From Ornithinimicrobium ciconiae (GTDB lineage: Bacteria > Actinomycetota > Actinomycetes > Actinomycetales > Dermatophilaceae), in the NCBI RefSeq assembly GCF_007197575.1, contig NZ_CP041616.1, positions 620,001 through 684,000 of the forward strand: DNA of 64,000 bases, in the 5' to 3' direction. A program made the position numbers and the translations under genes. Below are positions 1-64,000 of the stretch, one piece after another. Within the stretch, counting starts at the first letter, position 1. Every line of letters begins with the position of its first letter. The notes under the pieces were generated by a model that was given only the letters and a program-made list of their open reading frames with translations, did not search any database and was not told the origin of the DNA.

Positions 1-1141
1 TCGAGTGAGGAACGGGCGGAGGCAGAGGTGCAGGCGGGCGCGGGGCGCTCACGGCTGGGACGTGCAGAGCCCCGAGGGCGGTCACCTGTTTGCGGTCTCC
101 ACGAGTGCCGATCCGACCGGGCAGCACCTCCTCGAGGCGCCGCTGCAGGAGCGGTGTCATGCTGGATCCACCGGTTAGATAAAGCCGGTGGACCTCCGGC
201 GCGCCGGGTAGGTCACGAAGGAGGTTGAGGACCAGGCCGACGGCGCGGTCGATGTCGACCGCGACCAGTTCCTCGTACTCGTTGCGCGTGACGACACCGA
301 CCCATTCCTGGGTGCCTGCCATCACGCCGATGGTCTCGGATTGGTTCTCGCTCAGGCTCTCCTTGGCCGCTCGAACGTCCTCTCGCAGGGTCAACCTGGC
401 ACGGGTCTGGCGGGGGTGCTCAAGCTCGGCCAGCAGGTCCGGCGGGCCGTCCTGACACATCTGGTTCTGCGCCCAGGTCTCGAGACGGGAGTCGAAATCG
501 TGACCACCGAGCGGGTCGATGCCGTCAGAGTCCACCACCTCGTAGCGGCCGGTGCCCGCCTCGACGACGTAGCGCAGCAGCGCGGCGTCGCTGGTGCCCC
601 CGCCCAGGTCCAGCACGGCCAAGTAGGCGCCCGCAGGCAAGGGGTCGCCCGCGCTGTAATACCAGGCTGTGGCCAGCGGTTCGGACACCAAGCGCAGCCG
701 GTCCGCGGGTATGTCGGCCTGCTCGGCGGCAGCACGCAGCAGGCCGATCCGATGGGCGTGCCACGCCTGGGGGTGAGTGAGCACCACCTCGGTCGGCGGC
801 ACCTGGTCGGCATCGGCGAGGGCGTGCTCGTAGACCTTGCGCAGGATGGCTGCCACCAGTTTCACTGGTTGGATCAGATCACCATCGAGCAGGATCTGCT
901 CCTCTATGAGGCGACGTTTCGGGGTCGGTTCGTACCCAGCGGGATGGATCGCGGCCCCCCGTGTCGCGGCCGAGCCGGTCCTGATGTCGCCGTCCGTGAC
1001 CAGGACGGCCGACGGCATCAGGTGAGAGCTGGCAGACAATCGCAGCGGGTGCACCTGGCCCATGTGTTCGACTGCTGCGGCGGTATTCGTTGTGCCAAAG
1101 TCGATCGCCAGGCGCCAGCCCGTCCTCGCCTGACCCTCCAC
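1..1141 (-). CDS. Hsp70/DnaK-like ATPase, 3' end outside window
   Basis: Partial gene of at least 380 residues read from the right; its C-terminus lies beyond base 1. It starts at GTG 1141, preceded by a strong AAGGAGGAG ribosome site. The N-terminus carries the Hsp70 phosphate-1 loop (LAIDFGTTNTA), the middle has DLGGGTSDA (phosphate-2), and LTGGSSMTPLL is the adenosine motif, so the whole actin-fold nucleotide domain is present. The visible part ends in a Pro/Ala-rich linker, with no sign yet of a canonical substrate-binding domain. The promoter at 1184-1214 matches those of two neighbouring genes. It is probably a specialised chaperone-like ATPase rather than the housekeeping DnaK, because no grpE or dnaJ is adjacent. 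Confidence 0.88.
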   Translation of the reverse strand, partial: MEGQARTGWRLAIDFGTTNTAAAVEHMGQVHPLRLSASSHLMPSAVLVTDGDIRTGSAATRGAAIHPAGYEPTPKRRLIEEQILLDGDLIQPVKLVAAILRKVYEHALADADQVPPTEVVLTHPQAWHAHRIGLLRAAAEQADIPADRLRLVSEPLATAWYYSAGDPLPAGAYLAVLDLGGGTSDAALLRYVVEAGTGRYEVVDSDGIDPLGGHDFDSRLETWAQNQMCQDGPPDLLAELEHPRQTRARLTLREDVRAAKESLSENQSETIGVMAGTQEWVGVVTRNEYEELVAVDIDRAVGLVLNLLRDLPGAPEVHRLYLTGGSSMTPLLQRRLEEVLPGRIGTRGDRKQVTALGALHVPAVSAPRPPAPLPPPVPHS

Positions 1142-1183
1142 GGACTCCTCCTTGACTCCTTGACTCCCGTCGATGACCTGAGC

Positions 1184-1214
1184 CTTAGAGGCTGGGTGCG
1201 GCTCCGATGTTCCC
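1184..1214 (-). promoter_or_regulatory. ECF-type promoter of the Hsp70-like gene
   Basis: Read on the minus strand: GGGAACATC (1206-1214), a 15-nt spacer, then CTCTAAG (1184-1190), 43 nt upstream of the GTG start at 1141. The GGAAC-type -35 element is typical of ECF sigma factors. The same two boxes with the same spacing recur at 2553-2583. Confidence 0.72.
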
Positions 1215-1237
1215 GCAGACGAGGACCCCGACGGGTC

Positions 1238-2509
1238 TCATCCGTTGTTGGGCCGGCTCATCAGGCGGCCGGCGACCAGCGCCACGGGGATCAGGATCCA
1301 TGGGTGCTGCACCGCCCAGGCGGTGGTCTGCTCAAGGAAGGTGTCATCATCGGTCCCCAGTTCGGACAGGTCCGGATTCCGGATGGAGTCCAGGATCTCC
1401 TCGGTGTCGATGGGGGTGGGCTGCACCAGGTCGCCCAGCTCCTCGGACGTGACCGGTGCGGGCTGCGGCACGCTGTCCGTGGGCTCGACCACCTCCATCG
1501 CATCGTGGGGTGCTGAGCTGGGATCAGCGGTGACGTTGCTGGCGGGTTGTTCGACGAGTATCCAGGAGTGGTCGGAGTCCGCCCAGGCGTTCTCGAAGAG
1601 CCCCAGCGGGTACTCAGCCAGGTTCCCGCCAGGGGTGCCGGGATCGGACAGCAGGACGGTGCCCCGCTCGTGGTCGATGCCGGTGACGACAAGGGCATGG
1701 TCTGCTGCGTGGTCCTCCTGGGCTTCCCCGGTCCACAGTTCACCGCTGTCGACGGCCACGATGATGCTGTAGCCGGCGTCGAGCTGAGCCTCGAGTGAGG
1801 CCAGGTCACCGAAGCCCGACACGGCGGGGACGCCGACCTCGTGGAGGATGGCCACCCCACTGTCCAGGGTCAGGCCCGGGACGCCGTCAGGGCCGACGAC
1901 GAAGGCGCCGAGCTCGTTCGCTATGTCGACGAAGGCCTGCTCGTCGGTGAAGTCCATCCCGGTGTATTCCGAGACGACCTGGGCGATGCTGGCTGGTAGA
2001 CAGAAGCCATTGGCCGCCTGCTCAAACCAGTGCTGCGCGTCCCCCATCGGATCGCCGACCAGGCGACCGTCCTGCACCCACTGCTGCTCTCCGCCGCCCT
2101 CCGGGACAAGGTCTACCTCACCATCGGTCTGCCCAAAGGTGGTGTCCAGAAGCGCCACCAACTCCGGCTCGCTGGCGAGGACCTCGTCAGCGGACAGCCA
2201 CAGGTCCGACTCCACACCGGTGGGATCGCTCAGCAGGTAGCCGCCGTCGACCTCGCTCACGATCAGGTCAGCGACCCCGTCCCCGTCCAGGTCAATCCAT
2301 GCGGTGTCTGCTTCGGCGTCCCCGTCGGTGTCCTCGACGAGGACCGCGACGTCCCCGAGGGTGTACCAGGCACTCTCCAACCCGCTGTCCGGTTCCACCG
2401 CTGTGGCGTCCGGTCCCGAGCCGTCCATGACGAGCGTGGCCGGCTCGATCGGCGGACCAGGTGCAACGTCCGCCGCATCGAAGGTCGGATCTGCGTCGAA
2501 GCTTTCCAT
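1238..2509 (-). CDS. C39-like papain-fold peptidase with C-terminal anchor
   Basis: A 423-residue protein. Residues 1-140 are acidic and contain Asp-rich segments (DTDGDAEAD near 60-68, DLDGDGVAD near 73-81) like calcium-binding loops. The C39-like peptidase domain follows: candidate catalytic Cys170 in NGFCLPAS, His271 in DHALVVTGID and Asp289 in LLSDPG. The C-terminus ends in a short hydrophobic segment (about 402-414) followed by a basic, Asn-rich tail; no signal peptide is visible, so a tail-anchored cytosolic orientation is possible. It is divergent from the GTPase gene and has its own ECF-type promoter. The family assignment is firm at fold level; the substrate, and even proteolytic activity, is unknown. 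Confidence 0.8.
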   Translation of the reverse strand: MESFDADPTFDAADVAPGPPIEPATLVMDGSGPDATAVEPDSGLESAWYTLGDVAVLVEDTDGDAEADTAWIDLDGDGVADLIVSEVDGGYLLSDPTGVESDLWLSADEVLASEPELVALLDTTFGQTDGEVDLVPEGGGEQQWVQDGRLVGDPMGDAQHWFEQAANGFCLPASIAQVVSEYTGMDFTDEQAFVDIANELGAFVVGPDGVPGLTLDSGVAILHEVGVPAVSGFGDLASLEAQLDAGYSIIVAVDSGELWTGEAQEDHAADHALVVTGIDHERGTVLLSDPGTPGGNLAEYPLGLFENAWADSDHSWILVEQPASNVTADPSSAPHDAMEVVEPTDSVPQPAPVTSEELGDLVQPTPIDTEEILDSIRNPDLSELGTDDDTFLEQTTAWAVQHPWILIPVALVAGRLMSRPNNG

Positions 2510-2552
2510 GGTGCTCTCCTCTGTCGGGGCCAGCGCCCTCGGATCGTGACTG

Positions 2553-2583
2553 CTTAGAGCCGGAGCGGTGCCTTGATGTTCCC
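2553..2583 (-). promoter_or_regulatory. ECF-type promoter of the C39-like gene
   Basis: On the minus strand GGGAACATC (2575-2583), a 15-nt spacer and CTCTAAG (2553-2559), 44 nt before the ATG at 2509. Both boxes are identical to those at 1184-1214, while the spacers differ, which argues for selection on the boxes. Confidence 0.75.
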
Positions 2584-2605
2584 GCGGAGGGGATTGCTCG
2601 TGCTA

Positions 2606-2636
2606 GGGAACATCCGTAGGCTGCATCGACTCAAAC
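2606..2636 (+). promoter_or_regulatory. ECF-type promoter of the first dynamin-like GTPase
   Basis: GGGAACATC (2606-2614), a 15-nt spacer, then CTCAAAC (2630-2636), 49 nt before the GTG start at 2686. It is divergent from the promoter at 2553-2583, and the two -35 boxes form an inverted pair 22 nt apart. Spacing matches the other two promoters exactly; the -10 element differs by T to A at its fourth base. Confidence 0.7.
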
Positions 2637-2685
2637 AGCATGAGTCTGAACGCCCACCCCAGCAGTGCGTGGTGAAGGAGCCGAG

Positions 2686-4113
2686 GTGTCCCGTCTGCCC
2701 AACACCGGGGGAGTGGAAGCTGCTGCCGATGAGTTGCTGCTCAGGCTCAGCCGCACGGCGGGCCCAGGGGTCAAGGCCATTCTCGACGGGCACCGCGCGA
2801 GGCTGGCAGAGCCGCCCTTGGTCTTGATCGCCGGCCGGGTCAGTGCGGGCAAGTCCACGCTGGTGAATGCCCTCATCGGCGCCCGAGTCGCGCCCACTGC
2901 GGCCCGTGAGACCACCGCCGTCCTGACGACCTACCGGTTCGGGGCACCGGCGCGGGCCGAGGCGACGATGAAAGACGGGTCGAGCCAGCGGGTGACCATG
3001 GGGCACGACGGGCCGGACCTCGCCGCCCTGGGTGCAGACGACGTGGCCCACTTGACTGTCCACGTCCAGGAAGCCGCGCTGCGCAGATTCTCCATCCTGG
3101 ACACGCCAGGCCTGGGCTCAGCCATGACGGGCAATTCGGAGCACACCGAGCTCGCGCTGACAACGGCTGCCACGCACGGGGTTCGGCCGGATGTGGTGCT
3201 CTACGTCGTGCGCGACATGTTCCGTGCGGACGATGTGGCCTTCCTCGAGCGGTTCGCCCAGGCTTGGACCTCCGTCGCCGACCTCCCGGCGCAGTCTGGG
3301 GTGCTGGCTGTGCTCTCACACGCGGACAACTACGGGGCCGGTCCCTGGGGGGCTGTGGACCCGATGCAGGAGGCGCAGCGAGCAGCGGCTGAACTGCCCG
3401 ACACCCATGGCGTCCTGGCGGGTGCGGTGGCCGTCTCCGGGTTGCTCGCGGAGACCGTCCGCACCGGGCTGCTGCGGGAGCGGGACATCAGGGCGCTGCG
3501 GCTGCTGCGTGACGTGGATGATGACGATCTGCAGTATGCCGGATTGCTGGGGCCCGTGCCCGACGTGCCTCAGGAGGGTCTCGACCGGCTCACGGCGCTG
3601 CTGGGCGCCTACGGTGTGCGCCACGGTAGGCAACACGCGGATTCCTCCCCCGGCCTGCTGGACTGGGTGGAGGAGCTCAGCGGGATGCGGCCTCTCGAGC
3701 GGTTGCTTGAGGACGTCCTGGGCGCGTCCGGCGGTCTGGCCCGGGTCGACTCCATCCTCGGTGAGGTGACCACAATGGCGAGGCGAGAACGCTGGGGAGG
3801 GGAGCTGGAGAGTGCTCTCGAGGAGGCCCTTGCCTCACCCGAGTTTCACCGGCTCGACCAGTGGCGTGCCCTGGCGGAACTACGCAGGGCCTCTCCCGGT
3901 CACGAGCTCATCCCGGTCCTGGAGGCCCTCCAGCGGCAACCGGACAGGGTGCCGTCCCGTCTGGCTGGGGTCGGTGACACCGAGCCGCTCGCCCTGGCCG
4001 GCAGGTTCCAGGCCCTGGCCGGCACGGCGGGGACCGGTGCGGAGGCCCAGGCTGCACGGGTGCTGTCCCGGTCGATGATCCTGCTTGCGACGCATGGAGC
4101 ACAGTGGAGGTAA
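2686..4113 (+). CDS. dynamin-like GTPase (IniC-like)
   Basis: A 475-residue GTPase. GTG 2686 is preferred over GTG 2665 because GAAGGAG lies 5 nt upstream of it. G1 is GRVSAGKST (about 51-59), G3 is DTPG (about 139-142) and the G4 region reads LSHAD (about 211-215) in place of NKxD. The remaining ~250 residues are mainly helical and Leu/Arg-rich, as in bacterial dynamin-like proteins. Its size and pairing with a larger GTPase at 5121 resemble mycobacterial IniC and IniA, which are membrane-remodelling proteins. It is convergent with the sigma factor gene, and its promoter is shared in type with the Hsp70-like and C39 genes. Confidence 0.8.
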   Translation: MSRLPNTGGVEAAADELLLRLSRTAGPGVKAILDGHRARLAEPPLVLIAGRVSAGKSTLVNALIGARVAPTAARETTAVLTTYRFGAPARAEATMKDGSSQRVTMGHDGPDLAALGADDVAHLTVHVQEAALRRFSILDTPGLGSAMTGNSEHTELALTTAATHGVRPDVVLYVVRDMFRADDVAFLERFAQAWTSVADLPAQSGVLAVLSHADNYGAGPWGAVDPMQEAQRAAAELPDTHGVLAGAVAVSGLLAETVRTGLLRERDIRALRLLRDVDDDDLQYAGLLGPVPDVPQEGLDRLTALLGAYGVRHGRQHADSSPGLLDWVEELSGMRPLERLLEDVLGASGGLARVDSILGEVTTMARRERWGGELESALEEALASPEFHRLDQWRALAELRRASPGHELIPVLEALQRQPDRVPSRLAGVGDTEPLALAGRFQALAGTAGTGAEAQAARVLSRSMILLATHGAQWR

Positions 4114-4139
4114 GGAGCGCAGTGATGGTGGGAAGACGC

Positions 4140-4673
4140 TTACTCGTCCAGTCCGCGGATCGCGGCGTGGAGGGCCTGCCGCGCCCGGCTCAGGCGACTC
4201 TTGACGGTCTGGATCCCGACACCCTGATAGGTGGCGATGTCGGCATACGTGAAGTCGCAGAGTTCGAACAGCACGATGGCGACCCGGAAGTTCTCAGGCA
4301 ACCGGCGCAGCGCCAGCTGGATCAGGTCGGCGTCGGCCAGCGCCTGGGTGAACTCGGGCTTGACGACCTGATCGTCCGTGATATCACTGGGGATGTCCCG
4401 GCGCTTGCGGGACTGGTGCACGGCTGCGTTGGAGGCGACACGATAGAGCCAGGTGCTAAACCGGCTGTGGCCGCGAAACGAGCCGATGCCCCGCCACGCC
4501 GCAAGCAGGGTTTCCTGCAGGGCGTCCTCCGCGTCGTTCTGGTTGCCCGTCACACGGAGACAGACGGCCCAGATCAGGGTCCTGTGCTCGCTGACCAGGG
4601 CCTCGAAGGCCGCGTGATCACCACGACTGGCGGCTACCACGAGTTCCTGCTCGGTCGCTGCGCGCACGTCCAT
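4140..4673 (-). CDS. ECF-type RNA polymerase sigma factor
   Basis: A 177-residue sigma factor starting at ATG 4673. Region 2 spans about residues 20-95 (core helix with DAEDALQETLLAAWRG and the FSTWLYRVASNAA segment), and region 4 about 115-170, ending in a helix-turn-helix (YADIATYQGVGIQTVKSRLSRAR). There is no anti-sigma gene next to it: the neighbours are the two GTPase genes. Its location inside a locus with three matching ECF-type promoters makes it the obvious candidate to read them, though this is inference. Its own upstream region has a housekeeping-like promoter rather than the shared motif. Confidence 0.9.
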   Translation of the reverse strand: MDVRAATEQELVVAASRGDHAAFEALVSEHRTLIWAVCLRVTGNQNDAEDALQETLLAAWRGIGSFRGHSRFSTWLYRVASNAAVHQSRKRRDIPSDITDDQVVKPEFTQALADADLIQLALRRLPENFRVAIVLFELCDFTYADIATYQGVGIQTVKSRLSRARQALHAAIRGLDE

Positions 4674-4733
4674 CACGGTGGCCCCTTCACGGGAGTGGGG
4701 CTCGGACCCCGGAGGCCTAACGACTGCACCCGG

Positions 4734-4763
4734 AGCATAGCCAGCCGCCGCTCCCGCTGTAAA
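4734..4763 (-). promoter_or_regulatory. possible housekeeping promoter of the ECF gene
   Basis: Minus strand TTTACA (4758-4763), an 18-nt spacer and TATGCT (4734-4739), 61 nt before ATG 4673. It resembles a vegetative promoter and lacks the GGGAAC box seen at the other genes of the locus. Confidence 0.4.
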
Positions 4764-4834
4764 GGGATGAGCGGCGGGAAGACGGGCGAGGGCGCGCACT
4801 GCCCTGCAGGTCCGCGATCGGTGGCGTGGCGCTG

Positions 4835-5140
4835 ATGTCATCGCACGACGTGAACCTGGGCGACTGGCTGGCGACCCCAGAGGGTCCGCCCGAGCGCATC
4901 TGGCAGGCCGCCCTGCGCTTGACCGCGCCGGAGGAGGACCACGCCCACGACCACGCGGACGAGGTCGCCCATGACCACCCGGACGAGGTCGCCCACGACC
5001 AGAGCCTCGATGAGGCGGTCGGGGACTGTGCTGTTGAGGACGGTGACCTCGGCCTTGCCGACGCCGAACCTCACATCGCGGACGCAGGAGCCCCGATGCC
5101 CTACGACGGGGAGGACTTCGATGGCGACCCTTTCTCCTGA
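4835..5140 (+). CDS. small acidic protein with His/Asp repeats
   Basis: A 101-residue protein of unknown function whose 3' end overlaps the start of the large GTPase by 20 nt. The N-terminus (VNLGDWLATPEGPPERIWQA) looks like a folded helical segment; residues about 33-56 contain a duplicated HADEVAHDH/HPDEVAHDQ element; the rest is strongly acidic. The repeat could bind metal or simply be a flexible charged linker. ATG 4835 is the best-placed start; GTG 4826 is also in frame. The tight overlap suggests co-expression with the GTPase. In gene order it occupies a place like that of iniB beside the ini GTPases, but I see no sequence similarity to IniB. Confidence 0.6.
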   Translation: MSSHDVNLGDWLATPEGPPERIWQAALRLTAPEEDHAHDHADEVAHDHPDEVAHDQSLDEAVGDCAVEDGDLGLADAEPHIADAGAPMPYDGEDFDGDPFS

Positions 5141-6884
5141 GCACCTGACGGCCAGGCGTGTCGGACACGCCGCCTGCACTGCCGCCTGGTCACTGCTCAG
5201 GACGCACGACCAGCCAGTTGTCGCCGAGCAGGCGCAGGCCATCGCAGCAGGTCGACCGCACGCGCCGTCGGTTCTTTTCCTGGGGGAGCCGGGCAAGGGC
5301 AAGAGCACGCTGGTGCACTTGCTGTCCCCGCACGAGACCACTGCGTCGATGGAGGAGCGGTTGGTCAACCGCTACCGGCGCGTGATCCCGCCGCGCACCG
5401 GGAGCGCTCCTCTCCGGTGGCTGGGGGCCGAGGGCTCGGCGTCTGACACCTTCCACGAGGGGGCCGTGGGCGTGGAGGTGGAGTGGTCCTCCTGTGCCCT
5501 CGGCGACGATGTCGTCCTCCTAGACACCCCCTGTGAGGGTGGCATCGACGGACCCCAGGCCACGGTGAGCCGCATGTTGGTGCGGGCTGCCTCGGTCGGC
5601 GTCTTCGTCACAGACGCCGGAGCTCCCCTCCTGCAACCGGAGGTTGACTATCTGCGGGCCTACCTGCGCCCAGTCGACGCACTGGTTGTTGTTGTCACGA
5701 AGATCGACACCTTTCCGGACTCCTGGTCCGAGGTCGTCGAGACCAACACTCAGGTGCTGCGGGACCATCTCCGCAGCGGGATCCCGGTGGTGGGCGTCTC
5801 CACCACGATGGCCGCCCATGCCTACCGGCAGGACGACGAGGCCCGCCGCGAACTGCTGCTCCACAGGTCCGGGTGGACCGAGCTTCTCAGCGTCGTGTCC
5901 CACGAGCTGCGTCGGCATGCTGAGCTGCCGATGGCCAATGCCTTGCGGATGACCGAGGCGGGGCTGAAGGACCTGCGTTCGCACCTGGGGCAGCGGCTGG
6001 CGGTCACCCACGCCTCGGACCAGGATCTGGCAGAGGCCATGGCAGTGACAGAAGCCGAGGTCAACAGGCTCAAGGAGCGCCAGCAGGAGTGGACGTTGCA
6101 CTTCGACCGGGACATCGCCCTCGTCCGCGCGGCCCTCAGCAAGAACTCCGCCACCCGCTTGGAGGAGTGGCGAACCACGCGCCGGGCCGCTGTTCGTGAC
6201 ATCAAGAGGCTCTCCGGGGAGGCTCAGATCAGCGCCCTGGAGGAGGAGATCCAGCAGGAGCTCAACGCCATGCGCGCCCTGATCTTCTCCGAGGCGCTGG
6301 ACCAGCTGAGAGCGGTGCTCCGGGCGCAGGTCGGAGAGGCCCTGCAGGACGATCTGATCGACCAGTTCGGGGCGGAGCACGCGCCCGTCAACCGAGCGCT
6401 CGCGAGGGTGCTGCGCGATCCGCTCGATGTCAGTTCGGGACTGACCGGGTTCTTCGGTGCCAACCTGTCCTACAGCCTGGCCACATCTCTGCTGCACCTG
6501 TCCAACCCGGTTGGCCTGGCGCTCGCAGCCGCTGGCGGGATCGGGTACTTCGTGGCGCTGCGCACTGGCCAGCACGGCAAGAAGACGTTGAGCCAGATGG
6601 ACTACGAGCTCGCCCGTCTCGCCAAGGAGGAGCGGGAGGCCCTGGTGGGCCAGTGGGATCAACTGATCATTCAGTTGAAACCCGAGATCGTGCCCGCCTA
6701 CCGCAAGTTGCTAGGCCAGAAGATCCAGGAGAAGGGCGCCCTCTTGACCGAGCAGCGCAAACAACGCGGTGCCTCCATCAGTGAGGCCGAGAGATCACGC
6801 AAGGCCATCGAGGCAGCGATCCAGAGCGTGGATGACAGCCTCGTCGAACTCGAGAAGGCCCTGGGACTCCTGCGCGCGTTGTGA
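5121..6884 (+). CDS. dynamin-like GTPase with membrane segment (IniA-like)
   Basis: A 587-residue dynamin-like protein. ATG 5121 is chosen because GGGGAGG lies 7 nt upstream and the residues before it are a shadow of the small gene. G1 is GEPGKGKST (55-63), G3 LLDTP (about 133-137) and G4 VTKID (about 192-196). A long helical, charged middle (about 285-420) precedes a hydrophobic hairpin-like segment (about 443-480, with NPVGLALAAAGGIGYFVAL), then a coiled-coil tail. This order is that of bacterial dynamin-like proteins that insert a paddle into membranes. It is the larger partner of the GTPase at 2686, recalling the IniA/IniC pair. Confidence 0.85.
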   Translation: MATLSPEHLTARRVGHAACTAAWSLLRTHDQPVVAEQAQAIAAGRPHAPSVLFLGEPGKGKSTLVHLLSPHETTASMEERLVNRYRRVIPPRTGSAPLRWLGAEGSASDTFHEGAVGVEVEWSSCALGDDVVLLDTPCEGGIDGPQATVSRMLVRAASVGVFVTDAGAPLLQPEVDYLRAYLRPVDALVVVVTKIDTFPDSWSEVVETNTQVLRDHLRSGIPVVGVSTTMAAHAYRQDDEARRELLLHRSGWTELLSVVSHELRRHAELPMANALRMTEAGLKDLRSHLGQRLAVTHASDQDLAEAMAVTEAEVNRLKERQQEWTLHFDRDIALVRAALSKNSATRLEEWRTTRRAAVRDIKRLSGEAQISALEEEIQQELNAMRALIFSEALDQLRAVLRAQVGEALQDDLIDQFGAEHAPVNRALARVLRDPLDVSSGLTGFFGANLSYSLATSLLHLSNPVGLALAAAGGIGYFVALRTGQHGKKTLSQMDYELARLAKEEREALVGQWDQLIIQLKPEIVPAYRKLLGQKIQEKGALLTEQRKQRGASISEAERSRKAIEAAIQSVDDSLVELEKALGLLRAL

Positions 6885-6928
6885 CGCTGCTCGCGGATCT
6901 GCTCGCAGCATGGTGTGGGGCCCCCGGT

Positions 6929-9253
6929 CTAGACGTTGGGGGCGGCGACCTCAGGCTCGGCCTCCGTGCCGCCCCCACCGCGGCGCACCGCGGCCAGCAG
7001 CATCTGGGCGACGTCGACGACCTCGACCTCTTCGCGGGCGCCCTCGGACTGCTTCTCGGTGAGGCCGTCGGAGAGCATGACGCGGCAGAAAGGGCAGCCG
7101 ATCGCGATCCGGTCGGCGCCGGTGGCCAGCGCCTCCTCGGTGCGGTTGACGTTGATGCGGTTGCCGAGCTTCTCCTCCATCCACATGCGGGCACCACCGG
7201 CACCGCAGCAGAAGGACTTCTCCTTCGAGCGCGGCATCTCCCGCATCTCCACCCCGGGCAGTGCGCCGAGCAGCTCACGCGGCGGGGAGTAGACCCCGTT
7301 GTGCCGACCCAGGTAGCACGGGTCGTGATAGGTCACCGTCTCCGCGGTGGAGGCCACCCCCGTGGTGTCGGCCTCCTCCGGGCGGGCGACCGGGGTGAGC
7401 TTCTTCTCCCGCACCAGGCGGTTGAGCAGCTGGGTGTGGTGGACGACCTGATACTTGCCGCCCAGCTGGGGGTACTCGTTCTTGATGGTGTTGAAGCAGT
7501 GGGCGCAGGTCACCACGATCTTGGTGGCGTTGACCTCGTTGAGCACCTCGACGTTCTGCTGGGCCAGCATCTGGAAGAGGAACTCGTTGCCGGCCCGGCG
7601 CGCGGGGTCACCGGTGCAGGTCTCCCCGTCGCCCAGCACCGCGAAGCTCACTCCGGCGGTGTTGAGCAGCTCGGCCACGGCGCGGGTGGTCTTCTTCGCG
7701 CGGTCCTCATAGGCGCCGGCGCAGCCGACCCAGAACAGATAGTCGACCTCGTCGAGGTCCTCGACGTCCGCCCCGGCCACCTTGACCTCGAAGGGCAGGT
7801 CCTTGGCCCAGTCCATCCGGGCGCGGGCCGACATACCCCAGGGGTTCTGCTTGTTCTCCAGGTTCTTGAACAGCCCGCCCAGCTCGCTGGGGAAGGCCGA
7901 CTCGATCAGCGTCTGATAGCGGCGCAGGTCCACGATCATGTCGACGTGCTCGATGTCGACCGGGCACTGCTCAACGCATGCCCCGCAGGTGGTGCAGGAC
8001 CACAGCACGTCCGGGTCGATGACCGCGCCACCGGTGGGGATGGTCGGGTCGCCCTCGGTCGCGCCGACCAGCTCCCGCTGGGCCTCCAGCACCGCGGAGA
8101 GGGGTATGCCGTGCCGTGCCGCCGCCGACCCGTCACCTGTCACTCCCGCCGCAGGTGCTTCCGCCGTGCCGTCGCCAGCTGCGTCGCGGGCCTCCTCGGA
8201 GGCCATCAGCCACGGTGCTTTGGCGTGGTGGTGGTTGCGCAGGTTCATCACCATCATCTTGGGAGACAACGGCTTGTCGGTGTTCCACGCCGGGCACTGC
8301 TCCTGGCAGCGGCCGCACTCGGTGCAGGTGGAGAAGTCGAGCAGACCCTTCCAGGTGAAGTCCTCGATCTTGCCGACGCCGAGCGCGGCGTCCTCGTCGA
8401 GCTCCTCGATGTTCTCGAAGTCCACCGGCTCGCCACCGACCGCGATCGGCTGCAGCTCACCGAGGGAGGTGCGCCCGTCCGGGTGGCGCTTGAACCAGAT
8501 GTTGAAGAAGGCCAGGAACCGGTGCCAGGCCACTCCCATCGTGGGGGTGACAGCGATGGTGATCATCCAGCCCATGGAGATGAGGATCTTGACCAGCGCC
8601 ACCAGGACGATGGTGGTCTCCAGGGCACCTTCCGACATACCGTCGAAGAAGTTGCCGATCCATCCGGTGGTGGGGAAGTGGACGAAGTCGGCCCACTCTG
8701 CTCCGGTCGCCTTGCCGAGGGCGTACTCCAGGCCGCGCAGGGCCACGATGCACAGACCGACGCCGAGGATCACGAACTCCACGACATAGGCCTGCCAGAA
8801 GGTCGAGCCCCAGAAGCGGCTCTCGCGGTCGTGGGTGCGGGGGTGCAGTCGCTGGCGCAGCACGATCAGGGCGATGATGCCGATCAGGGTGCCCCAGCCG
8901 AACAGCTCGGCCAGCCAGATGTAGGGCGGCCAGTGCCCGATCAGGGGCAGCGCGAAGTGCGGGTTGAAGAGCTGACCGTATGCCGTGGCGAGGGTGGTCG
9001 TGAGCAGCAGGAAGCCCAGCATCACGAACCAGTGGGCGACCGCGACCATCGGCTTGCGAGCCATCCGGTTGTGCGCGAGGAACTCGCGCAGCAGGGTCAG
9101 CGTGCGGGCACCGGGCTCGTCGGTGCGTCCCGTGGCCGGCTGGCCCAGGCGGAACTTGGCGACGAAGCCGACGATGGTGCGCACGAAGAGGGAGACCGCG
9201 ACCAGGGTCACGCCCACGCCGAGCACGATGGCGATGATCTGCACCGGTGACAT
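6929..9253 (-). CDS. membrane Fe-S oxidoreductase, HdrD/GlpC-like
   Basis: A 774-residue respiratory-type reductase. The N-terminal ~250 residues contain about five membrane helices of the NarI/cytochrome-like type. Two ferredoxin-type [4Fe-4S] motifs follow: CTECGRCQEQCP (Cys310, 313, 316, 320) and CTTCGACVEQCP near 415-427. The C-terminal half has two CCG-type modules (WVGCAGAY, TCAHC, then DPCYLGRHN, CCGAGG and CPFC) as in heterodisulfide-reductase subunit D and glycolate oxidase GlcF. From memory, this architecture is that of mycobacterial Rv0338c, which adjoins the iniBAC dynamin genes. The electron donor and acceptor are unknown. It is convergent with the GTPase gene. Confidence 0.88.
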   Translation of the reverse strand: MSPVQIIAIVLGVGVTLVAVSLFVRTIVGFVAKFRLGQPATGRTDEPGARTLTLLREFLAHNRMARKPMVAVAHWFVMLGFLLLTTTLATAYGQLFNPHFALPLIGHWPPYIWLAELFGWGTLIGIIALIVLRQRLHPRTHDRESRFWGSTFWQAYVVEFVILGVGLCIVALRGLEYALGKATGAEWADFVHFPTTGWIGNFFDGMSEGALETTIVLVALVKILISMGWMITIAVTPTMGVAWHRFLAFFNIWFKRHPDGRTSLGELQPIAVGGEPVDFENIEELDEDAALGVGKIEDFTWKGLLDFSTCTECGRCQEQCPAWNTDKPLSPKMMVMNLRNHHHAKAPWLMASEEARDAAGDGTAEAPAAGVTGDGSAAARHGIPLSAVLEAQRELVGATEGDPTIPTGGAVIDPDVLWSCTTCGACVEQCPVDIEHVDMIVDLRRYQTLIESAFPSELGGLFKNLENKQNPWGMSARARMDWAKDLPFEVKVAGADVEDLDEVDYLFWVGCAGAYEDRAKKTTRAVAELLNTAGVSFAVLGDGETCTGDPARRAGNEFLFQMLAQQNVEVLNEVNATKIVVTCAHCFNTIKNEYPQLGGKYQVVHHTQLLNRLVREKKLTPVARPEEADTTGVASTAETVTYHDPCYLGRHNGVYSPPRELLGALPGVEMREMPRSKEKSFCCGAGGARMWMEEKLGNRINVNRTEEALATGADRIAIGCPFCRVMLSDGLTEKQSEGAREEVEVVDVAQMLLAAVRRGGGGTEAEPEVAAPNV

Positions 9254-9262
9254 GACGTGATC

Positions 9263-10552
9263 CTAGGGGGTCGGGGGGACGGGCTGGTGAGCACCTGCCG
9301 CGATGCCGATGCCCTGAGGGTCAGCACGGCGCGCCAGATCGGCGTCCCGTTCGGCGGAGTACGCCCTGGTCAGCGTGTCGTCGAGCTGGGTGAGCTGCTC
9401 GTGGAGGGGGCCGCGCCGCTCGCTCGGGGCGTAGTCGAGCAGGTCCTCGAGGGCGGCCCGCAGCCGGCGGGCGACCTGGGGAGAGCCGGAGCCGAAGAGT
9501 CGCAGCTCCTCAAAGCCGAGACGGACATAGGCCTGCCAGTCCATGGACGGGATGACCACGCGGATGGTCCCGTCGTCGTCCGACGAGGTGTCCTCGCGCA
9601 GCTCCCGGCGAGAGAGCTGGCGCAGCACGTCCTGCACCCGGTCCAGGACCTGCACCACCGTGGTCGGGTCGGCGTGCACCCTGTCGGCCATGGCCTTCAG
9701 TCCCATGGCCACCAGCATGCGCAGGCCATAGGCCACGTCCTCCTCCTGGCTGCGCTCCAGGGACAGGACCAGGGCGTCGCGGATCCCGTCGACGTCGATC
9801 TGGTCGACCGTGCTGCCGGAGAGACGGGCCAGCTTGCCGTCGGCGGGCACGAACTCGCCGACGGCCGGGATGACGTCGATGCGGCAGTCGGCCTCGACCG
9901 CGAGCGCGACCAGGTGTTCGCGACCGACTAGGCTCAGCACTCCGGACTTGTGCGCGGTGACGAGGCGGGGGTCGTCCTGGCCCACGTGCTCGAGGCGGTG
10001 CGGATACACCTCGTCCATCAGGTCGCGAGTTCCCTCGCTGACCAGCTCGATCAACGACGACACCCGCAGCTCGCGGCCGATGTGGTGGATATAGACGACC
10101 AGCACCACGATGTTGATGACCACCATGAGGAAGGTGGTAGCGACCGAGATGCCCGGCACGACGGGGGCGTCCTCGCTGACCAGGACCTGGCGCATGGTGA
10201 GCATCGCCTGCACGAAGGTGGCGACGAACAGCCCGATCGCGTGCTGGCTCGGTCGATCCTGCAGGAAGGTCTGCACGATCCGCGGTGAGAACTGCGCCAT
10301 CGCCAGCTGGACGACCACCATCGTGATGGACAGCACGGTGGCGACCAGGCTGACCATGGAGCCGGCGACGGCACCCAGGATGGCGAGCGCGGCGTCGGGT
10401 CCACCGATGACGTGGATCGAGACCACGTCAAAGCCGAAGTGGCTGTCCAGGGACGTGGTGACGAGGTTGATGACGATCCCGGCCACCGCATAGAGCAACG
10501 GGATGAACCACAGACCGCTGCGCAGGTTGCTGTAGATCTTGGTCAGCCACAT
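9263..10552 (-). CDS. DUF2254-type integral membrane protein
   Basis: A 429-residue membrane protein starting at ATG 10552 with AGGAGG upstream. The first ~170 residues contain four hydrophobic helices, with the typical family segment MAQFSPRIVQTFLQDRPSQ in a loop between them. The remaining ~260 residues are soluble and predicted cytosolic, rich in Val/Asp/Arg. Ten nucleotides separate it from the Fe-S reductase, so the two are probably cotranscribed. The biochemical role of DUF2254 proteins is unknown; the family label comes from recall of the conserved N-terminal pattern. Confidence 0.8.
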   Translation of the reverse strand: MWLTKIYSNLRSGLWFIPLLYAVAGIVINLVTTSLDSHFGFDVVSIHVIGGPDAALAILGAVAGSMVSLVATVLSITMVVVQLAMAQFSPRIVQTFLQDRPSQHAIGLFVATFVQAMLTMRQVLVSEDAPVVPGISVATTFLMVVINIVVLVVYIHHIGRELRVSSLIELVSEGTRDLMDEVYPHRLEHVGQDDPRLVTAHKSGVLSLVGREHLVALAVEADCRIDVIPAVGEFVPADGKLARLSGSTVDQIDVDGIRDALVLSLERSQEEDVAYGLRMLVAMGLKAMADRVHADPTTVVQVLDRVQDVLRQLSRRELREDTSSDDDGTIRVVIPSMDWQAYVRLGFEELRLFGSGSPQVARRLRAALEDLLDYAPSERRGPLHEQLTQLDDTLTRAYSAERDADLARRADPQGIGIAAGAHQPVPPTP

Positions 10553-10723
10553 GGCGTGTCCTCCTGGTCCACCGCACCAGCAGGGGCACGGCGCTCCGGT
10601 GGCATGGCTCTTGACGCACAGTAACGGCGCACTCGGTGGTGCGCGCCCCCACGCGAGAGGAGCAGGGTCGGCCTCCGATCGAGCGGACGAGGGCCGTAGG
10701 GAATAACGTGGGCTTTGTCTACT

Positions 10724-10762
10724 TATAACCATCGAAGGCTTTAGCCCGGCGCGCTGCCGGGC
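10724..10762 (+). promoter_or_regulatory. cysK leader: TATAAC box and hairpin
   Basis: A -10-like TATAAC (10724-10729) lacks a convincing -35 box. It is followed by a GC hairpin, GCCCGGC (10744-10750) and GCCGGGC (10756-10762) around a 5-nt loop, ending 11 nt before the ribosome site of cysK. It may influence mRNA stability or translation. Confidence 0.35.
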
Positions 10763-10787
10763 GCCCCCGAGCGAAAGGCGGCCCATC

Positions 10788-11717
10788 GTGCCCGTGAAGG
10801 ACGACATCACCCAGACCATCGGCAACACCCCACTGGTCCGGCTGAACCGGCTGACCGAGGGGCTGGGGGCGACCGTCCTGGTCAAGCTCGAGTCGGGCAA
10901 CCCGGCCAACTCGGTCAAGGACCGCATCGGCGCCGCGATCATCGACGCCGCCGTCGAGGCCGGCGAGCTGCAGCCCGGAGGCACGATCGTGGAGGGCACG
11001 TCGGGCAACACCGGGATCGCCCTGGCGATGGTCGGTGCCGCCCGCGGCTACAACGTCGTCCTGGCCATGCCGGACACGATGAGCAAGGAGCGCCGTGCGC
11101 TGCTGCGTGCCTATGGTGCCGAGCTCGTCCTGACCCCGGGGGCCGAGGGGATGAAGGGTGCCGTGGCCAAGGCCGAGGAGATCGCCCAGGAGCGCGGCGG
11201 GGTCCGCGCCCGCCAGTTCGCCAACCAGGCCAACGTCGCCATCCACCAGGCCACGACCGGTCCGGAGGTCTGGGCCGACACCGAGGGCAATGTCGACATC
11301 TTCGTCTCCGGCATCGGCACCGGCGGCACCCTCACCGGGGCCGGCCGCTACCTGCGTGAGCAGAAGCCGGACATCACCATCGTCGCGGTCGAGCCGGTGG
11401 ACAGCCCCATCCTCAACGGCGGTGAGCCTGGCCCCCACAAGATCCAGGGCCTGGGCGCCAACTTCGTCCCGGAGATCCTGGACACCGAGCTCTACGACGA
11501 GGTCATCGACGCCTCCCTCGAGGACTCCGTGCGGGTCTCGCGTGACCTGGCGACCAAGGAGGGCATCCTCGCCGGGATCTCGTCCGGCGCTGCGGTGTGG
11601 GCCGCCCTGGAGCTGGCCAAGCGCGAGGAGAACGCCGGCAAGACGATCGTGGCGATCGTGCCGGACTTCGGCGAGCGCTACCTGTCCACCGTGCTCTTCG
11701 AGGGACTGACCGACTGA
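10788..11717 (+). CDS. cysK: cysteine synthase A (O-acetylserine sulfhydrylase)
   Basis: A 309-residue PLP enzyme that converts O-acetylserine and sulfide to cysteine. Diagnostic features: the [11 protein letters not shown] opening, the PLP lysine in [11 protein letters not shown] (about residue 44), the substrate loop TSGNTG (about 71-76), and the glycine-rich PLP phosphate loop GTGGTLTG (about 178-185). GTG 10788 has a GAAAGG ribosome site. The stop codon overlaps the start of cysE (TGATG), giving a classic cysK-cysE operon whose products form the cysteine synthase complex. Confidence 0.97.
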
Positions 11718-12346
11718 TGGCCCCCGGTGCTCTGCGGGGCCGCGTCGGCGCCGCGTGGGCCCGGGTGAGCAAGGAGGTCGGCACGGTCGCCGCGCGGATC
11801 AGCGAGGACATCGACGCGGCCATCGAGCGTGACCCGGCCACCGACAGCAGGGTGGAGATGGCGCTGGCCTCCCCGGGGCTGCACGCACTCTGGGCGCACC
11901 GGGTCTCGCACGCGATGTGGACGCGGGGTGCGCGGCTCCCGGCGCGGCTGCTCTCCCAGGCCTCCCGTGCCGCGACCGGCATCGAGATCCACCCCGGGGC
12001 CCAGATCGGTCGGCGCCTGTTCATCGACCACGGGATGGGCGTCGTTATCGGTGAGACCGCCGAGATCGGCGACGACGTGATGATGTATCACGCCGTCACC
12101 CTGGGCGGGCGGGCCAACGCCAAGATCAAGCGCCACCCGACCGTGGAGTCCGGTGCCGTGCTGGGCGCGGGCGCCCGGGTGCTCGGACCCGTGGTGATCG
12201 GCGCTGGCGGCCAGGTCGGGGCCAACGCCGTGGTGGTCAAGGACGTCCCGGCCGGCGCCACGGCCGTCGGGGTGCCCGCCACCAACCGGGTTCCGGAGCT
12301 GCACGGCGAGGACGTCCTCTTCGCGGACCCCGCACTCTGGATCTAG
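11717..12346 (+). CDS. cysE: serine O-acetyltransferase
   Basis: A 209-residue acetyltransferase making O-acetylserine from serine and acetyl-CoA. The N-terminal helical region is short, as in EpsC-type CysE. The left-handed beta-helix has the family hallmarks: [25 protein letters not shown] (catalytic His), the YHAVTLGG stretch and [20 protein letters not shown] 11717 overlaps the cysK stop, indicating translational coupling. The C-terminal tail ends in hydrophobic ALWI; a C-terminal Ile is the residue that docks into CysK in the bi-enzyme complex. Confidence 0.96.
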
Positions 12347-12352
12347 CCAGTT

Positions 12353-12401
12353 CGTAGGGGTGTCGCACGTCCCAGCGTGCAGGACGTGCGACACCCCTAC
12401 G
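12353..12401. repeat. 20-bp perfect hairpin after cysE
   Basis: Left arm 12353-12372 and right arm 12382-12401 are perfectly complementary over 20 bp around a 9-nt loop (12373-12381). It begins 6 nt after the cysE stop and could act as a terminator, but no T-run follows; instead it runs straight into a 32-nt tandem repeat. Confidence 0.85.
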
Positions 12402-12540
12402 GAAACTCGGGTGGGACCTACGAAACCCTTATCAAAATGCGGGTGCGGCCTACGAAACCGCTATCAAAATGCGGGTGGGACCTACGAAACCCCTGCAAAA
12501 ACTCGGGTGGGACCTACGAAACCCCTCTCAAAATGCGGGG
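12402..12540. repeat. 32-nt direct tandem repeat, about 4.3 copies
   Basis: Units start with GAAAC and end with the CCTAC motif: a partial copy 12402-12421, full 32-nt units at 12422-12453, 12454-12485 and 12486-12517, and a partial copy 12518-12540. Units differ at a few bases, mainly at positions 6-12 and in the TGCGGG/CTCGGG core. Spacing of 32 nt is close to three helical turns, which would put any bound protein on one DNA face. There are no spacers, so it is not a CRISPR array. Confidence 0.85.
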
Positions 12541-12544
12541 GACG

Positions 12545-12904
12545 TCAGGGCAGTTTGTCGCCCCCGGGCCCGAAGGTGGAGTCGTCGACCGACGGGGTGC
12601 CGGTCTCGCCGTCCCAGGAGCCCGTCTCGTTCTCGTAGTCGCCGTGCAGGTCCGTGGTCTCGTGGCCGGTGACCTTGGCCTTGGCCTGGCCCGCGAACTC
12701 CTTGGCCGAGCTGGCAACGGTCCCGGCCACCGCGGCCGGTGCCTTGGCAGCCTGGGTCTTGACGTCGTCGACCCGGGTCTGCACGGTGTCGCTCTGCCAG
12801 GCCTTGCTGGCCTGGCGGGTGATCTGGTCGTAGCGCTCGCGGCCAGCCCTGGCCCCGAGGATGTAGCCGACGCTGGCGCCGATGATGAACCACACCTTCT
12901 TCAT
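12545..12904 (-). CDS. YtxH-like single-pass membrane protein
   Basis: A 119-residue protein. ATG 12904 is chosen because GAAAGGGG lies 8 nt upstream; TTG 12922 is in frame but poorly placed. The N-terminus MKKVWFIIGASVGYILGARAGRERY-type segment gives one membrane helix with Gly motifs followed by basic residues, typical of YtxH general-stress proteins. An Ala/Lys-rich amphipathic helix follows, then an acidic Gly/Asp tail. The 3' end abuts the tandem repeat. Its function is unknown; YtxH-domain proteins are generally linked to stress responses. Confidence 0.75.
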   Translation of the reverse strand: MKKVWFIIGASVGYILGARAGRERYDQITRQASKAWQSDTVQTRVDDVKTQAAKAPAAVAGTVASSAKEFAGQAKAKVTGHETTDLHGDYENETGSWDGETGTPSVDDSTFGPGGDKLP

Positions 12905-12956
12905 GAGGTGCACCCCTTTCAAGGTCGTGTTGCTCTCGCCACCGACACTAACCAGA

Positions 12957-14162
12957 TCAGCGCGCTCCCGCGACCGCCCGGCCCATCTGCTCGATCGCCT
13001 GGGTCAGGATTGCCTGTGAGGTGGCGAAGTTGAGCCGGACGTGCCCGGAGCCGCCGGTGCCGAACGCGGTGCCCGCGCTCAGCCCCACCTTGGCCTCGCG
13101 GGCGAACAATGCGGCCGGCCCAACACTGAGCGTGACGAGGCCCGGCTCGGCCGGCGGATCCTCGACCCCCAGCGCACGACAGTCCAGCCAGGACAGATAG
13201 GTCGCCTCCGGCAGCTGATAACCCACAGTCGGCAGGTGCTCGGCCAGCAGCTCGGCGAGCAGGTGCCGGTTGGCGTCGAGCCCGTCGAGGAGCGCATCGA
13301 GCCACATCCCGCCGTCCCGGAAGGCCGCGATGTGCGCCATCACCGCCAGGTGGCTGGCGCCGTGCCCCACCTCCTCGGGGAGCCGGGCCAGGTCCGCCGC
13401 GGCCTCGGGTCCGGCGATCGCCAGCGCGCCCTTGAGCCCGGCCAGGTTCCAGCCCTTCGAGGCCGACATCAGCGACAGGCCACGCTCACCGCCGGGCACG
13501 CTCAGGAAGGGCACGAAGGCGTGCCCGGGATAGACCAGCGGGGCGTGGATCTCATCCGCCACGACCCGCACGTCGTGCTGCTGCGCCAGGGCGGCGACCG
13601 CCTCCAACTCCTCGGCGGTGTGCAGCGTGCCGGTCGGGTTGTGGGGACTGCACAGCAGGTATGCCGCGCGCGCTCCTCCCGCTGTCGCCGCGGCGAAGGC
13701 GTCGGACAGGGTGTCGAGATCGAGGCGGTGCTCGGCGGTCAGCGGGGCCTCGACGATCTGACGGTCCATGCTGCGCACGAAGGAGTAGAACGGCGGGTAG
13801 ACGGGGCAGTTGACGACGACCTTGTCGCCGGGTGCAGTGACCAGGCGCAGCATCTCGGTGACGCCGATCATGACGTCCGGCACGATCGCGGTGCGCTCCG
13901 GGTCCAGCTCGGACCAGCCCCATCGATCGACGGCGAAGGAGGCCAGCGCCTCCGCATACTCCTTGCCGGAGAAGACATAACCGGTGTCGCTGCGCTGCAT
14001 CGCCTCGACCACGGTCCGGACGACAGGCTCGGCCAGCACGGAGTCCTGCTCGGCCACCCACAGGGGGAGCACGTCGGGGGCGAAGGCGTGCCACTTCACG
14101 CTGGTGCGCTGCTCGCGCAGGTCCGACTCGGTGAGCTGTTCCAGAGGGTTTGCCACGGTCAT
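12957..14162 (-). CDS. PLP aminotransferase, MalY/PatB (C-S lyase) type
   Basis: A 401-residue fold-type I PLP enzyme. The opening (VKWHAFAPDVLPLWVAEQD) is the MalY/PatB version of the family's RxxxxKW...P.WVADMD motif, the central CSPHNPTG binds cofactor, and the PLP lysine lies in SASKGWNLAGLKGA. The C-terminal HVRLNFAT arginine binds the substrate carboxylate. MalY/PatB enzymes cleave cystathionine or cysteine conjugates, and placement near cysK-cysE fits sulfur amino acid metabolism, but a plain aminotransferase role cannot be excluded. It is transcribed away from the membrane gene at 14267. Confidence 0.88.
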   Translation of the reverse strand: MTVANPLEQLTESDLREQRTSVKWHAFAPDVLPLWVAEQDSVLAEPVVRTVVEAMQRSDTGYVFSGKEYAEALASFAVDRWGWSELDPERTAIVPDVMIGVTEMLRLVTAPGDKVVVNCPVYPPFYSFVRSMDRQIVEAPLTAEHRLDLDTLSDAFAAATAGGARAAYLLCSPHNPTGTLHTAEELEAVAALAQQHDVRVVADEIHAPLVYPGHAFVPFLSVPGGERGLSLMSASKGWNLAGLKGALAIAGPEAAADLARLPEEVGHGASHLAVMAHIAAFRDGGMWLDALLDGLDANRHLLAELLAEHLPTVGYQLPEATYLSWLDCRALGVEDPPAEPGLVTLSVGPAALFAREAKVGLSAGTAFGTGGSGHVRLNFATSQAILTQAIEQMGRAVAGAR

Positions 14163-14266
14163 GGTGCCAGGCTATCGGCGTGCCCGGTGGCGGGTAACCT
14201 CGCATGGGGTTCCTGACGTTGGGTTTCCGGGAGGGCCAGCGGGCACGGCGAGAGTGAGGGGTGAAG

Positions 14267-14890
14267 ATGGCGGTCGGAGAGGTGACCGGGCACGGGACCG
14301 TGCTCTTTGAGGCGCGCGCGGGGATGGACCGCACCGGCAAGTGGTCGATGGCGGCCGTCGTGCTGGGCTGCCTGCTCGCCATCCCCTACGCGTTTGCCCG
14401 CAACGCGGACTCTGACCTGAGCGAAAACCTCCTGATCATCGGCGCCACCTACGTGATCGTCCTGGTCACCGTCCTCCTCACCGTGGTGCATCTCAACGCG
14501 CGCATCGTGGTGACCGAGACGCACGTGATCAAGCACCGCCTCCTGCGGAGGGCCCTGGTGATACCGCGGGCCGAGGTCGTCGAGGCGGTCGTCACCCGGG
14601 AGTATGCCGTGCCCGGCGCCAGCGGGCCCCGCACCATCCTGCTCGACCGCAACGGCCAGGTCTTGCTCGTCTCCTCCCCGGTGCGGGAGCTGTCTGATGT
14701 CGAGGCGCTGGCGCAGGCGGCTCCGGTGGTCACCCATGTCCCGGTGCTTCACCCTGCCGAGGCGCGGGTGCGGTGGCCGCACATGCTGCCCTGGTCCCAT
14801 GCCAACCCCAGGGCAGGGGTGCTTCTCGGAGCCGGGCTGGTCCTGGGGTTCATTGTCCTGGGGCTGCTGGCCGCCGTGCTCTTTGCCTGA
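14267..14890 (+). CDS. membrane protein of unknown function
   Basis: A 207-residue protein with two N-terminal membrane helices (about 26-45 and 56-80) and one C-terminal helix (about 184-206). The region between them (VVTETHVIKHRLLRRALVIPRAEV onward in short strands) resembles a PH-like or YdbT-type domain facing the cytosol. ATG 14267 with GAGGGG 5 nt upstream is preferred to GTG 14261. It is convergent with a tRNA gene 46 nt downstream. No specific function can be assigned. Confidence 0.7.
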   Translation: MAVGEVTGHGTVLFEARAGMDRTGKWSMAAVVLGCLLAIPYAFARNADSDLSENLLIIGATYVIVLVTVLLTVVHLNARIVVTETHVIKHRLLRRALVIPRAEVVEAVVTREYAVPGASGPRTILLDRNGQVLLVSSPVRELSDVEALAQAAPVVTHVPVLHPAEARVRWPHMLPWSHANPRAGVLLGAGLVLGFIVLGLLAAVLFA

Positions 14891-14936
14891 CCTTCGACAG
14901 CACGCGTGACCTGCGCGGATGTGCACAGGCGGTGAG

Positions 14937-15019
14937 CGGAGGGTGTGGGATTTGAACCCACGGACGTTTCCGTCGGGCGCTTTCAAGGCGCCTGCACTCG
15001 GCCGCTATGCGAACCCTCC
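14937..15019 (-). tRNA. tRNA-Ser(TGA)
   Basis: Cloverleaf read on the minus strand: acceptor GGAGGGT/ACCCTCC, anticodon stem GGCGC/GCGCC with loop CTTGAAA (anticodon TGA), a long class II variable arm, T arm GTGGG-TTCAAAT-CCCAC and discriminator G. The length of 83 nt is short for a serine tRNA but complete; CCA is not encoded. Confidence 0.95.
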
Positions 15020-15363
15020 AGGGGTCCCGCCGAGGCCGGACCCAGACGTCATCATCGCATGAGCGAGAGTGTGGTCTGCAGCCAGTGGGTCAGCGGGAAG
15101 GAGCCGAAGATCTGGGCGGACCAGGCCCCTCACCAGCGCAGACAGGCTGATTCACCGCCAGAGAGGAAAGGGGACTTTTGATCTCGGTCCTGCTACCGTT
15201 TGTGTGCTTGCAGTTGCAGTTCCTCGCAGTAGAGCATGTAGTCACACCCTTGGGTACGACAGATGGTCAGCAGGTCGGGCATGGTCCCGGTGGTGGGGGG
15301 TTTCATCTGAGCCGGCCCCTGCGAGGTGTGGGGGTTGATCGCACAGCAGAAAGAGATTGTCCC
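15020..15363 (+). promoter_or_regulatory. gene-free 344-nt region, cold-shock gene leader
   Basis: No gene is supported here. A candidate promoter is TTGCAG, 17 nt, TGTAGT near 15214-15242, leaving an untranslated leader of about 115 nt before the cold-shock gene. Long structured leaders are usual for csp mRNAs; I could not confirm a fold by eye. Confidence 0.3.
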
Positions 15364-15567
15364 ATGGCACAGGGAACCGTGAAGTGGTTCAACGCGGAAA
15401 AAGGCTTCGGCTTTATCGCGCAGGATGGCGGTGGCCCGGACGTGTTCGTCCACTACTCGGCCATCGAGTCCAACGGCTACAAGTCCCTTGACGAGGCCCA
15501 GCGGGTCGAGTTCGAGGTCACCCAGGGCCCCAAGGGCCCGCAGGCGGAGTCCGTCCGCGCGGTCTGA
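15364..15567 (+). CDS. cspA: cold-shock protein
   Basis: A 67-residue single cold-shock domain that binds single-stranded nucleic acid. RNP-1 (KGFGFIAQ, about 14-21) and RNP-2 (DVFVHYSAI, about 27-35) are intact, and the start [15 protein letters not shown] is canonical. The length matches the family. The ribosome site (AAAGAG) is weak and distant, which, with the long leader, suggests control at the mRNA level. A strong inverted repeat follows the stop codon. Confidence 0.97.
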
Positions 15568-15604
15568 GGCTGACCTGGAGCTGACACTCAGCCCCACAGC
15601 TTGA

Positions 15605-15640
15605 ACGAGGCCCCCGAGTCGCACGACTCGGGGGCCTCGT
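15605..15640. terminator. bidirectional terminator between csp and LCP genes
   Basis: A perfect inverted repeat with 17-nt arms (15605-15621 and 15624-15640) and a 2-nt centre, GC-rich, followed by TGTGT. It lies between two convergent genes and can serve both. Confidence 0.8.
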
Positions 15641-15687
15641 TGTGTCTGGGCCGCAACACGATGCGCGCGGTCAGATCGTGCGCCCGG

Positions 15688-17340
15688 TCAGCAGACGGTG
15701 CCCAGGTCCGCGAGCTCGTCGGTCTCCTCGGTCGTGGTCTCGGGTGCGTCCGTGGTCGCGCCCGTGGGGGCCTCGGTGGTCGGGGCCGCGTCGTCCGGGG
15801 TCGTCGCGGTCGACGTGTTGCCACCGGCCTCGACGGAGGGGGTCGGCTCGGGGTGCAGCGCCAGATAGACCTCGCGGCGGATCGCGGTGAAGTCTGGATC
15901 GGCGGTGTTGGTGTTCTTGGCGGTGAACGGCAGGCTCTGCATCGTCCCGCCCTGCACCCGCTCGACGAGGTCGGCCCAGGCGGGCAGCTCGGACTGGTCG
16001 ATGTCGACGGTGATGTTGTCGCCGGCCACGGACACGATCGCGGGATAGCGCTGCAGCAGCGTCATCGGGTTGACCTGGTCGATGAGGGCACCGACGACGC
16101 AGCGCTGGCGCCGCATGCGGGAGAAGTCGTCGCTGGTGACGCGCGAGCGGGAATACCAGAGGGCCTCGTCACCGGTGAGGTGCTGCGGGCCGACCTCGAT
16201 CCAGCCGCGCTCGCTGCCTTCGATGAGGTGGATGCCGCCGCCGGCGTCGGTGTAGGTCCGGCCGCCGATCGGCACGCGCTCCTGGACGTTGATGTCCACC
16301 CCGCCCATCGCGTCCACGAGGGCCTCAAAGCCGTCCAGGTCGATGATCACGGTGTAGTGGATGGGCTGACCGATGATCGTGGAGATCACCTGGCGGGTCG
16401 CCGTCTGCCCCGGGTTGGGGTCACCGGCGAACCAGCCGGGGTTCTCCGCGTGCAGGTCCATCGCGGCGGTCCAGATGCCGTTCATCAGGCACTCGTTGCC
16501 GCAGTCATAGGAGCCGCCATAGCGCTTGTGCAGCGGGCTGTTGGTCGGGATCGGCACGTTCTGCAGGTTGCGGGGGATGCCGAACAGGACGGTGTCGCCG
16601 GTGACCGTGTCGATGCTGGCCACCATCATCGAGTCGGTGCGGGTCCCCTCGCGGGTGTCCGCAGCGTCCGAGCCGAGCAGCAGCACGTTGACCCGGGGCA
16701 CCTCGGCCCACGGGTCGGGCTCGTCCACCGCGGGGCCGACGGAGGGCACGCCCGCCTGGTGCGGGCGCTCGTCAGCGCCAGTGAAGATCGTGTCGACGGC
16801 CGTGTTGTGCGCATCGATATAGCGCAGGCCCAGCGCGGTGGGCCCCGCGATCAGCAGGCACATGATGCCGGTAAAGACGGCCAGTCCCGCGCGCTGCCCG
16901 CCGGTCATCCGGCGCGGCCGGGCGGTCAGGGCGGTCAGGATGACCGACCCGATCCAGATCACCGCCCCGACGGCCAGCACGATCGCCAGGGTGCGCAGCA
17001 GGTCGGGCCGGGCGGCCAGGTCCAGCGCGGAGCGGAAGGCACCGTTGCGGATCAGATAGACGAGGGCCACCAGACCGCTGCCGACCGCGAGCACCAGCAG
17101 CGGTATGCCGATCATCCGCCGGCGGGTCGCGATCAGACCCGCTCCGGGCAGGAGAGTGCCCAGTGCGGTCAGCCCGTAGGCCCGCCCCACGCCACGGTTG
17201 GTCTGGGCAGCGAGGGCCGCAGCGCGGGTGGGGTGGTTGCTCGAAGGCAGCTCCCGTCGCCGGCCGTGGGGCGTGGTGTCGTCCGCCGGCCGGTTCCGAC
17301 GGTGTGGGGCCCCACCGTCGGGGGTGTCGTCGTGGGTCAT
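15688..17340 (-). CDS. LytR-CpsA-Psr (LCP) family protein
   Basis: A 550-residue protein attaching polysaccharides or teichoic-type polymers to peptidoglycan from lipid-linked intermediates. The N-terminus is cytosolic; about four hydrophobic helices lie between 60 and 195. The extracellular LCP domain begins at NVLLLGSDA (about 225) and contains DSMMVASID and the conserved PRN of FGIPRNLQ. The end of the domain has the Arg cluster around SRSRVTSDDFSRMRRQ. The last ~50 residues are a Thr/Pro/Glu-rich tail with a terminal Cys. It presumably anchors glycans such as that made at 27-64 kb. Confidence 0.93.
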   Translation of the reverse strand: MTHDDTPDGGAPHRRNRPADDTTPHGRRRELPSSNHPTRAAALAAQTNRGVGRAYGLTALGTLLPGAGLIATRRRMIGIPLLVLAVGSGLVALVYLIRNGAFRSALDLAARPDLLRTLAIVLAVGAVIWIGSVILTALTARPRRMTGGQRAGLAVFTGIMCLLIAGPTALGLRYIDAHNTAVDTIFTGADERPHQAGVPSVGPAVDEPDPWAEVPRVNVLLLGSDAADTREGTRTDSMMVASIDTVTGDTVLFGIPRNLQNVPIPTNSPLHKRYGGSYDCGNECLMNGIWTAAMDLHAENPGWFAGDPNPGQTATRQVISTIIGQPIHYTVIIDLDGFEALVDAMGGVDINVQERVPIGGRTYTDAGGGIHLIEGSERGWIEVGPQHLTGDEALWYSRSRVTSDDFSRMRRQRCVVGALIDQVNPMTLLQRYPAIVSVAGDNITVDIDQSELPAWADLVERVQGGTMQSLPFTAKNTNTADPDFTAIRREVYLALHPEPTPSVEAGGNTSTATTPDDAAPTTEAPTGATTDAPETTTEETDELADLGTVC

Positions 17341-17516
17341 GCATGCCTTCCGCGAGTCTCGTCCTCTTGAGTCAGACGCCCTGGGAGCGTGAGGACGTTG
17401 CGCCCTGAAGCTGTTGTGGGCTTCCTAGTGTGCTGCAGGTGAGTCTGGTTTGGTGAAGCCACCCCGGCGCGGGTAACCTGACAGCCGTTCCGCGGCGGTT
17501 ACTCCCGATGGGACGT

Positions 17517-17607
17517 GGAGGCGTCGCCTAGTCTGGTCTATGGCGCCCGCCTGCTAAGCGGGTTTGGGGCTACAACCCCATCGAGGGTTCAAATCCCTCC
17601 GCCTCCG
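17517..17607 (+). tRNA. tRNA-Ser(GCT)
   Basis: 91 nt with acceptor GGAGGCG/CGCCTCC, anticodon loop CTGCTAA (anticodon GCT), a long variable arm (TTGGGGCTACAACCCCA region), T arm GAGGG-TTCAAAT-CCCTC and discriminator G. A TTGGTG/TAACCT pair about 40-70 nt upstream may be its promoter. Confidence 0.95.
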
Positions 17608-17643
17608 CCGCAGCGCGTCATCGACGCGCCCCAGCAGATGAGC

Positions 17644-17672
17644 AAGACCCTCGGACGACATCCGGGGGTCTT
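17644..17672 (+). terminator. terminator after tRNA-Ser(GCT)
   Basis: Twelve-nt arms (17644-17655, 17661-17672) with one G-T mismatch and a 5-nt loop, ending in a T-rich TCTTTCTCG stretch. Placed 37 nt after the tRNA. Confidence 0.7.
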
Positions 17673-17697
17673 TCTCGTTGCCCCGAGGTGGAGCCGC

Positions 17698-17922
17698 TCA
17701 CACCGGCTTTCCGGCACTGGGGTCGACGTCCTCGGGCTCGGGGGCCTCCTCGGACGCGTCGGTGGACTCCTTCTCCTCCTGCGCCTCCTCGGCCTCGCCG
17801 TGGAGCACACGCTCCTCCATGGCGTCCACCAGCTCGGCGATGTCGCTGCCGGGCGGGGTCGGCTCGTCAGCGAGCAGGGGGCGAGTGTGGTCTTCAGGCC
17901 CGTTGGGCTCCTCAGAGATCAT
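17698..17922 (-). CDS. small acidic protein coupled to glycosyltransferase
   Basis: A 74-residue, highly acidic protein (Glu/Asp/Pro-rich) of unknown function. Its ATG at 17922 overlaps the upstream glycosyltransferase stop as ATGA, a strong sign of a real, translationally coupled gene. A short helix (DIAELVDAMEERVLHGEAEE) is the only recognisable structure. It may be a regulatory or scaffold peptide; no family is recognised. Confidence 0.5.
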   Translation of the reverse strand: MISEEPNGPEDHTRPLLADEPTPPGSDIAELVDAMEERVLHGEAEEAQEEKESTDASEEAPEPEDVDPSAGKPV

Positions 17923-19100
17923 CGGGGCTCCTCCTTGTCATAGATCGTGGCATCCTGCCACTGGTTTCTGAATGACTCCTGCGCGTGCGGTGGGAGCACG
18001 GTGGCAACGGCCTCGCGCAACAACGCCCGGAAGCGGGGCTCGGCAAAGGTCGCCACGTGAGCGTGGATCGCCTCCTCGTCCCACTCGTGGGCATCGGCCG
18101 CGCGCACGGCCGCCGCGATCTGATCGGGCACCGAGTGCTCAAAGAACAGGCCGGTCACGCCCTCCTCCACGGTGTCGAGATAGCCGCCGGCGCGCAGCGC
18201 CAGCACCGGCTTGCCGAACGCCCCAGCCTCCAACGGGGTCAGACCGAAGTCCTCCCGGGATGGGGCGATGAGTGCGCGGGCACCGGCATACGCCCACCGC
18301 ATCTGCTCGTCGGACAGGTCCTGCACGAACTTCACGTTCGACGGGGCCGACGCGGTCAGCGCCTCCCGCAGCGGGCCTGCGCCGATCACCAGCAGCCGCT
18401 CGTCAGGCATCTGCCGGAAGGCCTCCACGACCTTGTCGACGTTCTTGTAGGGCATCAGCCGGGAGACCACCAGGTGATAACCGCTCGGTGACCACTTGCG
18501 GATCCCACGGACCGCGCGCCGTGGCCCGTCGGCGGCGACCCCGTGCGGGGGCGGCAGGACGTCGGCCTGGATGCCATAGGCGTGGGCGATCCGGTTGCGC
18601 ACCACGGTGGAGTTCGCGAGATAGCGGTCCGCCGTCCCGGCCGCCCTCTTGTCCCACTGGGCCAGTGGCAGCTTCATCCCGTGGGCCACCACCGACTTGA
18701 GCCGGCTGCGGGGGCCGTTGCCGACATACTCATCGGTCAGATAGAGCCAGCGGGCGGGGGAGTGGCAGTAGACCACCTTGGCACCCCGGGAGCGGAAGCC
18801 GTGCGCCCAGCCGCTGGAGGAGGCGACGACCACATCCTCCGGGATCTCCATGCGGTCCGAGGTCGGCGCCAGCAGGGGCAACGCCAGGCGGTGGTGGCGC
18901 CGAAATAACCGGACCCGGTTGAGCGGGGACACCACCACGTCCAGGTCGGCGAACTCCGGATAAGTGTTCTCCGGGTCATAGAGCGTGGTGTAGATCCGGG
19001 AGCCGGGAAAGGCCCGGGCCATCGCCAGCACGACCCGCTCTGCGCCGCCCCGCTGGGTGAGGTAGTCGTGCGCGATCGCGATGCTCGGTTGCGCGGGCAT
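17919..19100 (-). CDS. GT4 glycosyltransferase, WbaZ-like
   Basis: A 393-residue GT-B glycosyltransferase. It opens with SIAIAHDYLTQRGGAERVV, the acceptor-binding signature of WbaZ-like mannosyl/rhamnosyl transferases. The C-terminal half has LVVSRLMPYKNVDKVVEAF and the nucleotide-sugar motif APSREDFGLTPLEAGAFGKPV (E-x7-E type). ATG 19100 overlaps the pckG stop by one base (TAATG), so the two genes are cotranscribed although metabolically unrelated. It is probably part of cell-surface glycan assembly. Confidence 0.9.
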   Translation of the reverse strand: MPAQPSIAIAHDYLTQRGGAERVVLAMARAFPGSRIYTTLYDPENTYPEFADLDVVVSPLNRVRLFRRHHRLALPLLAPTSDRMEIPEDVVVASSSGWAHGFRSRGAKVVYCHSPARWLYLTDEYVGNGPRSRLKSVVAHGMKLPLAQWDKRAAGTADRYLANSTVVRNRIAHAYGIQADVLPPPHGVAADGPRRAVRGIRKWSPSGYHLVVSRLMPYKNVDKVVEAFRQMPDERLLVIGAGPLREALTASAPSNVKFVQDLSDEQMRWAYAGARALIAPSREDFGLTPLEAGAFGKPVLALRAGGYLDTVEEGVTGLFFEHSVPDQIAAAVRAADAHEWDEEAIHAHVATFAEPRFRALLREAVATVLPPHAQESFRNQWQDATIYDKEEPR

Positions 19101-20932
19101 TAACCGAGGCGCTCCTGCAGGGTGGCGAACTCGTCCTCCAGCTGCTGGGGCAGGGAGTCGCCGAACTTGTCGAACCACTCGCGGATCAGCGGCAGCTCCT
19201 CGCGCCACTCCTCGGTGTCGACGGCCAGTGCGGCGGCCACCTGCTCAGGGGTCAGATCGAGTCCGTCGACGTCCAGGTCCTCCGGGCGCGGGATGAACCC
19301 GATCGGGGTCTCCTCGGCGCCGACGGTGTCCTCGAGCCGGTCGATGACCCACTTCAGGACGCGGGCGTTCTCCCCGAAGCCGGGCCACAGGAAGGAGCCG
19401 TCCTCGCCCCGGCGGAACCAGTTGACCAGGAAGATCTTGGGCATCTTGGACTCGTCGTGCTGCTTGCCGGTGCTCAGCCAGTGGCCGAGATAGTCACCGG
19501 CGTTGTAGCCGATGAACGGCAGCATCGCCATCGGGTCGCGGCGCACCACACCGACGGCGCCGGTGGCTGCGGCGGTCGTCTCCGAGGACAGGGTGGCGCC
19601 GAAGAAGGTGCCGTGCTGCCAGTCGCGGGCCTGCGTCACCAGCGGGACCGTGGTCTTGCGCCGGCCGCCGAACAGGATGGCCGAGATCGGGACGCCGTTG
19701 GGCTCGTAGTACTCCTGGGCCAGGGTGGGCAGCTGCTCGATCGGGGTGCAGAAGCGGCTGTTGGGGTGGGCGGCCGTGGTGCCGTCCTCGCCGTCCGCCG
19801 GGGTCCAGTCGTTGCCGTGCCAGTCGATTAGGTGCTCCGGGGTCTCCTCGGTCATGCCCTCCCACCACACGTCACCGTCGTCGGTGCGGGCCACGTTGGT
19901 GAAGATCGAGTGACCGGCCTCGATGGTGTGCATCGCGTTGGGGTTGGTGCCGTAGCCGGTGCCCGGGGCGACGCCGAACAGACCGAACTCGGGGTTGACG
20001 GCATACAGCCGCCCGTCCTCGCCGAAGCGCATCCAGGCGATGTCGTCCCCGACCGTCTCGGCCTTCCACCCGGGCAGGGTGGTCTCCAGCATCGCCAGGT
20101 TGGTCTTGCCGCACGCCGACGGGAAAGCAGCGGCGATGTAGTGCACGGCACCCTCCGGGCTGGTCAGCTTGAGGATCAGCATGTGCTCGGCCATCCACCC
20201 GTTGTCGCGGGCCATCACCGACGCGATGCGCAGGGCATAGCACTTCTTGCCCAGCAGGGCGTTGCCGCCATAGCCGGAGCCGTAGGACCAGATGGCCCGC
20301 TCCTCCGGGAAGTGGACGATGTATTTGGTCTCGCTGCACGGCCAGGGGACGTCAGCGACAACCCGTCCGTCGCCATCGCGCAGCGGGGCGCCGACGGAGT
20401 GCAGACCCTTGACGTAGTCGGCTTCCAGCTCCTCCATCTTCTCCAGGACGGGGGCGCCGACCCGGGCCATGATGCGCATCGAGGCCACGACATAGGCACT
20501 GTCGGTGATCTCGACACCAAACATGGGCTCGTCGGCCTCGAGGTGGCCCATGACGAAGGGGATGACATACATCGTGCGGCCGGCCATGGAGCCGGCGAAC
20601 AGCGGCTCGAGGGTGGCCTTCATCTGGACCGGGTCCATCCAGTTGTTGGTGTGACCGGCGTCCTTCTCGTCCGCCGAGCAGATGTAGGTGCGGTCCTCGA
20701 CGCGGGCGACGTCATCGGGATCGGACGCGGCATAGAAGGAGTCGGGCTTCTTGTCCTCGGCGAGCGCCACGAAGGTGCCGGCCTGCACCAGCAGGGCGTT
20801 GATCTCGCGGATTTCCTCGTCACTGCCGGTCACCCACACGACCTCGTCGGGAGTGGTCAGGGCGGCCACCTCTGAGACCCACTGCGCCAACTCGGTATGA
20901 CGGGTGGTCCCGCGGGTGCTGATCGTCGTCAT
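19100..20932 (-). CDS. pckG: phosphoenolpyruvate carboxykinase (GTP)
   Basis: A 610-residue GTP-dependent PEPCK making PEP from oxaloacetate in gluconeogenesis. The length matches the family. The P-loop-like kinase-1 motif [12 protein letters not shown], the metal-site region ([21 protein letters not shown]) and the guanine-binding area are intact. ATG 20932 (MTTISTRG) is preferred over an upstream in-frame extension that lacks family similarity. It is the first gene of an operon with a glycosyltransferase and a small acidic protein. Confidence 0.97.
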
Positions 20933-21107
20933 CGATACGCTCCTGTGCTCGTTGGCTGCGCTGCCAAACTCGTGGACCCAACCTAACGCGGTCCCTGAGC
21001 TGGGCACAGTCCGGACCGGGGCGGCCCAGCGTGAGGTCGGTCACCCCGATTTCGTGCGTGGGCCCAGACTCCGGTAGTCTCATCCCTCGTTGCCGTTCGG
21101 CAACCGT

Positions 21108-21180
21108 GCGCCCGTAGCTCAACGGATAGAGCATCTGACTACGGATCAGAAGGTTAGGGGTTCGAATCCCTTCGGGCGCG
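21108..21180 (+). tRNA. tRNA-Arg(ACG)
   Basis: 73 nt: acceptor GCGCCCG/CGGGCGC, D arm GCTC/GAGC, anticodon stem TCTGA/TCAGA with loop CTACGGA (anticodon ACG), T arm with TTCGAAT, discriminator G. The wobble A would be converted to inosine. Confidence 0.96.
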
Positions 21181-21218
21181 CTCGCAGTTGCGACCACTCT
21201 GTGTTGAGACAGACCAAG

Positions 21219-21250
21219 CGAGACGCCCCCGGGATGCCGGGGGCGTCTCG
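21219..21250 (+). terminator. terminator after tRNA-Arg
   Basis: Perfect 14-bp GC-rich stem (21219-21232 with 21237-21250) around a 4-nt loop, 38 nt after the tRNA. No T-run follows, as is common in actinobacterial terminators. Confidence 0.75.
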
Positions 21251-21389
21251 TGGTCTCTGGGGGCGTATGCCGGATGGCTGGCTCCGCGCGCTGACCGGCT
21301 CATCACGAGACGTTGACGATCGGTTGTGTGGGCTGGGCTGACTCCTCATCTCGGTTATGACTCAGCCAATGGGCTGCGATCGCGTCCAG

Positions 21390-21420
21390 CATCATGATGT
21401 TATGATGTTATGATGTTGTG
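21390..21420 (+). promoter_or_regulatory. vapBC promoter/operator, leaderless type
   Basis: A 10-bp palindrome CATCATGATG (21390-21399) runs into three tandem ATGATGTT units (21394-21417). The last TATGAT (21409-21414) is a good -10 box 6 nt from the ATG at 21421, so the transcript is probably leaderless. TATGATGTTGT recurs at the second vapBC (41605-41615). Confidence 0.6.
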
Positions 21421-21648
21421 ATGCGGACAACCTTGGAGATCGACGACCAGATCATGGCCGCGGCGCGTTCCCTGGCGCGCAGTCGCGGGATCTCACTGGG
21501 CGCAGCGGTCTCCGAGCTCGCCCGTCGAGGCCTGATGCGGTCGGTCACGACTCAGGTCGACATGCACTACAGTCCCTTCCCTGTCATGGCCGGTGACGAG
21601 TCGGTCCTGGTCACAGATGAGCTCATCGCGGACCTGCGCGATGACTGA
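21421..21648 (+). CDS. vapB: VapB-type antitoxin
   Basis: A 75-residue antitoxin. The N-terminus MRTTLEIDDQIMAAARSLARSRGISLGAAVSELARRG is a ribbon-helix-helix DNA-binding fold (strand plus two helices); the C-terminus with DESVLVTDELIADLRDD is the flexible segment that would block the toxin. ATG 21421 is favoured by the overlapping -10 box and by analogy with the second module. It overlaps the toxin gene by 8 nt. Confidence 0.85.
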   Translation: MRTTLEIDDQIMAAARSLARSRGISLGAAVSELARRGLMRSVTTQVDMHYSPFPVMAGDESVLVTDELIADLRDD

Positions 21649-22081
21649 ACGGCGGGTCACTCTCTTCGACGTCAACGCCCTCGTTGCCTTAGCTCTGACC
21701 ACCCATCAGCACCATCATGCCGCGCATCGATTTCTCAGGGCACTTGCGGGTCGATGGGCGACCACGCCACTCACCGAGTCCGGCCTTTTCCGGCTGCTGC
21801 TCAACCCGCTGGTCACCGGTTCCCAGCGGTCGGCGCCCGAGGTGATGGCCATCCTCCAGGGCATGCGTGCAGATCCGAGATGGACCTTCCTGGAGGACTC
21901 GACGGCCCTGGCGGAACCGATGGTTGACATCACGGTCCTCATGGGACACCGGCAGGTCACTGATCTGCACCTGGTCAATGTGGCAGCACGACACGACGGC
22001 GTGCTTGCCACCTTCGATGCCGCCATCCCGTCGTGGCTCGCCCCGAAGGATCGCCCCCGCACTGTCGTGATCCCAGCCTGA
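21641..22081 (+). CDS. vapC: VapC-type PIN-domain toxin
   Basis: A 146-residue PIN ribonuclease toxin. The acidic active-site residues are present: Asp in LFDVNALVAL (about residue 10), Glu in PLTESGLFRLL (about 46), Asp in GHRQVTDLHLVNVA (about 109) and Asp in VLATFDAAI (about 127). It starts at ATG 21641 inside the antitoxin gene. It is similar to the VapC at 41845, sharing GHRQVTD and LATFD, so the two modules are probably paralogous. Confidence 0.88.
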   Translation: MTERRVTLFDVNALVALALTTHQHHHAAHRFLRALAGRWATTPLTESGLFRLLLNPLVTGSQRSAPEVMAILQGMRADPRWTFLEDSTALAEPMVDITVLMGHRQVTDLHLVNVAARHDGVLATFDAAIPSWLAPKDRPRTVVIPA

Positions 22082-22149
22082 CTTGCCTGGCGCTGGTGCT
22101 CAGACGCCGGAGGCGACCAGTCGCGGCGCAGCGGAGGGAGCAGTCATGA

Positions 22150-22815
22150 AGGCTTCGGTCGAGGCAACGCGGGATTGACCGGCGGCACGGCCTCGCCGTG
22201 CTCGGTGAGATAGGCCTCGATGCGTTCGACGAGCTGGGTGCGTCGCCACATGCGTGCCTGGTCGAGGATCGTGTGGTCCCACTGGTTCGTCCCGGCGACT
22301 TCCGAGCAGGACGTGGAACACCCCCCATACCCTCGGGCACGGTGGTCGCCGAGGCGTCGACACCAGCGTCAAGCAGGTCATCCACCATGGCTCGACGGGA
22401 CTCCAGGTCCGTGGGGGACTGAGCAGCCAGGACCCGCCGCGCCTCATCAGCAGGGCTCAGCGCCTATCGAGCCCTGAAAGAGTCCGAGGACGGCGATGAA
22501 CTCCTGAAGGAGCTGCGCGAGAAAGGCTTCTCCCCGAGTGACCTTCAGCAGATGATCGATGCCACGACCGGCGTCAGTGCACCCGCCGTCCTCTGGCAGG
22601 TGACGGTCCCTGTAGAAGCCCTGGCCGACTTCACCAGGGGCCCGGTCCGGGTTGGTCAGGATTGCGCAGGCCTGGATGGAGAGCGCTATCTTCTTTCCGA
22701 GGTTCGCACGTTTCGCCGTGCTCTTCATCCTCAACCAGGTGGGCTTGATCGGCTGAAGAATGACCCGTGCAGGGCCACTCTGCGCGTGTGCCGTCGCATG
22801 CGCGCTGCTAGACAT
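22150..22815 (-). pseudogene. degraded stretch with gene remnants
   Basis: About 740 nt between vapC and the next gene hold no intact gene I can defend. On the minus strand, protein-like pieces occur in different frames: residues ending in RPKPS* (with WDHTILDQARMWRRTQLVERI, about 22153-22300), then AMVDDLLDAGVDASATTV (about 22320-22420), then a 92-residue frame ending at 22447. On the plus strand near 22460-22560 a charged helical stretch (ALKESEDGDELLKELREKG) is also open. The broken frames suggest one or more decayed genes, possibly of a toxin-antitoxin or mobile type; the identity is unknown. Confidence 0.35.
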
Positions 22816-22820
22816 ACCGG

Positions 22821-23372
22821 ATGAACCCGGTGTTCGCGCTCATCATGGGGGTGCTCTGGATGCCCCTGACGTTTGTCCTGGGCCGTCGCCTCGAATCGGA
22901 GTCGACTCCGCCGGAGCACCGAGAGGCATTGGCGCGACGCGTGACCGGAGGGTCCGCGCTCGTCATCCCCGGCGCCGCCACCCTGCTCCTCCTGCTCGGC
23001 TCGTGGTTTGCGGTGCGTGCGGGTGACGACCGCTGGTGGATGTGGCTGGCGGCGGGACTGCTCTTCCTGGTCAACCTCGTCCTTGCGCTGCGTCTGCGCC
23101 GCACGGTCACCGGACAGTGGCTCGGAGGCGGTCCGCGGGAGGCGGGTAAGCGGGCGCTCGCGGCACGCCTGGGCGGCCTGGCTGCCGTCTGCTACGTGGG
23201 CACCTATCTGACCGCCTGGGTCACGGGTCCAGAGCGGGCAGTCTGGGCCACGGTCCTCATGTGGACCCTTCTGGTCGCCTTCATGGTGCTCATCGTGGCC
23301 TGGGGGTTCCTGGTGATGTTCGCCCAGCAGGACGAAGCCTATGAGGAGTGGGAGCGGGATCGTGGGGCGTGA
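22821..23372 (+). CDS. membrane protein of unknown function
   Basis: A 183-residue integral membrane protein with about five hydrophobic helices: N-terminal signal-like helix 3-20, then about 45-64, 70-88, 108-128 and 137-163, ending in an acidic tail (DEAYEEWERDRGA). High GC and third-position GC fit the host. It is followed by a small overlapping reading frame at 23362. No family is recognised. Confidence 0.72.
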   Translation: MNPVFALIMGVLWMPLTFVLGRRLESESTPPEHREALARRVTGGSALVIPGAATLLLLLGSWFAVRAGDDRWWMWLAAGLLFLVNLVLALRLRRTVTGQWLGGGPREAGKRALAARLGGLAAVCYVGTYLTAWVTGPERAVWATVLMWTLLVAFMVLIVAWGFLVMFAQQDEAYEEWERDRGA

Positions 23373-23584
23373 GGACTCCGAGGACCGGACCGACTGGTGG
23401 GCCCAGGGCCCGCGATGGCGTGTGTTCGCCCGCGTGGGCCGACGTCGAGGAGCTGCGCGCGGACCCGCCCGATGCCTGGGCAGCCGACGTCCAGGCCAGG
23501 CTGGCCGACGGCTCGACGGTCACCCTGCCGGCCGTGCCGGCGGCGGATCTGCCGCGCTTGGAGGCGCTACGGTCAGAGGTCTAG
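23362..23584 (+). pseudogene. small gene with apparent frameshift
   Basis: GTG 23362 overlaps the stop of the membrane gene and opens a frame reading GREDSEDRTDWWAQGPRWRVFA; at about 23425-23440 the sensible continuation shifts by one base to ADVEELRADPPDAWAADVQARLADGSTVTLPAVPAADLPRL, ending at 23584. Both halves have coding-like composition and would make a ~74-residue protein. Either a real frameshift or a sequencing error; alternatively the second half is an independent short frame from 23348. Confidence 0.4.
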
Positions 23585-24427
23585 CTCGCTGGCCAGGGCT
23601 TCCAGGCCGGGCAGCGGGTCTTCTGTGGCGGGCAGCAGCTGGACGCAGACGTGGTCTGCTCCGGCGTCGAGGTGTCCCTGGACCGTCTTGGCCAGCTCGG
23701 CCGGTGTGCCGTGGGGAGCGAGCGCGTCGACGGCGGCGTCCGTGGCTCCGTCGTCCAGCTCGGCCGCGGTGAACCCGTGGGGCTCCAGCGTGCGGCGGTA
23801 GTTGGCCAGCGTCAGGTAGCGGGCCAGGAACCCCCGACCGGTCTCCCGCGCAACGGCGACGTCCGTGGTCGGCACGAGCCGCTGCTCCGGCGCCACGAGG
23901 GTTCCGGGGCCGACGATGTCGCGGGCGAAGCGCGTGTGCGCGGGCGTCGTCAGATACGGGTGGGTGCCGAGGGAGCGCTCGGCCGAGAGCCGGAGCGTGC
24001 GTGGACCCAGCGCCGAGACCACCCGGCGCTGGGCGGGCACGCCCTCGGCGTCCAGGGTGTCGAGATAGGTGACGAGCGCGGCATACGGCTTCTCGTATTG
24101 GTCACCCAGTGCCTCGCGGTGCCCGATGCCGATCCCGAGCACGAACCGGCCCGGGTGCCGCTGCTCGAGCCGGTGGAAGGACGCGGCGACCTCGGCCGCC
24201 GGGGACTGCCAGATGTTCACGATGCCGGTGGTGATGGTCACGTGCTCGGTGGCGTCGAGCAGCTGCTCGGCGATGCGGAGGTCCGCTGCGGGTGAGCCGC
24301 CGATCCAGATCGTGCCGTAGCCGAGCCGCTCCACGGCCGTGGCCAGCTCGGGCGTGAGCAGCACGGCTGCGCGCCAGAGTCCGACGCGGCCGAACGTGGG
24401 TGCGGCTGCCTGAGAGGCGGTGGTCAT
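23573..24427 (-). CDS. LLM-class (F420-type) oxidoreductase
   Basis: A 284-residue luciferase-like TIM-barrel enzyme. ATG 24427 begins MTTASQAAAPTFGRVGLW. Family features are ERLGYGTIWIGGSP near the N-terminus, ITTGIVNIWQSPAAEVAASFHRLE, and RFVLGIGIGHREALG. The C-terminus has AGADHVCVQLLPATE. Actinobacterial members usually use F420, but FMN cannot be excluded. It is shorter than many family members. It is convergent with the small frameshifted gene and 25 nt downstream of the sigma-partner operon. Confidence 0.87.
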   Translation of the reverse strand: MTTASQAAAPTFGRVGLWRAAVLLTPELATAVERLGYGTIWIGGSPAADLRIAEQLLDATEHVTITTGIVNIWQSPAAEVAASFHRLEQRHPGRFVLGIGIGHREALGDQYEKPYAALVTYLDTLDAEGVPAQRRVVSALGPRTLRLSAERSLGTHPYLTTPAHTRFARDIVGPGTLVAPEQRLVPTTDVAVARETGRGFLARYLTLANYRRTLEPHGFTAAELDDGATDAAVDALAPHGTPAELAKTVQGHLDAGADHVCVQLLPATEDPLPGLEALASELDL

Positions 24428-24452
24428 GGGGACTCCGATCGTGGGGACGGGC

Positions 24453-26663
24453 TCAGGGGACGACCCTGCCAAAGACCGGACCCTGGCCGAGCGGCAGGTC
24501 GACCTGCGTGAGCAGCTGGGTGCCGCCGTTCTGGGTGTCCCAGAGGACATAGTGGTGGAACCCGTCGCCAGCGACCCGCACGATGAGGGTGCCGCGGTCG
24601 ACCCAGCGCACCGGCGTCACGGTGTGGGCCTCGGCCTGCAGGACGTTGATGCTGTCCTCCGTGCCGTCCTTGGCGAGCACCAGACTGACCGACTCCGGCA
24701 CCTCGCCCTGCCACCCTTCGGGTTCGATCACCGTCGGGTCCTGGGTGGTGATGACCGTCGCGACGCGGTCCTCGGCCAGCGCGGACTGATATCCAGGCTG
24801 GCTGGTGAAGCCCAGCGGGGTCTCCTCGACCACGGCACCTGCTGCGTCCAACTGCTGCAGCACGACGGGGCCGGACTGCTCGATCTCGCCGGACTCCTCG
24901 TCCTCGTCGGCCTGCACGATGATGCGCCACGGGGCGACCTCCCGCAGCTGGCTCCACGAGGCGTCGTGGGTGACCTCCCCGGTTGAGAGGTCGATGATCA
25001 TGGCGCGGTCCTCGCGCAGGTCGACCGCGAGGCGGTCGTCGTCGAGCCAGAAGAAGTCGTTGGCGAAGTTGTCGGGGAACTCCCCGTCGGTCTCGAACTC
25101 GACGGCCTCGCCCGTCGACGCACTGATGACGATGACGCTGGCGTCGGTCCGCAACGCGGTGCGATAGGCGAGGTGATCGCCGCCGGGCGAGATGGACGTG
25201 TCGAGGATCGAGGGCATCGACATGAAGAGCCCGTCCCGGCTCACACCGCCCACGCCGGTGGCCGCGACGCGCCACTGCTGGTCTGACCCCAGGAGGAGCA
25301 GTGCGTTGTCGTGGTCCTCGGACACGAAGGCCGCGACAAACGAGTCGGTCGGGTCCTCGGCCAGGGTCGGTATGCCGTCACCGGGCACCGCGAGCACCTC
25401 CGGCATAAGGGTGTCGGCCTGGGTCAGTTGCTTGACCTCGGGCAGCAGCATCGGCGGAGACAGCAGCGCCGGGCGGGTGTCCACGATCGGTTGCGGGTCC
25501 AGGACGGTGGGGTCGACCCAGCCGTCGATGATCAGGTAGTCGCCGTGGACGCTGATCTCAGACCCGTTGGTCAGCATCCCCGTCACCAAGGACTCCTGAC
25601 GCGCCCCCGGTCCGATGCAGCCGACAGCGGCACGGACCTCCAGCGGGTCCAGAAACAGGGCCGTGCCCCCGCTGTCGAGGAGCCAGGACTGCGTGAAGCC
25701 GCCGTCACGACAGCCGGAGATGCTCAGGTCGCCGACACCTGGTGAGGTGAGCTGCAGGTCCGCCTCTGGGTCGGGCTCGGTGTCGACGAACTCGCGACCC
25801 GGGACCTGCGCCATCAGCTCATCGACAGGAGCCTCCACCCAGTCCTGCGCCAGGTCCTCCCACGTGGCAGCACGTCCGGCCCCGATCTGCGGCTCCGTGA
25901 CGCCCGACCGCTTGAAACCGACAGACACCCGGTCAAACACCGGCTGCTCACCGACGGTGCCACTCAGGAGCAAGGTGGTGCCGTCCCGCGCGAGCAGCGG
26001 TGAACCACTGAGCAGGGACTCCCACCACTGCGAGTCCCGCCAGGGCGTCCGGTCGGGCACGCAAGCAGCCCCCGGGTCGGGGTCGGCATCGACGTCCCAG
26101 TCGCCGGTGATCGTCATCTGCCCGTCGGTGACCGTGCCCGGTGCCTGCATCGCCAACCCGCAGCCCCGCACCGACCAGGTGCCCTGCTCGAGGGTCAGCG
26201 TGACGTTGGGGTCGTGCTGGTCGGCCTGCTCAGGCCGCACCATCCACATGAGTTCGTCGGTGAGGTGCCAGGTCGTCGCCGACTCCTCCTCGGGGGCCCA
26301 CGGCTCCAGGACCCCACCGGTGGGCTCGATCTCGCCCTTCTCGCTGGTGAAGGTCAGCATCGTCGGCTGTCCACTCCTGGCCGGCTCATCCGTCCCGGAC
26401 GTGGGGCCGGCCTCGGAGGTCAGTGCCGTGTCGTCACCGGCGGTGCCGGCCGGTCCGGAGTCGGGCAACGACAGGGCACCCCCGTTCCAGGCGATCGCCC
26501 CGACCAGAGCAGCCGCAGCAACGGCGCCGCCGGCACCCCACCACGCCCGGGAGGTGCGGCGCTTGCGGGAGCGTCCGGCATACCAGGCAGTGTGGGACAG
26601 GTCTGGGTCGGGGACCACGTCGGCGGCGCGCTCCAGCGCGTCCCGGATCTCGTCGTCGGACAT
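24453..26663 (-). CDS. membrane-anchored beta-propeller protein, probable sigma-factor partner
   Basis: A 736-residue protein whose ATG overlaps the stop of the SigE-family sigma gene (TGATG). Residues 1-40 are cytosolic with an acidic start and RSRKRRTSR; one membrane helix lies at about 43-61. Outside, a Ser/Thr/Glu linker leads to an acidic domain and, from about 430, repeated blades (for example DHLAYRTALRTDASVIVISASTG and RLAVDLREDRAMIIDLSTG) of the TolB/WD40-like propeller type. Single-helix proteins coupled to SigE-family sigmas often act as anti-sigma or sensor proteins; a short N-terminal sigma-binding segment is possible but not recognisable. Confidence 0.75.
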   Translation of the reverse strand: MSDDEIRDALERAADVVPDPDLSHTAWYAGRSRKRRTSRAWWGAGGAVAAAALVGAIAWNGGALSLPDSGPAGTAGDDTALTSEAGPTSGTDEPARSGQPTMLTFTSEKGEIEPTGGVLEPWAPEEESATTWHLTDELMWMVRPEQADQHDPNVTLTLEQGTWSVRGCGLAMQAPGTVTDGQMTITGDWDVDADPDPGAACVPDRTPWRDSQWWESLLSGSPLLARDGTTLLLSGTVGEQPVFDRVSVGFKRSGVTEPQIGAGRAATWEDLAQDWVEAPVDELMAQVPGREFVDTEPDPEADLQLTSPGVGDLSISGCRDGGFTQSWLLDSGGTALFLDPLEVRAAVGCIGPGARQESLVTGMLTNGSEISVHGDYLIIDGWVDPTVLDPQPIVDTRPALLSPPMLLPEVKQLTQADTLMPEVLAVPGDGIPTLAEDPTDSFVAAFVSEDHDNALLLLGSDQQWRVAATGVGGVSRDGLFMSMPSILDTSISPGGDHLAYRTALRTDASVIVISASTGEAVEFETDGEFPDNFANDFFWLDDDRLAVDLREDRAMIIDLSTGEVTHDASWSQLREVAPWRIIVQADEDEESGEIEQSGPVVLQQLDAAGAVVEETPLGFTSQPGYQSALAEDRVATVITTQDPTVIEPEGWQGEVPESVSLVLAKDGTEDSINVLQAEAHTVTPVRWVDRGTLIVRVAGDGFHHYVLWDTQNGGTQLLTQVDLPLGQGPVFGRVVP

Positions 26664-27199
26664 CAGCGCTCATCTCCCTCAGCGGGTGCCACAGGGGCCA
26701 GCTCGGGCAGCAGCCCGCGCAGCGTGACCAGCGCGCGGTGCGCCTGGCTCTTGACGGTGCCGGGACTGATCCCCAGGGCATCGGCGATCTGGACCTCGGA
26801 CTGGTCCTCGTAATAGCGCAGCACCAGCACCGCTCGCTGCCGCGGCGGCAGCTGCACCAGGGCGTCGCGCATGTCGGCCCCGGAGATCCAGGACTCCACC
26901 GGGTCGGTCCAGTGGTCCTCGCCTCCGGTGCCGGTCAACGTGTCGTCTCGTATGTCGTGGGGCCGCTCTCGACCGACCTTGCGCCAGCGGGAGACCGCGT
27001 CGCGATAGACGATGCGGCGCACGAACCCCTCCGGTGACCCGGTGCGGACCCGCTCCCAGCGGTGGGCCAGCTTGGTCAGCGCCTCCTGCACGAGGTCCTG
27101 GGCGATCTGGTGGTCGCCACAGACGAGGTATGCCGCCCGCACCAGTGCGCGTTGGCGCGCACGGACGAAGGCGACGAACTCCTCCTCGAGCGGGTCCAC
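26663..27199 (-). CDS. SigE-family RNA polymerase sigma factor
   Basis: A 178-residue ECF sigma factor of the actinobacterial SigE family. It has EEFVAFVRARQRALVRAAYLVCGDHQIAQDLVQEALTKLAHRW-type region 2 (about 5-75) and region 4 with PPRQRAVLVLRYYEDQSEVQIADALGISPGTVKSQAHRAL (about 120-165). The ribosome site is weak. It is translationally coupled to the large membrane protein downstream, its likely regulator. It is different from the ECF factor at 4140 in sequence and partner. Confidence 0.93.
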   Translation of the reverse strand: MDPLEEEFVAFVRARQRALVRAAYLVCGDHQIAQDLVQEALTKLAHRWERVRTGSPEGFVRRIVYRDAVSRWRKVGRERPHDIRDDTLTGTGGEDHWTDPVESWISGADMRDALVQLPPRQRAVLVLRYYEDQSEVQIADALGISPGTVKSQAHRALVTLRGLLPELAPVAPAEGDER

Positions 27200-27325
27200 G
27201 TCACCTCCTGTGCCGACCGTTGGTGGTCCCAGCCTGCCGTGTCGAGGCAGACCCGTTAGGAGTTGAACGCGAAAAGGGGTGTCGCAGGTTGCATCACGTG
27301 TGTACGGACACTGCGAATCTGTCGC

Positions 27326-28513
27326 CTATGGTCGGTTCAGGCGTCTCTTCGCAGCCCGAGCGGCGTGGAGAGATGTTGCAGTTGCACGGCTAATTGCCGC
27401 GCGGCGGTGGGCTTTTTTTGGCCATGCAAAGTTGATCGATTCGGCGTACTCAATGATCTCACGGTCATGTGGATGTCCGCGAGACAGAATTGTGGCCATG
27501 TATGCGGAGCGATGTGTCAGGTATACGTTCAGGTCAAATCGGCTGGGGCAGAACGCCTCGAGCTCATTCGCTAGGTCGAGGGTAACCAACGTCTGCTGAC
27601 ACTTCCAGCAGCGCGAACAATTTCGTTCCCTCGCGGGATCGCCGTCGATACAGACGTCTAGGCCCACCCTAGCGCTCGCTATCTGTGCCACCTGGAGCGT
27701 CTTCTCGAGGCGTGTTCGTTCCGATCCCACCGACGCCAAGCGGAGTGAAGCACTCGACAACAGCGGCAGACTGATGACGTCGGAGGCCGCTGTTGATGCG
27801 CTCGGTCCCCCATGTACGTCCCGGAAGGCGTAACCGGACGCGTAGTACCAGGTTCCCAAGCCTCGGCCCAAGAGGTGCGCCACAGCCGCGTTGCGGACCG
27901 TGTGGGTGTTCATAAAGGCGGTGTTGTTTCCGATGTTGGAGAATTGATCGTCAAGGTTCGAGTTGACGTCGATGACCGGGATGCCCCAGTTGCTACTGAG
28001 GTTCCGGACGCCCGCGAGGCGGGACGCCGCCAACTCGTCACCGCTGGAGTGAGATCCGACGTTGTTGAACAAAAGGTGCGTGATCCGCAGGGAGTCAGGC
28101 AGAGTTCCGTCGAACAGATAGTCGCCTAGTGCACTGAAGGAATCGACACCAGCTGAGAACCCTGTCGCTACGCCTGTCGGGCGTCGATCGTCTGCGGGTT
28201 CCACGCGCTCAGCGCTTACTTGGATCGGCCTGTACATCGGCAAGACTGAGCGCACCCAGGCCTGAGCAGGTCCGTTCACGTTGTATAGCAGCTCGTCGGT
28301 GACTACACCACCGACATGGAGGTCTTTCCCGACGCGCATCGCAGGAAGTAGGAGACTCAGGAGTGCTGCGTCAGAGCGCCTGCTGATGAGGCCTTCGTGT
28401 TCGACCGGAATACTGAACCACAACCTTTGATTGCTGACCTCTGCGACATTGGTCGTCCAAACAGCTCGATCTCGTTCGTGGGTGACACGGGGTGCCTCGG
28501 TTATGATGGCCAC
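27326..28513 (-). CDS. QueC-like PP-loop ATPase in a polysaccharide locus
   Basis: A 395-residue protein. The core has GFSAGVDSFSALGDYL (about 118-133), a PP-loop ATP-pyrophosphatase motif like SGGxDS, and near residue 310 a Cys cluster CIDGDPARERNCSRCWKC, resembling the zinc site of QueC. The ~110-residue N-terminus is unlike QueC. The base composition is less GC-rich than the flanks. The neighbours (Wzx, pyruvyltransferase, glycosyltransferases) argue for a role in making a modified sugar or amide rather than queuosine. The family in such loci is poorly characterised; ATP-dependent amidation or thiolation are possibilities only. Confidence 0.7.
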   Translation of the reverse strand: MAIITEAPRVTHERDRAVWTTNVAEVSNQRLWFSIPVEHEGLISRRSDAALLSLLLPAMRVGKDLHVGGVVTDELLYNVNGPAQAWVRSVLPMYRPIQVSAERVEPADDRRPTGVATGFSAGVDSFSALGDYLFDGTLPDSLRITHLLFNNVGSHSSGDELAASRLAGVRNLSSNWGIPVIDVNSNLDDQFSNIGNNTAFMNTHTVRNAAVAHLLGRGLGTWYYASGYAFRDVHGGPSASTAASDVISLPLLSSASLRLASVGSERTRLEKTLQVAQIASARVGLDVCIDGDPARERNCSRCWKCQQTLVTLDLANELEAFCPSRFDLNVYLTHRSAYMATILSRGHPHDREIIEYAESINFAWPKKAHRRAAISRATATSLHAARAAKRRLNRP

Positions 28514-28800
28514 CGGTCCACCATAGAACCAGTGTGGCGTTGCCGTTCACTTAGACTCGCCGGGAGCTTGGAGCCTCTGACGGGCCTGGGCTCTTCCCGG
28601 ACGAGTGCATCATGCGGGCCGAAGGCGACCCGCGAGCGGGCGTCTTTGCAGTGGGTCGGAGTCGGGTGACGATTATCGAGCCGGAAGCGAGATGGGGATC
28701 TCTACGCTGGTTCCTATCCATCCCGACATCGATCCCGTCGTCGATCCCGTCGTCGAAATTTCCGTATTGCACCCTCGTTGTTAAATAGTGGCTAGACGAG
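28514..28800. other. 287-nt gene-free region
   Basis: Between the QueC-like gene and the flippase gene. It is lower in GC than the flanks and contains a short tandem CGATCCCGTCGT repeat (about 28730-28756). I see no gene, terminator or RNA. Confidence 0.4.
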
Positions 28801-30417
28801 TCAGTTACTCGGCCGCCGCGGCGCCGAGCTTCCCGCATGTGACCTGAGCGGCTTTGTTGCCCAGCTAATGAGTGCGCGAAATCTTATGGGTAGGGCGCGC
28901 TGAATGGCTGCGATGTCATTCCGCTGAAGCCCACCGTGAACGAGGCGTAGGAGGACCAGGTAGGCCAAGGCTCCGAAGATGAGTGACCCGCTAGACCCCA
29001 GCAGTGCTGACCCACTCAAGTCGACAACTCGGTCACCTGCGAAGAAGGCAGCGATAGCTGCGAATGAGGCAACCGTGGTGGTTCGAAAGGTCCCTAGAAA
29101 TTCGAGTCGGCTGACCATGAAACTTGCTGGTTCACGCCATAGGAGCCACCCGACACGGGTCAGCACAACTGCAACTTTGCCGAGAACGGCACCCCAAGCG
29201 CCGATCCACGGGATCAGCGCAAGAGCAACGAGTATGGTCGCCGCCAGAGACATGGAATTGACTGCCAGTGTGCTTCCCGAGCGTAGCCGGGCGGTTACGA
29301 ATGACTGCATTGGGTAACTGAGAACCAGAAAGCCAGAGACGATTGTCAATGCGAGCACCAATTCTCTGGCGACTTCGAACTGCTTTCCGTAAAGGATGGG
29401 GACTAGGAGTGCGAGGGATGGTGCGCCCATTGAGACAATGACACCTCCCAGCGTACCGCTGACCCGAGTCGTCCGCAGAAAGGCTGATCGGATCGCAGTG
29501 ACATCGACTTCTCGAAGTGCAGAGACAGCCGGGGTCAAGGGGGTGAGCAGGGCTTGGGCAGGGGCGAAGAGGTGCCCTGCGAGTCCGAACGCCATCGCAT
29601 AGAGGCCCACTTGCTCCGCGGTCGATAGATGCTCTAGGAGCACTACCTCGGAACGGCTCAGCGCAAGCGTGGCGATGATCCCCGACAGGCCCATAGGTAT
29701 GGCGAATCGCCAGAACCCGTTAGGCATGCCTCGGGGTAATCTTGGCCGCAGAACAGCTTGGCGATAGGGGGCCCTGACCAGGAAGATCGCCGCGACCACC
29801 CCAGCGCCAGCCATGACCAGTCGGGACCCCCAGACGGCGTCCGGCGTGGCGAGTGTCAGCACAACCGCGATGACTACGGCTTGTGACAGGACATTCATCG
29901 CCATGGCCAGCCGCGCCGCTCGCGCAGTCTCGTTCTGGATTGTGAGCGAGGCAGTTGCGCCGCCGAACCCGGCGGGTACCCAGATGCCGAAGACCAGTGC
30001 CAGGATCAGGAGGGCCACGGGGACGTCGGCAAGCCTGATGACGATCAGGCTCAGGACGGGTGCGCCAACCAGCAACCGGAAGCCCTGGCTACGGCTGAGG
30101 AGCGACTGCACACGGGGGATGTCACCCATGGCATGCGCCTTCGCCCCGTACTGGATAAGGCCCGCCCCGACGCCCGCTGTCACGACAACAGCAGCGATCT
30201 CCATGATCATGGTGAGGTAGGCGAGTCGGCCATAGTCGGCGAGGCCCAGGACGCGGGCCAGCATTATGTTGACGCCGAAGGCCAGCGGCAGCGAGACAAG
30301 AACGTGGATGATGGTCCACAGGGCCCCGCTCGCCGCCCGATTCTGCAGCCCCCGGCGATCGAGGGGCACGCCACTGGGCGGAACGTCAGGTGGCGTCATT
30401 TCTTGGTGGTCCTGCAT
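28801..30417 (-). CDS. oligosaccharide flippase (Wzx-like)
   Basis: A 538-residue MOP-superfamily flippase with about 12-14 hydrophobic helices, moving lipid-linked repeat units across the cytoplasmic membrane. Typical features are an N-terminal ALWTIIHVLVSLPLAFGVNIMLARVLGLADYG (polysaccharide-synthesis signature), ARAARLAMAMNV and ALSRSEVVLLEHLSTAEQVGLYAMAF. Start at ATG 30417 or ATG 30399 is not decided; the former is nearer to an AGGAG motif. A basic C-terminal tail follows. It is divergent from the pyruvyltransferase gene. Confidence 0.88.
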   Translation of the reverse strand: MQDHQEMTPPDVPPSGVPLDRRGLQNRAASGALWTIIHVLVSLPLAFGVNIMLARVLGLADYGRLAYLTMIMEIAAVVVTAGVGAGLIQYGAKAHAMGDIPRVQSLLSRSQGFRLLVGAPVLSLIVIRLADVPVALLILALVFGIWVPAGFGGATASLTIQNETARAARLAMAMNVLSQAVVIAVVLTLATPDAVWGSRLVMAGAGVVAAIFLVRAPYRQAVLRPRLPRGMPNGFWRFAIPMGLSGIIATLALSRSEVVLLEHLSTAEQVGLYAMAFGLAGHLFAPAQALLTPLTPAVSALREVDVTAIRSAFLRTTRVSGTLGGVIVSMGAPSLALLVPILYGKQFEVARELVLALTIVSGFLVLSYPMQSFVTARLRSGSTLAVNSMSLAATILVALALIPWIGAWGAVLGKVAVVLTRVGWLLWREPASFMVSRLEFLGTFRTTTVASFAAIAAFFAGDRVVDLSGSALLGSSGSLIFGALAYLVLLRLVHGGLQRNDIAAIQRALPIRFRALISWATKPLRSHAGSSAPRRPSN

Positions 30418-30636
30418 ACCGGGCCACGAACTCCTCCCCGCGGTTGACCGCCGGTAGTCTGCGGTAAGGATAGCGGCCACTCGATGATGGGTTGCGGCAG
30501 TCCATCCGACGTTGGCCTGCAGAGATGGCAGTCCATTGCGTGCACCCCTCCCACTCAGGATACCGTGATGATCGGCAACGAGCGATTCCCTGCTCGGACG
30601 CTGCCACACAGTTCTGAGATCGCGGGGGGACAGCCA

Positions 30637-31551
30637 ATGAGCACAGGAGCGGGACTTCTTCGCTTTGACGGCGTGCTTCGTCGCCGCGCCCGGCTTGCTG
30701 CCCGGATGGGCCGGTCGGCGGTGACTCCCAGCATGTATCCCACCTCCTCGATCGCGCGAGCGTTCTGGTTTGACGGCATCGCCAACTTCGGGGACGGGCT
30801 GACCCCGTGGCTTCTGCAGCGGGCGGGCGTCATTCCCGTGCATTCAAAGGCTGGTGCTGCCGACCTAGTGGGTGTTGGGAGCATTCTAGAGATGCTTCCG
30901 TCGGAATTTGCCGGATATGTCTGGGGGGCAGGCAGTTTGCATGGTCAGCCGCTGGCTCTCCCGGAGGCGCAGTTCCTCGCCGTGCGGGGGGAACTGACCC
31001 GCGAACTCGTCGATGCGCCCGGGGACCCGGCACTTGGGGATCCAGGTATCCTCGTCTCTCACTTCCTGCCCCGTCCACCCCTCCGATGGCGCGTGGGCAT
31101 CGTGCCGCACCACTTCCATGAGGACGACACCCTGTGGGACCGTCTGGCTATCGCCGCTGGCCCAGCGGTGCGAGTGATAGATGTCCGCCGAGGTCCGACG
31201 GCGGTCCTGCGGGACATTGCTCGGTGCGCGGCGATCGTGAGTACAAGCCTCCACGGACTGATTACTGCCGATGCGTACGGAATACCAGCTGTTTGGACGC
31301 GTCGGGCGCCGGACTTGTGGGGTGGGCGCTTCAAATTTGACGATTATGAGTCGGTGCTGACGCCAGGTCGGACCCGGATGGTGGATGTTGATGATGATGT
31401 CGACCTGGACGCGATCGTGAGGTTTGCAGACACGGTGGATGCGCAGACTGTCCAGCAGCGACAGAGAGGCTTGCTCCGTGCCTTAGCGACCGCTGATCTG
31501 CCTCGCCTCAATCCACTAACTGCTCCTGCACACGTGCTGTCCAGACGCTAG
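30637..31551 (+). CDS. polysaccharide pyruvyl transferase
   Basis: A 304-residue enzyme transferring pyruvate from PEP to sugar residues as ketals. ATG 30637 has GGGGGGA 6 nt upstream. The family signature is WFDGIANFGDGLTPWLLQRAG near the start, and VSTSLHGLITADAYGIPAVW in the C-terminal half, where the His is catalytic. The size matches short family members. It forms a plus-strand pair with the glycosyltransferase 11 nt downstream. Confidence 0.88.
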   Translation: MSTGAGLLRFDGVLRRRARLAARMGRSAVTPSMYPTSSIARAFWFDGIANFGDGLTPWLLQRAGVIPVHSKAGAADLVGVGSILEMLPSEFAGYVWGAGSLHGQPLALPEAQFLAVRGELTRELVDAPGDPALGDPGILVSHFLPRPPLRWRVGIVPHHFHEDDTLWDRLAIAAGPAVRVIDVRRGPTAVLRDIARCAAIVSTSLHGLITADAYGIPAVWTRRAPDLWGGRFKFDDYESVLTPGRTRMVDVDDDVDLDAIVRFADTVDAQTVQQRQRGLLRALATADLPRLNPLTAPAHVLSRR

Positions 31552-31561
31552 GGTCTGCGAG

Positions 31562-32602
31562 ATGGCAAGAGTGTTGTGGGTGAGCAATGAGACCCCCGAC
31601 AGCAAAGGTCAAGGAGGGCAGCGGCGGCAGTTTTTTCAGCTCCGAGAGGTCGTCGGCAGGGGGCATGAGGTCACTTTGTGCACGCTCGCTGGATCCCAGA
31701 GTGATGCCGAGGTCCGGCAACACGCACACGTGATTCGGACAAGCACCCGGTGGCGGGGCAGGGTCCCTCGCATTGGGCATCCGCTGCTACTTCGCCGGCT
31801 GGCCCAGGAGCGGTGGGACGCCGCAGTCGTGGCGCATACAGAGTCCTGGCCAACGTTTCGGGGTGCTATCCGAGAGGGTCCGACTCCCAGCTGGGTTGAT
31901 CTACACAATGTGCTGGGGCGCGACGTCGATGGTCTGCGAACCCGTTGGGACGACATGGAGCGCCAGATCTGTGCGGAGGCCTCGGTGGTGAGTGTTTGCT
32001 CGGAGCAGGAGCGCGAGAGGCTGCTGTCCCAGCAGCCGGACGATGAGGCGCGAGTCGTCGTGATGAACCATGGGCTCGATCCTCACGAGTGGGATGAGCT
32101 GCGATCTCCTAGGGCACGTCCAGTCGTCAAGTTGTTCGGAAATTGGCAATGGGATCCGAATCGACGGGGTCTGCATTGGTTCCTCACCGAGGTCTGGCCT
32201 CGAGTGAACATTGAGGAAGCGCGGTGTGAGATCGCCGGAACCGGCGCTGTCATACCGTCCTCATGTGGGAGGACAGTCACGTTTGTGGGACGGGTCCCGA
32301 GCGTCAGTCAGTGGGCAGGGGATGCGTGGGCAGTCGCAGTCCCCGTCATCAACGGGGTCGGCGCCCCAGTTAAGTATCTGGAGGCCCTTGCGACTCGCGC
32401 GCCAGTCTTGAGCACTCCAGATGGAGCCCCGATGGCGCGTAACGACGCGGCACTCGTCTCTGACGATGCGACAAAGTGGACGCAAACTCTTAGGCGCCTC
32501 TTGGGGGGCTCCGGCCCACCCGCGGACACTGGGGTGAATCCAACGATGTTCAGTTGGGAGAACGCGACTGCTCCGCTTCTCCAGTGGCTTGAAGATTTCT
32601 GA
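31562..32602 (+). CDS. GT4-like glycosyltransferase
   Basis: A 346-residue GT-B glycosyltransferase. It opens with RVLWVSNETPDSKGQGGQRRQFF (acceptor loop GGQRRQ), has VVVMNHGLDPHEWDELR and VVKLFGNWQWDPNRRGLHWF in the linker and second domain, and a donor-site region AVPVINGVGAPVKYLEALATRAPVLST. The product is unknown. Its last 53 nt overlap the convergent gene at 32550, an unusual arrangement. Confidence 0.85.
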   Translation: MARVLWVSNETPDSKGQGGQRRQFFQLREVVGRGHEVTLCTLAGSQSDAEVRQHAHVIRTSTRWRGRVPRIGHPLLLRRLAQERWDAAVVAHTESWPTFRGAIREGPTPSWVDLHNVLGRDVDGLRTRWDDMERQICAEASVVSVCSEQERERLLSQQPDDEARVVVMNHGLDPHEWDELRSPRARPVVKLFGNWQWDPNRRGLHWFLTEVWPRVNIEEARCEIAGTGAVIPSSCGRTVTFVGRVPSVSQWAGDAWAVAVPVINGVGAPVKYLEALATRAPVLSTPDGAPMARNDAALVSDDATKWTQTLRRLLGGSGPPADTGVNPTMFSWENATAPLLQWLEDF

Positions 32603-33632
32603 GCGTCGTATCGGTATGGGCCACGGCGACTTCATCGGTGAAGTAGTGCGCACGGGCGAGCGCCCACGTCGCGACTTCGGCGTAATTTCGTACGACCTTT
32701 ACAACCATCGACGCCAAACTATCGGCATTGCCCGGTTGGTACAAAAGGTCAATCGGGGGACTTCTCAGGATTTCGCAGGGGCCACCCGCCGCGGTAGCCA
32801 CCACCGGCAGTCCAGCCGCCAACCCCTGGACCACTACCTGACCGAACGGTTCCGGAACGGTAGAGCAGTGGACCAAGACATCATGTGAGTCTAGGAGCTT
32901 TCGCACGTCGTTCACATGGCCCACGAGCGAGGCGTTTGGTTCGGTTGCGACGAGGGTGGCCAGTGCTTTCGCATACTCCTCCTCGCCGAAGAGTGAGCTT
33001 CCAGCAACGGTGAGGCTGGCGTCGACGCCAAGTTCCCCTAGAGCGGCGAGTGCGTGGACTGCAACATCGGGTGCTTTCCAGGGGGATAGTCGTCCGAGGT
33101 AGAGCAGACGCAGCGGCGCGTCGGATTGGGGAACCTCCCGCGGCAGGTGGCGCAGGTCGGCTTGGGCCACGCCGCACATGCTCTGGACGACATCAACCTG
33201 GTTTGGTCTGACACCCAACGCCTCCAGCACGGTGCGCTTGGTCCACTCTGAGTTGGCGAGATAACGGCTCATACGCCGTGCGGTTACCTGCTTGGTGAGG
33301 GTAAGCGCCACCCGCGACATGGCGCTGTCAATCAGGCCGTCGCGAACCCAGTAGACTAGGTGCGCTCGGCGAGGTGCTAGAAGGGCAACAAGGAAGGCTG
33401 CGCGCATCGAGTTGGCAATGATCAAGCTGCTTGCACGAAGTTCTTGTCGTAGGTCGGGCAGGCCCGACGTAGTCACGACTTCGAAACGTGCGCCTTCCCA
33501 AACTCCGCCGCCTTCCAAGGTCACGAGTCGGACGGGGACCTGTGTGGCGTCCAGGTAGCGACGCAACGCGAGCTCTCCGCCCCCGGGTTCGTTCGTGTGG
33601 GATACAAACGTGATCATTGTGGGATCGGCCAT
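32550..33632 (-). CDS. GT4 glycosyltransferase
   Basis: A 360-residue glycosyltransferase. The N-terminus TFVSHTNEPGGGELALRRYL is an acceptor-site GGGE loop; the C-terminal half has LLYLGRLSPWKAPDVAVHAL and HCSTVPEPFGQVVVQGLAAGLPVVATAAGG (E-F/G motif). It is the last gene of a five-gene minus-strand operon; its ATG overlaps the previous stop (TAATG). Confidence 0.88.
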   Translation of the reverse strand: MADPTMITFVSHTNEPGGGELALRRYLDATQVPVRLVTLEGGGVWEGARFEVVTTSGLPDLRQELRASSLIIANSMRAAFLVALLAPRRAHLVYWVRDGLIDSAMSRVALTLTKQVTARRMSRYLANSEWTKRTVLEALGVRPNQVDVVQSMCGVAQADLRHLPREVPQSDAPLRLLYLGRLSPWKAPDVAVHALAALGELGVDASLTVAGSSLFGEEEYAKALATLVATEPNASLVGHVNDVRKLLDSHDVLVHCSTVPEPFGQVVVQGLAAGLPVVATAAGGPCEILRSPPIDLLYQPGNADSLASMVVKVVRNYAEVATWALARAHYFTDEVAVAHTDTTLRNLQATGEAEQSRSPN

Positions 33633-34765
33633 TAGTGAGAGACCTCGACCTTCGAGATGATTTCCGCCATGTGCTTCACCCGCTGTGACCAGGAAGGGAT
33701 GTCTTTAGGTAGGTCGCCCGACCAGGGCACCTGCAGAGCTATCGCGGTCGCGACCGCTTCAGCGAAGACTTCTGGATCGACGGTTCTCACAAGGTGGTCG
33801 GATGCTTCGACAAACCCGGGTACGGGTGTAGACACCACAGGTCGACGTGCTGCCCGGTACTCGTATGCCTTGATGGGATCTAGCGAGGCGGTGAAATCTG
33901 AGAGCACATGTGGCACCAGGAGGACGTCGGCATGCTGGAGGTAGGTCGGCACACTCGCGCTTGGTCGTGGCCCCAGGACATGGGCGCCGGCGCGGTCCAG
34001 TCGCTTAAGGTCCTCGTCTGGCAGGGGTGCCGGACCTATGAGCACCACGTGCCCCCCGGTATCAGCCAGGCGTGCGGCTGTCGCAATGCAGAGTTCGACG
34101 TCCAGCCGATCCCGGTGGGATGTCCCCAGGTAGAGCGCGATCGGGCCAGAGGGCAGGTCTGCCGGTCGAGACTGACGTGTCCGATACGGGTCGAGATCGA
34201 CCGCATTGGGGATGAGGGTGACTGCTCGCTGAACTGACTTCGTACGCGAAAGGGCGGGGGAACACACGACGACCTCCCTACACGCGGTGAGAAGTCGGTC
34301 TTCCTGCCGTCGCAAGCGTGCGAGTTCAGGTGCAGGGCGGTCCGCAAGAAGCCAGTCGTCGGTGATGTCGTAGAGCGCTGGCCATCCGGTGCTGAGAAGC
34401 TCGGCCCCCAGAGGGTCATTGACCCAGAGCACAGGGTTTGCGAAGTCAAACTCCTTCACTTGGCGTCGGATCTCGGAGGCCCACCGCGCATCGGAGTTCG
34501 GGTCGAACTTGCGTGGCAGCCACTTAGTGGGTTGGTAGGCCCAGATGCGATCGGCACCCACGCCTGCGACGTCGGTGATGGGTTGGAGGCCTCGACCCCT
34601 CCGTGGGCGCTCGCGACGTCGCAGGGCATGAACTGGATCGGAGCCTGGCTCAACAAAGAGGACCCGATCGACACGCCTTGACCGCAACAGACCAGCGACG
34701 AGGTGTTGATTTCTCCGCCAGACTTCATCCCAGTCTTCGAGTGAAACGACGATCAGGTCTGTCAC
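33632..34765 (-). CDS. glycosyltransferase, GT-B type
   Basis: A 377-residue protein with the layout of short GT4-like transferases: LIVVSLEDWDEVWRRNQHLVAGL at the N-terminus, ALYDITDDWLLADRPAPE (a motif in family members that read an UDP-sugar or rhamnosyl lipid), AVDLDPYRTRQ linker and PTYLQHADVLLVPHVLSDFTASLDPIKAYEYRAARRPVVST. The GTG at 34765 overlaps the upstream stop (GTGA), so it is translationally coupled in the operon. Confidence 0.84.
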   Translation of the reverse strand: MTDLIVVSLEDWDEVWRRNQHLVAGLLRSRRVDRVLFVEPGSDPVHALRRRERPRRGRGLQPITDVAGVGADRIWAYQPTKWLPRKFDPNSDARWASEIRRQVKEFDFANPVLWVNDPLGAELLSTGWPALYDITDDWLLADRPAPELARLRRQEDRLLTACREVVVCSPALSRTKSVQRAVTLIPNAVDLDPYRTRQSRPADLPSGPIALYLGTSHRDRLDVELCIATAARLADTGGHVVLIGPAPLPDEDLKRLDRAGAHVLGPRPSASVPTYLQHADVLLVPHVLSDFTASLDPIKAYEYRAARRPVVSTPVPGFVEASDHLVRTVDPEVFAEAVATAIALQVPWSGDLPKDIPSWSQRVKHMAEIISKVEVSH

Positions 34766-35760
34766 AGAACCCCCTCATAGACGCGTCGTACGTCGCGGCT
34801 CTGCGCCGCCAGGTTGAATCGCTCACGTTGTCGCGCTTGGAGTTCGTGGCCGTATTGGTCTGCCAACGAGTCCTCAGTTGCGATGCGTCGGAGCCACTCT
34901 CCTGCCTCAGTTAGTCCCGCAGGGTCATACAGTGCCGCTCCAGAGACTGAACCGACGGACTCCAAGTGCCCCCCTGCGCCCGCTGCGACAACTGGTAGTG
35001 CCCGAGCCATGGCTTCGATGACCGCTAGGCCCTGAGCTTCGATGGTGCAGGGCGCGAGTAGAACTCGAGCCCGATCGAGGTAGGGGGCCGGGTCCTCTTG
35101 GTAGCCGACCAAGTCCACGTGTGCGGCCAATCCCATACCTGCAGCCAGGGTGCGAATCTCGTCGGTCATGCTGCCTCCACCCACGAACTGGAGCCGCCAG
35201 TCGTCCCACCAGAGGTCACTGGCATGGAATGCTTTGAGGGCGTCTAGTGGCCGCTTCTCAACTTCAAGGCGCTGCAGCACAAGGATGACCTTGTCTCGAT
35301 CCGCCGCAGGCTTTATCGCGGACTGGTTAGGCACTCCAGCTGGGATGACGACCGATGGTGTCTCGATCGCGTCGGCGACGAACTTGCTGACCGAAATCTG
35401 GGCATCCACACGTGAGGAAATGATAGGTGCCAGGAGGCCTCGCGTCGACATGGCTCGGCGTCTCGCGAAATGGCGCGTTGCAACGATCGGCCGGTGCCGC
35501 GATAGCAGTGTTGCGGTGAACTCGGCGCGCGTCATGTGCGCATGGGTGACGTTTGGAACTACGTGCCTCAGTGACCCTGCAGCTTCCGGCGCACTAGTGC
35601 CAGGTAGCCATGCGTAACTCCCCGCGCCAGGCATCCTGGAGGGATCGCCGCCGACGACCGTGACATCATCCCCATCCATCACTTGCTGATGAGCGAGCGA
35701 CGCGATGTGGGACTCGACTCCTGCGAAGTTTGCAGTGCACACGACGTGAACAACCCGCAC
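34762..35760 (-). CDS. GT4 glycosyltransferase
   Basis: A 332-residue transferase. GTG 35760 is preferred because it begins the typical VRVVHVVCTANFAGVESHIASLA and GGAGG lies upstream; an extended frame to 35892 is a shadow. The C-terminal half has VILVLQRLEVEKRPLDALKAF and PCTIEAQGLAVIEAMARALPVVAAGAGG. It is separated by 4 nt from the O-antigen ligase gene and overlaps the next gene. Confidence 0.87.
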   Translation of the reverse strand: MRVVHVVCTANFAGVESHIASLAHQQVMDGDDVTVVGGDPSRMPGAGSYAWLPGTSAPEAAGSLRHVVPNVTHAHMTRAEFTATLLSRHRPIVATRHFARRRAMSTRGLLAPIISSRVDAQISVSKFVADAIETPSVVIPAGVPNQSAIKPAADRDKVILVLQRLEVEKRPLDALKAFHASDLWWDDWRLQFVGGGSMTDEIRTLAAGMGLAAHVDLVGYQEDPAPYLDRARVLLAPCTIEAQGLAVIEAMARALPVVAAGAGGHLESVGSVSGAALYDPAGLTEAGEWLRRIATEDSLADQYGHELQARQRERFNLAAQSRDVRRVYEGVL

Positions 35761-35764
35761 CGTA

Positions 35765-37081
35765 TCAGCCTCCTGTGGGGGCTGGGACGGCTTGGGTTGG
35801 AGTAGACCGTGGCCTTGAGTCCGCTGCGGCACGGGCAGCCAGCCCGAGACAGAGGCCGGCCACGAGGAACGGAATCGACGTCTGCACAGCAACCCAGAAG
35901 AGGTCCAGTTGTCCCTGCACGAGTCGAGAGAGTAAGAGCGCGAACGCCAGGGTTCCGTAGGTCTTGTCTAATCGCCAAAGAACCACTAGCGAGCCGATCA
36001 TCATGATCAGGAAGCCGACCAGTCCCACCACGCCGGCGGTCGCGAGGACTTCAAGTATTCCATTGGGGGGTTGAAAATTGTACTGTGTGTCGGTATACCA
36101 GTAGCGCAGGCCCGTGCCGACCCATGGGTTCTGCTGCCAGGCTTCGATCGACTCCTCAAACCAGGTGAGGCGTTGGAAGGCCGAGTTGTGGATGTTGTCC
36201 GAGGCAAGTTGATCTCGCACCATGGTTGCGACGACCGCTAGCACGGGGGCAATCCCCAAGAGAATGAGGAGTGACCGGCGGCGTTCGGGGTGGTTCCGGA
36301 CGCTGACGACAACCAGTCCGATGGCCAGGCCGACCATGGCTTGTCGTGACTGAGCTGCTCCGATGCCAGTGACGGATAGCCAGAACATCACGGTTGTTCC
36401 CCACCGAGGCCAACCGAGCCAGGACGGGCGAGCGTAGGCGATTACGGCGCTGAATCCCAGGATGCAGCCGATGGCATTCTTGTGCATCGGGTACGGCCAC
36501 TGGGGGAAGACTGGCGAGAAGTCCCCGACAGCCCACTGTGTAACTCCTTGAACGACGGTCCCGGCTGCGAGGATGCCGCTGGACAGAAGGAGTAGAGCTA
36601 GAGCAGTCTTCGCCAGTCCTGCGCGTCCAGCGGCCCAGCCTATAATCAGCGCCCCGCTCACGAGCAACCATGCGTGAACCCACTCCACCCTGTTGGCGGT
36701 GAAGGGGTTTTGAATCACCGTGAACAAAGTGGTCGTCTGATAGATGGCGTTGAGCCACAGCAGTTGCCGCAGCTCTCTACTAAAGGGGCGGGGGGACATG
36801 AACAGCGCTGGCCAGAACGAGACTCCGAGAGCGACGTCTGAGACAGTCAGGTCGACGGGCCCGACTGCCACGCGGGCGGTGACGACGACGAGGGCGAACG
36901 CTAGGGCGGGAAGCGCGGCCGGCTGGGCAACAGTTGCCCCAGCCACTGCGACAATCGCAGCGGCGAGCAGTGCCAGGGTCGGCCGTGTTGTCGAAGCGTA
37001 ACCAACGCCTACGGCTATGACGAGCGCGGCAACTCCGGTGCAGGCAAGCAGTGCCCGGCTCATCCATTCGGAGTGCATCAT
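35765..37081 (-). CDS. O-antigen ligase/polymerase family (Wzy-like)
   Basis: A 438-residue membrane protein with about 11-12 helices. The family core is visible: PMHKNAIGCILGFSAVIAYARP, AQSRQAMVGLAIG, then the periplasmic loop RLTWFEESIEAWQQNPWVGTGLRYW. The ATG at 37081 overlaps the upstream fusion gene stop (ATGA type). Wzy_C proteins either polymerise lipid-linked repeats or ligate glycans to acceptors; which one here is open. A second such protein is at the right end of the window. Confidence 0.87.
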   Translation of the reverse strand: MMHSEWMSRALLACTGVAALVIAVGVGYASTTRPTLALLAAAIVAVAGATVAQPAALPALAFALVVVTARVAVGPVDLTVSDVALGVSFWPALFMSPRPFSRELRQLLWLNAIYQTTTLFTVIQNPFTANRVEWVHAWLLVSGALIIGWAAGRAGLAKTALALLLLSSGILAAGTVVQGVTQWAVGDFSPVFPQWPYPMHKNAIGCILGFSAVIAYARPSWLGWPRWGTTVMFWLSVTGIGAAQSRQAMVGLAIGLVVVSVRNHPERRRSLLILLGIAPVLAVVATMVRDQLASDNIHNSAFQRLTWFEESIEAWQQNPWVGTGLRYWYTDTQYNFQPPNGILEVLATAGVVGLVGFLIMMIGSLVVLWRLDKTYGTLAFALLLSRLVQGQLDLFWVAVQTSIPFLVAGLCLGLAARAAADSRPRSTPTQAVPAPTGG

Positions 37082-39042
37082 GCCACGAGCCTTGCCAGTG
37101 CTTCCCGTTCGCGGCGACGCGGTCCTGCCCTCAAGAGTTTTGCTCGTGTGCGTGCGGCGGTCCCGCGGGGGCCAGGCAAGAGGACGCCTCGAACCAGACT
37201 TCCTGACAACTGTGCGAGTCTCGTCACCTGCCACCCGAGAGCACCGTGATGCTTCCGGAAATACCTCTCCTGGCCAGCGTAGAAGTGTGTGTCACGACGA
37301 AGCGGATCGCTGCTCGTCCCGGCACCGACGTGTGTTGCTGTAACACTGTCCACCACGCGGTGACGCCAGCCCATGAGCGAGGCCCTGCGGGCCCAGTCCG
37401 TCTCTTCGGCATACAGGAAGAAGTCCTCATCGAAACCGCCGACCTGAGCCAGTGCCTCGGACCGCAGCATCAGCACCGAGCCGATGACGTAGTCCTTTGA
37501 ACTGTTGAGACGGCCCAGACCTGCCGCTTCGATCCACGAGCGGAGGGGGGTCGGCCACGGCCACGCCACGCGTGCCGCCGCGCCCGCAATATCGACTTGG
37601 GCCGACCCAACACTACCGAGTGTTGGGTCCGACCGGAGTGCGTGATGAAGCCGACGAACGCCGTCAACTGTGATGCGAGCGTCAGGGTTGAGTAGGAGCA
37701 TGTCCGACTCAGGAGTGAGGCGTCGGGCAAGTGCGTAGTTGACGCCTGTGCCGAAGCCGCCGTTGTGTCCTGGATCGAGGTAGCGGACACCGGCGACGGC
37801 GCACACCGCCATCACGTCATCTCGCGACGAGTTGTCGACCACAGTGACTGTGAGGCCAGCCACCGAAGTTAGCGTCTCGCTCAGCAGGTCCGGGGCGCCG
37901 TACGCGACGACCACAACTTCGGGAGCAAGGTCGGTTGCTTCCAGGCTCTGCTGGTGGGTCGCGACGCGGTACAGCTCGTCAAAGTCGGCAGCAACAGCCG
38001 GCCAGGAGCACTCCTGCGCCCGGTGCAGCCCACGTTGTCGCAGGACTGCCTGCAAGTCAGTGGAGCAGCCGACGCGCATCAGTGCCTCGGCCAGCGCGGT
38101 GGGATCACCCTCCGGCACGAGAATCCCAGTTTCACCCACCACCTCAGGCAGGGCACCGCTCACTGACGCCACCACCGGAACCCCACTGGCCATGGCCTCG
38201 ATTACCACGCGGCCGAACTGCTCGACCCAACCCGGGGTCGTCAGGGAGGGCACGGCGAGAACGTCGAAACTGGCGTACACCGCTGGGAGGTCCTCCTGGG
38301 ACACTCCGCCCAGCCAGGTCATTCGGGTCTCGATCCCGAGTTCACGGGAAAGCTGCCGAAGTTCCTCTTCTTGCGGTCCGCTGCCCGCGATTGTCAGGTG
38401 CAACTGAGGCAGCTTCGCAAGGGATGCCAAGAGCACCGCCACGCCCTTATGCGGAGCCAGTCGACCGACATAGCCCACCCGGACGGGGGCGTCCGACACC
38501 GGCGGCCGATCACTCACGGTGAAGTGGGCGAGGTCAACCCCGAGGGGGATGGTCCGCGGTTGACCAGGGAAGCCCTTGCGCTGAAGTATCCGTCCGGCCT
38601 CGTCGTTGCAGACCTGAACGCCTGCTGCGTGCCGGAGGGACCAACCCTCCAACCACCGAAACGGCACCGGGTAGCGCTTCTCGAGATTCTGCGCGGAGTA
38701 GAGAACGTAGGGCGCGGAGTTTCGTCGGAGCTTGCGGATCGCCAGGATCTCAGCGGTAGAAAGGGCGAAGGGCTCTTCATGAATGTCGATGACATCCCAG
38801 TCTTGGCCCATCGCTCGCCAGATCGGTCGGGGGTCATAGAGGAACAGTGCCGGGTGGCGCCCAAACGTCCGCAGACCCTCGACTTGCTCGCCGGAGCGCG
38901 GTTCCAGGTGGACATCGCTGCCACCCTCGTCCCAGCGCTGTGCTGTGAGGAGGTGCACGTCGTGCCCGAGCTCCCGCAGCTCACGCTCCCGCGCGCGCCA
39001 GGCGTCGACGACGGCGCTGTGGAACACACGGAGAACCCTCAC
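37078..39042 (-). CDS. GT4-GT2 fusion glycosyltransferase
   Basis: A 654-residue two-domain enzyme. Residues 1-370 are a GT-B (GT4) unit with RVGYVGRLAPHKGVAVLLASL and WVEQFGRVVIEAMASGVPVVAS. Residues from about 375 form a GT-A (GT2, rhamnosyltransferase-like) unit with VVVVAYGAPDLLSETL, LDPGHNGGFGTGVNYAL, MLLLNPDARI and DEDFFLYAEETDWARRA (the ED-x-DW type acid motif). Both halves look intact, so one polypeptide could add two successive sugars. First gene of a five-gene operon with stop/start overlaps. Confidence 0.9.
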   Translation of the reverse strand: MRVLRVFHSAVVDAWRARERELRELGHDVHLLTAQRWDEGGSDVHLEPRSGEQVEGLRTFGRHPALFLYDPRPIWRAMGQDWDVIDIHEEPFALSTAEILAIRKLRRNSAPYVLYSAQNLEKRYPVPFRWLEGWSLRHAAGVQVCNDEAGRILQRKGFPGQPRTIPLGVDLAHFTVSDRPPVSDAPVRVGYVGRLAPHKGVAVLLASLAKLPQLHLTIAGSGPQEEELRQLSRELGIETRMTWLGGVSQEDLPAVYASFDVLAVPSLTTPGWVEQFGRVVIEAMASGVPVVASVSGALPEVVGETGILVPEGDPTALAEALMRVGCSTDLQAVLRQRGLHRAQECSWPAVAADFDELYRVATHQQSLEATDLAPEVVVVAYGAPDLLSETLTSVAGLTVTVVDNSSRDDVMAVCAVAGVRYLDPGHNGGFGTGVNYALARRLTPESDMLLLNPDARITVDGVRRLHHALRSDPTLGSVGSAQVDIAGAAARVAWPWPTPLRSWIEAAGLGRLNSSKDYVIGSVLMLRSEALAQVGGFDEDFFLYAEETDWARRASLMGWRHRVVDSVTATHVGAGTSSDPLRRDTHFYAGQERYFRKHHGALGWQVTRLAQLSGSLVRGVLLPGPRGTAARTRAKLLRAGPRRREREALARLVA

Positions 39043-39114
39043 GGTAGTCAGGATACGGTCCCGCTCGGAGCGGAGCTCCGTTGAGTGTTCACCAACGGGT
39101 TGCTGTGCATGGAC

Positions 39115-40218
39115 CTATGGTGCGGCGTGCGTCCGTCGAACTGAGGGCCCTGGGAACATGCGCCTTCCGAGCCGATGCGTGGGAAGTTCCACGTAGCGAT
39201 ACATCACCGCGGCCATCGCGGTGATCAGCAGAAACGTGGCCGTGCCACCGATCAGCAGTTGAGCCGGCCACCCAGGGAGAAGGGCAACCAGCGGTCCTAC
39301 AACGAGCAGGGCGGGCTGGTGAAGGAGATAGAAACTGTAAGCACGCTCGCCGAACTCCTCCGAAACCTCGATGGCCTTGCCCCCGACGCGCAACCCGCAC
39401 ATGAGCAGAACAAGGCATGCTCCCAGAGCGCCCCAAGCGATATGGACGAGGACTTCGTTCTGCTCGGTCGTAGACGCTATGACGCTTACCAAGCCAAAAA
39501 CGAGGGACCCGGCGGCCCACGTTCGCGGACGCACGGATCCCCCGCTCACCAGCCGCGTAGCGCACCACATTCCAATCACGAACTGCAGAAGACGTGCCGG
39601 TAGCGCGTGGATGCCACCAAGCCCAAAGCCAACAGGCCCGCTCACGTCAAGTCCACGGGACAGCGTCCAAATAGCCGCAAGTGCCACGCTTCCGATCAGT
39701 AGCGGGGCCATCCCCCAGCGTCGCCAGACCGCGACGAGTAGTGGGAAGACGAGGTAGAGGTGCAGTTCGAGCGAAATGCTCCATAGCGATCCGTTGATCG
39801 AGCCGAGTGTGCCGGGGAACCATGTCTGAACACCGAAAATATGGAGCAGCAGTTCTGGGAAGGTTGCCTGGCTGCCCACCACCAAATCCCAGGTGCGTGG
39901 ACCCATCGCTAGCAAGGCGGCAATAGCTAGTGCTACGTAGTAAGCCGGCAGGATTCTCAGTGCGCGCCGTCCGTAAAACTGCTTGCTGTCCAACTGGCCC
40001 ATGGCTCGGACGACGGGAAGGAAAAGCACGAATCCTGAGATAACGATGAATATGTCCACGCCGTGGGCCCCAAGAGCCATCAACTGTGGGAGCTTCCATG
40101 GCAGGTTCATGAACGTCCAGTAGCCCGCGATATGGCACACGAGGACAGCGATCGCCGACAGACCACGCAAAGTGTCAATGCCGGTCAGGCGGCCAGGTGG
40201 CGGAGAAGGAGATGTCAT
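39115..40218 (-). CDS. OafA-like integral membrane O-acyltransferase
   Basis: A 367-residue acyltransferase-3 family protein with about ten helices. It opens with LTGIDTLRGLSAIAVLVCHIAG (catalytic His region after the RG motif) and has GVDIFIVISGFVLFLPVVR and RRALRILPAYY. It would acylate exported sugars using acyl-CoA. It is the only obvious membrane O-acyltransferase in the window, which matters for the carrier-linked chemistry at 49-60 kb. Confidence 0.87.
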   Translation of the reverse strand: MTSPSPPPGRLTGIDTLRGLSAIAVLVCHIAGYWTFMNLPWKLPQLMALGAHGVDIFIVISGFVLFLPVVRAMGQLDSKQFYGRRALRILPAYYVALAIAALLAMGPRTWDLVVGSQATFPELLLHIFGVQTWFPGTLGSINGSLWSISLELHLYLVFPLLVAVWRRWGMAPLLIGSVALAAIWTLSRGLDVSGPVGFGLGGIHALPARLLQFVIGMWCATRLVSGGSVRPRTWAAGSLVFGLVSVIASTTEQNEVLVHIAWGALGACLVLLMCGLRVGGKAIEVSEEFGERAYSFYLLHQPALLVVGPLVALLPGWPAQLLIGGTATFLLITAMAAVMYRYVELPTHRLGRRMFPGPSVRRTHAAP

Positions 40219-40278
40219 GCTGCATCCCGCAGGAGCGATTCCCGAACCTGCGGGGATGACCCCAGCAAAGTCTCCACG

Positions 40279-40911
40279 CTAGAGCGCTGCTCGGGCCGCA
40301 CTCACGGCCAGTTCAGGGCCACTGACCTCAACCGCTGCGACGCGAAGCCGTCCGAAGGCGGCCATGACCAACTCCCCCGGGGCGCCGGTGAGCACGGCGG
40401 TACCCGCCTCCGTGGGTCGCTTGACAGCCTTGCGGCCATGGCCCGGTGCGACCAGGACAACGCCGCAGTCGAGCTTGGCGAGCATCAACCGCGCGCTCTT
40501 GGTCAGCTGTCCCCACAGGGCCGACTCAAGCTCTGGGGAGATCTTCCGTTGCGGCCCGACCTGGCCCTCGCCGCGCAGCACGTCCTCGTGGTGGATGAAG
40601 AACTCTGTGAGGTTCATGAGGTTGTCGACGACCGGCACGCGTGCTGGAGACCAGGCCGGGGGGCCGGACCGCACCAGGTGGACGAGTTCAGCCCACTCGC
40701 GCGTGGCGTAATCGTTCATCCCGGACTCGAGTCGGTCGGCCAGCGGCGGGATCAGTCCGCCCACAGCCAGGTCCGGCCGGCCGTCGCGGATGACGAGGTG
40801 GGCCGCCAGCTCCGCGGTCGACCACGGGTCACACAGCGTGGGGGCCGTCGGACCGATCCGGTCGAGGGTGTCACAGAGCGCCTGACGCTCGATCGCGGCG
40901 AGGTGGGTCAC
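40279..40911 (-). CDS. TIGR03085/DinB-like metal-binding protein
   Basis: A 210-residue protein. GTG 40911 gives MTHLAAIERQALCDTLDRIGPTAPTLCDPWSTAELAAHL, the start of the mycothiol-dependent maleylpyruvate isomerase-like (DinB) fold, with metal-binding histidines in AAHL (about 37) and FIHHEDVLRG (about 111). It lies 4 nt after the deformylase stop and so is probably cotranscribed with def. Small-molecule thiol chemistry is a guess from the fold. Confidence 0.82.
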   Translation of the reverse strand: MTHLAAIERQALCDTLDRIGPTAPTLCDPWSTAELAAHLVIRDGRPDLAVGGLIPPLADRLESGMNDYATREWAELVHLVRSGPPAWSPARVPVVDNLMNLTEFFIHHEDVLRGEGQVGPQRKISPELESALWGQLTKSARLMLAKLDCGVVLVAPGHGRKAVKRPTEAGTAVLTGAPGELVMAAFGRLRVAAVEVSGPELAVSAARAAL

Positions 40912-40915
40912 GGGA

Positions 40916-41485
40916 TCACACGTCCTCGGCCTTGGTGGTGGTCGGGTCCCACTTGGTGACGCCGTGTTCGGCCCACCCACGGTCCTTGGCTGCTTCGCGC
41001 GCCTCGCGCTTGACGGGGCCGATCAGCCGGTCGACATAGAGCAGGCCGTCCAGGTGGTCGGTCTCGTGCTGCAGGCATCGAGCCAGCAGACCCTCGCCCT
41101 CGATCACGACCTCGTTGCCGTCCAGGTCAATGCCGGTGACTCGGGCCTGGGGGTGGCGGGCCAGCGGGAAGTACTCACCGGGAACGGACAGGCACCCCTC
41201 CCCGTCCTCCTCCTCGTCCAACGGCGCGGGGGCTCCGAGGCGCTCGAGCACGGGGTTGATCACCACGCCCTTGGCGTTCTCAGCTCCAGGCACCGGGCAG
41301 TCATAGACAAAGATCCGCAGCCGCACCCCGACCTGGTTCGCAGCCAGCCCGACCCCCTCGGCTGCTTCCATGGTGTCGAACATGTCCGCGACGAGCTCGC
41401 GAACCTCATCGGTGACCTCGCGCACCTTCTTGGTGGGCTGGTGCAGGGCTCGGTGGCCGATGACGGTGATGTCACGGACGGTCAC
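40916..41485 (-). CDS. def: peptide deformylase
   Basis: A 189-residue metalloenzyme removing N-formyl groups from nascent proteins. All three motifs are present: GVGLAANQVG (about 47-56), EGCLSVPGEY (metal Cys, about 99) and QHETDHLDG (two metal His, about 141-149). GTG 41485 has GAGGAG 8 nt upstream; the extended frame is a shadow. It is divergent from the second vapBC. Confidence 0.96.
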   Translation of the reverse strand: MTVRDITVIGHRALHQPTKKVREVTDEVRELVADMFDTMEAAEGVGLAANQVGVRLRIFVYDCPVPGAENAKGVVINPVLERLGAPAPLDEEEDGEGCLSVPGEYFPLARHPQARVTGIDLDGNEVVIEGEGLLARCLQHETDHLDGLLYVDRLIGPVKREAREAAKDRGWAEHGVTKWDPTTTKAEDV

Positions 41486-41585
41486 AGGGTCGACTCCTCT
41501 GGTGCGGACGGACGTGCGGGTCGATCCTAAGCGGTGCGCGGGTTGTGGATCGTGGCTGTGGCTTTGGCAGGAGTTGAATGGTGGC

Positions 41586-41617
41586 GCATCACATGTGATG
41601 CAGCTATGATGTTGTCT
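41586..41617 (+). promoter_or_regulatory. second vapBC operator and leaderless promoter
   Basis: A perfect 16-bp palindrome GCATCACATGTGATGC (41586-41601) precedes TATGAT (41605-41610), 7 nt before GTG 41618. The palindrome is a likely VapB(C) operator overlapping the promoter spacer. TATGATGTTGT is identical to the first module's box. Confidence 0.65.
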
Positions 41618-41848
41618 GTGCGAACGACAGTCGACCTCCCCCCGAGCGTGCATCAACGTGCCCGGCGGCTGGCGGCGGAGCAGGGTAGGTCGCTGTCTGC
41701 GGTGGTGGCTGAACTGACGACTCGCGGGCTCGCGCAACTCGATGCTCCTGCTGTTCTGACCCTCGATGAGCTGACCGGACTGCCCGTGCTCAGCATCGGT
41801 CGCCCGATCAGCACGGACGAGGTCGCCGAGATCCTCGACGACGAATGA
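41618..41848 (+). CDS. vapB: VapB-type antitoxin (second module)
   Basis: A 76-residue antitoxin beginning MRTTVDLPPSVHQRARRLAAEQGRSLSAVVAELTTRG, a ribbon-helix-helix N-terminus, with an acidic C-terminal end (ISTDEVAEILDDE). GTG 41618 is chosen over ATG 41606/41609 because those lie in the -10 box and by alignment with the first VapB. The stop overlaps the toxin start (ATGA). Confidence 0.85.
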   Translation: MRTTVDLPPSVHQRARRLAAEQGRSLSAVVAELTTRGLAQLDAPAVLTLDELTGLPVLSIGRPISTDEVAEILDDE

Positions 41849-42237
41849 GCCACTACTTGCTCGATGCCAATGTGCTGATCGCCCTGACCGTCGTTGAGCA
41901 TGAGCACCACGAGCGGGCCGCAACGTGGCTGCCGACCGTTGACCGTTTCGCGGTGTGTCCGGTCGTGGAGGGCGCCCTGGTCCGGTTCCTCGTTCGCATC
42001 GGAGAGTCCACTCGGACGGCCAGCGAGATTCTGAGCGGTGTGTGGGCCCACCCGCGGTGCGAGTTCTGGCCCGACGACCTGTCCTACCGAGACGTGGATC
42101 TCACTGTCGTGCGGGGTCATCGGCAGGTCACCGACACCTATCTCGTCGGGCTCGCCCGTGGGCACGACGGCATGCTGGCCACGTTCGACAGCGCCCTCGT
42201 GGCTGCACACCCCCGCTCAAGCGTGCTCATCGGCTGA
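41845..42237 (+). CDS. vapC: VapC-type PIN-domain toxin (second module)
   Basis: A 130-residue PIN-domain ribonuclease toxin. Active-site acids lie in LLDANVLIAL (Asp6), PVVEGALVRFL (Glu, about 40), GHRQVTDTYLVGLA (Asp, about 98) and LATFDSAL (Asp, about 116). It is shorter than its paralogue at 21641 but shares the same motif spacing. The 4-nt overlap with vapB is typical of vapBC operons. Confidence 0.88.
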   Translation: MSHYLLDANVLIALTVVEHEHHERAATWLPTVDRFAVCPVVEGALVRFLVRIGESTRTASEILSGVWAHPRCEFWPDDLSYRDVDLTVVRGHRQVTDTYLVGLARGHDGMLATFDSALVAAHPRSSVLIG

Positions 42238-42252
42238 GAACTGGCTTGTGAC

Positions 42253-42972
42253 TCAGCCGCGCGGTCGCGCGATCGGGCCGGTGATGTCCGGGTCGTCCCA
42301 GTGGCCGACCGGCGCATAGGTCGGCTCGTGGTCATGGGAGACCTCCCAGGCCGCGTCCTCGTAGCGGTCGTGCTCCTCGCTGTCGTGCTCCTCGTAGTCG
42401 ACCTGTGAATCGGGGGACTGAGGGTCCTGGAAGCCGTGGATGTCGTCGTCGGGGTCTTGCCCGTCCGGACCAAAGATCGTGTCGCAGATGCGGCGGTAGG
42501 TCTCGTCCGGGTCCGGCACCCAGTTGATCTCGCGCATCGCCTGATCCTGGCCGGCCGACTCCATGAGGAACTGGCCATAGCCCAGCATCCGACCGAGCAG
42601 CGAGCGGCTGTAGTTCATGTCGGTGACCTTGCGCAGCGGCATCATCGCGACCTTGTGGGTGATCAGCCCGTAGGTCATGATCAGCCGCTTGTCGGTGGCG
42701 ACAAACCACTCGTTGCGCCACTCGATGGCCTTCCACACCAGCCGGGCAAGGAGCACGAGGAAGATCAGGATGAGCAGGTCCGGCAGGATCGTGGCATGGG
42801 GTGTGGCGTTCGCGGAGAACCAGATGGCCAGCATCAGTGCGGCGAGGGTGGTGAGGACCGGCTCGATCATCCGGCCCCAGTGGTGCCGGATCGCGACGAT
42901 GATCTCCTCGTGCTCCAGCAGGTAGCGATCCAGCAGGCGGCTATTGACCCGTGTGCCCCGCACCGGACTCAC
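42253..42972 (-). CDS. bacterial PH-domain membrane protein
   Basis: A 239-residue protein. Two N-terminal membrane helices (about 36-53 and 62-82) lead to a PH-like domain: EWFVATDKRLIMTYGLITHKVAMMPLRKVTDMNYSRSLLGRMLGYGQFLMESAGQDQAM. A long acidic tail (about 165-239, Asp/Glu/His-rich) is unusual for the family. The GTG at 42972 is in frame with a possible alternative GTG 42964. It is upstream-adjacent to the 55-residue protein. Function unknown. Confidence 0.8.
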   Translation of the reverse strand: MSPVRGTRVNSRLLDRYLLEHEEIIVAIRHHWGRMIEPVLTTLAALMLAIWFSANATPHATILPDLLILIFLVLLARLVWKAIEWRNEWFVATDKRLIMTYGLITHKVAMMPLRKVTDMNYSRSLLGRMLGYGQFLMESAGQDQAMREINWVPDPDETYRRICDTIFGPDGQDPDDDIHGFQDPQSPDSQVDYEEHDSEEHDRYEDAAWEVSHDHEPTYAPVGHWDDPDITGPIARPRG

Positions 42973-43001
42973 CTGCGCTCGCCTCCCGTCGCCTGCATCG
43001 G

Positions 43002-43169
43002 CTAGTCGATGAGCGAGTTGAAGAACTGTCCGATGTTGCGGAAGCCCTGGGCGATGATGTCCCAGACCGCCTGCACGATGTCGGCTGCACGCTCCGGGCT
43101 GGTGATGATCGCGTAGATGATGAAGCCGAACAGCAGCCAGATCAAGATCTGCTTGATGTTCCTGGGCAT
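43002..43169 (-). CDS. 55-residue membrane/amphipathic protein
   Basis: A small protein too short for most gene finders: ATG 43169, stop 43002, with AGAGGAG 4-10 nt upstream. Residues 3-22 (IKQILIWLLFGFIIYAIIT) form one membrane helix; the C-terminal half (DIVQAVWDIIAQGFRNIGQFF) is an amphipathic helix. Codon use is strongly biased to GC-ending codons. It is 29 nt upstream of the PH-domain gene and probably cotranscribed. No family recognised. Confidence 0.75.
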   Translation of the reverse strand: MPRNIKQILIWLLFGFIIYAIITSPERAADIVQAVWDIIAQGFRNIGQFFNSLID

Positions 43170-43232
43170 CTCATCTCCTCTGGAAAATGGGCGTACGAAG
43201 TCTGGGGGCCGCCGAACATCATGTCAGGGAGC

Positions 43233-43286
43233 CAGGTCCTCCTGTGGGTGCCACGCCGTATGCCGTGCCATCCACAGGAGGACCTG
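43233..43286. terminator. inverted repeat between small gene and glycosyltransferase
   Basis: Perfect 15-bp arms (43233-43247 and 43272-43286) with a 24-nt loop between the 55-residue gene and the next gene's stop; a probable terminator for the glycosyltransferase at 43296. Confidence 0.6.
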
Positions 43287-43295
43287 CCCCGTGGG

Positions 43296-44447
43296 CTAGT
43301 CCGTGGGCAGAGTGCTGTAGATCGCCTCGTAGTGATCGACGACGCGATCCCACGTGTAGTCGCGCACGGTCTCACGGCCTCGTGCGGCCAGGGTCCGTGC
43401 CCGGTCGGGGTCGCTGAGCAGGCCATCGATGGCACGGGCCAGGGCCGCTGTGTCCTGTGGGTCGACCAGGACTCCGTCGACTCCGTCGGTGACGAACCCC
43501 GCCGGCCCGCCGAGGGTCGTGGCCACAAGCGGGGTTCCGGAGACCCACGCCTCCAGCGCGACGATCCCAAAGGCTTCCCGTCGGCTGGGCATGGCGACTA
43601 CATCGGCCGCTGCCATCAACTGCTGGACCTCCTCGGGTGATCGCCTCCCCAGGAAACTGACCCGGTCTTCGAGACCGAGCCGTTCCACCTGACGTTTGAG
43701 GGCTTCGCTCTCGGGCCCCTCGCCCACGAGGTCAAGGGTCTGAATCTCCGTTGACCGCGCAACGGCGTCCACTAGCAGATCAAATCCCTTGACGTGCACC
43801 AACCGTCCGACCGCAACCACGCGACCCCGACCACGCGCGGTTCCGTGCTGGTCGAGTTCTGACGCTGAGAGGGCCCGCACCCCGTTCGGCACCACCTCGA
43901 CCCCGTGGGCGCCGTAGTGCGACTGAAGGTCCTCCGCGACCGCGATGGAGCACCCGGTCACGACATCGGCAGTCTCACAGCCACGCCGGAGTTGCTGACG
44001 CATCAGTGCAGATTGACCGAAGACGTCGTTGGCGTCCATGAAGGTCTCGCCATGGGAGGAGAGGACCCACGGGACGCGAATGAGAGCGGCGACCAAACGT
44101 GCATACGGCCCGTTGGGGCCAAAACAGTGGACGTGGACGAGGTCAGGTTTGAACGCGCGGGCAGCCGCCAGCCACCGAGCAAGGGCAACAGGCGCAGTGA
44201 AAGCAAACCTCGCGAGGTTGCTTGTCCGTCGTGCAGGCATCGGTGTGCGGAGATAGCGGACGCGGATGCCGTCCACCTCCTGCACACCCAGGTGGTCGCC
44301 CCGGTCGACGGTCCAGACCTCGACGGCGTGACCCCTGATCGCAAGTTCGGCAGCAACGTGCCGCACGTGCTCCTCCACACCGCCGAAGTGGGGATGGTAG
44401 GAACTGGCCACGAGCGCTATGCGTCGTCGTTTCGTGCCTTCTGACAT
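43296..44447 (-). CDS. GT4 glycosyltransferase
   Basis: A 383-residue transferase. ATG 44447 (MSEGTKRRRIALVASSYHPHFGGVEEHV) has a GAAGGTGAG ribosome site. The donor domain has RVVAVGRLVHVKGFDLLVDAV and MPSRREAFGIVALEAWVSGTPLVATTLGGP (E-x7-E). Divergent from the transferase at 44507 with a 59-nt gap, implying a bidirectional promoter region. Confidence 0.9.
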   Translation of the reverse strand: MSEGTKRRRIALVASSYHPHFGGVEEHVRHVAAELAIRGHAVEVWTVDRGDHLGVQEVDGIRVRYLRTPMPARRTSNLARFAFTAPVALARWLAAARAFKPDLVHVHCFGPNGPYARLVAALIRVPWVLSSHGETFMDANDVFGQSALMRQQLRRGCETADVVTGCSIAVAEDLQSHYGAHGVEVVPNGVRALSASELDQHGTARGRGRVVAVGRLVHVKGFDLLVDAVARSTEIQTLDLVGEGPESEALKRQVERLGLEDRVSFLGRRSPEEVQQLMAAADVVAMPSRREAFGIVALEAWVSGTPLVATTLGGPAGFVTDGVDGVLVDPQDTAALARAIDGLLSDPDRARTLAARGRETVRDYTWDRVVDHYEAIYSTLPTD

Positions 44448-44506
44448 GCTCACCTTCGAGAGTTCACTGGTGGACGTGCCGGGTGGTCGTCCGGGGAGGA
44501 GTGCGT

Positions 44507-45571
44507 GTGGCACCTGCCTTGTCGATCGCCACGACCGCGACTGCGACCCCTATGGGTGCCCAAGCCTACGAGCACGCCATCCGCAGCCGGGCACGCGCCG
44601 CCCTGGCTGACGCTCCCGAGCAGTGGGTCGTGCACGACGTCGTGGCCCGGTCCCTGCGCTCACCACTGGAGGGGAACCGGCGACTGCCCATGGGATGGCT
44701 CTTCGGCGCGAGCCCGGCCGCGCGCCGAGCGCTGGGGCGCGCGATCTATCCGCGGGGCTCGGTGGTGCACCGGATGGACCTGATCCTGCCGCCACCACCC
44801 GGACCCGACGTGGTCACGCTGCACGATGTCGTCGCCTGGGAGTTTGACGACGAGTCGGACCCGGTGCAGGCGGCTCCGGAGGAGCTGCGCCGCGCGGACG
44901 CGGTCGTGTGTGTCTCCCAGTTCACGGCGGAGCGGGCGGAGACCTTCCTGGGCGTCACCGACCCGGTGGTGGTGCCCAACGGGGTGAGCCAGGACTATTT
45001 CGAGGCGGCTCCCTTGGCTGCGGACGTCCTTGAGTCGCTGGGTCTGCGGACTCCCTACCTGCTGTATGCCGGGGGCTCGGCCCGCCGCAAGAACCTCCCC
45101 GCGCTCGCGGAGGCTTGGCGTCTGGTCTCCCAGCGCCGGCCGGAGTGGCAGCTGGCGCTAGCGGGGCCCACGAACCCTGAACGGCAGAGCCTGTTTGCCG
45201 GCGCTCCCCGCGTGGTGCACCTGGGTCGGCTCGCGGACGAGCTGATGGCGCCGCTGATGGCCGGTGCTGGGGCTGCGGTGGTGCCGTCGCTGTATGAGGG
45301 CTTTGGGCTCCCCGCGCTCGAGGCGATGGCCGCCCGGGTGCCGCTGGTGGCGAGCAACCGCAGCTCGCTTCCTGAGGTCGTGGCCGACGGCGGGACTCTG
45401 GTCGATCCGACGCCCGAGGCGCTCGCTGAGGGGATCGAGTTTGTGACGTCGGGCGATGCCGGGCTGAGGTTGGTCGTCGAGCGCGGGCGAGCGCGTGCGG
45501 CCGAGTTCACGTGGGAGCAGAGCGCTGCGGGGCATGCGAAGGTGTGGCGTCAGGTGGCTGGGGCGTCGTAG
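44507..45571 (+). CDS. GT4 glycosyltransferase
   Basis: A 354-residue transferase. GTG 44507 has GGGGAGGA 6 nt upstream; a GTG at 44483 is also in frame. It carries DVVTLHDVVAWEFDDESD (mannosyltransferase-like HD motif), VVVPNGVSQDYF, LLYAGGSARRKNLPALAEAW and VPSLYEGFGLPALEAMAARVPLVASN. The set is that of mannosyl/rhamnosyl transferases of surface glycans. Confidence 0.9.
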   Translation: MAPALSIATTATATPMGAQAYEHAIRSRARAALADAPEQWVVHDVVARSLRSPLEGNRRLPMGWLFGASPAARRALGRAIYPRGSVVHRMDLILPPPPGPDVVTLHDVVAWEFDDESDPVQAAPEELRRADAVVCVSQFTAERAETFLGVTDPVVVPNGVSQDYFEAAPLAADVLESLGLRTPYLLYAGGSARRKNLPALAEAWRLVSQRRPEWQLALAGPTNPERQSLFAGAPRVVHLGRLADELMAPLMAGAGAAVVPSLYEGFGLPALEAMAARVPLVASNRSSLPEVVADGGTLVDPTPEALAEGIEFVTSGDAGLRLVVERGRARAAEFTWEQSAAGHAKVWRQVAGAS

Positions 45572-45581
45572 CCCCCTCGAC

Positions 45582-46484
45582 CTAGTCGTCGAAGCCGACT
45601 GCCTCCACGATGTTCACGCGCAGCATCGGGACCGTGGTGTTGCCGCCAATCTGGGTGTCGTAGCTGTAAGCCCCGCGGACCTGGACGTGCATCCGCACGA
45701 TGTCTCCCTCAACGAGGTCATCGAAGAGTCCCGCTTCCCCAGCGTGGGCTGCGATGTTGTGATCGAAGTCGTACGAGCGAGAGTGTTGGACAGGATCTAT
45801 GCGGGCCATGAAGCCTTCTGTGCCCGTCGCCGCATCGAACTGCCATATGTATCCGTACACGACGTAACGCTCCCCGGAGTGTGCGTCGGGATCCTTCATG
45901 ACCAGAGCGAGATCTCGTGTGGACAACTCTGTGTAGGTGCTCGCGTCGGTGGACGTCTTGGCCCACTCCACCTCCAGATCGAGGCAGGTGTCCTCGAAGA
46001 AGGCGGTGACTTCCGTGTCGGTGAGGCCGCTCTCGGATGAGAGGCCCCCGGTCACACTCTCCTCAAACTCGTCTGGGTCGCTGACGAGGTAGTGGCACAG
46101 CATGGCCTGGTACTCGGGGTCCTGCGCTTCCCAGACTGACGTAAGCAGTGCCTGGGAGGCTTCCTGTTCGGCGGAGCGGCTGGCCTCTGCTTCGGCCTCC
46201 TGCGCCGAACGGCTGGCTTCTGCCTCGGCCTCCTGCGCCGAACGGCTGGCTTCTGCCTCAGCCTCCACCTGTGACGGGTCTGGCCCCTCGACGTTCTCTG
46301 CGGTGGCTTCCGGCGTCGGGGTGGGGCGCTCAGATGCTGGCTCTGCGGAGTCTTCTCCGGTTGTCACCGGTGACGCCTCGGTGGAAGGGGCACCACCCTG
46401 CCCTCCACACGCGCTGAGGCTCGCGACAGCCGCAAGAGCGATCGAGGCTGCGAAACGTGAGCGTCGAACCACAACAAACTCCAT
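45582..46484 (-). CDS. lipoprotein with 11-residue coiled-coil repeats
   Basis: A 300-residue secreted lipoprotein: signal helix (about 10-25) and lipobox LSAC, then a Ser/Thr/Pro/Glu linker. Residues about 75-108 are three tandem copies of an 11-residue EAEASRSAQEA-type unit, encoded by near-identical 33-nt DNA repeats; 11-residue repeats favour a right-handed coiled coil. The C-terminal ~190 residues form a soluble domain with two Cys (about 131 and 168) and a conserved-looking YGYIWQFDAATG stretch. No family is recognised. Likely surface exposed. Confidence 0.75.
   Translation of the reverse strand: MEFVVVRRSRFAASIALAAVASLSACGGQGGAPSTEASPVTTGEDSAEPASERPTPTPEATAENVEGPDPSQVEAEAEASRSAQEAEAEASRSAQEAEAEASRSAEQEASQALLTSVWEAQDPEYQAMLCHYLVSDPDEFEESVTGGLSSESGLTDTEVTAFFEDTCLDLEVEWAKTSTDASTYTELSTRDLALVMKDPDAHSGERYVVYGYIWQFDAATGTEGFMARIDPVQHSRSYDFDHNIAAHAGEAGLFDDLVEGDIVRMHVQVRGAYSYDTQIGGNTTVPMLRVNIVEAVGFDD
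46162..46267. repeat. 33-nt in-frame tandem repeat
   Basis: Three near-identical 33-nt units encode the 11-residue repeats of the lipoprotein at 45582. Two units are identical over their whole length and the third differs at a few bases, suggesting recent expansion and possible length variation. Confidence 0.8.
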
Positions 46485-46773
46485 TCACGAGAACCCGATC
46501 ACTGTGTATCGAGGTATCTCTCACCATAGGCCCAGCGGAGGGGTGCAGTAAATTCTCGTGACGACAAATATCTCACCGTTGGAAAAGAGTAATAGAATGA
46601 AATCCCCACCTCTCGCCCATGGGAGGTGAATACTCAGGCTGAGGCTCGAGGTCGGTGAAGGTTGCCGTAGTCCTCCAGAGCGACGACGCTGTTGTGCCCG
46701 CTCCGCTAGGCTCGACACTGGCCTCAAGGGGCACCAGTGCCCTGCGAGTTCATGCCAGGCACGAGGGAGAGCC

Positions 46774-47418
46774 ATGGAGCGTTACTACCGATCGGTGCGC
46801 AAGCAGGTCGGGCGGGTGAGACGACGCCTCACGCCCCGCCCCGAGCACGCGCTCCCACCCGGTGGCCGCCTCGATCAGCGTCCTGACCTGCGTGACGACG
46901 ACATCGGCAAATACTCCTGGGGTCACCTGACGGTGAGCAACCGGGCGCCTGGCTGCGTACTTTCCATCGGGCGCTACTGCTCGTTCTCCTATGGCACTCA
47001 GGTGCTCCTCGGCGGCGAGCACCGCGCTGACTTCGCCACGACCTATCGGTTCGGTGTCTATCCCCCGTTCAACGAGTGGTTCGAGCCCGTCCCGGACAGT
47101 TCTGTGGGACGGGGCGACGTCACCATCGGCAACGACGTGTGGATCGGGCACCAGTCGGTGATCCTCTCCGGGGTGACCCTGGGTGACGGTGTCGTCGTCG
47201 GGGCCGGAAGCGTGGTCCGCCAGAGCGCGCCGCCCTACGCCCTGGTGATGGGAAATCCCGCCAGGGTGGCCGGGTTCCGGTTCTCCGCTGAGCAGATCGA
47301 GGCGCTGCTGCGCATCAGGTGGTGGGACTGGAGCGAGGAGCGCATCGTGGAAGGGCTTCCGCTGATGATGAGCGACGACATACAGCGGTTCATCGACGCT
47401 CACGACATCGGAGAGTGA
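46774..47418 (+). CDS. CatB-like hexapeptide acyltransferase
   Basis: A 214-residue left-handed beta-helix acetyltransferase of the CatB/xenobiotic type. It has LGGEHRADFATTYRF (catalytic His, about 90), DVWIGHQSVILSGVTLGDGVVVGAGSVV (hexapeptide rungs, about 125-155) and YALVMGNPARVAGFRF (CoA-binding end). In polysaccharide loci such enzymes acetylate amino or hydroxyl groups of sugars. It is followed 25 nt later by an ABC exporter. Confidence 0.85.
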   Translation: MERYYRSVRKQVGRVRRRLTPRPEHALPPGGRLDQRPDLRDDDIGKYSWGHLTVSNRAPGCVLSIGRYCSFSYGTQVLLGGEHRADFATTYRFGVYPPFNEWFEPVPDSSVGRGDVTIGNDVWIGHQSVILSGVTLGDGVVVGAGSVVRQSAPPYALVMGNPARVAGFRFSAEQIEALLRIRWWDWSEERIVEGLPLMMSDDIQRFIDAHDIGE

Positions 47419-47443
47419 CCCATCGGCCAACGACCCAGAACGG

Positions 47444-49264
47444 ATGACCCCGGTGGGTGACAGCGACTCCGGCAGGACGCAACGGCGCTCGGGACCGCTG
47501 CGCGCCGTGGTCGGGATGCGCCGGGCCTGGCGGCGACTGTCCCCGTTCTTTCGCTCGTCCAGGTCGGGGATCGTCCTCCTTGTGGCGCTCGCGATGGTCA
47601 CCGGTCTCGCGGAGGCGGCCCTGCTCGCGATCATCGCCACGATGGCCGTCAGTCTTGCCGAGGGGGACCAGGTCATCACCGTCGGTCTCGGGCCGGTGTC
47701 TGTGGACATGGCACGGAACACGACCTTTGCGGTCGCGGTCGGGTTGGCCGCAGCCCGGGCCGGACTGCAACTGGCCCTGGCCTATCTCCCCGCGCTGATG
47801 AGTTCGCGGGTGCTCACCGACCTGCGCATCCAGCTCTTTGAGGCCTTCACCGCGAGCGCGTGGTCGGTCAAGGCCAAGGAGCGCGATGGCGCGTTCCAGA
47901 CGCTGATGACCCAGAACGTCACCAACACGGCGCAGGCCGTGACCGCCCTCGGGCTCGGCATCACGGCGATGATCATGTTCCTGACGATGACCGCGGCTGC
48001 CTTCACCCAGAGTTTCGTGGCAGCGGCCGTCTTCCTGACGGCCGCCCTCGCCCTCTTCTTTGTGCTGCGGCCTCTCTCTCGCCGGCTGCGCAGGCACGCC
48101 AAGATGTTGAGCACGGAGGCGATGTCGTTCACCAACACGGTGCAGGAGGTCGTCCAGGTGGCCGAGGAGACCGAGGTCTTCGGCGCGACGGACACCTATC
48201 GGCGCGACTTCCGGGAGCAGTCCGAGTCCGTGCGCCGCCCGTATGTCCGCACCCGCTTCCTGGCCACCGGGCTCCCCGGCCTCTATCAGAGCGTGGCCCT
48301 GCTCCTGCTGGTGCTCGCCCTCATCGCGATCTCCCTGTCGGGCACCGCGCAGCTTGCCTCCCTGGCGGCCGTGATCCTGATGCTGATCCGCGCCCTGACC
48401 TATGCCCAGCAGATCCAGTCGACCCTCACCGGCATCGACGAACGGATCCCCTTCATGCACCAGATCGTCGATGCCCTGGAGCGCTATCGCCAGGAGCCGC
48501 AACAGGATGGTGACGCGCCCCTGGGTGACGTCGGCGACCTGGCCCTGTCCCACGTCTCCTTTGCCTACAACGCCGAGAGCGACGTCCTGCACGACGTCAG
48601 TTTTGCGGTCAGGCGGGGAGAGGCGATCGGCATCGTCGGCCCGTCCGGTGCCGGCAAGTCCACGATCGTGCAGATCCTGCTGCGGCTTCGTGACCCGCAG
48701 TCCGGGGCGGTGCTCGTCAACGGGCAGGATGTCCGGGGAACCCGGCGGGTGGACTGGCAGGCTCGGGTGTCTTATGTCCCGCAGGCCTCCCAGGTCGTCT
48801 GGGGCACCGTCACCGACAACATCCGCTTCCACCGCGACTGGATCACCGACGAGCAGGTGGTGGCGGCCGCCAGGCGGGCACACATCCACGACGACATCTC
48901 CGCCTGGCCGCAGGGCTATGACACCCTCATCGGCCAGCGTGCCAACGCCGTCTCAGGAGGGCAGCGACAACGCATCGCCCTGGCCCGCGCACTCGTGGCG
49001 GAGCCGCAGGTGCTCGTGCTCGATGAGCCCACCAGCGCACTGGACGTCCGCTCCGAGGAGCTGGTGCAGCGGTCCCTGCAGGCGATCAAGCAGGACACCA
49101 TCATCATCCTGGTCGCGCACCGACTGTCCACGCTGTCCGTGTGCGACCGGATCGTGGTGATGGTCGACGGTCGGGTCTCTGCGGTCGGCTCACACACCGA
49201 CCTGATGAAGCAGAGTGACTTCTTCCGCGAGGTGCACGAGATCACGGCGCGTCAGGGCAGTTGA
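47444..49264 (+). CDS. ABC exporter, fused permease-ATPase
   Basis: A 606-residue half-transporter. Six membrane helices occupy about 25-330. The ATPase domain has Walker A GPSGAGKST (about 400-408), Q-loop, signature VSGGQRQRIALARAL (about 502-516), Walker B VLVLDEPTSALD and a switch His (VAHRLSTL). Such transporters act as flippases for lipid-linked glycans (PglK/MsbA-like) or as exporters of other lipids. It overlaps the convergent AcpS gene by 13 nt. Confidence 0.9.
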   Translation: MTPVGDSDSGRTQRRSGPLRAVVGMRRAWRRLSPFFRSSRSGIVLLVALAMVTGLAEAALLAIIATMAVSLAEGDQVITVGLGPVSVDMARNTTFAVAVGLAAARAGLQLALAYLPALMSSRVLTDLRIQLFEAFTASAWSVKAKERDGAFQTLMTQNVTNTAQAVTALGLGITAMIMFLTMTAAAFTQSFVAAAVFLTAALALFFVLRPLSRRLRRHAKMLSTEAMSFTNTVQEVVQVAEETEVFGATDTYRRDFREQSESVRRPYVRTRFLATGLPGLYQSVALLLLVLALIAISLSGTAQLASLAAVILMLIRALTYAQQIQSTLTGIDERIPFMHQIVDALERYRQEPQQDGDAPLGDVGDLALSHVSFAYNAESDVLHDVSFAVRRGEAIGIVGPSGAGKSTIVQILLRLRDPQSGAVLVNGQDVRGTRRVDWQARVSYVPQASQVVWGTVTDNIRFHRDWITDEQVVAAARRAHIHDDISAWPQGYDTLIGQRANAVSGGQRQRIALARALVAEPQVLVLDEPTSALDVRSEELVQRSLQAIKQDTIIILVAHRLSTLSVCDRIVVMVDGRVSAVGSHTDLMKQSDFFREVHEITARQGS

Positions 49265-49653
49265 CGCGCGGGCTCCGAGACGGCCACGACCGTTGCTGTC
49301 GCGACCCGGTCGTCGTGCCACAGCGCCAGGTGGAAGTCGCTGACTCCCGCCGCGTCGGCCAACTCGCGGACCGACCCGTGCACCACCACACCGGGGCTCC
49401 CGTGCAGGCCGTGGGTGATCTCGATCTCGCGCCAGCGCACCGGACCGAGGTCTGGGACCCGCACCGCCTTGAGTGCCGCCTCCTTGGCCGCAAACTGCGC
49501 TGCCGTATGCCGGGCGCGCGCCTTCTTCGTGTTCAGCCACTCCACCTCGGTGGGGCGAAACCACCGCTCCAGGAAGCGTTGACCACCGCGCTCTAGCAAC
49601 CGGGCGAAGCGCGCGACATCCGCCACGTCCGTGCCCACCCCGACGACCGGCAC
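49252..49653 (-). CDS. acpS: holo-[acyl-carrier-protein] synthase
   Basis: A 133-residue 4'-phosphopantetheinyl transferase that activates acyl carrier proteins. The N-terminal VVGVGTDVADVARFARL holds the metal-binding Asp (about 8), and HTAAQFAAKEAALKAV holds the conserved Glu (about 57). It is the third gene of an operon with an SGNH hydrolase (3 nt away) and an AMP ligase. Whether it is the genome's general AcpS or dedicated to the carrier proteins in this locus cannot be told. Confidence 0.9.
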   Translation of the reverse strand: MPVVGVGTDVADVARFARLLERGGQRFLERWFRPTEVEWLNTKKARARHTAAQFAAKEAALKAVRVPDLGPVRWREIEITHGLHGSPGVVVHGSVRELADAAGVSDFHLALWHDDRVATATVVAVSEPARQLP

Positions 49654-49656
49654 GGG

Positions 49657-50490
49657 TCAGTCCCGCAGCCCGGTGCCGATGACCGCCACGAGGCTCTCGG
49701 CGGCAACCGCCCCGCCGGTCTCGTTGAGGTGCGCCGCGTCGCGGGCGTAGTCCTTCGTGAGCGCGTAGTAGAGCTGCCCACCGTGCGTGCCTGCCACCCG
49801 GTCACCGTCCTCGGTGGTCGACTGGATCGCGGCCACGTCGAAGAGCAGGTTCGTGTCGGCATACTCCTGCCGGATCTGGGCGTTGAGTTGCTCTCGGGTG
49901 ACGTTGTGCTCCGAGCCGAAGTCGTCACCCTGTCCTAGCCAGCCCTTCAGCGTCCCGAGGGGGCCGCGGCGCACGCTGACCGGTACGGTCGCGGCGACAA
50001 AGGTGACGTCCGGATAGTCGCGCTGCAGCGCCGCCAGGGTGTCCCGGTAGGTGGTGAACAACGCGTCGATGTCGGTCCCCTCCCGCACATCGATGTAGCA
50101 CAGCTTGAGCACGGCGACATCGATCTCGTCACCGAGGCCGCCGCGGATGAGGGCGTCAAACTCCTCGATCTTGCCGATCGGGTCACCATTGGTCCCGATG
50201 CGGTAGTCGAGCAGGTTGTCGCTGGGGGTGGCCTCGGTCAGCTCGGCGATGCGAGGCGGCTCCAGGTCCTGGGCGCGATAGACAGCGGGCAGGGCACTGA
50301 CAATGTCGACACCCACGGACTGGTGGGCGAAGAACACACGTGCCTCCCCGACCGAGGTGAGGTCGTCCGGGGTGGCGGTCGGGGGAACGAAGGGCTCGCC
50401 GTCGGCCCACCGGCCGCTGACAAACACGAAGGTGGCGGTCAGGGCAGCGATCGAGACGGCCGCGGCGATGAGGATCACGGCTCTGCGCAC
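49657..50490 (-). CDS. membrane-anchored SGNH hydrolase
   Basis: A 277-residue protein with an N-terminal signal anchor (about 5-26). The hydrolase domain starts with VFFAHQSVGVDIVSALP (Ser in block I, a HQSVG variant of GDSL), and the C-terminal DAAHLNETGGAVAAESLV supplies the catalytic Asp-His pair. The active site faces outward. DltD and AlgX-type proteins of similar fold transfer or remove acyl groups of surface polymers. It sits between the AMP ligase and AcpS. Confidence 0.8.
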   Translation of the reverse strand: MRRAVILIAAAVSIAALTATFVFVSGRWADGEPFVPPTATPDDLTSVGEARVFFAHQSVGVDIVSALPAVYRAQDLEPPRIAELTEATPSDNLLDYRIGTNGDPIGKIEEFDALIRGGLGDEIDVAVLKLCYIDVREGTDIDALFTTYRDTLAALQRDYPDVTFVAATVPVSVRRGPLGTLKGWLGQGDDFGSEHNVTREQLNAQIRQEYADTNLLFDVAAIQSTTEDGDRVAGTHGGQLYYALTKDYARDAAHLNETGGAVAAESLVAVIGTGLRD

Positions 50491-50509
50491 GGGACATCTC
50501 CTTCCATGG

Positions 50510-52009
50510 TCAGGTGGTGGCTAGGACCTTGAGCTCAGACTTGAGGACCTTGCCGTTCTGGTTGAGGGGCAGGTCGGGCAGCCGCCGCACCTCGTGGGGC
50601 ACCAGGTGCTTGGCGAGGGTGGCGCGGCAGTGCGTGAGCACCTCCTCCTGCGTGACGTCAGAGTCGGGTGCGGCGGCATAGAAGAGCACGATCGACTCCC
50701 CGGCGTCCTCGTCGGGCCGGCCCACCGCAGCGGCGCTGGCCACCCCCGGGAGCGCCACGACGGCGTCCTCGATCTCATGGCTGGAGACGCGGATGCCCCA
50801 GGACTTGATGAAGTCCGCCTGTCGGTCGACGATCGTCAGGTAGCCGTCGTCGTCGGCGCGGGCGAGGTCCCCGGTGCGCAGGCCACCGTCGACAAACTTG
50901 GCCGCGCTTCCCGCAGGATCGTTCCAGTAGCCCTGGGTGATGTTGTCGCCGCGGGCGAAGACCTCACCGACCACCCCTGGTGGCACCGGTCGACCGTCCG
51001 GGTCGACCACGGTCAGCTCCACGCCGGGGATGCCTCTGCCGATCGAGCCGCGCCGCTCGTGCAGCAGGTCGGGGGGCAGATAGGACAGGCGCGCGGTCGC
51101 CTCGGTCGCGCCATATTGCACAAAGAGCTGTGCCTGTGGCTGGGCTGCTGCGACCCGGTCCATCTGGGGCTGGGGGAGGCGCCCACCGGCCTGCTGCATG
51201 ATCTGCAGCGTGGGCAGGGGAGTGGACTCGAACGTGCTGGCGCGCAGCAGGAGCTGGTAGGTCGAGGGGACGCCCGCGATCCCGGTGCACCGGTCGCGCT
51301 GGATCTGCTCGATGACGGTCTCCGGGAAGGCGAAGGTGTCGCAGATGGCGACGCTGGCACCCACGCTGAGGTGCGTGTGCAGCAGTGAAGCGCCGTAGCA
51401 GTAGGAGAGTGGCAGGACGACCAGCATCCGGTCGTCGGGGGTGAGGTTGAGATAGCTGACGATCGAGTCGGTGTTGGCCCGGATGTTGCGGTGGCTGACC
51501 CGCACGGCGCGCGGGGCGGAGGTGGTGCCGGAGGTGAACATGAGCACGGCGTCGTCGTCGGGATCCACGGCGACGGCTCCGAGCTCTCCGGCGCCGTTGG
51601 GCACGACCGGGGCAACCATCGCTGACTCGTCGGCGACGTGTGTCGCGGTCTCCATCAGGGGACCGAAGGTGCGGGCCAGGCCCGTGTCGAACAGGAATGC
51701 CTCACAGCCCACGAAGGCGGCCTTGTGGTCCACGTCCTCAGCGGTCAGCACGGTGGCGAAGGGCACCGCGACGTGGCCGGCGCGCAGGATCGCGAGGTAG
51801 GACGCCACCCAGAACAGGGAGTTGCGGCTCAGCAGCCCCACGCGGGAACCCGCCGGGAGACTCCAGTTGGCCAGGTGCTGGGTCAGGACCTGCGTGGCCG
51901 CCCGCAGCTCGGCATAGGTGTGCTGGCCGGTGCGGTCGATCACGGCGACGTCTGCCGCGTGGCCCGCTCCCAACAACTGCTCGCTGACGTTGTCAGCAGG
52001 GTGTGGCAC
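50510..52009 (-). CDS. AMP-forming acyl/aminoacyl ligase (ANL superfamily)
   Basis: A 499-residue adenylate-forming ligase. Motifs: LMFTSGTTSAPRAV (A3), QYGATEATARLSY (A5), GEVFARGDNITQGYW, RTGDLARADDDGYLTIVDRQADFIK (A7/A8) and NQNGKVLKSEL (A10 Lys). GTG 52009 has AGGAGG. It activates a carboxylic acid as an acyl-adenylate for a CoA or carrier-protein thiol. The operon partners (SGNH hydrolase, AcpS) and nearby carrier proteins suggest transfer to an ACP and then to a surface glycan; the substrate is unknown. Confidence 0.87.
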   Translation of the reverse strand: MPHPADNVSEQLLGAGHAADVAVIDRTGQHTYAELRAATQVLTQHLANWSLPAGSRVGLLSRNSLFWVASYLAILRAGHVAVPFATVLTAEDVDHKAAFVGCEAFLFDTGLARTFGPLMETATHVADESAMVAPVVPNGAGELGAVAVDPDDDAVLMFTSGTTSAPRAVRVSHRNIRANTDSIVSYLNLTPDDRMLVVLPLSYCYGASLLHTHLSVGASVAICDTFAFPETVIEQIQRDRCTGIAGVPSTYQLLLRASTFESTPLPTLQIMQQAGGRLPQPQMDRVAAAQPQAQLFVQYGATEATARLSYLPPDLLHERRGSIGRGIPGVELTVVDPDGRPVPPGVVGEVFARGDNITQGYWNDPAGSAAKFVDGGLRTGDLARADDDGYLTIVDRQADFIKSWGIRVSSHEIEDAVVALPGVASAAAVGRPDEDAGESIVLFYAAAPDSDVTQEEVLTHCRATLAKHLVPHEVRRLPDLPLNQNGKVLKSELKVLATT

Positions 52010-52180
52010 CTGTCCTCCTCAGGTGGACGAGGGCCCTGCGGTCACGGGAGTGCAGGGCTCCTTCAGGTTAGCGCTCTGCGACGCGCGACGGAATCGTCCT
52101 GCAGGATGAGATGCCTTGACAACACTTGACAGTCGCACCGGTCACTGGTGCGATGAGAGCAGACCAGAGGGAGGTCTCCG

Positions 52181-53389
52181 ATGCCTCGACCATTACGTCC
52201 CGTGCGTCCATCCTGGGTCCTCGTCGTTGCTGCAGTGATCGGCACAGCGAGTTGCAGCGGGTCGCCCGCCGAGGAGGAACCGGTCGGGGGGCCTGCACCA
52301 GCGCACACCGATCCCGTGCAGAACGGCGACGCCAACACCGACCCGGGCAGTGCGTCAGCTCCAGCTCCGGCCACGGACGAGCCCACCGGTGGCACGACGG
52401 AGCCCCGTGTCGAGGCGGGCGAGGTCGCCGTTGCCGAGACGATCGCGACCGGGTTGCACACCCCCTGGGACGTGGACTTCCTGGCCGACGGGTCCGCGCT
52501 GGTGAGTCTACGAGACACCGGGGAGGTGCTGCGCATCACCACTGACGGAGAGGTGTCGCCGGTCGTGGCCGACGGTCCGGACGGCGCCGTCCCCGACGTG
52601 CATCACGAGACTGAGGACGGGCTCCTCGGGCTGGCGGAGGGGCCAGAGGGCGGCATCTATCTGTATCTGACGACGTCGGCGGACAACCGGGTGGTCCGCT
52701 ACGACCTTGAGGGCGACACCCTCGTCAACCCACGGGTGATCCTCGATGGGATCCCGACAGAGCGGACCCACTCCGGGGGTCGGCTCGCCTTTGGGCCGGA
52801 CGGCTATCTCTACATCACCACCGGCGACGCCCGACAGACTGATCTGTCACAGGACACGGACAGCCTCGCCGGCAAGATTCTGCGCGTGACCACGGAGGGC
52901 GAGCCGGCTCCCGGCAACCCCTTCGACAACGAGGTCTGGAGCTATGGGCACCGCAATGTGCAGGGGCTCGGGTGGACCAGCGATGGGCGCATGTATGCCT
53001 CCGAGTTCGGCAGTGACAAGTTCGACGAGCTCAACCTCATTGAGGCGGGTGGCAACTATGGCTGGCCCCTCATCGAGGGATGGGCGGGTGACCCTGACTA
53101 TGTCGACCCCCTGGTGACCTGGGAGACGGACGAGGCCTCGCCCTCTGGCATTGCCGTCACTGATGAGGGCGTGTGGATGTCTGCCCTGAGGGGGGAGCGA
53201 CTCTGGTTTGTCCCGCTGGGTCCAGATGGCGAGGTGGGCGATCCCGTGGAGCACGACCTCGACCTGGGTCGGCTGCGAGCGGTGGTGACAGCACCAGACG
53301 GCGCCTTGTGGGTCGTCACGTCCAACACCGACGGGCGGGGCGATCCGAGCGCTGACGATGACCGGATCGTCCGGGTGGTTGCTCCGTGA
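52181..53389 (+). CDS. PQQ-dependent sugar dehydrogenase-like lipoprotein
   Basis: A 402-residue secreted protein. A signal helix and lipobox TASC (Cys about 25) precede an acidic linker and a six-bladed beta-propeller: HTPWDVDFLADGSALVSLRD, GLLGLAEGPEG, GGRLAFGPDGYLYITTGDA, YGHRNVQGLGWTSDGRMYASEFGSDKFDEL and GGNYGWPLIEGWAGDP are typical of soluble aldose dehydrogenases. It oxidises sugars if PQQ is available; no PQQ biosynthesis genes are in the window. Standing next to glycan genes does not prove a link. Confidence 0.85.
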   Translation: MPRPLRPVRPSWVLVVAAVIGTASCSGSPAEEEPVGGPAPAHTDPVQNGDANTDPGSASAPAPATDEPTGGTTEPRVEAGEVAVAETIATGLHTPWDVDFLADGSALVSLRDTGEVLRITTDGEVSPVVADGPDGAVPDVHHETEDGLLGLAEGPEGGIYLYLTTSADNRVVRYDLEGDTLVNPRVILDGIPTERTHSGGRLAFGPDGYLYITTGDARQTDLSQDTDSLAGKILRVTTEGEPAPGNPFDNEVWSYGHRNVQGLGWTSDGRMYASEFGSDKFDELNLIEAGGNYGWPLIEGWAGDPDYVDPLVTWETDEASPSGIAVTDEGVWMSALRGERLWFVPLGPDGEVGDPVEHDLDLGRLRAVVTAPDGALWVVTSNTDGRGDPSADDDRIVRVVAP

Positions 53390-53424
53390 GCCGCGGGTGA
53401 GATACCCCATTCAGGGCACCTGGC

Positions 53425-54372
53425 CTAGTCGACCGGTTCTCCGGTGTCGTGCCAGACGTTGGTGTCCTCCCAGACGCTGTTGTGGAGGTTGCCGGTCACG
53501 CTGAACCGGTAGTTACGACCGAAACGGTTGTTGGCGTAGTGGGCGCTGTCGACCTCACCCCGACCACCACCGTTGATGGTGTAGTTGCCGCCGTTCATCA
53601 GGTTTCCGGTGACCACGAGGTCCGAGATCGTGTCGTCGCCGAGCAGTGAGCCGATCTGCAGGGCAGCGTTCATCGGGTCGTCGGCGGGGACGACATAGGC
53701 CTGCAGGTTGTTGCCACGGATGGTGATGTTGTCACCGCTACGGATCTGGATGGCGTCGTGGTGGCCACCCGACTGACGGTGCAGGTCGTGGATGTAGGAG
53801 TCCTCGATCGTGACGTCGTCGGACTGGATGCGGATGCCGTCCTCAGCCGAGTGGATGTCGGCGCGCCGCACGGTGCCGCTGCCGCTGAAGAAGATGCCCA
53901 GGCCGGTGCCGCCGAGGTTGTCGACCTCGACGTCCTCGATGAGTGCGCCGCTGGTGCCGCCCAGGACGCGGATGGGGTAGAGGCTCGTGTCGGTCTGGAC
54001 CAGGGTGTTGCGGATCGTCACGTCGTCCGCATCGATAGTGATCTGGCCCTTGACATGGAGTCCGTCGATCACCGTGCCGTCCTCAGCGATCGTTAAGCTC
54101 TCAGACGGTTTCAGTGCCACACCCTCTGGGACCCCTGTCGTCGCCTCATCGGGAAACTCCGGGACGGGCACCGTTGAAGCCGACTCCGACGCCGCGGACG
54201 ACGCGGAGGCGGGCGGTGAGGGAATCCCCGTGTCGGGGAGTGGCGCCGAGGTTGCCAAGCCAGAGTCTGGGCTCCGGGTCGCCAGAACGACGTCAGCCCC
54301 CGAGCCCTCGCAGGCGCTCGTCAGCACGCAGACGGCAGCAAGTGCCGCCGTCAGCAGAAGAGCCGGCCTCAC
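53425..54372 (-). CDS. right-handed beta-helix lipoprotein
   Basis: A 315-residue lipoprotein: signal and lipobox TSAC (Cys about 21), a Ser/Pro linker to about 80, then a parallel beta-helix of pectate-lyase type (ITIDADDVTIRNTLVQTD, DDVTIEDSYIHDLHRQSGGHHDAIQIRSGDNITIRGN and more rungs). GTG 54372 overlaps the glycosyltransferase stop (GTGA), placing it in an operon with a glycosyltransferase and an ACP. Such folds degrade or epimerise polysaccharide or are structural; no catalytic set is certain here. Confidence 0.82.
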   Translation of the reverse strand: MRPALLLTAALAAVCVLTSACEGSGADVVLATRSPDSGLATSAPLPDTGIPSPPASASSAASESASTVPVPEFPDEATTGVPEGVALKPSESLTIAEDGTVIDGLHVKGQITIDADDVTIRNTLVQTDTSLYPIRVLGGTSGALIEDVEVDNLGGTGLGIFFSGSGTVRRADIHSAEDGIRIQSDDVTIEDSYIHDLHRQSGGHHDAIQIRSGDNITIRGNNLQAYVVPADDPMNAALQIGSLLGDDTISDLVVTGNLMNGGNYTINGGGRGEVDSAHYANNRFGRNYRFSVTGNLHNSVWEDTNVWHDTGEPVD

Positions 54373-55691
54373 GTCGCTGACGGGAGTGGGTGGACCTCCG
54401 GGCTTGCCGACATCAGGTCATCAAAGACGCCGATGTAGTTGTCTGCCTGGATCTGCCAGGCCAGCTCGTGCTCGATGCGGTCCCGCCCGACGTGTTCCAT
54501 GCGCTCGCGCTCCTGGGGGTCGTCGAGCAGCTCGGAGATGGCCACCGCTGTCTCGGTGGGATCGAACCCCGACACGTAAACGGCCGCGTCGGCGGCGCAG
54601 CGCCGTGTCTCTCGCAGATCCGTCGCCACGATCGGGACCTCGTGCGCCATGTATTCGAGAGTCTTGTTCATGGTTGACCGCTGATTGAACTCACACGGCG
54701 GGTCCGGGATGATTCCGATGTCTGCGGTGGACAGCCACCGCCCGAGCTCCTCGTGGTCAACGCGGCCGGTGAAGGTCACCCACTCGTCGAGTCGTCGACG
54801 GGTGCAGTCCGCCTGAAGTTCCTCCAGGCTGTCACCGAAGCCGAGCAGCGCGAAGTGTGTGTCCAGTCGGCCCACCTCGTGCACATAGGCGTCGATCGCG
54901 GCCAGCAGGGAGTCAACACCATCCTGCGGGCCCATGATCCCCACATAACAGACCAGGAACTCGCGGTTGCCACGCAGCTCCGGATGAGATTGCTCCCTCT
55001 TCATCAGGTCCGGGTCGGGGGTGCTCATGACGACGGCTGTGCGCTCGATCGGCACGCGACCCCGTTCGATGGCCATCTGTCGATACTCGGGGTTTGGGGC
55101 GATCACCCGATCGGCGACCCGGTAGGTCGCAGCCTCCAGCAACAGCAGGCCCCGATGGAGCAGTCCCTTGGTGCCGAAGCGTGCTTCAAAGACCTCTGGA
55201 CACAGGTCGTGCTGGTCGAAGACGTAGCTCCGTCCTCGTAGTTTCCAGAGGGCACCGAGCAACCAGTAGGTGTCCGGCGGGTTGCAGGCCTGCAGCACGT
55301 CAAAGGGCTGCTCCTGGTTGACTCGCAAGCTCAGTCGCGCAGTCTGTAGCCAACAGATCACGAACTCCCGGGCGTAGGACGCCAGGCCGTGAGCTCCCTC
55401 AGGAGCGTTGTAGGAGTAGACGACTGCGCCGTCGATCGTGTGGCGGTCCACCTCGTCTGGGGTCTCCTTGGGGCAGATCACGCTCACCGCATAACCAGCC
55501 TCGACCAGCGCACGGCACTCGTTGCGCACTCGGCGGTCCAGACGGAGCGGCAGGTTCTGGATGATGATGGCAACGTGGCCTGCTGGGCGCTTCCGCGGTC
55601 TTTTCCTCAGGGGGCGATGGTGCCCCACCCCTGCGAGGGGAGGGACATTGTGCTGCACCCCCGTCACGGTAAGAGCTGGGAGCCACTTCAC
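54369..55691 (-). CDS. GT4 glycosyltransferase
   Basis: A 440-residue transferase. The first ~38 residues are basic and may be linker or an overextended start, as the Rossmann fold begins at HVAIIIQNLPLRLDRRVRNECRAL. Later motifs: DVLQACNPPDTYWLLGAL, YVFDQHDLCPEVFEARF (WbuB-like), CYVGIMGPQDGVDSLLAAI and NKTLEYMAHEVPIVATDLRETRRCA. GTG 55691 overlaps the ACP stop (GTGA), which supports this start. Middle gene of an operon. Confidence 0.88.
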   Translation of the reverse strand: MKWLPALTVTGVQHNVPPLAGVGHHRPLRKRPRKRPAGHVAIIIQNLPLRLDRRVRNECRALVEAGYAVSVICPKETPDEVDRHTIDGAVVYSYNAPEGAHGLASYAREFVICWLQTARLSLRVNQEQPFDVLQACNPPDTYWLLGALWKLRGRSYVFDQHDLCPEVFEARFGTKGLLHRGLLLLEAATYRVADRVIAPNPEYRQMAIERGRVPIERTAVVMSTPDPDLMKREQSHPELRGNREFLVCYVGIMGPQDGVDSLLAAIDAYVHEVGRLDTHFALLGFGDSLEELQADCTRRRLDEWVTFTGRVDHEELGRWLSTADIGIIPDPPCEFNQRSTMNKTLEYMAHEVPIVATDLRETRRCAADAAVYVSGFDPTETAVAISELLDDPQERERMEHVGRDRIEHELAWQIQADNYIGVFDDLMSASPEVHPLPSAT

Positions 55692-55948
55692 GCCGAAACT
55701 CCCGCACGCTTCTTGTCCACGAACCTCGCTATGTTGTCGATGCTGTCCAAGTTGGCAGGGACCGTTTCATGGTCTGCCACTGGCACACCCAGGTCACCCT
55801 CCAGGAACTCCACGAGTTCCAGGACTCCCGTGGAGTCCACCACGCCGGTGGCCAGGAGTGAGTCGGCGTCCCCTGGGGCGCGGGACGTGTCGCCAAACAG
55901 GAAGTTCGTCACGACGAACGACCTGATCTCCGCATGCATGCTATTCAT
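55688..55948 (-). CDS. acyl carrier protein
   Basis: An 86-residue carrier protein. ATG 55948 (MNSMHAEIRSF) has GAGGGA upstream. The carrier serine is in GVVDSTGVLELVEFLEGDLGVPV (Ser, about 38), the DSxG form of the motif; the four-helix spacing is normal, but the loop before the serine (LFGDTSRAPGDADSLLATG) is long, as in stand-alone ACPs of modification pathways. It is first in an operon with a glycosyltransferase and a beta-helix lipoprotein, and AcpS lies 6 kb away. Confidence 0.85.
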   Translation of the reverse strand: MNSMHAEIRSFVVTNFLFGDTSRAPGDADSLLATGVVDSTGVLELVEFLEGDLGVPVADHETVPANLDSIDNIARFVDKKRAGVSA

Positions 55949-56134
55949 GTCTCCCTCGTCCGCACACCTTTCTCGGGGGAGGTCTCGGCCCTTCACGGTG
56001 GGCGACCTCAGCAACCATTGATGTGCGCTACACCACACTAGCGCCCGCGAAAACGGAGCACCACCATCTGGGGGATGACATATCTATGCAGTCTCACTGA
56101 TAGAATTGCAGACTCATCTGACCGTTGAGGACCC

Positions 56135-57160
56135 ATGATTGATGAATCAACTGCCAAACGAATTCTTCACGATTTCCGGATCGAGTCATCGATCGAATCC
56201 ATGGAGCCACTGGTGCGTGGGACAAACCACGCGAGCGTCCGCCTTCGTGTCGACGGGCGTGGCTGGGTCCTGAAGTCCCTGACGGATGGCCAGGCCTCGC
56301 GGATCGGCCTCGCGCGCGCTGTCGAGGTGGAGCTTGAGAAGTCGGGGTTTCCGGTTGCGCCTGTCCGGTTGACTGCCACGGGGCGGGCTCTCGTGGCGCA
56401 CGAAGGTCGGCACTACACCCTTCACGAGTGGGTCGACGGGCAGCAGCGCGCCATCGCAGACAGAGATGCCGTCCTCGCGGAAAACCCTGCATTCCTGCGG
56501 GAAGCCGGCCGCGACCTTGGCTCCCTCCACCAGATCGCGAACAGTGCGGACCTGGCCGGGCTTGACGCTCCGGCAACGACGGGCGAGATGTTGTTGCGCG
56601 GTCCACACCATGCGGTGCGGCGCATCCGCAGGCCGCGCCGTCAGCCACCACTGCTGTCGAGCTGGCACATGCTGCGCCTCAAGCGGGAGAAGACCGACTT
56701 TGACCAGTGGATCATCCGGCAGTTCGGCGGTGTGGCGACCTTTGCGGCTCGGCTGCGTGATCGCTCTCTGGGCAACCCGATTGATAGGTCGGACAATGTC
56801 GTCATCCATAACGACATCAATTGGGAGAATCTTATTCTCGATGAGCGTCTACAGCTTCGAGCACTCCTTGATTTTGACAATGTCACCCGCGCCCCACGGG
56901 TGGTCGAGGTCGGTGCTGCGGCCGTGGTTCTCGCGGGAGCAGAACGCGGACGCGTCGCGGAGTTCGTCGCGGCTTATGAGGAGGAAACGCGCAGGTCAGT
57001 CGATTGGGCCGCCCTGGAGTTGGCGATGTCCATGAAATGCGTGCAGTCCATCTTGAACTCCATCACCACGCACCTGAAGGGACACCGGCAGGAGACCGCC
57101 CTGCTGGAGTCCTGGTGCCGAGACCTCCACTCGTCGCTGCAGCAACTGCACTCCCGGTGA
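56135..57160 (+). CDS. phosphotransferase (APH/ChoK-like kinase fold)
   Basis: A 341-residue kinase-fold protein. N-lobe motifs include RGWVLKSLTDGQAS (Lys about 46); the catalytic loop is VVIHNDINWENLILDE (HND-x4-N, about 228-243) and the Mg-binding motif is ALLDFDNVTRAPRVVEVG (about 249-266). APH/ChoK relatives phosphorylate small hydroxyl compounds such as sugars, choline or fructosamine. It is divergent from the ACP operon and convergent with the NadE-like gene, so it likely serves the same glycan modification. Substrate unknown. Confidence 0.8.
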   Translation: MIDESTAKRILHDFRIESSIESMEPLVRGTNHASVRLRVDGRGWVLKSLTDGQASRIGLARAVEVELEKSGFPVAPVRLTATGRALVAHEGRHYTLHEWVDGQQRAIADRDAVLAENPAFLREAGRDLGSLHQIANSADLAGLDAPATTGEMLLRGPHHAVRRIRRPRRQPPLLSSWHMLRLKREKTDFDQWIIRQFGGVATFAARLRDRSLGNPIDRSDNVVIHNDINWENLILDERLQLRALLDFDNVTRAPRVVEVGAAAVVLAGAERGRVAEFVAAYEEETRRSVDWAALELAMSMKCVQSILNSITTHLKGHRQETALLESWCRDLHSSLQQLHSR

Positions 57161-57178
57161 TGTGAGTCTCGACCGACC

Positions 57179-58159
57179 TCAGATCTCAGGGACGTCCCCG
57201 CAGAGGGCCGGTGGCAGGTGGAGATACGCCGTGGCCCGCCGCTTCTGCTCGATGTCCCGGTAGACCCGTTCCACCTGCTCGACGGTGAGGTCGGTCGCTG
57301 CCGCGACCTGCTCGAGAGGCACGTCGTTGTTCATGCCGTAGAGGCAAAGGTCCATGCGCTCGTGGGGGAGCGAGAAGTAGAACTCCTCCTGCGACTGGGG
57401 CAACGAGTAGGTGTCGGTCGTCGAGGGACGTGACCTGATCTCCTCGGGGACGCCGAGGTGCTCGGCCAGCGCATAGACCTGGCACTTGTAGAGGTGGGCG
57501 ATCGGCTTGATGTCTGCTGATCCGTCGCCGAGCTTGACGAAGAACCCTTGGTCGTACTCGAGGCGGTTTGGTGTGCCGGCCACCGCGTAGTTGAGCCGGT
57601 CAGCGTGGTAATAGTCCTGCATTTTCCGGACCCGCTGTTTGAAGTTGGTGGCAGCGACGATCCCTAGGTACGCCTCCGGGGTGAGCCGGTACTTCTCCTG
57701 CTTGCCGTCGGGGTCCAAAACCACGACCGAATAGAGGCGATAACTGTCGGAGTCGATGACCGAGGGGAGGACGATTTTGGACTTGTAGCCCGGCCCGTAG
57801 CTCGGGCACACCAAGCGGATGGCGTCATCGCGGCGGGTGTAGGCACCGGCGGCCTCCAGCATGGGCGTGATGTCCTCGATCACTGAGTCGAACCCGAAGG
57901 TGTCGGAGACGGCCGAGCTGATCCGCAGCGTCTCGGGGGAGGACTCCCGCTCAGGCATGTGGATCCCGAAGACTCTGCTCGGTCCCAGGGCGTGGACGGC
58001 GAGCGCGGCCACGACGCTGGAGTCGATGCCTCCGGACAGTGCCACGACCAGCCCCTTGCGGCGGGTGCGTGCCAGGTAGGTCTTGATGTGATCGGTGATT
58101 CGATCCACTTCTGCTGGCAGGTCGAGGTCGAGTGCATGCGGGCCGAACGGTGGCGTCAC
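57179..58159 (-). CDS. NadE-like ATP-dependent amidase/synthase
   Basis: A 326-residue member of the ammonia-dependent NAD synthase family (usual size ~270). The ATP-pyrophosphatase motif VVALSGGIDSSVVAALAVHALG (about 36-57) is intact. The later substrate region reads RSRPSTTDTYSLPQSQEEFYFSLPHERMD, differing from the canonical KxPTADL motif, and an inserted stretch at about 140-180 is unusual. Ten nucleotides after AsnB, so cotranscribed. It may therefore amidate a sugar or acyl group using ammonia delivered by AsnB, rather than make NAD. Confidence 0.7.
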   Translation of the reverse strand: MTPPFGPHALDLDLPAEVDRITDHIKTYLARTRRKGLVVALSGGIDSSVVAALAVHALGPSRVFGIHMPERESSPETLRISSAVSDTFGFDSVIEDITPMLEAAGAYTRRDDAIRLVCPSYGPGYKSKIVLPSVIDSDSYRLYSVVVLDPDGKQEKYRLTPEAYLGIVAATNFKQRVRKMQDYYHADRLNYAVAGTPNRLEYDQGFFVKLGDGSADIKPIAHLYKCQVYALAEHLGVPEEIRSRPSTTDTYSLPQSQEEFYFSLPHERMDLCLYGMNNDVPLEQVAAATDLTVEQVERVYRDIEQKRRATAYLHLPPALCGDVPEI

Positions 58160-58168
58160 TGTGTCTCC

Positions 58169-60148
58169 TTAACTCGCGGTCACGAGGTCAACCACCGTCA
58201 TCGGCGGAGCCGGTGGCCGGTCCTGCTCGGAGGAGCCGTCCCCCTCGATGAACTGGTGATAGATGAGCTGGGTGGATAGCACGGCCGTGATCCTCATGTT
58301 GTCGGTATTGCTCATGCGGACGCCACCGGTGCGCCGGCACTTCGCCACCAGCGCTGCGACATACCGAGGTTCGAAGACCCCTGCTGCGGACACCAGATCG
58401 GAGTCAACCATCTCATCGACCCACGTGGCCGAGCTGCCGTCGAAGAAGCTCGCCGCATCAGGTGCCCTGTAGGGCTGCTTGGGGCGGTTGAGGATCTCGT
58501 CCGGCAGGAGGTCCTTGAAGGCTTCCTTGAGGATGTGCTTCTCGTTGAGCCCGAGCAGCTTGTGTCGGGCGGGGAGACGGTTTGCCAGGTCGACGACGTC
58601 TCGGTCCAGAAAGGGAAAGCGTCCCTCGACAGAGTTGGCCATCAGCATGCGGTCACCCTGGGAGGACAAGATGTAGCCGGGCAGCAGGGTCACCATCTCG
58701 AGCCACTGGGCGCGGCTCAGCGGATCCCATTGGGAGTGCTCCGGTGGCATGCGCTCCAGGAGTGTGGCTGCCACGTCACTGTCCTGATCCGGATGGGGCA
58801 TGGTCATGCCGAGCAGCTTTGAGGTGGTGTCCCAGCGCGTCCGGTGCGAGAACGCAGGATCAGCAGGGTCCAGCCGCTGACTGAAGAACTCCCGGGCGAA
58901 CGCCGGTGACTGTCCGGGCGAGCGCCCCAGCCACGGGTACAGCAGCTCCAGCCCACGGGCGCGGACCTCGGAGTCGGGGTTGCGCGCGATGAACTGACGC
59001 AGACGTGCCTCGCGGAAGATGTCGTAGCCGGCGAAGACCTCGTCCGCACCCTCGCCCGTCACGACGACTTTGAAGCCCCGCTCCCTGGCGAGTCCGGACA
59101 ACAGCAGCATCGGCGCGGGTGCCGCGCGCAGGATGGGGGCCTCGGTGTGCCGGACCACCGTCGGGAATGCTTCGCCGATGTCGTGGGCGTGCACCGTGAG
59201 GTGATGGTGCTCAGTGCCCAGCCGCTGCGCCATCACCGACTGGAAAGATCCCTCGTCGTAGTCGCTGTCAGCGAAGCGAAGCGAGAAGGTCTGCAGGGGT
59301 GCGTCGGTGTATCTGGCGATAACGGCTGCGGTGATGGCAGAGTCCAGACCGCCGGAGAGATAGGCCCCCACCGGCACATCGCTGCGTTCGAAGCGCACCC
59401 GGACCGCCTCGATGACCCGCTCTCGCAGGTCCCTGACGTTCTGCTCAAAGTCTTGTGGCTCCTCCTCTCCGCGCGGTGGAAACTGCAGCTGCCAGTAGGG
59501 GAAGGTTCGTTGACCGCCTCGGTCGATGATGCTCACATGGCCCGGTGGCAACTGCTGGATGCCGGCGAAGACGGTCCGGGGGGCGACGGTGCTCCAGAAC
59601 GTCATGGCCTCGGCCAGGCCGACCCGGTCGAACTCCCGTGGGACTTGTGGGTCAGCGAAGAGTGCCTTGACCTCTGATGCGAAGAGCAGACGTCCGCCAT
59701 GGCGGGTGAAGTAGAGGGGCCGGACACCACAGCGGTCCCGACTGAGCACGAGTCGCTCCCGGTCGCGCTCCCAGATCGCCAGGGCCCACTGTCCGTTGAA
59801 CCGCTCGAAGCAGCCCTCCTGCCACTGCTCCCAGGCATGGACGATGACTTCCGTGTCGCTGGCGGTGGTGAACTGGTGACCGAGGGCGGTCAGCTCCTGG
59901 CGCAGCTCCACATAGTTGAAGATCTCCCCGTTAAAGGTGACCCAGACCGAGCCGTCGCGGTTGCTCATCGGCTGGGCTCCGCCGGCCACGTCGATGATGG
60001 CCAAGCGGGCGTGGCCCAGCGCGACGTGCGGGTCCCGGTAGATCCCGCTGCCGTCGGGGCCTCGGTGCGGGAGTCGGGAGAGCATCTGGGTGATGAGGCC
60101 CAGGTCGGGCGTGGACTCGAAGCTGAGGACCCCGGTGATGCCGCACAT
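58169..60148 (-). CDS. asnB: asparagine synthase-like glutamine amidotransferase
   Basis: A 659-residue AsnB-type enzyme. Cys2 of MCGITGVLSF is the glutaminase nucleophile; the Ntn domain has HRGPDGSGIY and NGEIFNYVELR. The synthetase half has GAYLSGGLDSAITAAV (PP-loop, about 265-280) and VVTGEGADEVFAGYDIFREAR. Start ATG 60148 overlaps the ACP-like stop (TGATG). In capsule loci such proteins transfer amide nitrogen to sugar acids. Same operon as the ACP-like and NadE-like genes. Confidence 0.88.
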   Translation of the reverse strand: MCGITGVLSFESTPDLGLITQMLSRLPHRGPDGSGIYRDPHVALGHARLAIIDVAGGAQPMSNRDGSVWVTFNGEIFNYVELRQELTALGHQFTTASDTEVIVHAWEQWQEGCFERFNGQWALAIWERDRERLVLSRDRCGVRPLYFTRHGGRLLFASEVKALFADPQVPREFDRVGLAEAMTFWSTVAPRTVFAGIQQLPPGHVSIIDRGGQRTFPYWQLQFPPRGEEEPQDFEQNVRDLRERVIEAVRVRFERSDVPVGAYLSGGLDSAITAAVIARYTDAPLQTFSLRFADSDYDEGSFQSVMAQRLGTEHHHLTVHAHDIGEAFPTVVRHTEAPILRAAPAPMLLLSGLARERGFKVVVTGEGADEVFAGYDIFREARLRQFIARNPDSEVRARGLELLYPWLGRSPGQSPAFAREFFSQRLDPADPAFSHRTRWDTTSKLLGMTMPHPDQDSDVAATLLERMPPEHSQWDPLSRAQWLEMVTLLPGYILSSQGDRMLMANSVEGRFPFLDRDVVDLANRLPARHKLLGLNEKHILKEAFKDLLPDEILNRPKQPYRAPDAASFFDGSSATWVDEMVDSDLVSAAGVFEPRYVAALVAKCRRTGGVRMSNTDNMRITAVLSTQLIYHQFIEGDGSSEQDRPPAPPMTVVDLVTAS

Positions 60149-60351
60149 CAGTCTGGGCCGGCAATGACGTCCAGCATCGCCTCGATGGTGGAGCGCTGCC
60201 CGAGGGTCGAGACGGTGATCACGTCATCCGGCAGGGTCACCTGGCACGCGTCCTCGACGGCGACAGCAATGCCGATGGCTTCCAGCAGGTCCGCATCCGA
60301 GGCAAGGGGGAGGGACAGTTCTGCGAGCACCCGACTGTGATCCGTCGTCAT
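60148..60351 (-). CDS. ACP-like protein lacking the carrier serine
   Basis: A 67-residue protein of carrier-protein size (ATG 60351, MTTDHSRVLAELSLPLASDADLLEAI). The fold pattern fits: helix II VEDACQVTLPDDVITVSTLGQRSTIEAMLDVI matches the second half of an ACP, and its position before AsnB resembles ACPs in aminotransfer modules. But the usual DSL/DSx motif reads DADLLE: the phosphopantetheine serine is alanine. Either it is a non-carrying scaffold or the alignment is off by a few residues. Translationally coupled to AsnB. Confidence 0.65.
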   Translation of the reverse strand: MTTDHSRVLAELSLPLASDADLLEAIGIAVAVEDACQVTLPDDVITVSTLGQRSTIEAMLDVIAGPD

Positions 60352-60488
60352 AACGCTCTGCCGACCTCCTCTGGGTGGCGAGGGCACCTGGCAGCCAGCA
60401 TGGCACAGCACTCAGGGGCTCGTCACTCCTCACTGATCATGGGTGATCAGGGGGCCCTTGAGTCTGAATGGGCGGATCGACCCGCAGG

Positions 60489-61136
60489 CTAGGGGTGCTG
60501 GAGGGGCCGGGAATGCGCGATCAGGGTCATCGCGGGCCACCGTCCAGTGCAGCGTGACGCGTGAGTTCCCAACGCCCGAAGGCTGCGGGAAGAAAAAAGC
60601 CAGTAGTTCTCTCGTGTGTAGGAGGGGAAGCCGACTGCGGCAAATGCTCGCTGCCGCACCTGCTCTGGCAACCAGTGCAGCAGCGGAATCATCACGTGCG
60701 GTTCGATCGGAAACCACCGGTTGGGTGTGGTGTGTAGATAGCCCACCCTGGCGACACGTTCGGACTCGGCGATCATCAGGCGGGCACCCTCAGGCCCGCC
60801 GACGTGTTCTATCACCGCGTTGCTCACCACATAGTCGAAGGACGCATCGGCAAAGGGAAGGTCCCGTGCGTCCCCCTGCACGGTTGGCCGCCCGAGCAAC
60901 TGACCATCAACTGGGGAATAGACGAGGCACGTCACCTCAGCGTGCTCGAGAAGTCCTCTCTCCACAGCCGACTCCGTGCCGATTCCTTCATCGGGTGACA
61001 CGCCGACGAGGAGCACAGACGCGCCAGGCGAGATGTTGGCGCGGAGCAAGGCGATTTTGTGCATCCGAGAGCGGCTACTGACCGCGCGAGCGAGAGATCG
61101 AGCGGGACCGTGTTTTAGCCACGCGACAACGGGCAT
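60489..61136 (-). CDS. class I SAM-dependent methyltransferase
   Basis: A 215-residue methyltransferase. ATG 61136 has CAGGAG upstream. SAM-binding motifs: SVLLVGVSPDEG (about 40-51), GDARDLPFADASFDYVVSNAVIEHVGG (about 88-114). The Gly-rich first loop is altered (VGVSPDEG), but the DARDLPF and VIEHVGG segments are canonical. It probably methylates a sugar or glycan precursor. It is divergent from the GT2 gene at 61294. Confidence 0.85.
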   Translation of the reverse strand: MPVVAWLKHGPARSLARAVSSRSRMHKIALLRANISPGASVLLVGVSPDEGIGTESAVERGLLEHAEVTCLVYSPVDGQLLGRPTVQGDARDLPFADASFDYVVSNAVIEHVGGPEGARLMIAESERVARVGYLHTTPNRWFPIEPHVMIPLLHWLPEQVRQRAFAAVGFPSYTRENYWLFSSRSLRALGTHASRCTGRWPAMTLIAHSRPLQHP

Positions 61137-61293
61137 ATCTCCTGCGGCCTCGTCCGTGAGTTGGTTCCTGCGGCATCGTGAACGTGAGACTACTCGAGCG
61201 CGAACCCAGAGTAGCGCGATCGATCAGTACCCCGACAGTCTGATCTTCGTATACTCGGCAGCGGGCCCAGGTTCCGCCGGCGATGGAGGTCCG

Positions 61294-62187
61294 ATGGTCG
61301 ACTGCGTTGTCATCGTTGTCTCCTACCGGAGCGCGCGCGACGTGAAGGACCTGTTGAGCACGATCCCGCAAGCAGTCGGCTCTCTGTCATGGCGAGCCGT
61401 TGTCGTGAATAACGACGAGGGGGACGATCTGGCCCCTACAGTGGCAGAACATCCGGAAGCTGAAGTGGTTGAGGCGGGTGCCAACCTGGGCTATGCCGGC
61501 GGGATCAACCTCGGCCGGAGCGTCGCGCCGCCCTCCACCTGGACCGTCTTCCTGAACCCCGACCTCACACTGGACCCGGAGTCCATCGCACATCTCGTGG
61601 CAGAGGTTGGTGCGCACGACGCTGCGGTTCCCCTGATCCGGAACCGCGCCGGGGAACTCCAACGCTCGCTGCGCCGCGAGCCGAGCGTTCTGAGGTCACT
61701 GGGCGACGCACTGGTGGGGAACCGTTGGCCGGGGCGCCCGGCCTTCCTCAGCGAGACCGTCCGCATGCCTGCGGTCTACGAGGTTCCGGGCGCCGTGGAC
61801 TGGGCCACCGGGGCTGCGCTTGTCGTGCCCACGGCTCTGGCCGATGCCGTGGGGCGCTGGGATCAGGACACGTTCTTTCTCTACTCTGAGGAGACCGACT
61901 ACTGCCGTCGTCTGCGCGCGGCCGGGGCCCAGATCCGTTTCGTACCCGAGGCCGTCGTGCGGCACCAGGGTGCCGGGTCGGGCAGTTCCGACGCTCTGCA
62001 TGCGCTGCTCGAGGTCAACCGGGTCCGCTATTACCGGAAGTGGCACGGGGTGCTCACCGCGACGGCCTTCGCCGCGGTGGTGGTGCTCAACAACCTACTC
62101 CGCAGCCACCGGGCACGTAGTCGGGCTGCGCTGCGTGCCCTGGTGTCGCCGACGACGCGGGCCGCCCTGCCCGGTGGTGCGCGATGA
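61294..62187 (+). CDS. GT2 glycosyltransferase, rhamnosyltransferase-like
   Basis: A 297-residue GT-A transferase. ATG 61294 has GGAGGT upstream; the extension upstream to 60976 is a shadow of the methyltransferase strand. Motifs: CVVIVVSYRSARDVKDLL, GANLGYAGGINLGRS, FLNPDLTLDP (DxD-like), GAALVVPTALADAVGRWDQDTFFLYSEETDYCRRL. The C-terminal tail has one hydrophobic helix (about 250-268). It overlaps the next gene by 4 nt. Confidence 0.9.
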   Translation: MVDCVVIVVSYRSARDVKDLLSTIPQAVGSLSWRAVVVNNDEGDDLAPTVAEHPEAEVVEAGANLGYAGGINLGRSVAPPSTWTVFLNPDLTLDPESIAHLVAEVGAHDAAVPLIRNRAGELQRSLRREPSVLRSLGDALVGNRWPGRPAFLSETVRMPAVYEVPGAVDWATGAALVVPTALADAVGRWDQDTFFLYSEETDYCRRLRAAGAQIRFVPEAVVRHQGAGSGSSDALHALLEVNRVRYYRKWHGVLTATAFAAVVVLNNLLRSHRARSRAALRALVSPTTRAALPGGAR

Positions 62188-63029
62188 CTACCCCGCTCGG
62201 CAGCATCGTGATCGCTGCGCACAACGAGGAGTCGGTCATCGGACGCACCCTGGCGCATTTCACCGGCGTGCTGGCCGACGGTCTTGTCGATGTGGTGGTG
62301 GTCTGCAATGGGTGCAGCGACCGCACAGCGGAGGTGGCCCGCGGATTCCGTGGCGTGCGGGCACTCGAGCTCGAGCGGCCCTCAAAGACCGCTGCCCTGC
62401 GAGAGGGTGATCGTGTCGCGGTGGCGGGGCCCCGCATCTATCTCGACGCGGATGTCGAGCTGACTGGTCGGGCAGCGGTGGCGACGCTTCGAGCGCTGGC
62501 AGACGGTGCGCTCGCGGGACGGCCCCGGCACACCTTTGATGCAGGAAAGGCACCCTGGGCGGTGCGGCGCTGGTATGCCGTGCGGGAGCAGCTGCCGTCG
62601 GTCTCCCGTGCGTTGTGGGGAGCCGGGTGCTATGGGCTCTCTGAGCAGGGTAGGGCCCGGTTCGGCGAATTCCCGGAGATCCTGGGTGACGATGTCTTTA
62701 TCGACTCCCTGTTCACCGCTGACGAGGTGACGATCATCCCCACAGACCCGGTGATCGTGCGCACTCCGCGCACAGTGACGGACCTCGTCCGGACCAAAAC
62801 CCGCAGCTATCGCTCTCAGGAGCACGTCGTCGAGGAAGTCGGGCGGCCCCGTCTCTCGCGAGCCCAACGACGGCAGGCAGGCGACCTTTGGTCACTCCTG
62901 CGTCGTCGACCAACCAACGTCGTGGATGTCGGCGTCTACCTCGCCGTTCTTACGGTCTCGCGACTGCGTGCCCGAGTCGACTCCTCGTCGCGGTGGGAGC
63001 GCGACACGAGTTCCCGGAGAACTGACTGA
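62184..63029 (+). CDS. GT2-family glycosyltransferase
   Basis: A 281-residue GT-A transferase starting at ATG 62184, overlapping the previous gene (ATGA). Motifs: GSIVIAAHNEESVIGRTLAHF, VVVVCNGCSDRTAEVARGF, IYLDADVELTG (DxD) and the acceptor region GAGCYGLSEQGRARFGEFPEILGDDVFID. It is coupled to the first GT2 and so probably adds the next sugar. Its 3' end (138 nt) is antisense to the C-terminus of the polymerase gene. Confidence 0.88.
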   Translation: MTTPLGSIVIAAHNEESVIGRTLAHFTGVLADGLVDVVVVCNGCSDRTAEVARGFRGVRALELERPSKTAALREGDRVAVAGPRIYLDADVELTGRAAVATLRALADGALAGRPRHTFDAGKAPWAVRRWYAVREQLPSVSRALWGAGCYGLSEQGRARFGEFPEILGDDVFIDSLFTADEVTIIPTDPVIVRTPRTVTDLVRTKTRSYRSQEHVVEEVGRPRLSRAQRRQAGDLWSLLRRRPTNVVDVGVYLAVLTVSRLRARVDSSSRWERDTSSRRTD

Positions 63030-64000
63030 ACGCTGCTCCAACAGACCCGCCATAAGTGGAGTGGTAACGAACTTGTCCCCAGGAGCAGCCACCTGCAGAG
63101 GACGCGAGATCGTGGTGCCGTCCAGGCGCCACAGGGCTCCTGCGGCCCCGATCAGGATGCACATGGTCGCGAGAAACGTCGCGAAGGAGAACGAGTCGAA
63201 GGTGCCGCTCGCCACCACTGCCGCTGGCATCGTGACGGCGAGGGTGTGGCCCAGGTGCCGGGTCTCCTCGTCTTTCCCGCGGAGTCGGACGCTGCGACCC
63301 AGCCAGTGGGGGATCAGGAAGAACAGTAGGAAGGCGGCAACGCCGATCACGCCATTGGCGATCAGGAACATGTAGATCTGGTTGTCCAGCAGGAGGAACT
63401 CCTCGGGACTGACCATCCCGGATCCCCACCCGAGAATCGGGCGCTCGTGCCACAGTCGGAGGACGGTCGCCGTGCGGTCAATTCGGTCCTGGACGCTGGG
63501 ATCGTTCTCGACATTCATGAACAGGGCTTTGATCGTGCCCAGGACGCCACGGTTGAGCACGTGGAAGGCAGCGGTTGCCACAAACGCCAGCACTAGTGCG
63601 TTGTAACGCTGTCTCCACGGCCAGACGATTGCCATCATGGCCATGGCGACAACGACGGTCACGATGGCTGACCGCGAGATAGAAAACGGGATGCCCACGG
63701 CAATAATCCCGACGGCGATCCAACGCCGCTGCCGGGTGACACCTCTCGGTGCGAAGAGTGCGAAGTGCAGTGCGATGGGAAGGACGAGGGCGAGCACCAC
63801 GCCAAATTCGATGTAGTGATTTGCGGTGCCAGCCACACGAGCAAAATTACCGTCGCCGCGACTGCCCACGACAATCAGATCGGAGTTGAGCCGCAGGCCA
63901 GGGATCCGGATGTATCGCGTCAGGTCGACAATCCGGAAGAACTGAAGCGTGCCGACCAGCGACATGGCACACGCAAAGGCAACCACCATCCGCAGCAGAC
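62892..64000 (-). CDS. O-antigen ligase/polymerase family, N-terminus outside window
   Basis: Partial gene; the open frame continues past base 64000, so the start is not in the window. At least 369 residues with about eight membrane helices. Family signs are PFSISRSAIVTVVVAM and the long periplasmic loop DRIDRTATVLRLWHERPILGWGSGM. The last ~100 residues from TISRPLQVAAPGDKF are soluble and basic, and 46 of them are encoded antisense to the GT2 gene. A second Wzy_C protein beside the one at 35765 suggests polymerase plus ligase functions. Confidence 0.85.
   Translation of the reverse strand, partial: LLRMVVAFACAMSLVGTLQFFRIVDLTRYIRIPGLRLNSDLIVVGSRGDGNFARVAGTANHYIEFGVVLALVLPIALHFALFAPRGVTRQRRWIAVGIIAVGIPFSISRSAIVTVVVAMAMMAIVWPWRQRYNALVLAFVATAAFHVLNRGVLGTIKALFMNVENDPSVQDRIDRTATVLRLWHERPILGWGSGMVSPEEFLLLDNQIYMFLIANGVIGVAAFLLFFLIPHWLGRSVRLRGKDEETRHLGHTLAVTMPAAVVASGTFDSFSFATFLATMCILIGAAGALWRLDGTTISRPLQVAAPGDKFVTTPLMAGLLEQRSVSSPGTRVALPPRRGVDSGTQSRDRKNGEVDADIHDVGWSTTQE

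Follow-up and report, generated by a model that had tools for sequence, protein, structure and literature searches.

A Locus Joining IniA/IniC-Like Dynamins with an Hsp70-Type ATPase, a C39-Like Peptidase and an ECF σ Factor in Ornithinimicrobium ciconiae: A Candidate Membrane-Surveillance Module

Overview and Locus Organization

A gene set encoding an Hsp70-type ATPase, a C39-like peptidase, an ECF σ factor and two dynamin-like GTPases in O. ciconiae reappears as a unit in further genomes, and five of its transcription units carry one promoter-like element whose exact form is found nowhere else in the genome. We hold, with confidence falling just short of even, that this locus works as an accessory module for membrane surveillance, with a dedicated σ factor, and we infer both the trigger of the module and the role of the protease.

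The window (i.e., the whole stretch of 64,000 nucleotides analysed) covers positions 620,001 to 684,000 of the forward strand of contig NZ_CP041616.1 (GCF_007197575.1), which belongs to a complete genome of 4.09 Mb. All genes named in the original prediction, from the Hsp70-like gene to the Fe-S reductase gene, were found in their places (Table 1). The gene set extends beyond the left edge of the window by approximately 5 kb, and in this part genes encoding a DcrB-like protein, an unknown protein, an Asp-Gly-repeat protein and a GrpE-domain protein are located. No stable RNA structure was found between the C39 gene and the IniC-like gene (z = −0.41).

Table 1. Features of the locus and its flank, in window coordinates.
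Feature	Position	Strand	Basis or remark
Hsp70-like ATPase, first 380 residues in window	1..1141	-	Whole gene at genome positions 619330-621141, 603 aa; Pfam HSP70
Promoter-like element of the Hsp70 + GrpE unit	1185..1214	-	GGGAACA-N17-CTCTAA, ECF-type
C39-like papain-fold cysteine peptidase (C39_2)	1238..2509	-	Pfam E 1.6e-6
ECF-type promoter-like element of the C39 gene	2554..2583	-	Pattern match
ECF-type promoter-like element of the IniC-like gene	2606..2635	+	Back to back with the C39 element
IniC-like small dynamin-family GTPase, 475 aa	2686..4113	+	Dynamin_N E 7.8e-11; IniC tree
ECF σ factor, 177 aa	4140..4673	-	Sigma70_r2 E 4.1e-19, r4_2 E 1e-13
Small acidic protein	4835..5140	+	Profile built from four such proteins
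IniA-like large GTPase, 587 aa	5121..6884	+	IniA sequence and structure matches
Fe-S (HdrD-like) membrane reductase, flanking core gene outside the module	6929..9253	-	Synteny
DUF2254	9263..10552	-	Gene map

Promoter-Like Elements and the ECF σ Factor

The predicted sharing of promoters was borne out by promoter-like elements, one type of which is private to the locus in its exact form. The pattern GGGAACA-N17-CTCnAA has five exact copies in the complete genome, all in the locus, as compared to 0.24 copies expected from base composition and 0 copies of the reversed pattern. The five units preceded by this element encode (i) the DcrB-like and unknown proteins, (ii) the Asp-Gly-repeat protein, (iii) Hsp70 and the GrpE-domain membrane protein, (iv) C39, and (v) the IniC-like GTPase. 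Neither the σ gene nor the acidic/IniA-like genes are preceded by an exact copy, and the motif therefore lends no support to autoregulation or to control of the IniA-like gene.

Among 32 loci scanned, the exact pattern was found in the locus itself (L009/L010), L034, L035 and L037 and was absent from the rest; the back-to-back pair between the C39 and IniC-like genes is also present in L034 (genome G220). With a relaxed pattern, all three copies in Terrabacter fell inside the locus, as did one of four in Spirilliplanes, two of four in G220 and none of nine for a truncated Nakamurella locus; G524 and G302 presented 0 copies. In a Rhodococcus locus (L169), two genes are preceded by a related sequence, GGGAAC-N17/18-CATCCAA, which was spotted by visual inspection.

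Genes encoding σ factors adjoin the module in Desulfosarcina and in a planctomycete, as does a σ-like gene scoring below the Pfam cut-off in a Muribaculaceae MAG, and ECF profile matches were found on six of the seven plasmid loci opened. Some of the other loci have, close to their ECF or IniC gene, acidic proteins of similar size whose homology is tentative; the acidic protein of the window is possibly an anti-σ factor or an adaptor.

Distribution and Linkage of the Gene Set

A scan with C39 alone gave 14 loci in Actinomycetota, Planctomycetota, Desulfosarcina and Bacteroidota; an IniA-like GTPase was present in 11 of these, an Hsp70 in 10 and an IniC-like GTPase (>50 bits) in 8. Further loci are carried on plasmids of Rhodococcus and Anabaena, the Anabaena copy being adjoined by DO-GTPase and CHAT genes. 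Because C39 searches scored few candidates per genome, the low counts obtained (3 of 186 family genomes, and a single genome each among the 396 of the order sample and the 334 of the planctomycete phylum sample, in both cases the centre genome itself) are lower bounds. At E 1e-10, C39 was found in 18 of 394 class genomes, with strong and linked matches in G000 and G524 and weaker ones in G552 and G377, located 1.7 and 4.6 kb, respectively, from an IniA-type match. The other 14 C39-positive genomes belong to one other genus (f22 g76) and presented weaker matches, mostly to the peptidase domain; in the two of these that were checked (G229 and G305), C39 lies megabases from IniA.

The proposal that Hsp70, C39 and ECF genes belong with the dynamins is upheld by their recurrent linkage and by the locus-private element. 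As to whether neighbourhoods elsewhere keep these genes together, linkage of C39, Hsp70 and dynamin genes does recur, but related C39 genes are unlinked in one other genus, and a constant linkage of C39 to dynamins was therefore rejected. No description of this gene combination was found in the literature searched. The patchy occurrence of the gene set, with similar sets in distant phyla, is suggestive of a hitherto undescribed response, either to membrane damage or in defence.

Hsp70-Type ATPases and GrpE-Domain Proteins

The Hsp70 of the window (Pfam HSP70, E 7.2e-25, best stretch at residues 86-359) consists of a nucleotide-binding domain, a proline-rich linker, a hydrophobic segment near residue 425 and a tail of approximately 150 residues, which was read by eye; no substrate-binding domain was recognised in it. 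The other Hsp70s of these loci likewise are without a recognised substrate domain, and several differ in their C-terminal module, with fusions to FGE-sulfatase, ankyrin, TPR, beta-helix, FHA or PQQ-propeller modules. A membrane segment follows the ATPase domain in 6 of 19 sufficiently long Hsp70-like proteins of the window's clade, besides the window's own; since most of these proteins are without such a segment, outward sensing is not general.

The GrpE-domain membrane protein (Pfam GrpE, E 2.4e-8) shares a transcription unit with Hsp70, and among the 21 loci belonging to the window's clade, 17 have a GrpE-type domain in their stretch. After removal of plain DnaK matches by a motif rule, 51 of the 62 canonical IniA loci had an Hsp70-like gene within the stretch fetched, and the notion that Hsp70 is peculiar to the window's locus was rejected. 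In M. smegmatis, a dnaK-like gene adjoins iniR, according to the available text of PMC5760070.

C39-Like Peptidase

In the C39 protein, Cys170, His271 and Asp289 are invariant among 23 aligned homologues, and C61/H161/D182 are invariant in a cross-phylum alignment of nine rows; judging from this conservation, these are probably papain-fold catalytic residues. The structure model (pLDDT 63) resembles the C39 domains of ComA/PCAT as well as staphopain. The protein has N-terminal Asp-Gly repeats and a hydrophobic C-terminus, for which a tail anchor had been proposed; the C-terminal stretch is conserved, but only moderately hydrophobic (19-residue hydropathy 1.29), and would be a weak anchor. Its Asp-Gly repeats, as well as those of the separate small protein, may bind calcium. 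The 13-residue repeats can be proposed as a calcium-sensing part of C39, which would be a functional parallel of calpain. In Desulfosarcina (L042), a fusion of zf-HC2, kinase and C39 was found, in which C39 scores below the Pfam cut-off and 94 bits by a local profile; this fusion ties the peptidase to σ control.

Dynamin-Like GTPases and the Flanking Fe-S Reductase

The large GTPase gave no Pfam dynamin match; IniA was its only PDB sequence match at E up to 1 (E 7.3e-10) and its best structural match (6j72, E 4.3e-16). In its close lineage, DTPC replaces DTPG, and the switch-I Thr, present in the G220 orthologue, is missing from the window's protein; these two deviating catalytic motifs count against membrane surveillance. 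The resemblance to iniBAC held for the presence of an Ini-like GTPase pair, but the trees did not place the two as orthologues of IniA and IniC. The large GTPase falls outside the 62-row canonical IniA clade, which has support 100; the tree, a quick one, comprises 92 rows, and several of its branches are long. Not included in it were L131, L142, L144 and L149 (each below 350 residues or below 120 bits), L035 as a duplicate, and also L058 and L150. The small partner falls outside the 58-row canonical IniC clade (support 97, with only 76 at the deepest fork). A canonical IniA (E 1.9e-91 to IniA) is encoded elsewhere in the same genome.

Membership of the Fe-S reductase in an Ini-like set, as originally predicted, did not survive the synteny comparison. 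This reductase is a core flanking gene present in all 31 genomes of the genus, as compared to 2 of 31 for a large GTPase orthologue, and no dynamin, Hsp70 or C39 gene was found in the stretch around it in the 12 relatives fetched; it was rejected as a module partner. Of the 62 canonical IniA loci, 17 have a Fe-S reductase match within the stretch fetched.

Proposed Mechanism and Alternative Readings

In a membrane-surveillance module, the Hsp70-type ATPase, with its membrane segment and outer tail and paired with the GrpE-domain membrane protein, would serve as sensor and switch. Its signal, together with C39 and perhaps the acidic protein, might free or activate the ECF factor, which would then turn on the five promoters and amplify the response, and the IniA/IniC-like pair would remodel or seal the plasma membrane by analogy with IniA, which carries out membrane fission in vitro according to the available text of PMC6715688. 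Calcium entering through a damaged membrane may be bound by the Asp-Gly repeats. A broader version, which we regard as unlikely, is a cross-phylum membrane-wound response in which Hsp70s without a substrate domain and with interchangeable sensors would switch a calcium-sensing protease and a σ factor, upon which the dynamin pair would cut out or seal membrane.

The main rival of membrane surveillance is phage defence. A system of biological conflict (anti-phage or inter-bacterial), in which Hsp70 with interchangeable sensors would detect an invader and C39 and the dynamins would kill or wall off the cell, is a real if doubtful possibility. Defence and repair are equally compatible with the patchy distribution and the variable Hsp70 modules; the sporadic occurrence of the large GTPase in the genus and of C39 in the family (2/31 and 3/186 genomes), the plasmid-borne copies in Rhodococcus and Anabaena, the DO-GTPase and CHAT genes beside the latter, and the conflict systems with GTPase, HSP70 and GrpE described in the available text of PMC7159879 all favour conflict. 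However, no nuclease or NADase was recognised in the window's locus (which includes one 521-residue protein without a Pfam match), no relative was found in a viral-contig scan, PADLOC gave only the general dynamin-type models LeoA, LeoBC and mad8 for the eight proteins scanned, and the ECF factor and the outward-facing tails of the window's Hsp70 and GrpE-domain protein point outward. A strict Ini operon, i.e., an iniBAC orthologue conferring cell-wall antibiotic tolerance with the Fe-S reductase as partner, would agree with IniA as closest structure and only PDB sequence match and with the reductase matches near canonical IniA genes, but is rendered quite improbable by trees and synteny, namely by the position of both GTPases outside the canonical clades, the canonical IniA elsewhere in the genome and a reductase gene that is core and unlinked in relatives; the IniB-N profile also gave no match in the locus (L009, L010). 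We consider it hardly credible that the locus is a peptide-maturation or export cluster in which C39 cleaves double-glycine leaders; the matches of the C39 model do include ComA and PCAT peptidase domains, but inspection of the gene map of the locus brought neither a peptide exporter nor a leader-like small peptide to notice.

Comparison with Known Systems

Leo systems share dynamin-like GTPases with the locus, the LeoBC model of PADLOC matching residues 51-578 of the large GTPase (E 2.8e-13). Leo systems are not known to have an Hsp70, C39 or σ partner. Mycobacterial IniBAC (6j72; available text of PMC6715688 and PMC5760070) is similar in its paired large and small dynamin-like GTPases and in the Hsp70-like gene near most canonical loci (51/62), but the window's locus adds an ECF σ factor, C39, and GrpE-domain and Asp-Gly-repeat proteins, and its GTPases fall outside the canonical clades; no IniR-like gene was noticed on its gene map. 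The DO-GTPase/GAP1-N2 conflict systems (Kaur et al. 2020, PMC7159879), as described in the text available, resemble the locus in GTPases, HSP70, GrpE and a constant core with variable modules, and also include HSP70 without a peptide-binding domain. The window's locus has both HSP70 (E 7.2e-25) and GrpE (E 2.4e-8), and the DO-GTPase gene of the Anabaena copy is a further shared feature. In contrast, the window's GTPases are IniA/IniC-like dynamins, no DO-GTPase/GAP1 family was among the Pfam matches of the locus proteins scanned, and ECF, C39 and dynamin have 0 occurrences in the available text of PMC7159879.

The locus forms a single module whose promoter-like element is exclusive to it in this genome, which opens the function of bacterial dynamin pairs to direct testing, since a single locus can reveal the inducer, the promoters targeted and the partners. 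Named isolates of Terrabacter (sp. MAHUQ-38) and Rhodococcus (R. erythropolis R138) carry it as well. In several phyla, dynamin pairs have beside them Hsp70-type ATPases whose C-terminal modules are exchangeable, and the module joins two separate stories, that of the mycobacterial Ini dynamins and that of the GTPase/Hsp70/GrpE conflict systems.

Gene content and predicted structures

The genes and coordinates of the original prediction were borne out by gene calling from codon-position GC and by Pfam, and the locus extends leftward beyond the start of the window (G000:C1:620001-684000 in a complete genome of 4,092,907 bases). The leftward genes (see table) include a DcrB-domain protein and a 521-residue protein, both with counterparts in the Terrabacter locus (57% identity over 126 residues, and 29% over 470 alignment columns with E 4e-17, respectively). 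The Asp-Gly-repeat protein keeps a 13-residue register (repeat starts at 7, 20, 33, 46, 59, 85, and 98), and the C39 protein has an Asp-Gly repeat as well, at its residue 73; judged from sequence, the repeats of both appear calcium-loop-like. The GrpE-domain protein has two hydrophobic segments, one around residue 14 and one around residue 249, and its predicted layout, read by eye, is a signal, an outer part, a TM helix, and a cytosolic GrpE domain. In the window Hsp70, an ATPase domain is followed by a linker, a hydrophobic segment (around residue 425), and a tail; because the best Pfam stretch covers residues 86-359 only, no substrate-binding domain was recognised in it by Pfam.

The large GTPase model (pLDDT 75, from 11 sequences) was nearest to the IniA structure 6j72 (E 4.3e-16) and next to BDLP, with low TM-scores (0.34). 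The window large GTPase and its close relatives carry DTPC, as compared to DTPG or DSPG in the remaining alignment rows; by alignment, the switch-I Thr position is Val in the window protein and Thr in the others, including the orthologue in G220, a genome of the same genus. The C39 model (pLDDT 63) resembles staphopain and the C39 domains of ComA/PCAT.

Coordinates of features located in this analysis (L numbers denote fetched genomic stretches; L009 is the window's own locus)
Feature	Position	Strand	Remark
DcrB-domain protein	genome 615302-615793		Pfam E 3.8e-7
521-residue protein	genome 615790-617355		no Pfam match
Asp-Gly-repeat protein, 175 residues	genome 617875 to 617348 (L009 9348-9875)	minus	
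GrpE-domain protein, 408 residues	genome 619236 to 618010	minus	C-terminal GrpE, E 2.4e-8
Sole own-genome copy of relaxed pattern outside locus	genome 3573374-3573403	minus	
Canonical IniA and IniC pair, own genome	genome 3.92-3.93 Mb (L011 6157-9798; L058)		
Third dynamin-like GTPase pair, own genome	genome 3.162-3.166 Mb (L012 6292-9623)		
Two small DO-GTPase-like GTPases	L074 12265-14260		named by eye; directly adjoin IniC/IniA-like pair
PDDEXK nuclease-domain gene, three Rhodococcus plasmids	L169 11108-12178; L170 10949-12019; L175 11120-12190		just past sigma factor

A promoter-like element within the locus

The gap that separates the C39 gene from the divergently oriented IniC-like gene holds two GGGAACAT elements, back-to-back. 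The pattern GGGAACA-N17-CTCnAA was drawn up by eye from four sites in the own genome and two in G220; a search of the whole own genome returned five copies, all inside the locus, as compared to 0.24 expected from base composition and none for the reversed control. This enrichment is partly by construction because the pattern was derived from the locus sites themselves; what the search contributed was the fifth site and the restriction of the pattern to the locus across the genome. The element is 25 to 50 bases from the chosen start codons of the genes for DcrB, the Asp-Gly-repeat protein, Hsp70, C39, and the IniC-like GTPase. When the pattern was relaxed (last A dropped, N17-18 allowed), copies fell inside the locus in 5/6 cases in the own genome, 3/3 in Terrabacter (G721), 2/4 in G220, 1/4 in Spirilliplanes, and 0/9 in Nakamurella; genomes G524 and G302 had no copy anywhere. 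We take the element to be like an ECF-type -35/-10 pair, and it may be recognised by the locus's own ECF factor.

GTPase phylogeny and gene neighbourhoods

IniA-type matches were found in 71 of 394 class genomes (E 1e-15). The locus had been described as Ini-like; a paired, Ini-like set of GTPases was supported, and trees with IniA and IniC placed both GTPases outside the canonical clades. A quick maximum-likelihood tree (92 rows) puts the large GTPase in a 21-row group outside the 62-row canonical IniA clade (support 100); the inner branching order is unsure because several branches are long. In the 81-row IniC tree, the IniC-like GTPase falls outside a 58-row canonical clade (support 97), and the deepest fork has weak support (76).

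Neighbours were counted as HMM hits inside the fetched stretches only. The 21 loci of the window's group contained IniC-like (20), ECF (17), GrpE (17 at >24 bits, the window's own counted from L009 and Terrabacter at just 25 bits), Hsp70 (15), Asp-Gly-repeat (8, or 9 with the window's own added), and Fe-S (2) genes; C39 was present in six, a count biased because all six were the search starting point or located via C39. The 62 canonical loci contained IniC (59), Hsp70-like (51, i.e., 52 less the plain DnaK of L088), IniB-N (38), Fe-S (17), and injection-system-type AAA (8) genes. Among proteins long enough to judge, a hydrophobic segment past the ATPase domain was present in 52/57 canonical-clade Hsp70-like proteins, as compared to 6/19 in the window's group; the window's full-length Hsp70, judged apart, has one. 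Some of L092-L110 and L135 have mycobacterial-looking gene content, with an Hsp70-like gene with hydrophobic segment flanking IniB-N/IniA/IniC on one side or both, and many of these have a Fe-S reductase hit within the stretch. A canonical IniA (E 1.9e-91 to 6j72), accompanied by an IniC-like gene, lies at 3.92 Mb in the own genome, which also has a third pair, presumably DynA/DynB-like.

Occurrence on plasmids and across phyla

Plasmid records matched the C39 of the window (27) and that of Desulfosarcina (12), with overlap between the sets. By HMM, the seven plasmid loci opened had both GTPases (7/7), Hsp70 (6/7; the stretch of BH4 ends first), and an ECF factor (6/7; missing in Anabaena). 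Existing annotation of three of the five annotated Rhodococcus stretches names a dynamin family protein, a GTPase, an Hsp70 family protein, a C39 family peptidase, and a sigma-70 family factor; the annotation of USK13 gives no dynamin CDS and that of BH4 no Hsp70 inside the stretch, and the R. opacus record is unannotated. The Anabaena plasmid carries a DO-GTPase gene (E 2.7e-15) between Hsp70 and C39, and a CHAT gene upstream.

Scanning genome contigs with nothing but the C39 alignment yielded 14 loci, which contained IniA-like (11), IniC-like (8 at >50 bits), and Hsp70 (10) genes. The actinobacterial loci L034-L037, two of which (L034 and L036) stop at contig ends, had IniA-like 4/4, IniC-like 3/4, ECF factor 3/4, and Hsp70 2/4. 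Seven of the ten non-actinobacterial loci had an IniA-like GTPase and Hsp70 (planctomycetes L039, L041, L043, and L046; Kuenenia L040; Desulfosarcina cetonica L042; Muribaculaceae L045); L038 (Ruminococcus) had C39 and Hsp70 (Pfam E 1.9e-5) without a dynamin, and L044 (a 5.2 kb contig) and L047 had C39 alone. Gene arrangements include the row DnaJ, C39, IniA-like, IniC-like, and Hsp70 in Kuenenia; a sigma factor, an 828-residue zf-HC2, kinase, and C39 fusion, and then GTPases and Hsp70 in Desulfosarcina; and a sigma-like gene (under its Pfam cut-off), a kinase, and PP2C in Muribaculaceae. The C-terminal partners of Hsp70 differ (FGE-sulfatase, TPR, ankyrin, beta-helix, FHA, and PQQ propeller). 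Weaker C39 matches in 14 genomes of one genus, at least some distant from IniA, speak against a universal link. Most genomes of this genus (f22 g76; G290, G305, G384, G463, G505, G542, and others) have several such weaker C39-like matches each, apparently unlinked to dynamins wherever coordinates were compared. In the protein database, a profile search recovered 1830 sequences related to the cross-phylum C39, without gene context.

The Fe-S reductase and the site in the genus

The Fe-S reductase, originally counted as a member of the locus, does not belong to the module: it is present in 31/31 genus genomes, and dynamin, Hsp70, and C39 hits were absent from the reductase stretches of all 12 relatives, which contain a CysE-like gene (12/12; named by eye) and, in 6/12, a binding-protein gene homologous to own 609160. 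Large-GTPase matches occur in 5/31 genus genomes, with orthologues in only two (own, and G220 at 69%); the module therefore occupies this position in a minority of genus members. It is perhaps an insertion of ~15 kb, with inferred limits of 612-627 kb; alternatively, the other genomes may have lost it.

Comparison with known systems

No description of this gene combination was found in the open-licence PMC literature, the scope of our search, nor is it mentioned in the available parts of PMC8195603 and PMC7016017. Other papers describe membrane fission by IniA with a suggested role in membrane repair (PMC6715688), iniR, iniB*, and a dnaK-like gene in M. smegmatis (PMC5760070), and GTPase conflict systems with HSP70/GrpE (PMC7159879). 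Near the own canonical pair are AAA genes, Pvc16/DUF4255-like genes, and a further Hsp70 that has hydrophobic segments, and in L062 and L071 baseplate-like genes adjoin IniA/IniC/Hsp70 (all named by eye). By gene names assigned by eye, the surroundings of the own canonical pair, like L059-L061, resemble contractile-injection-system loci.
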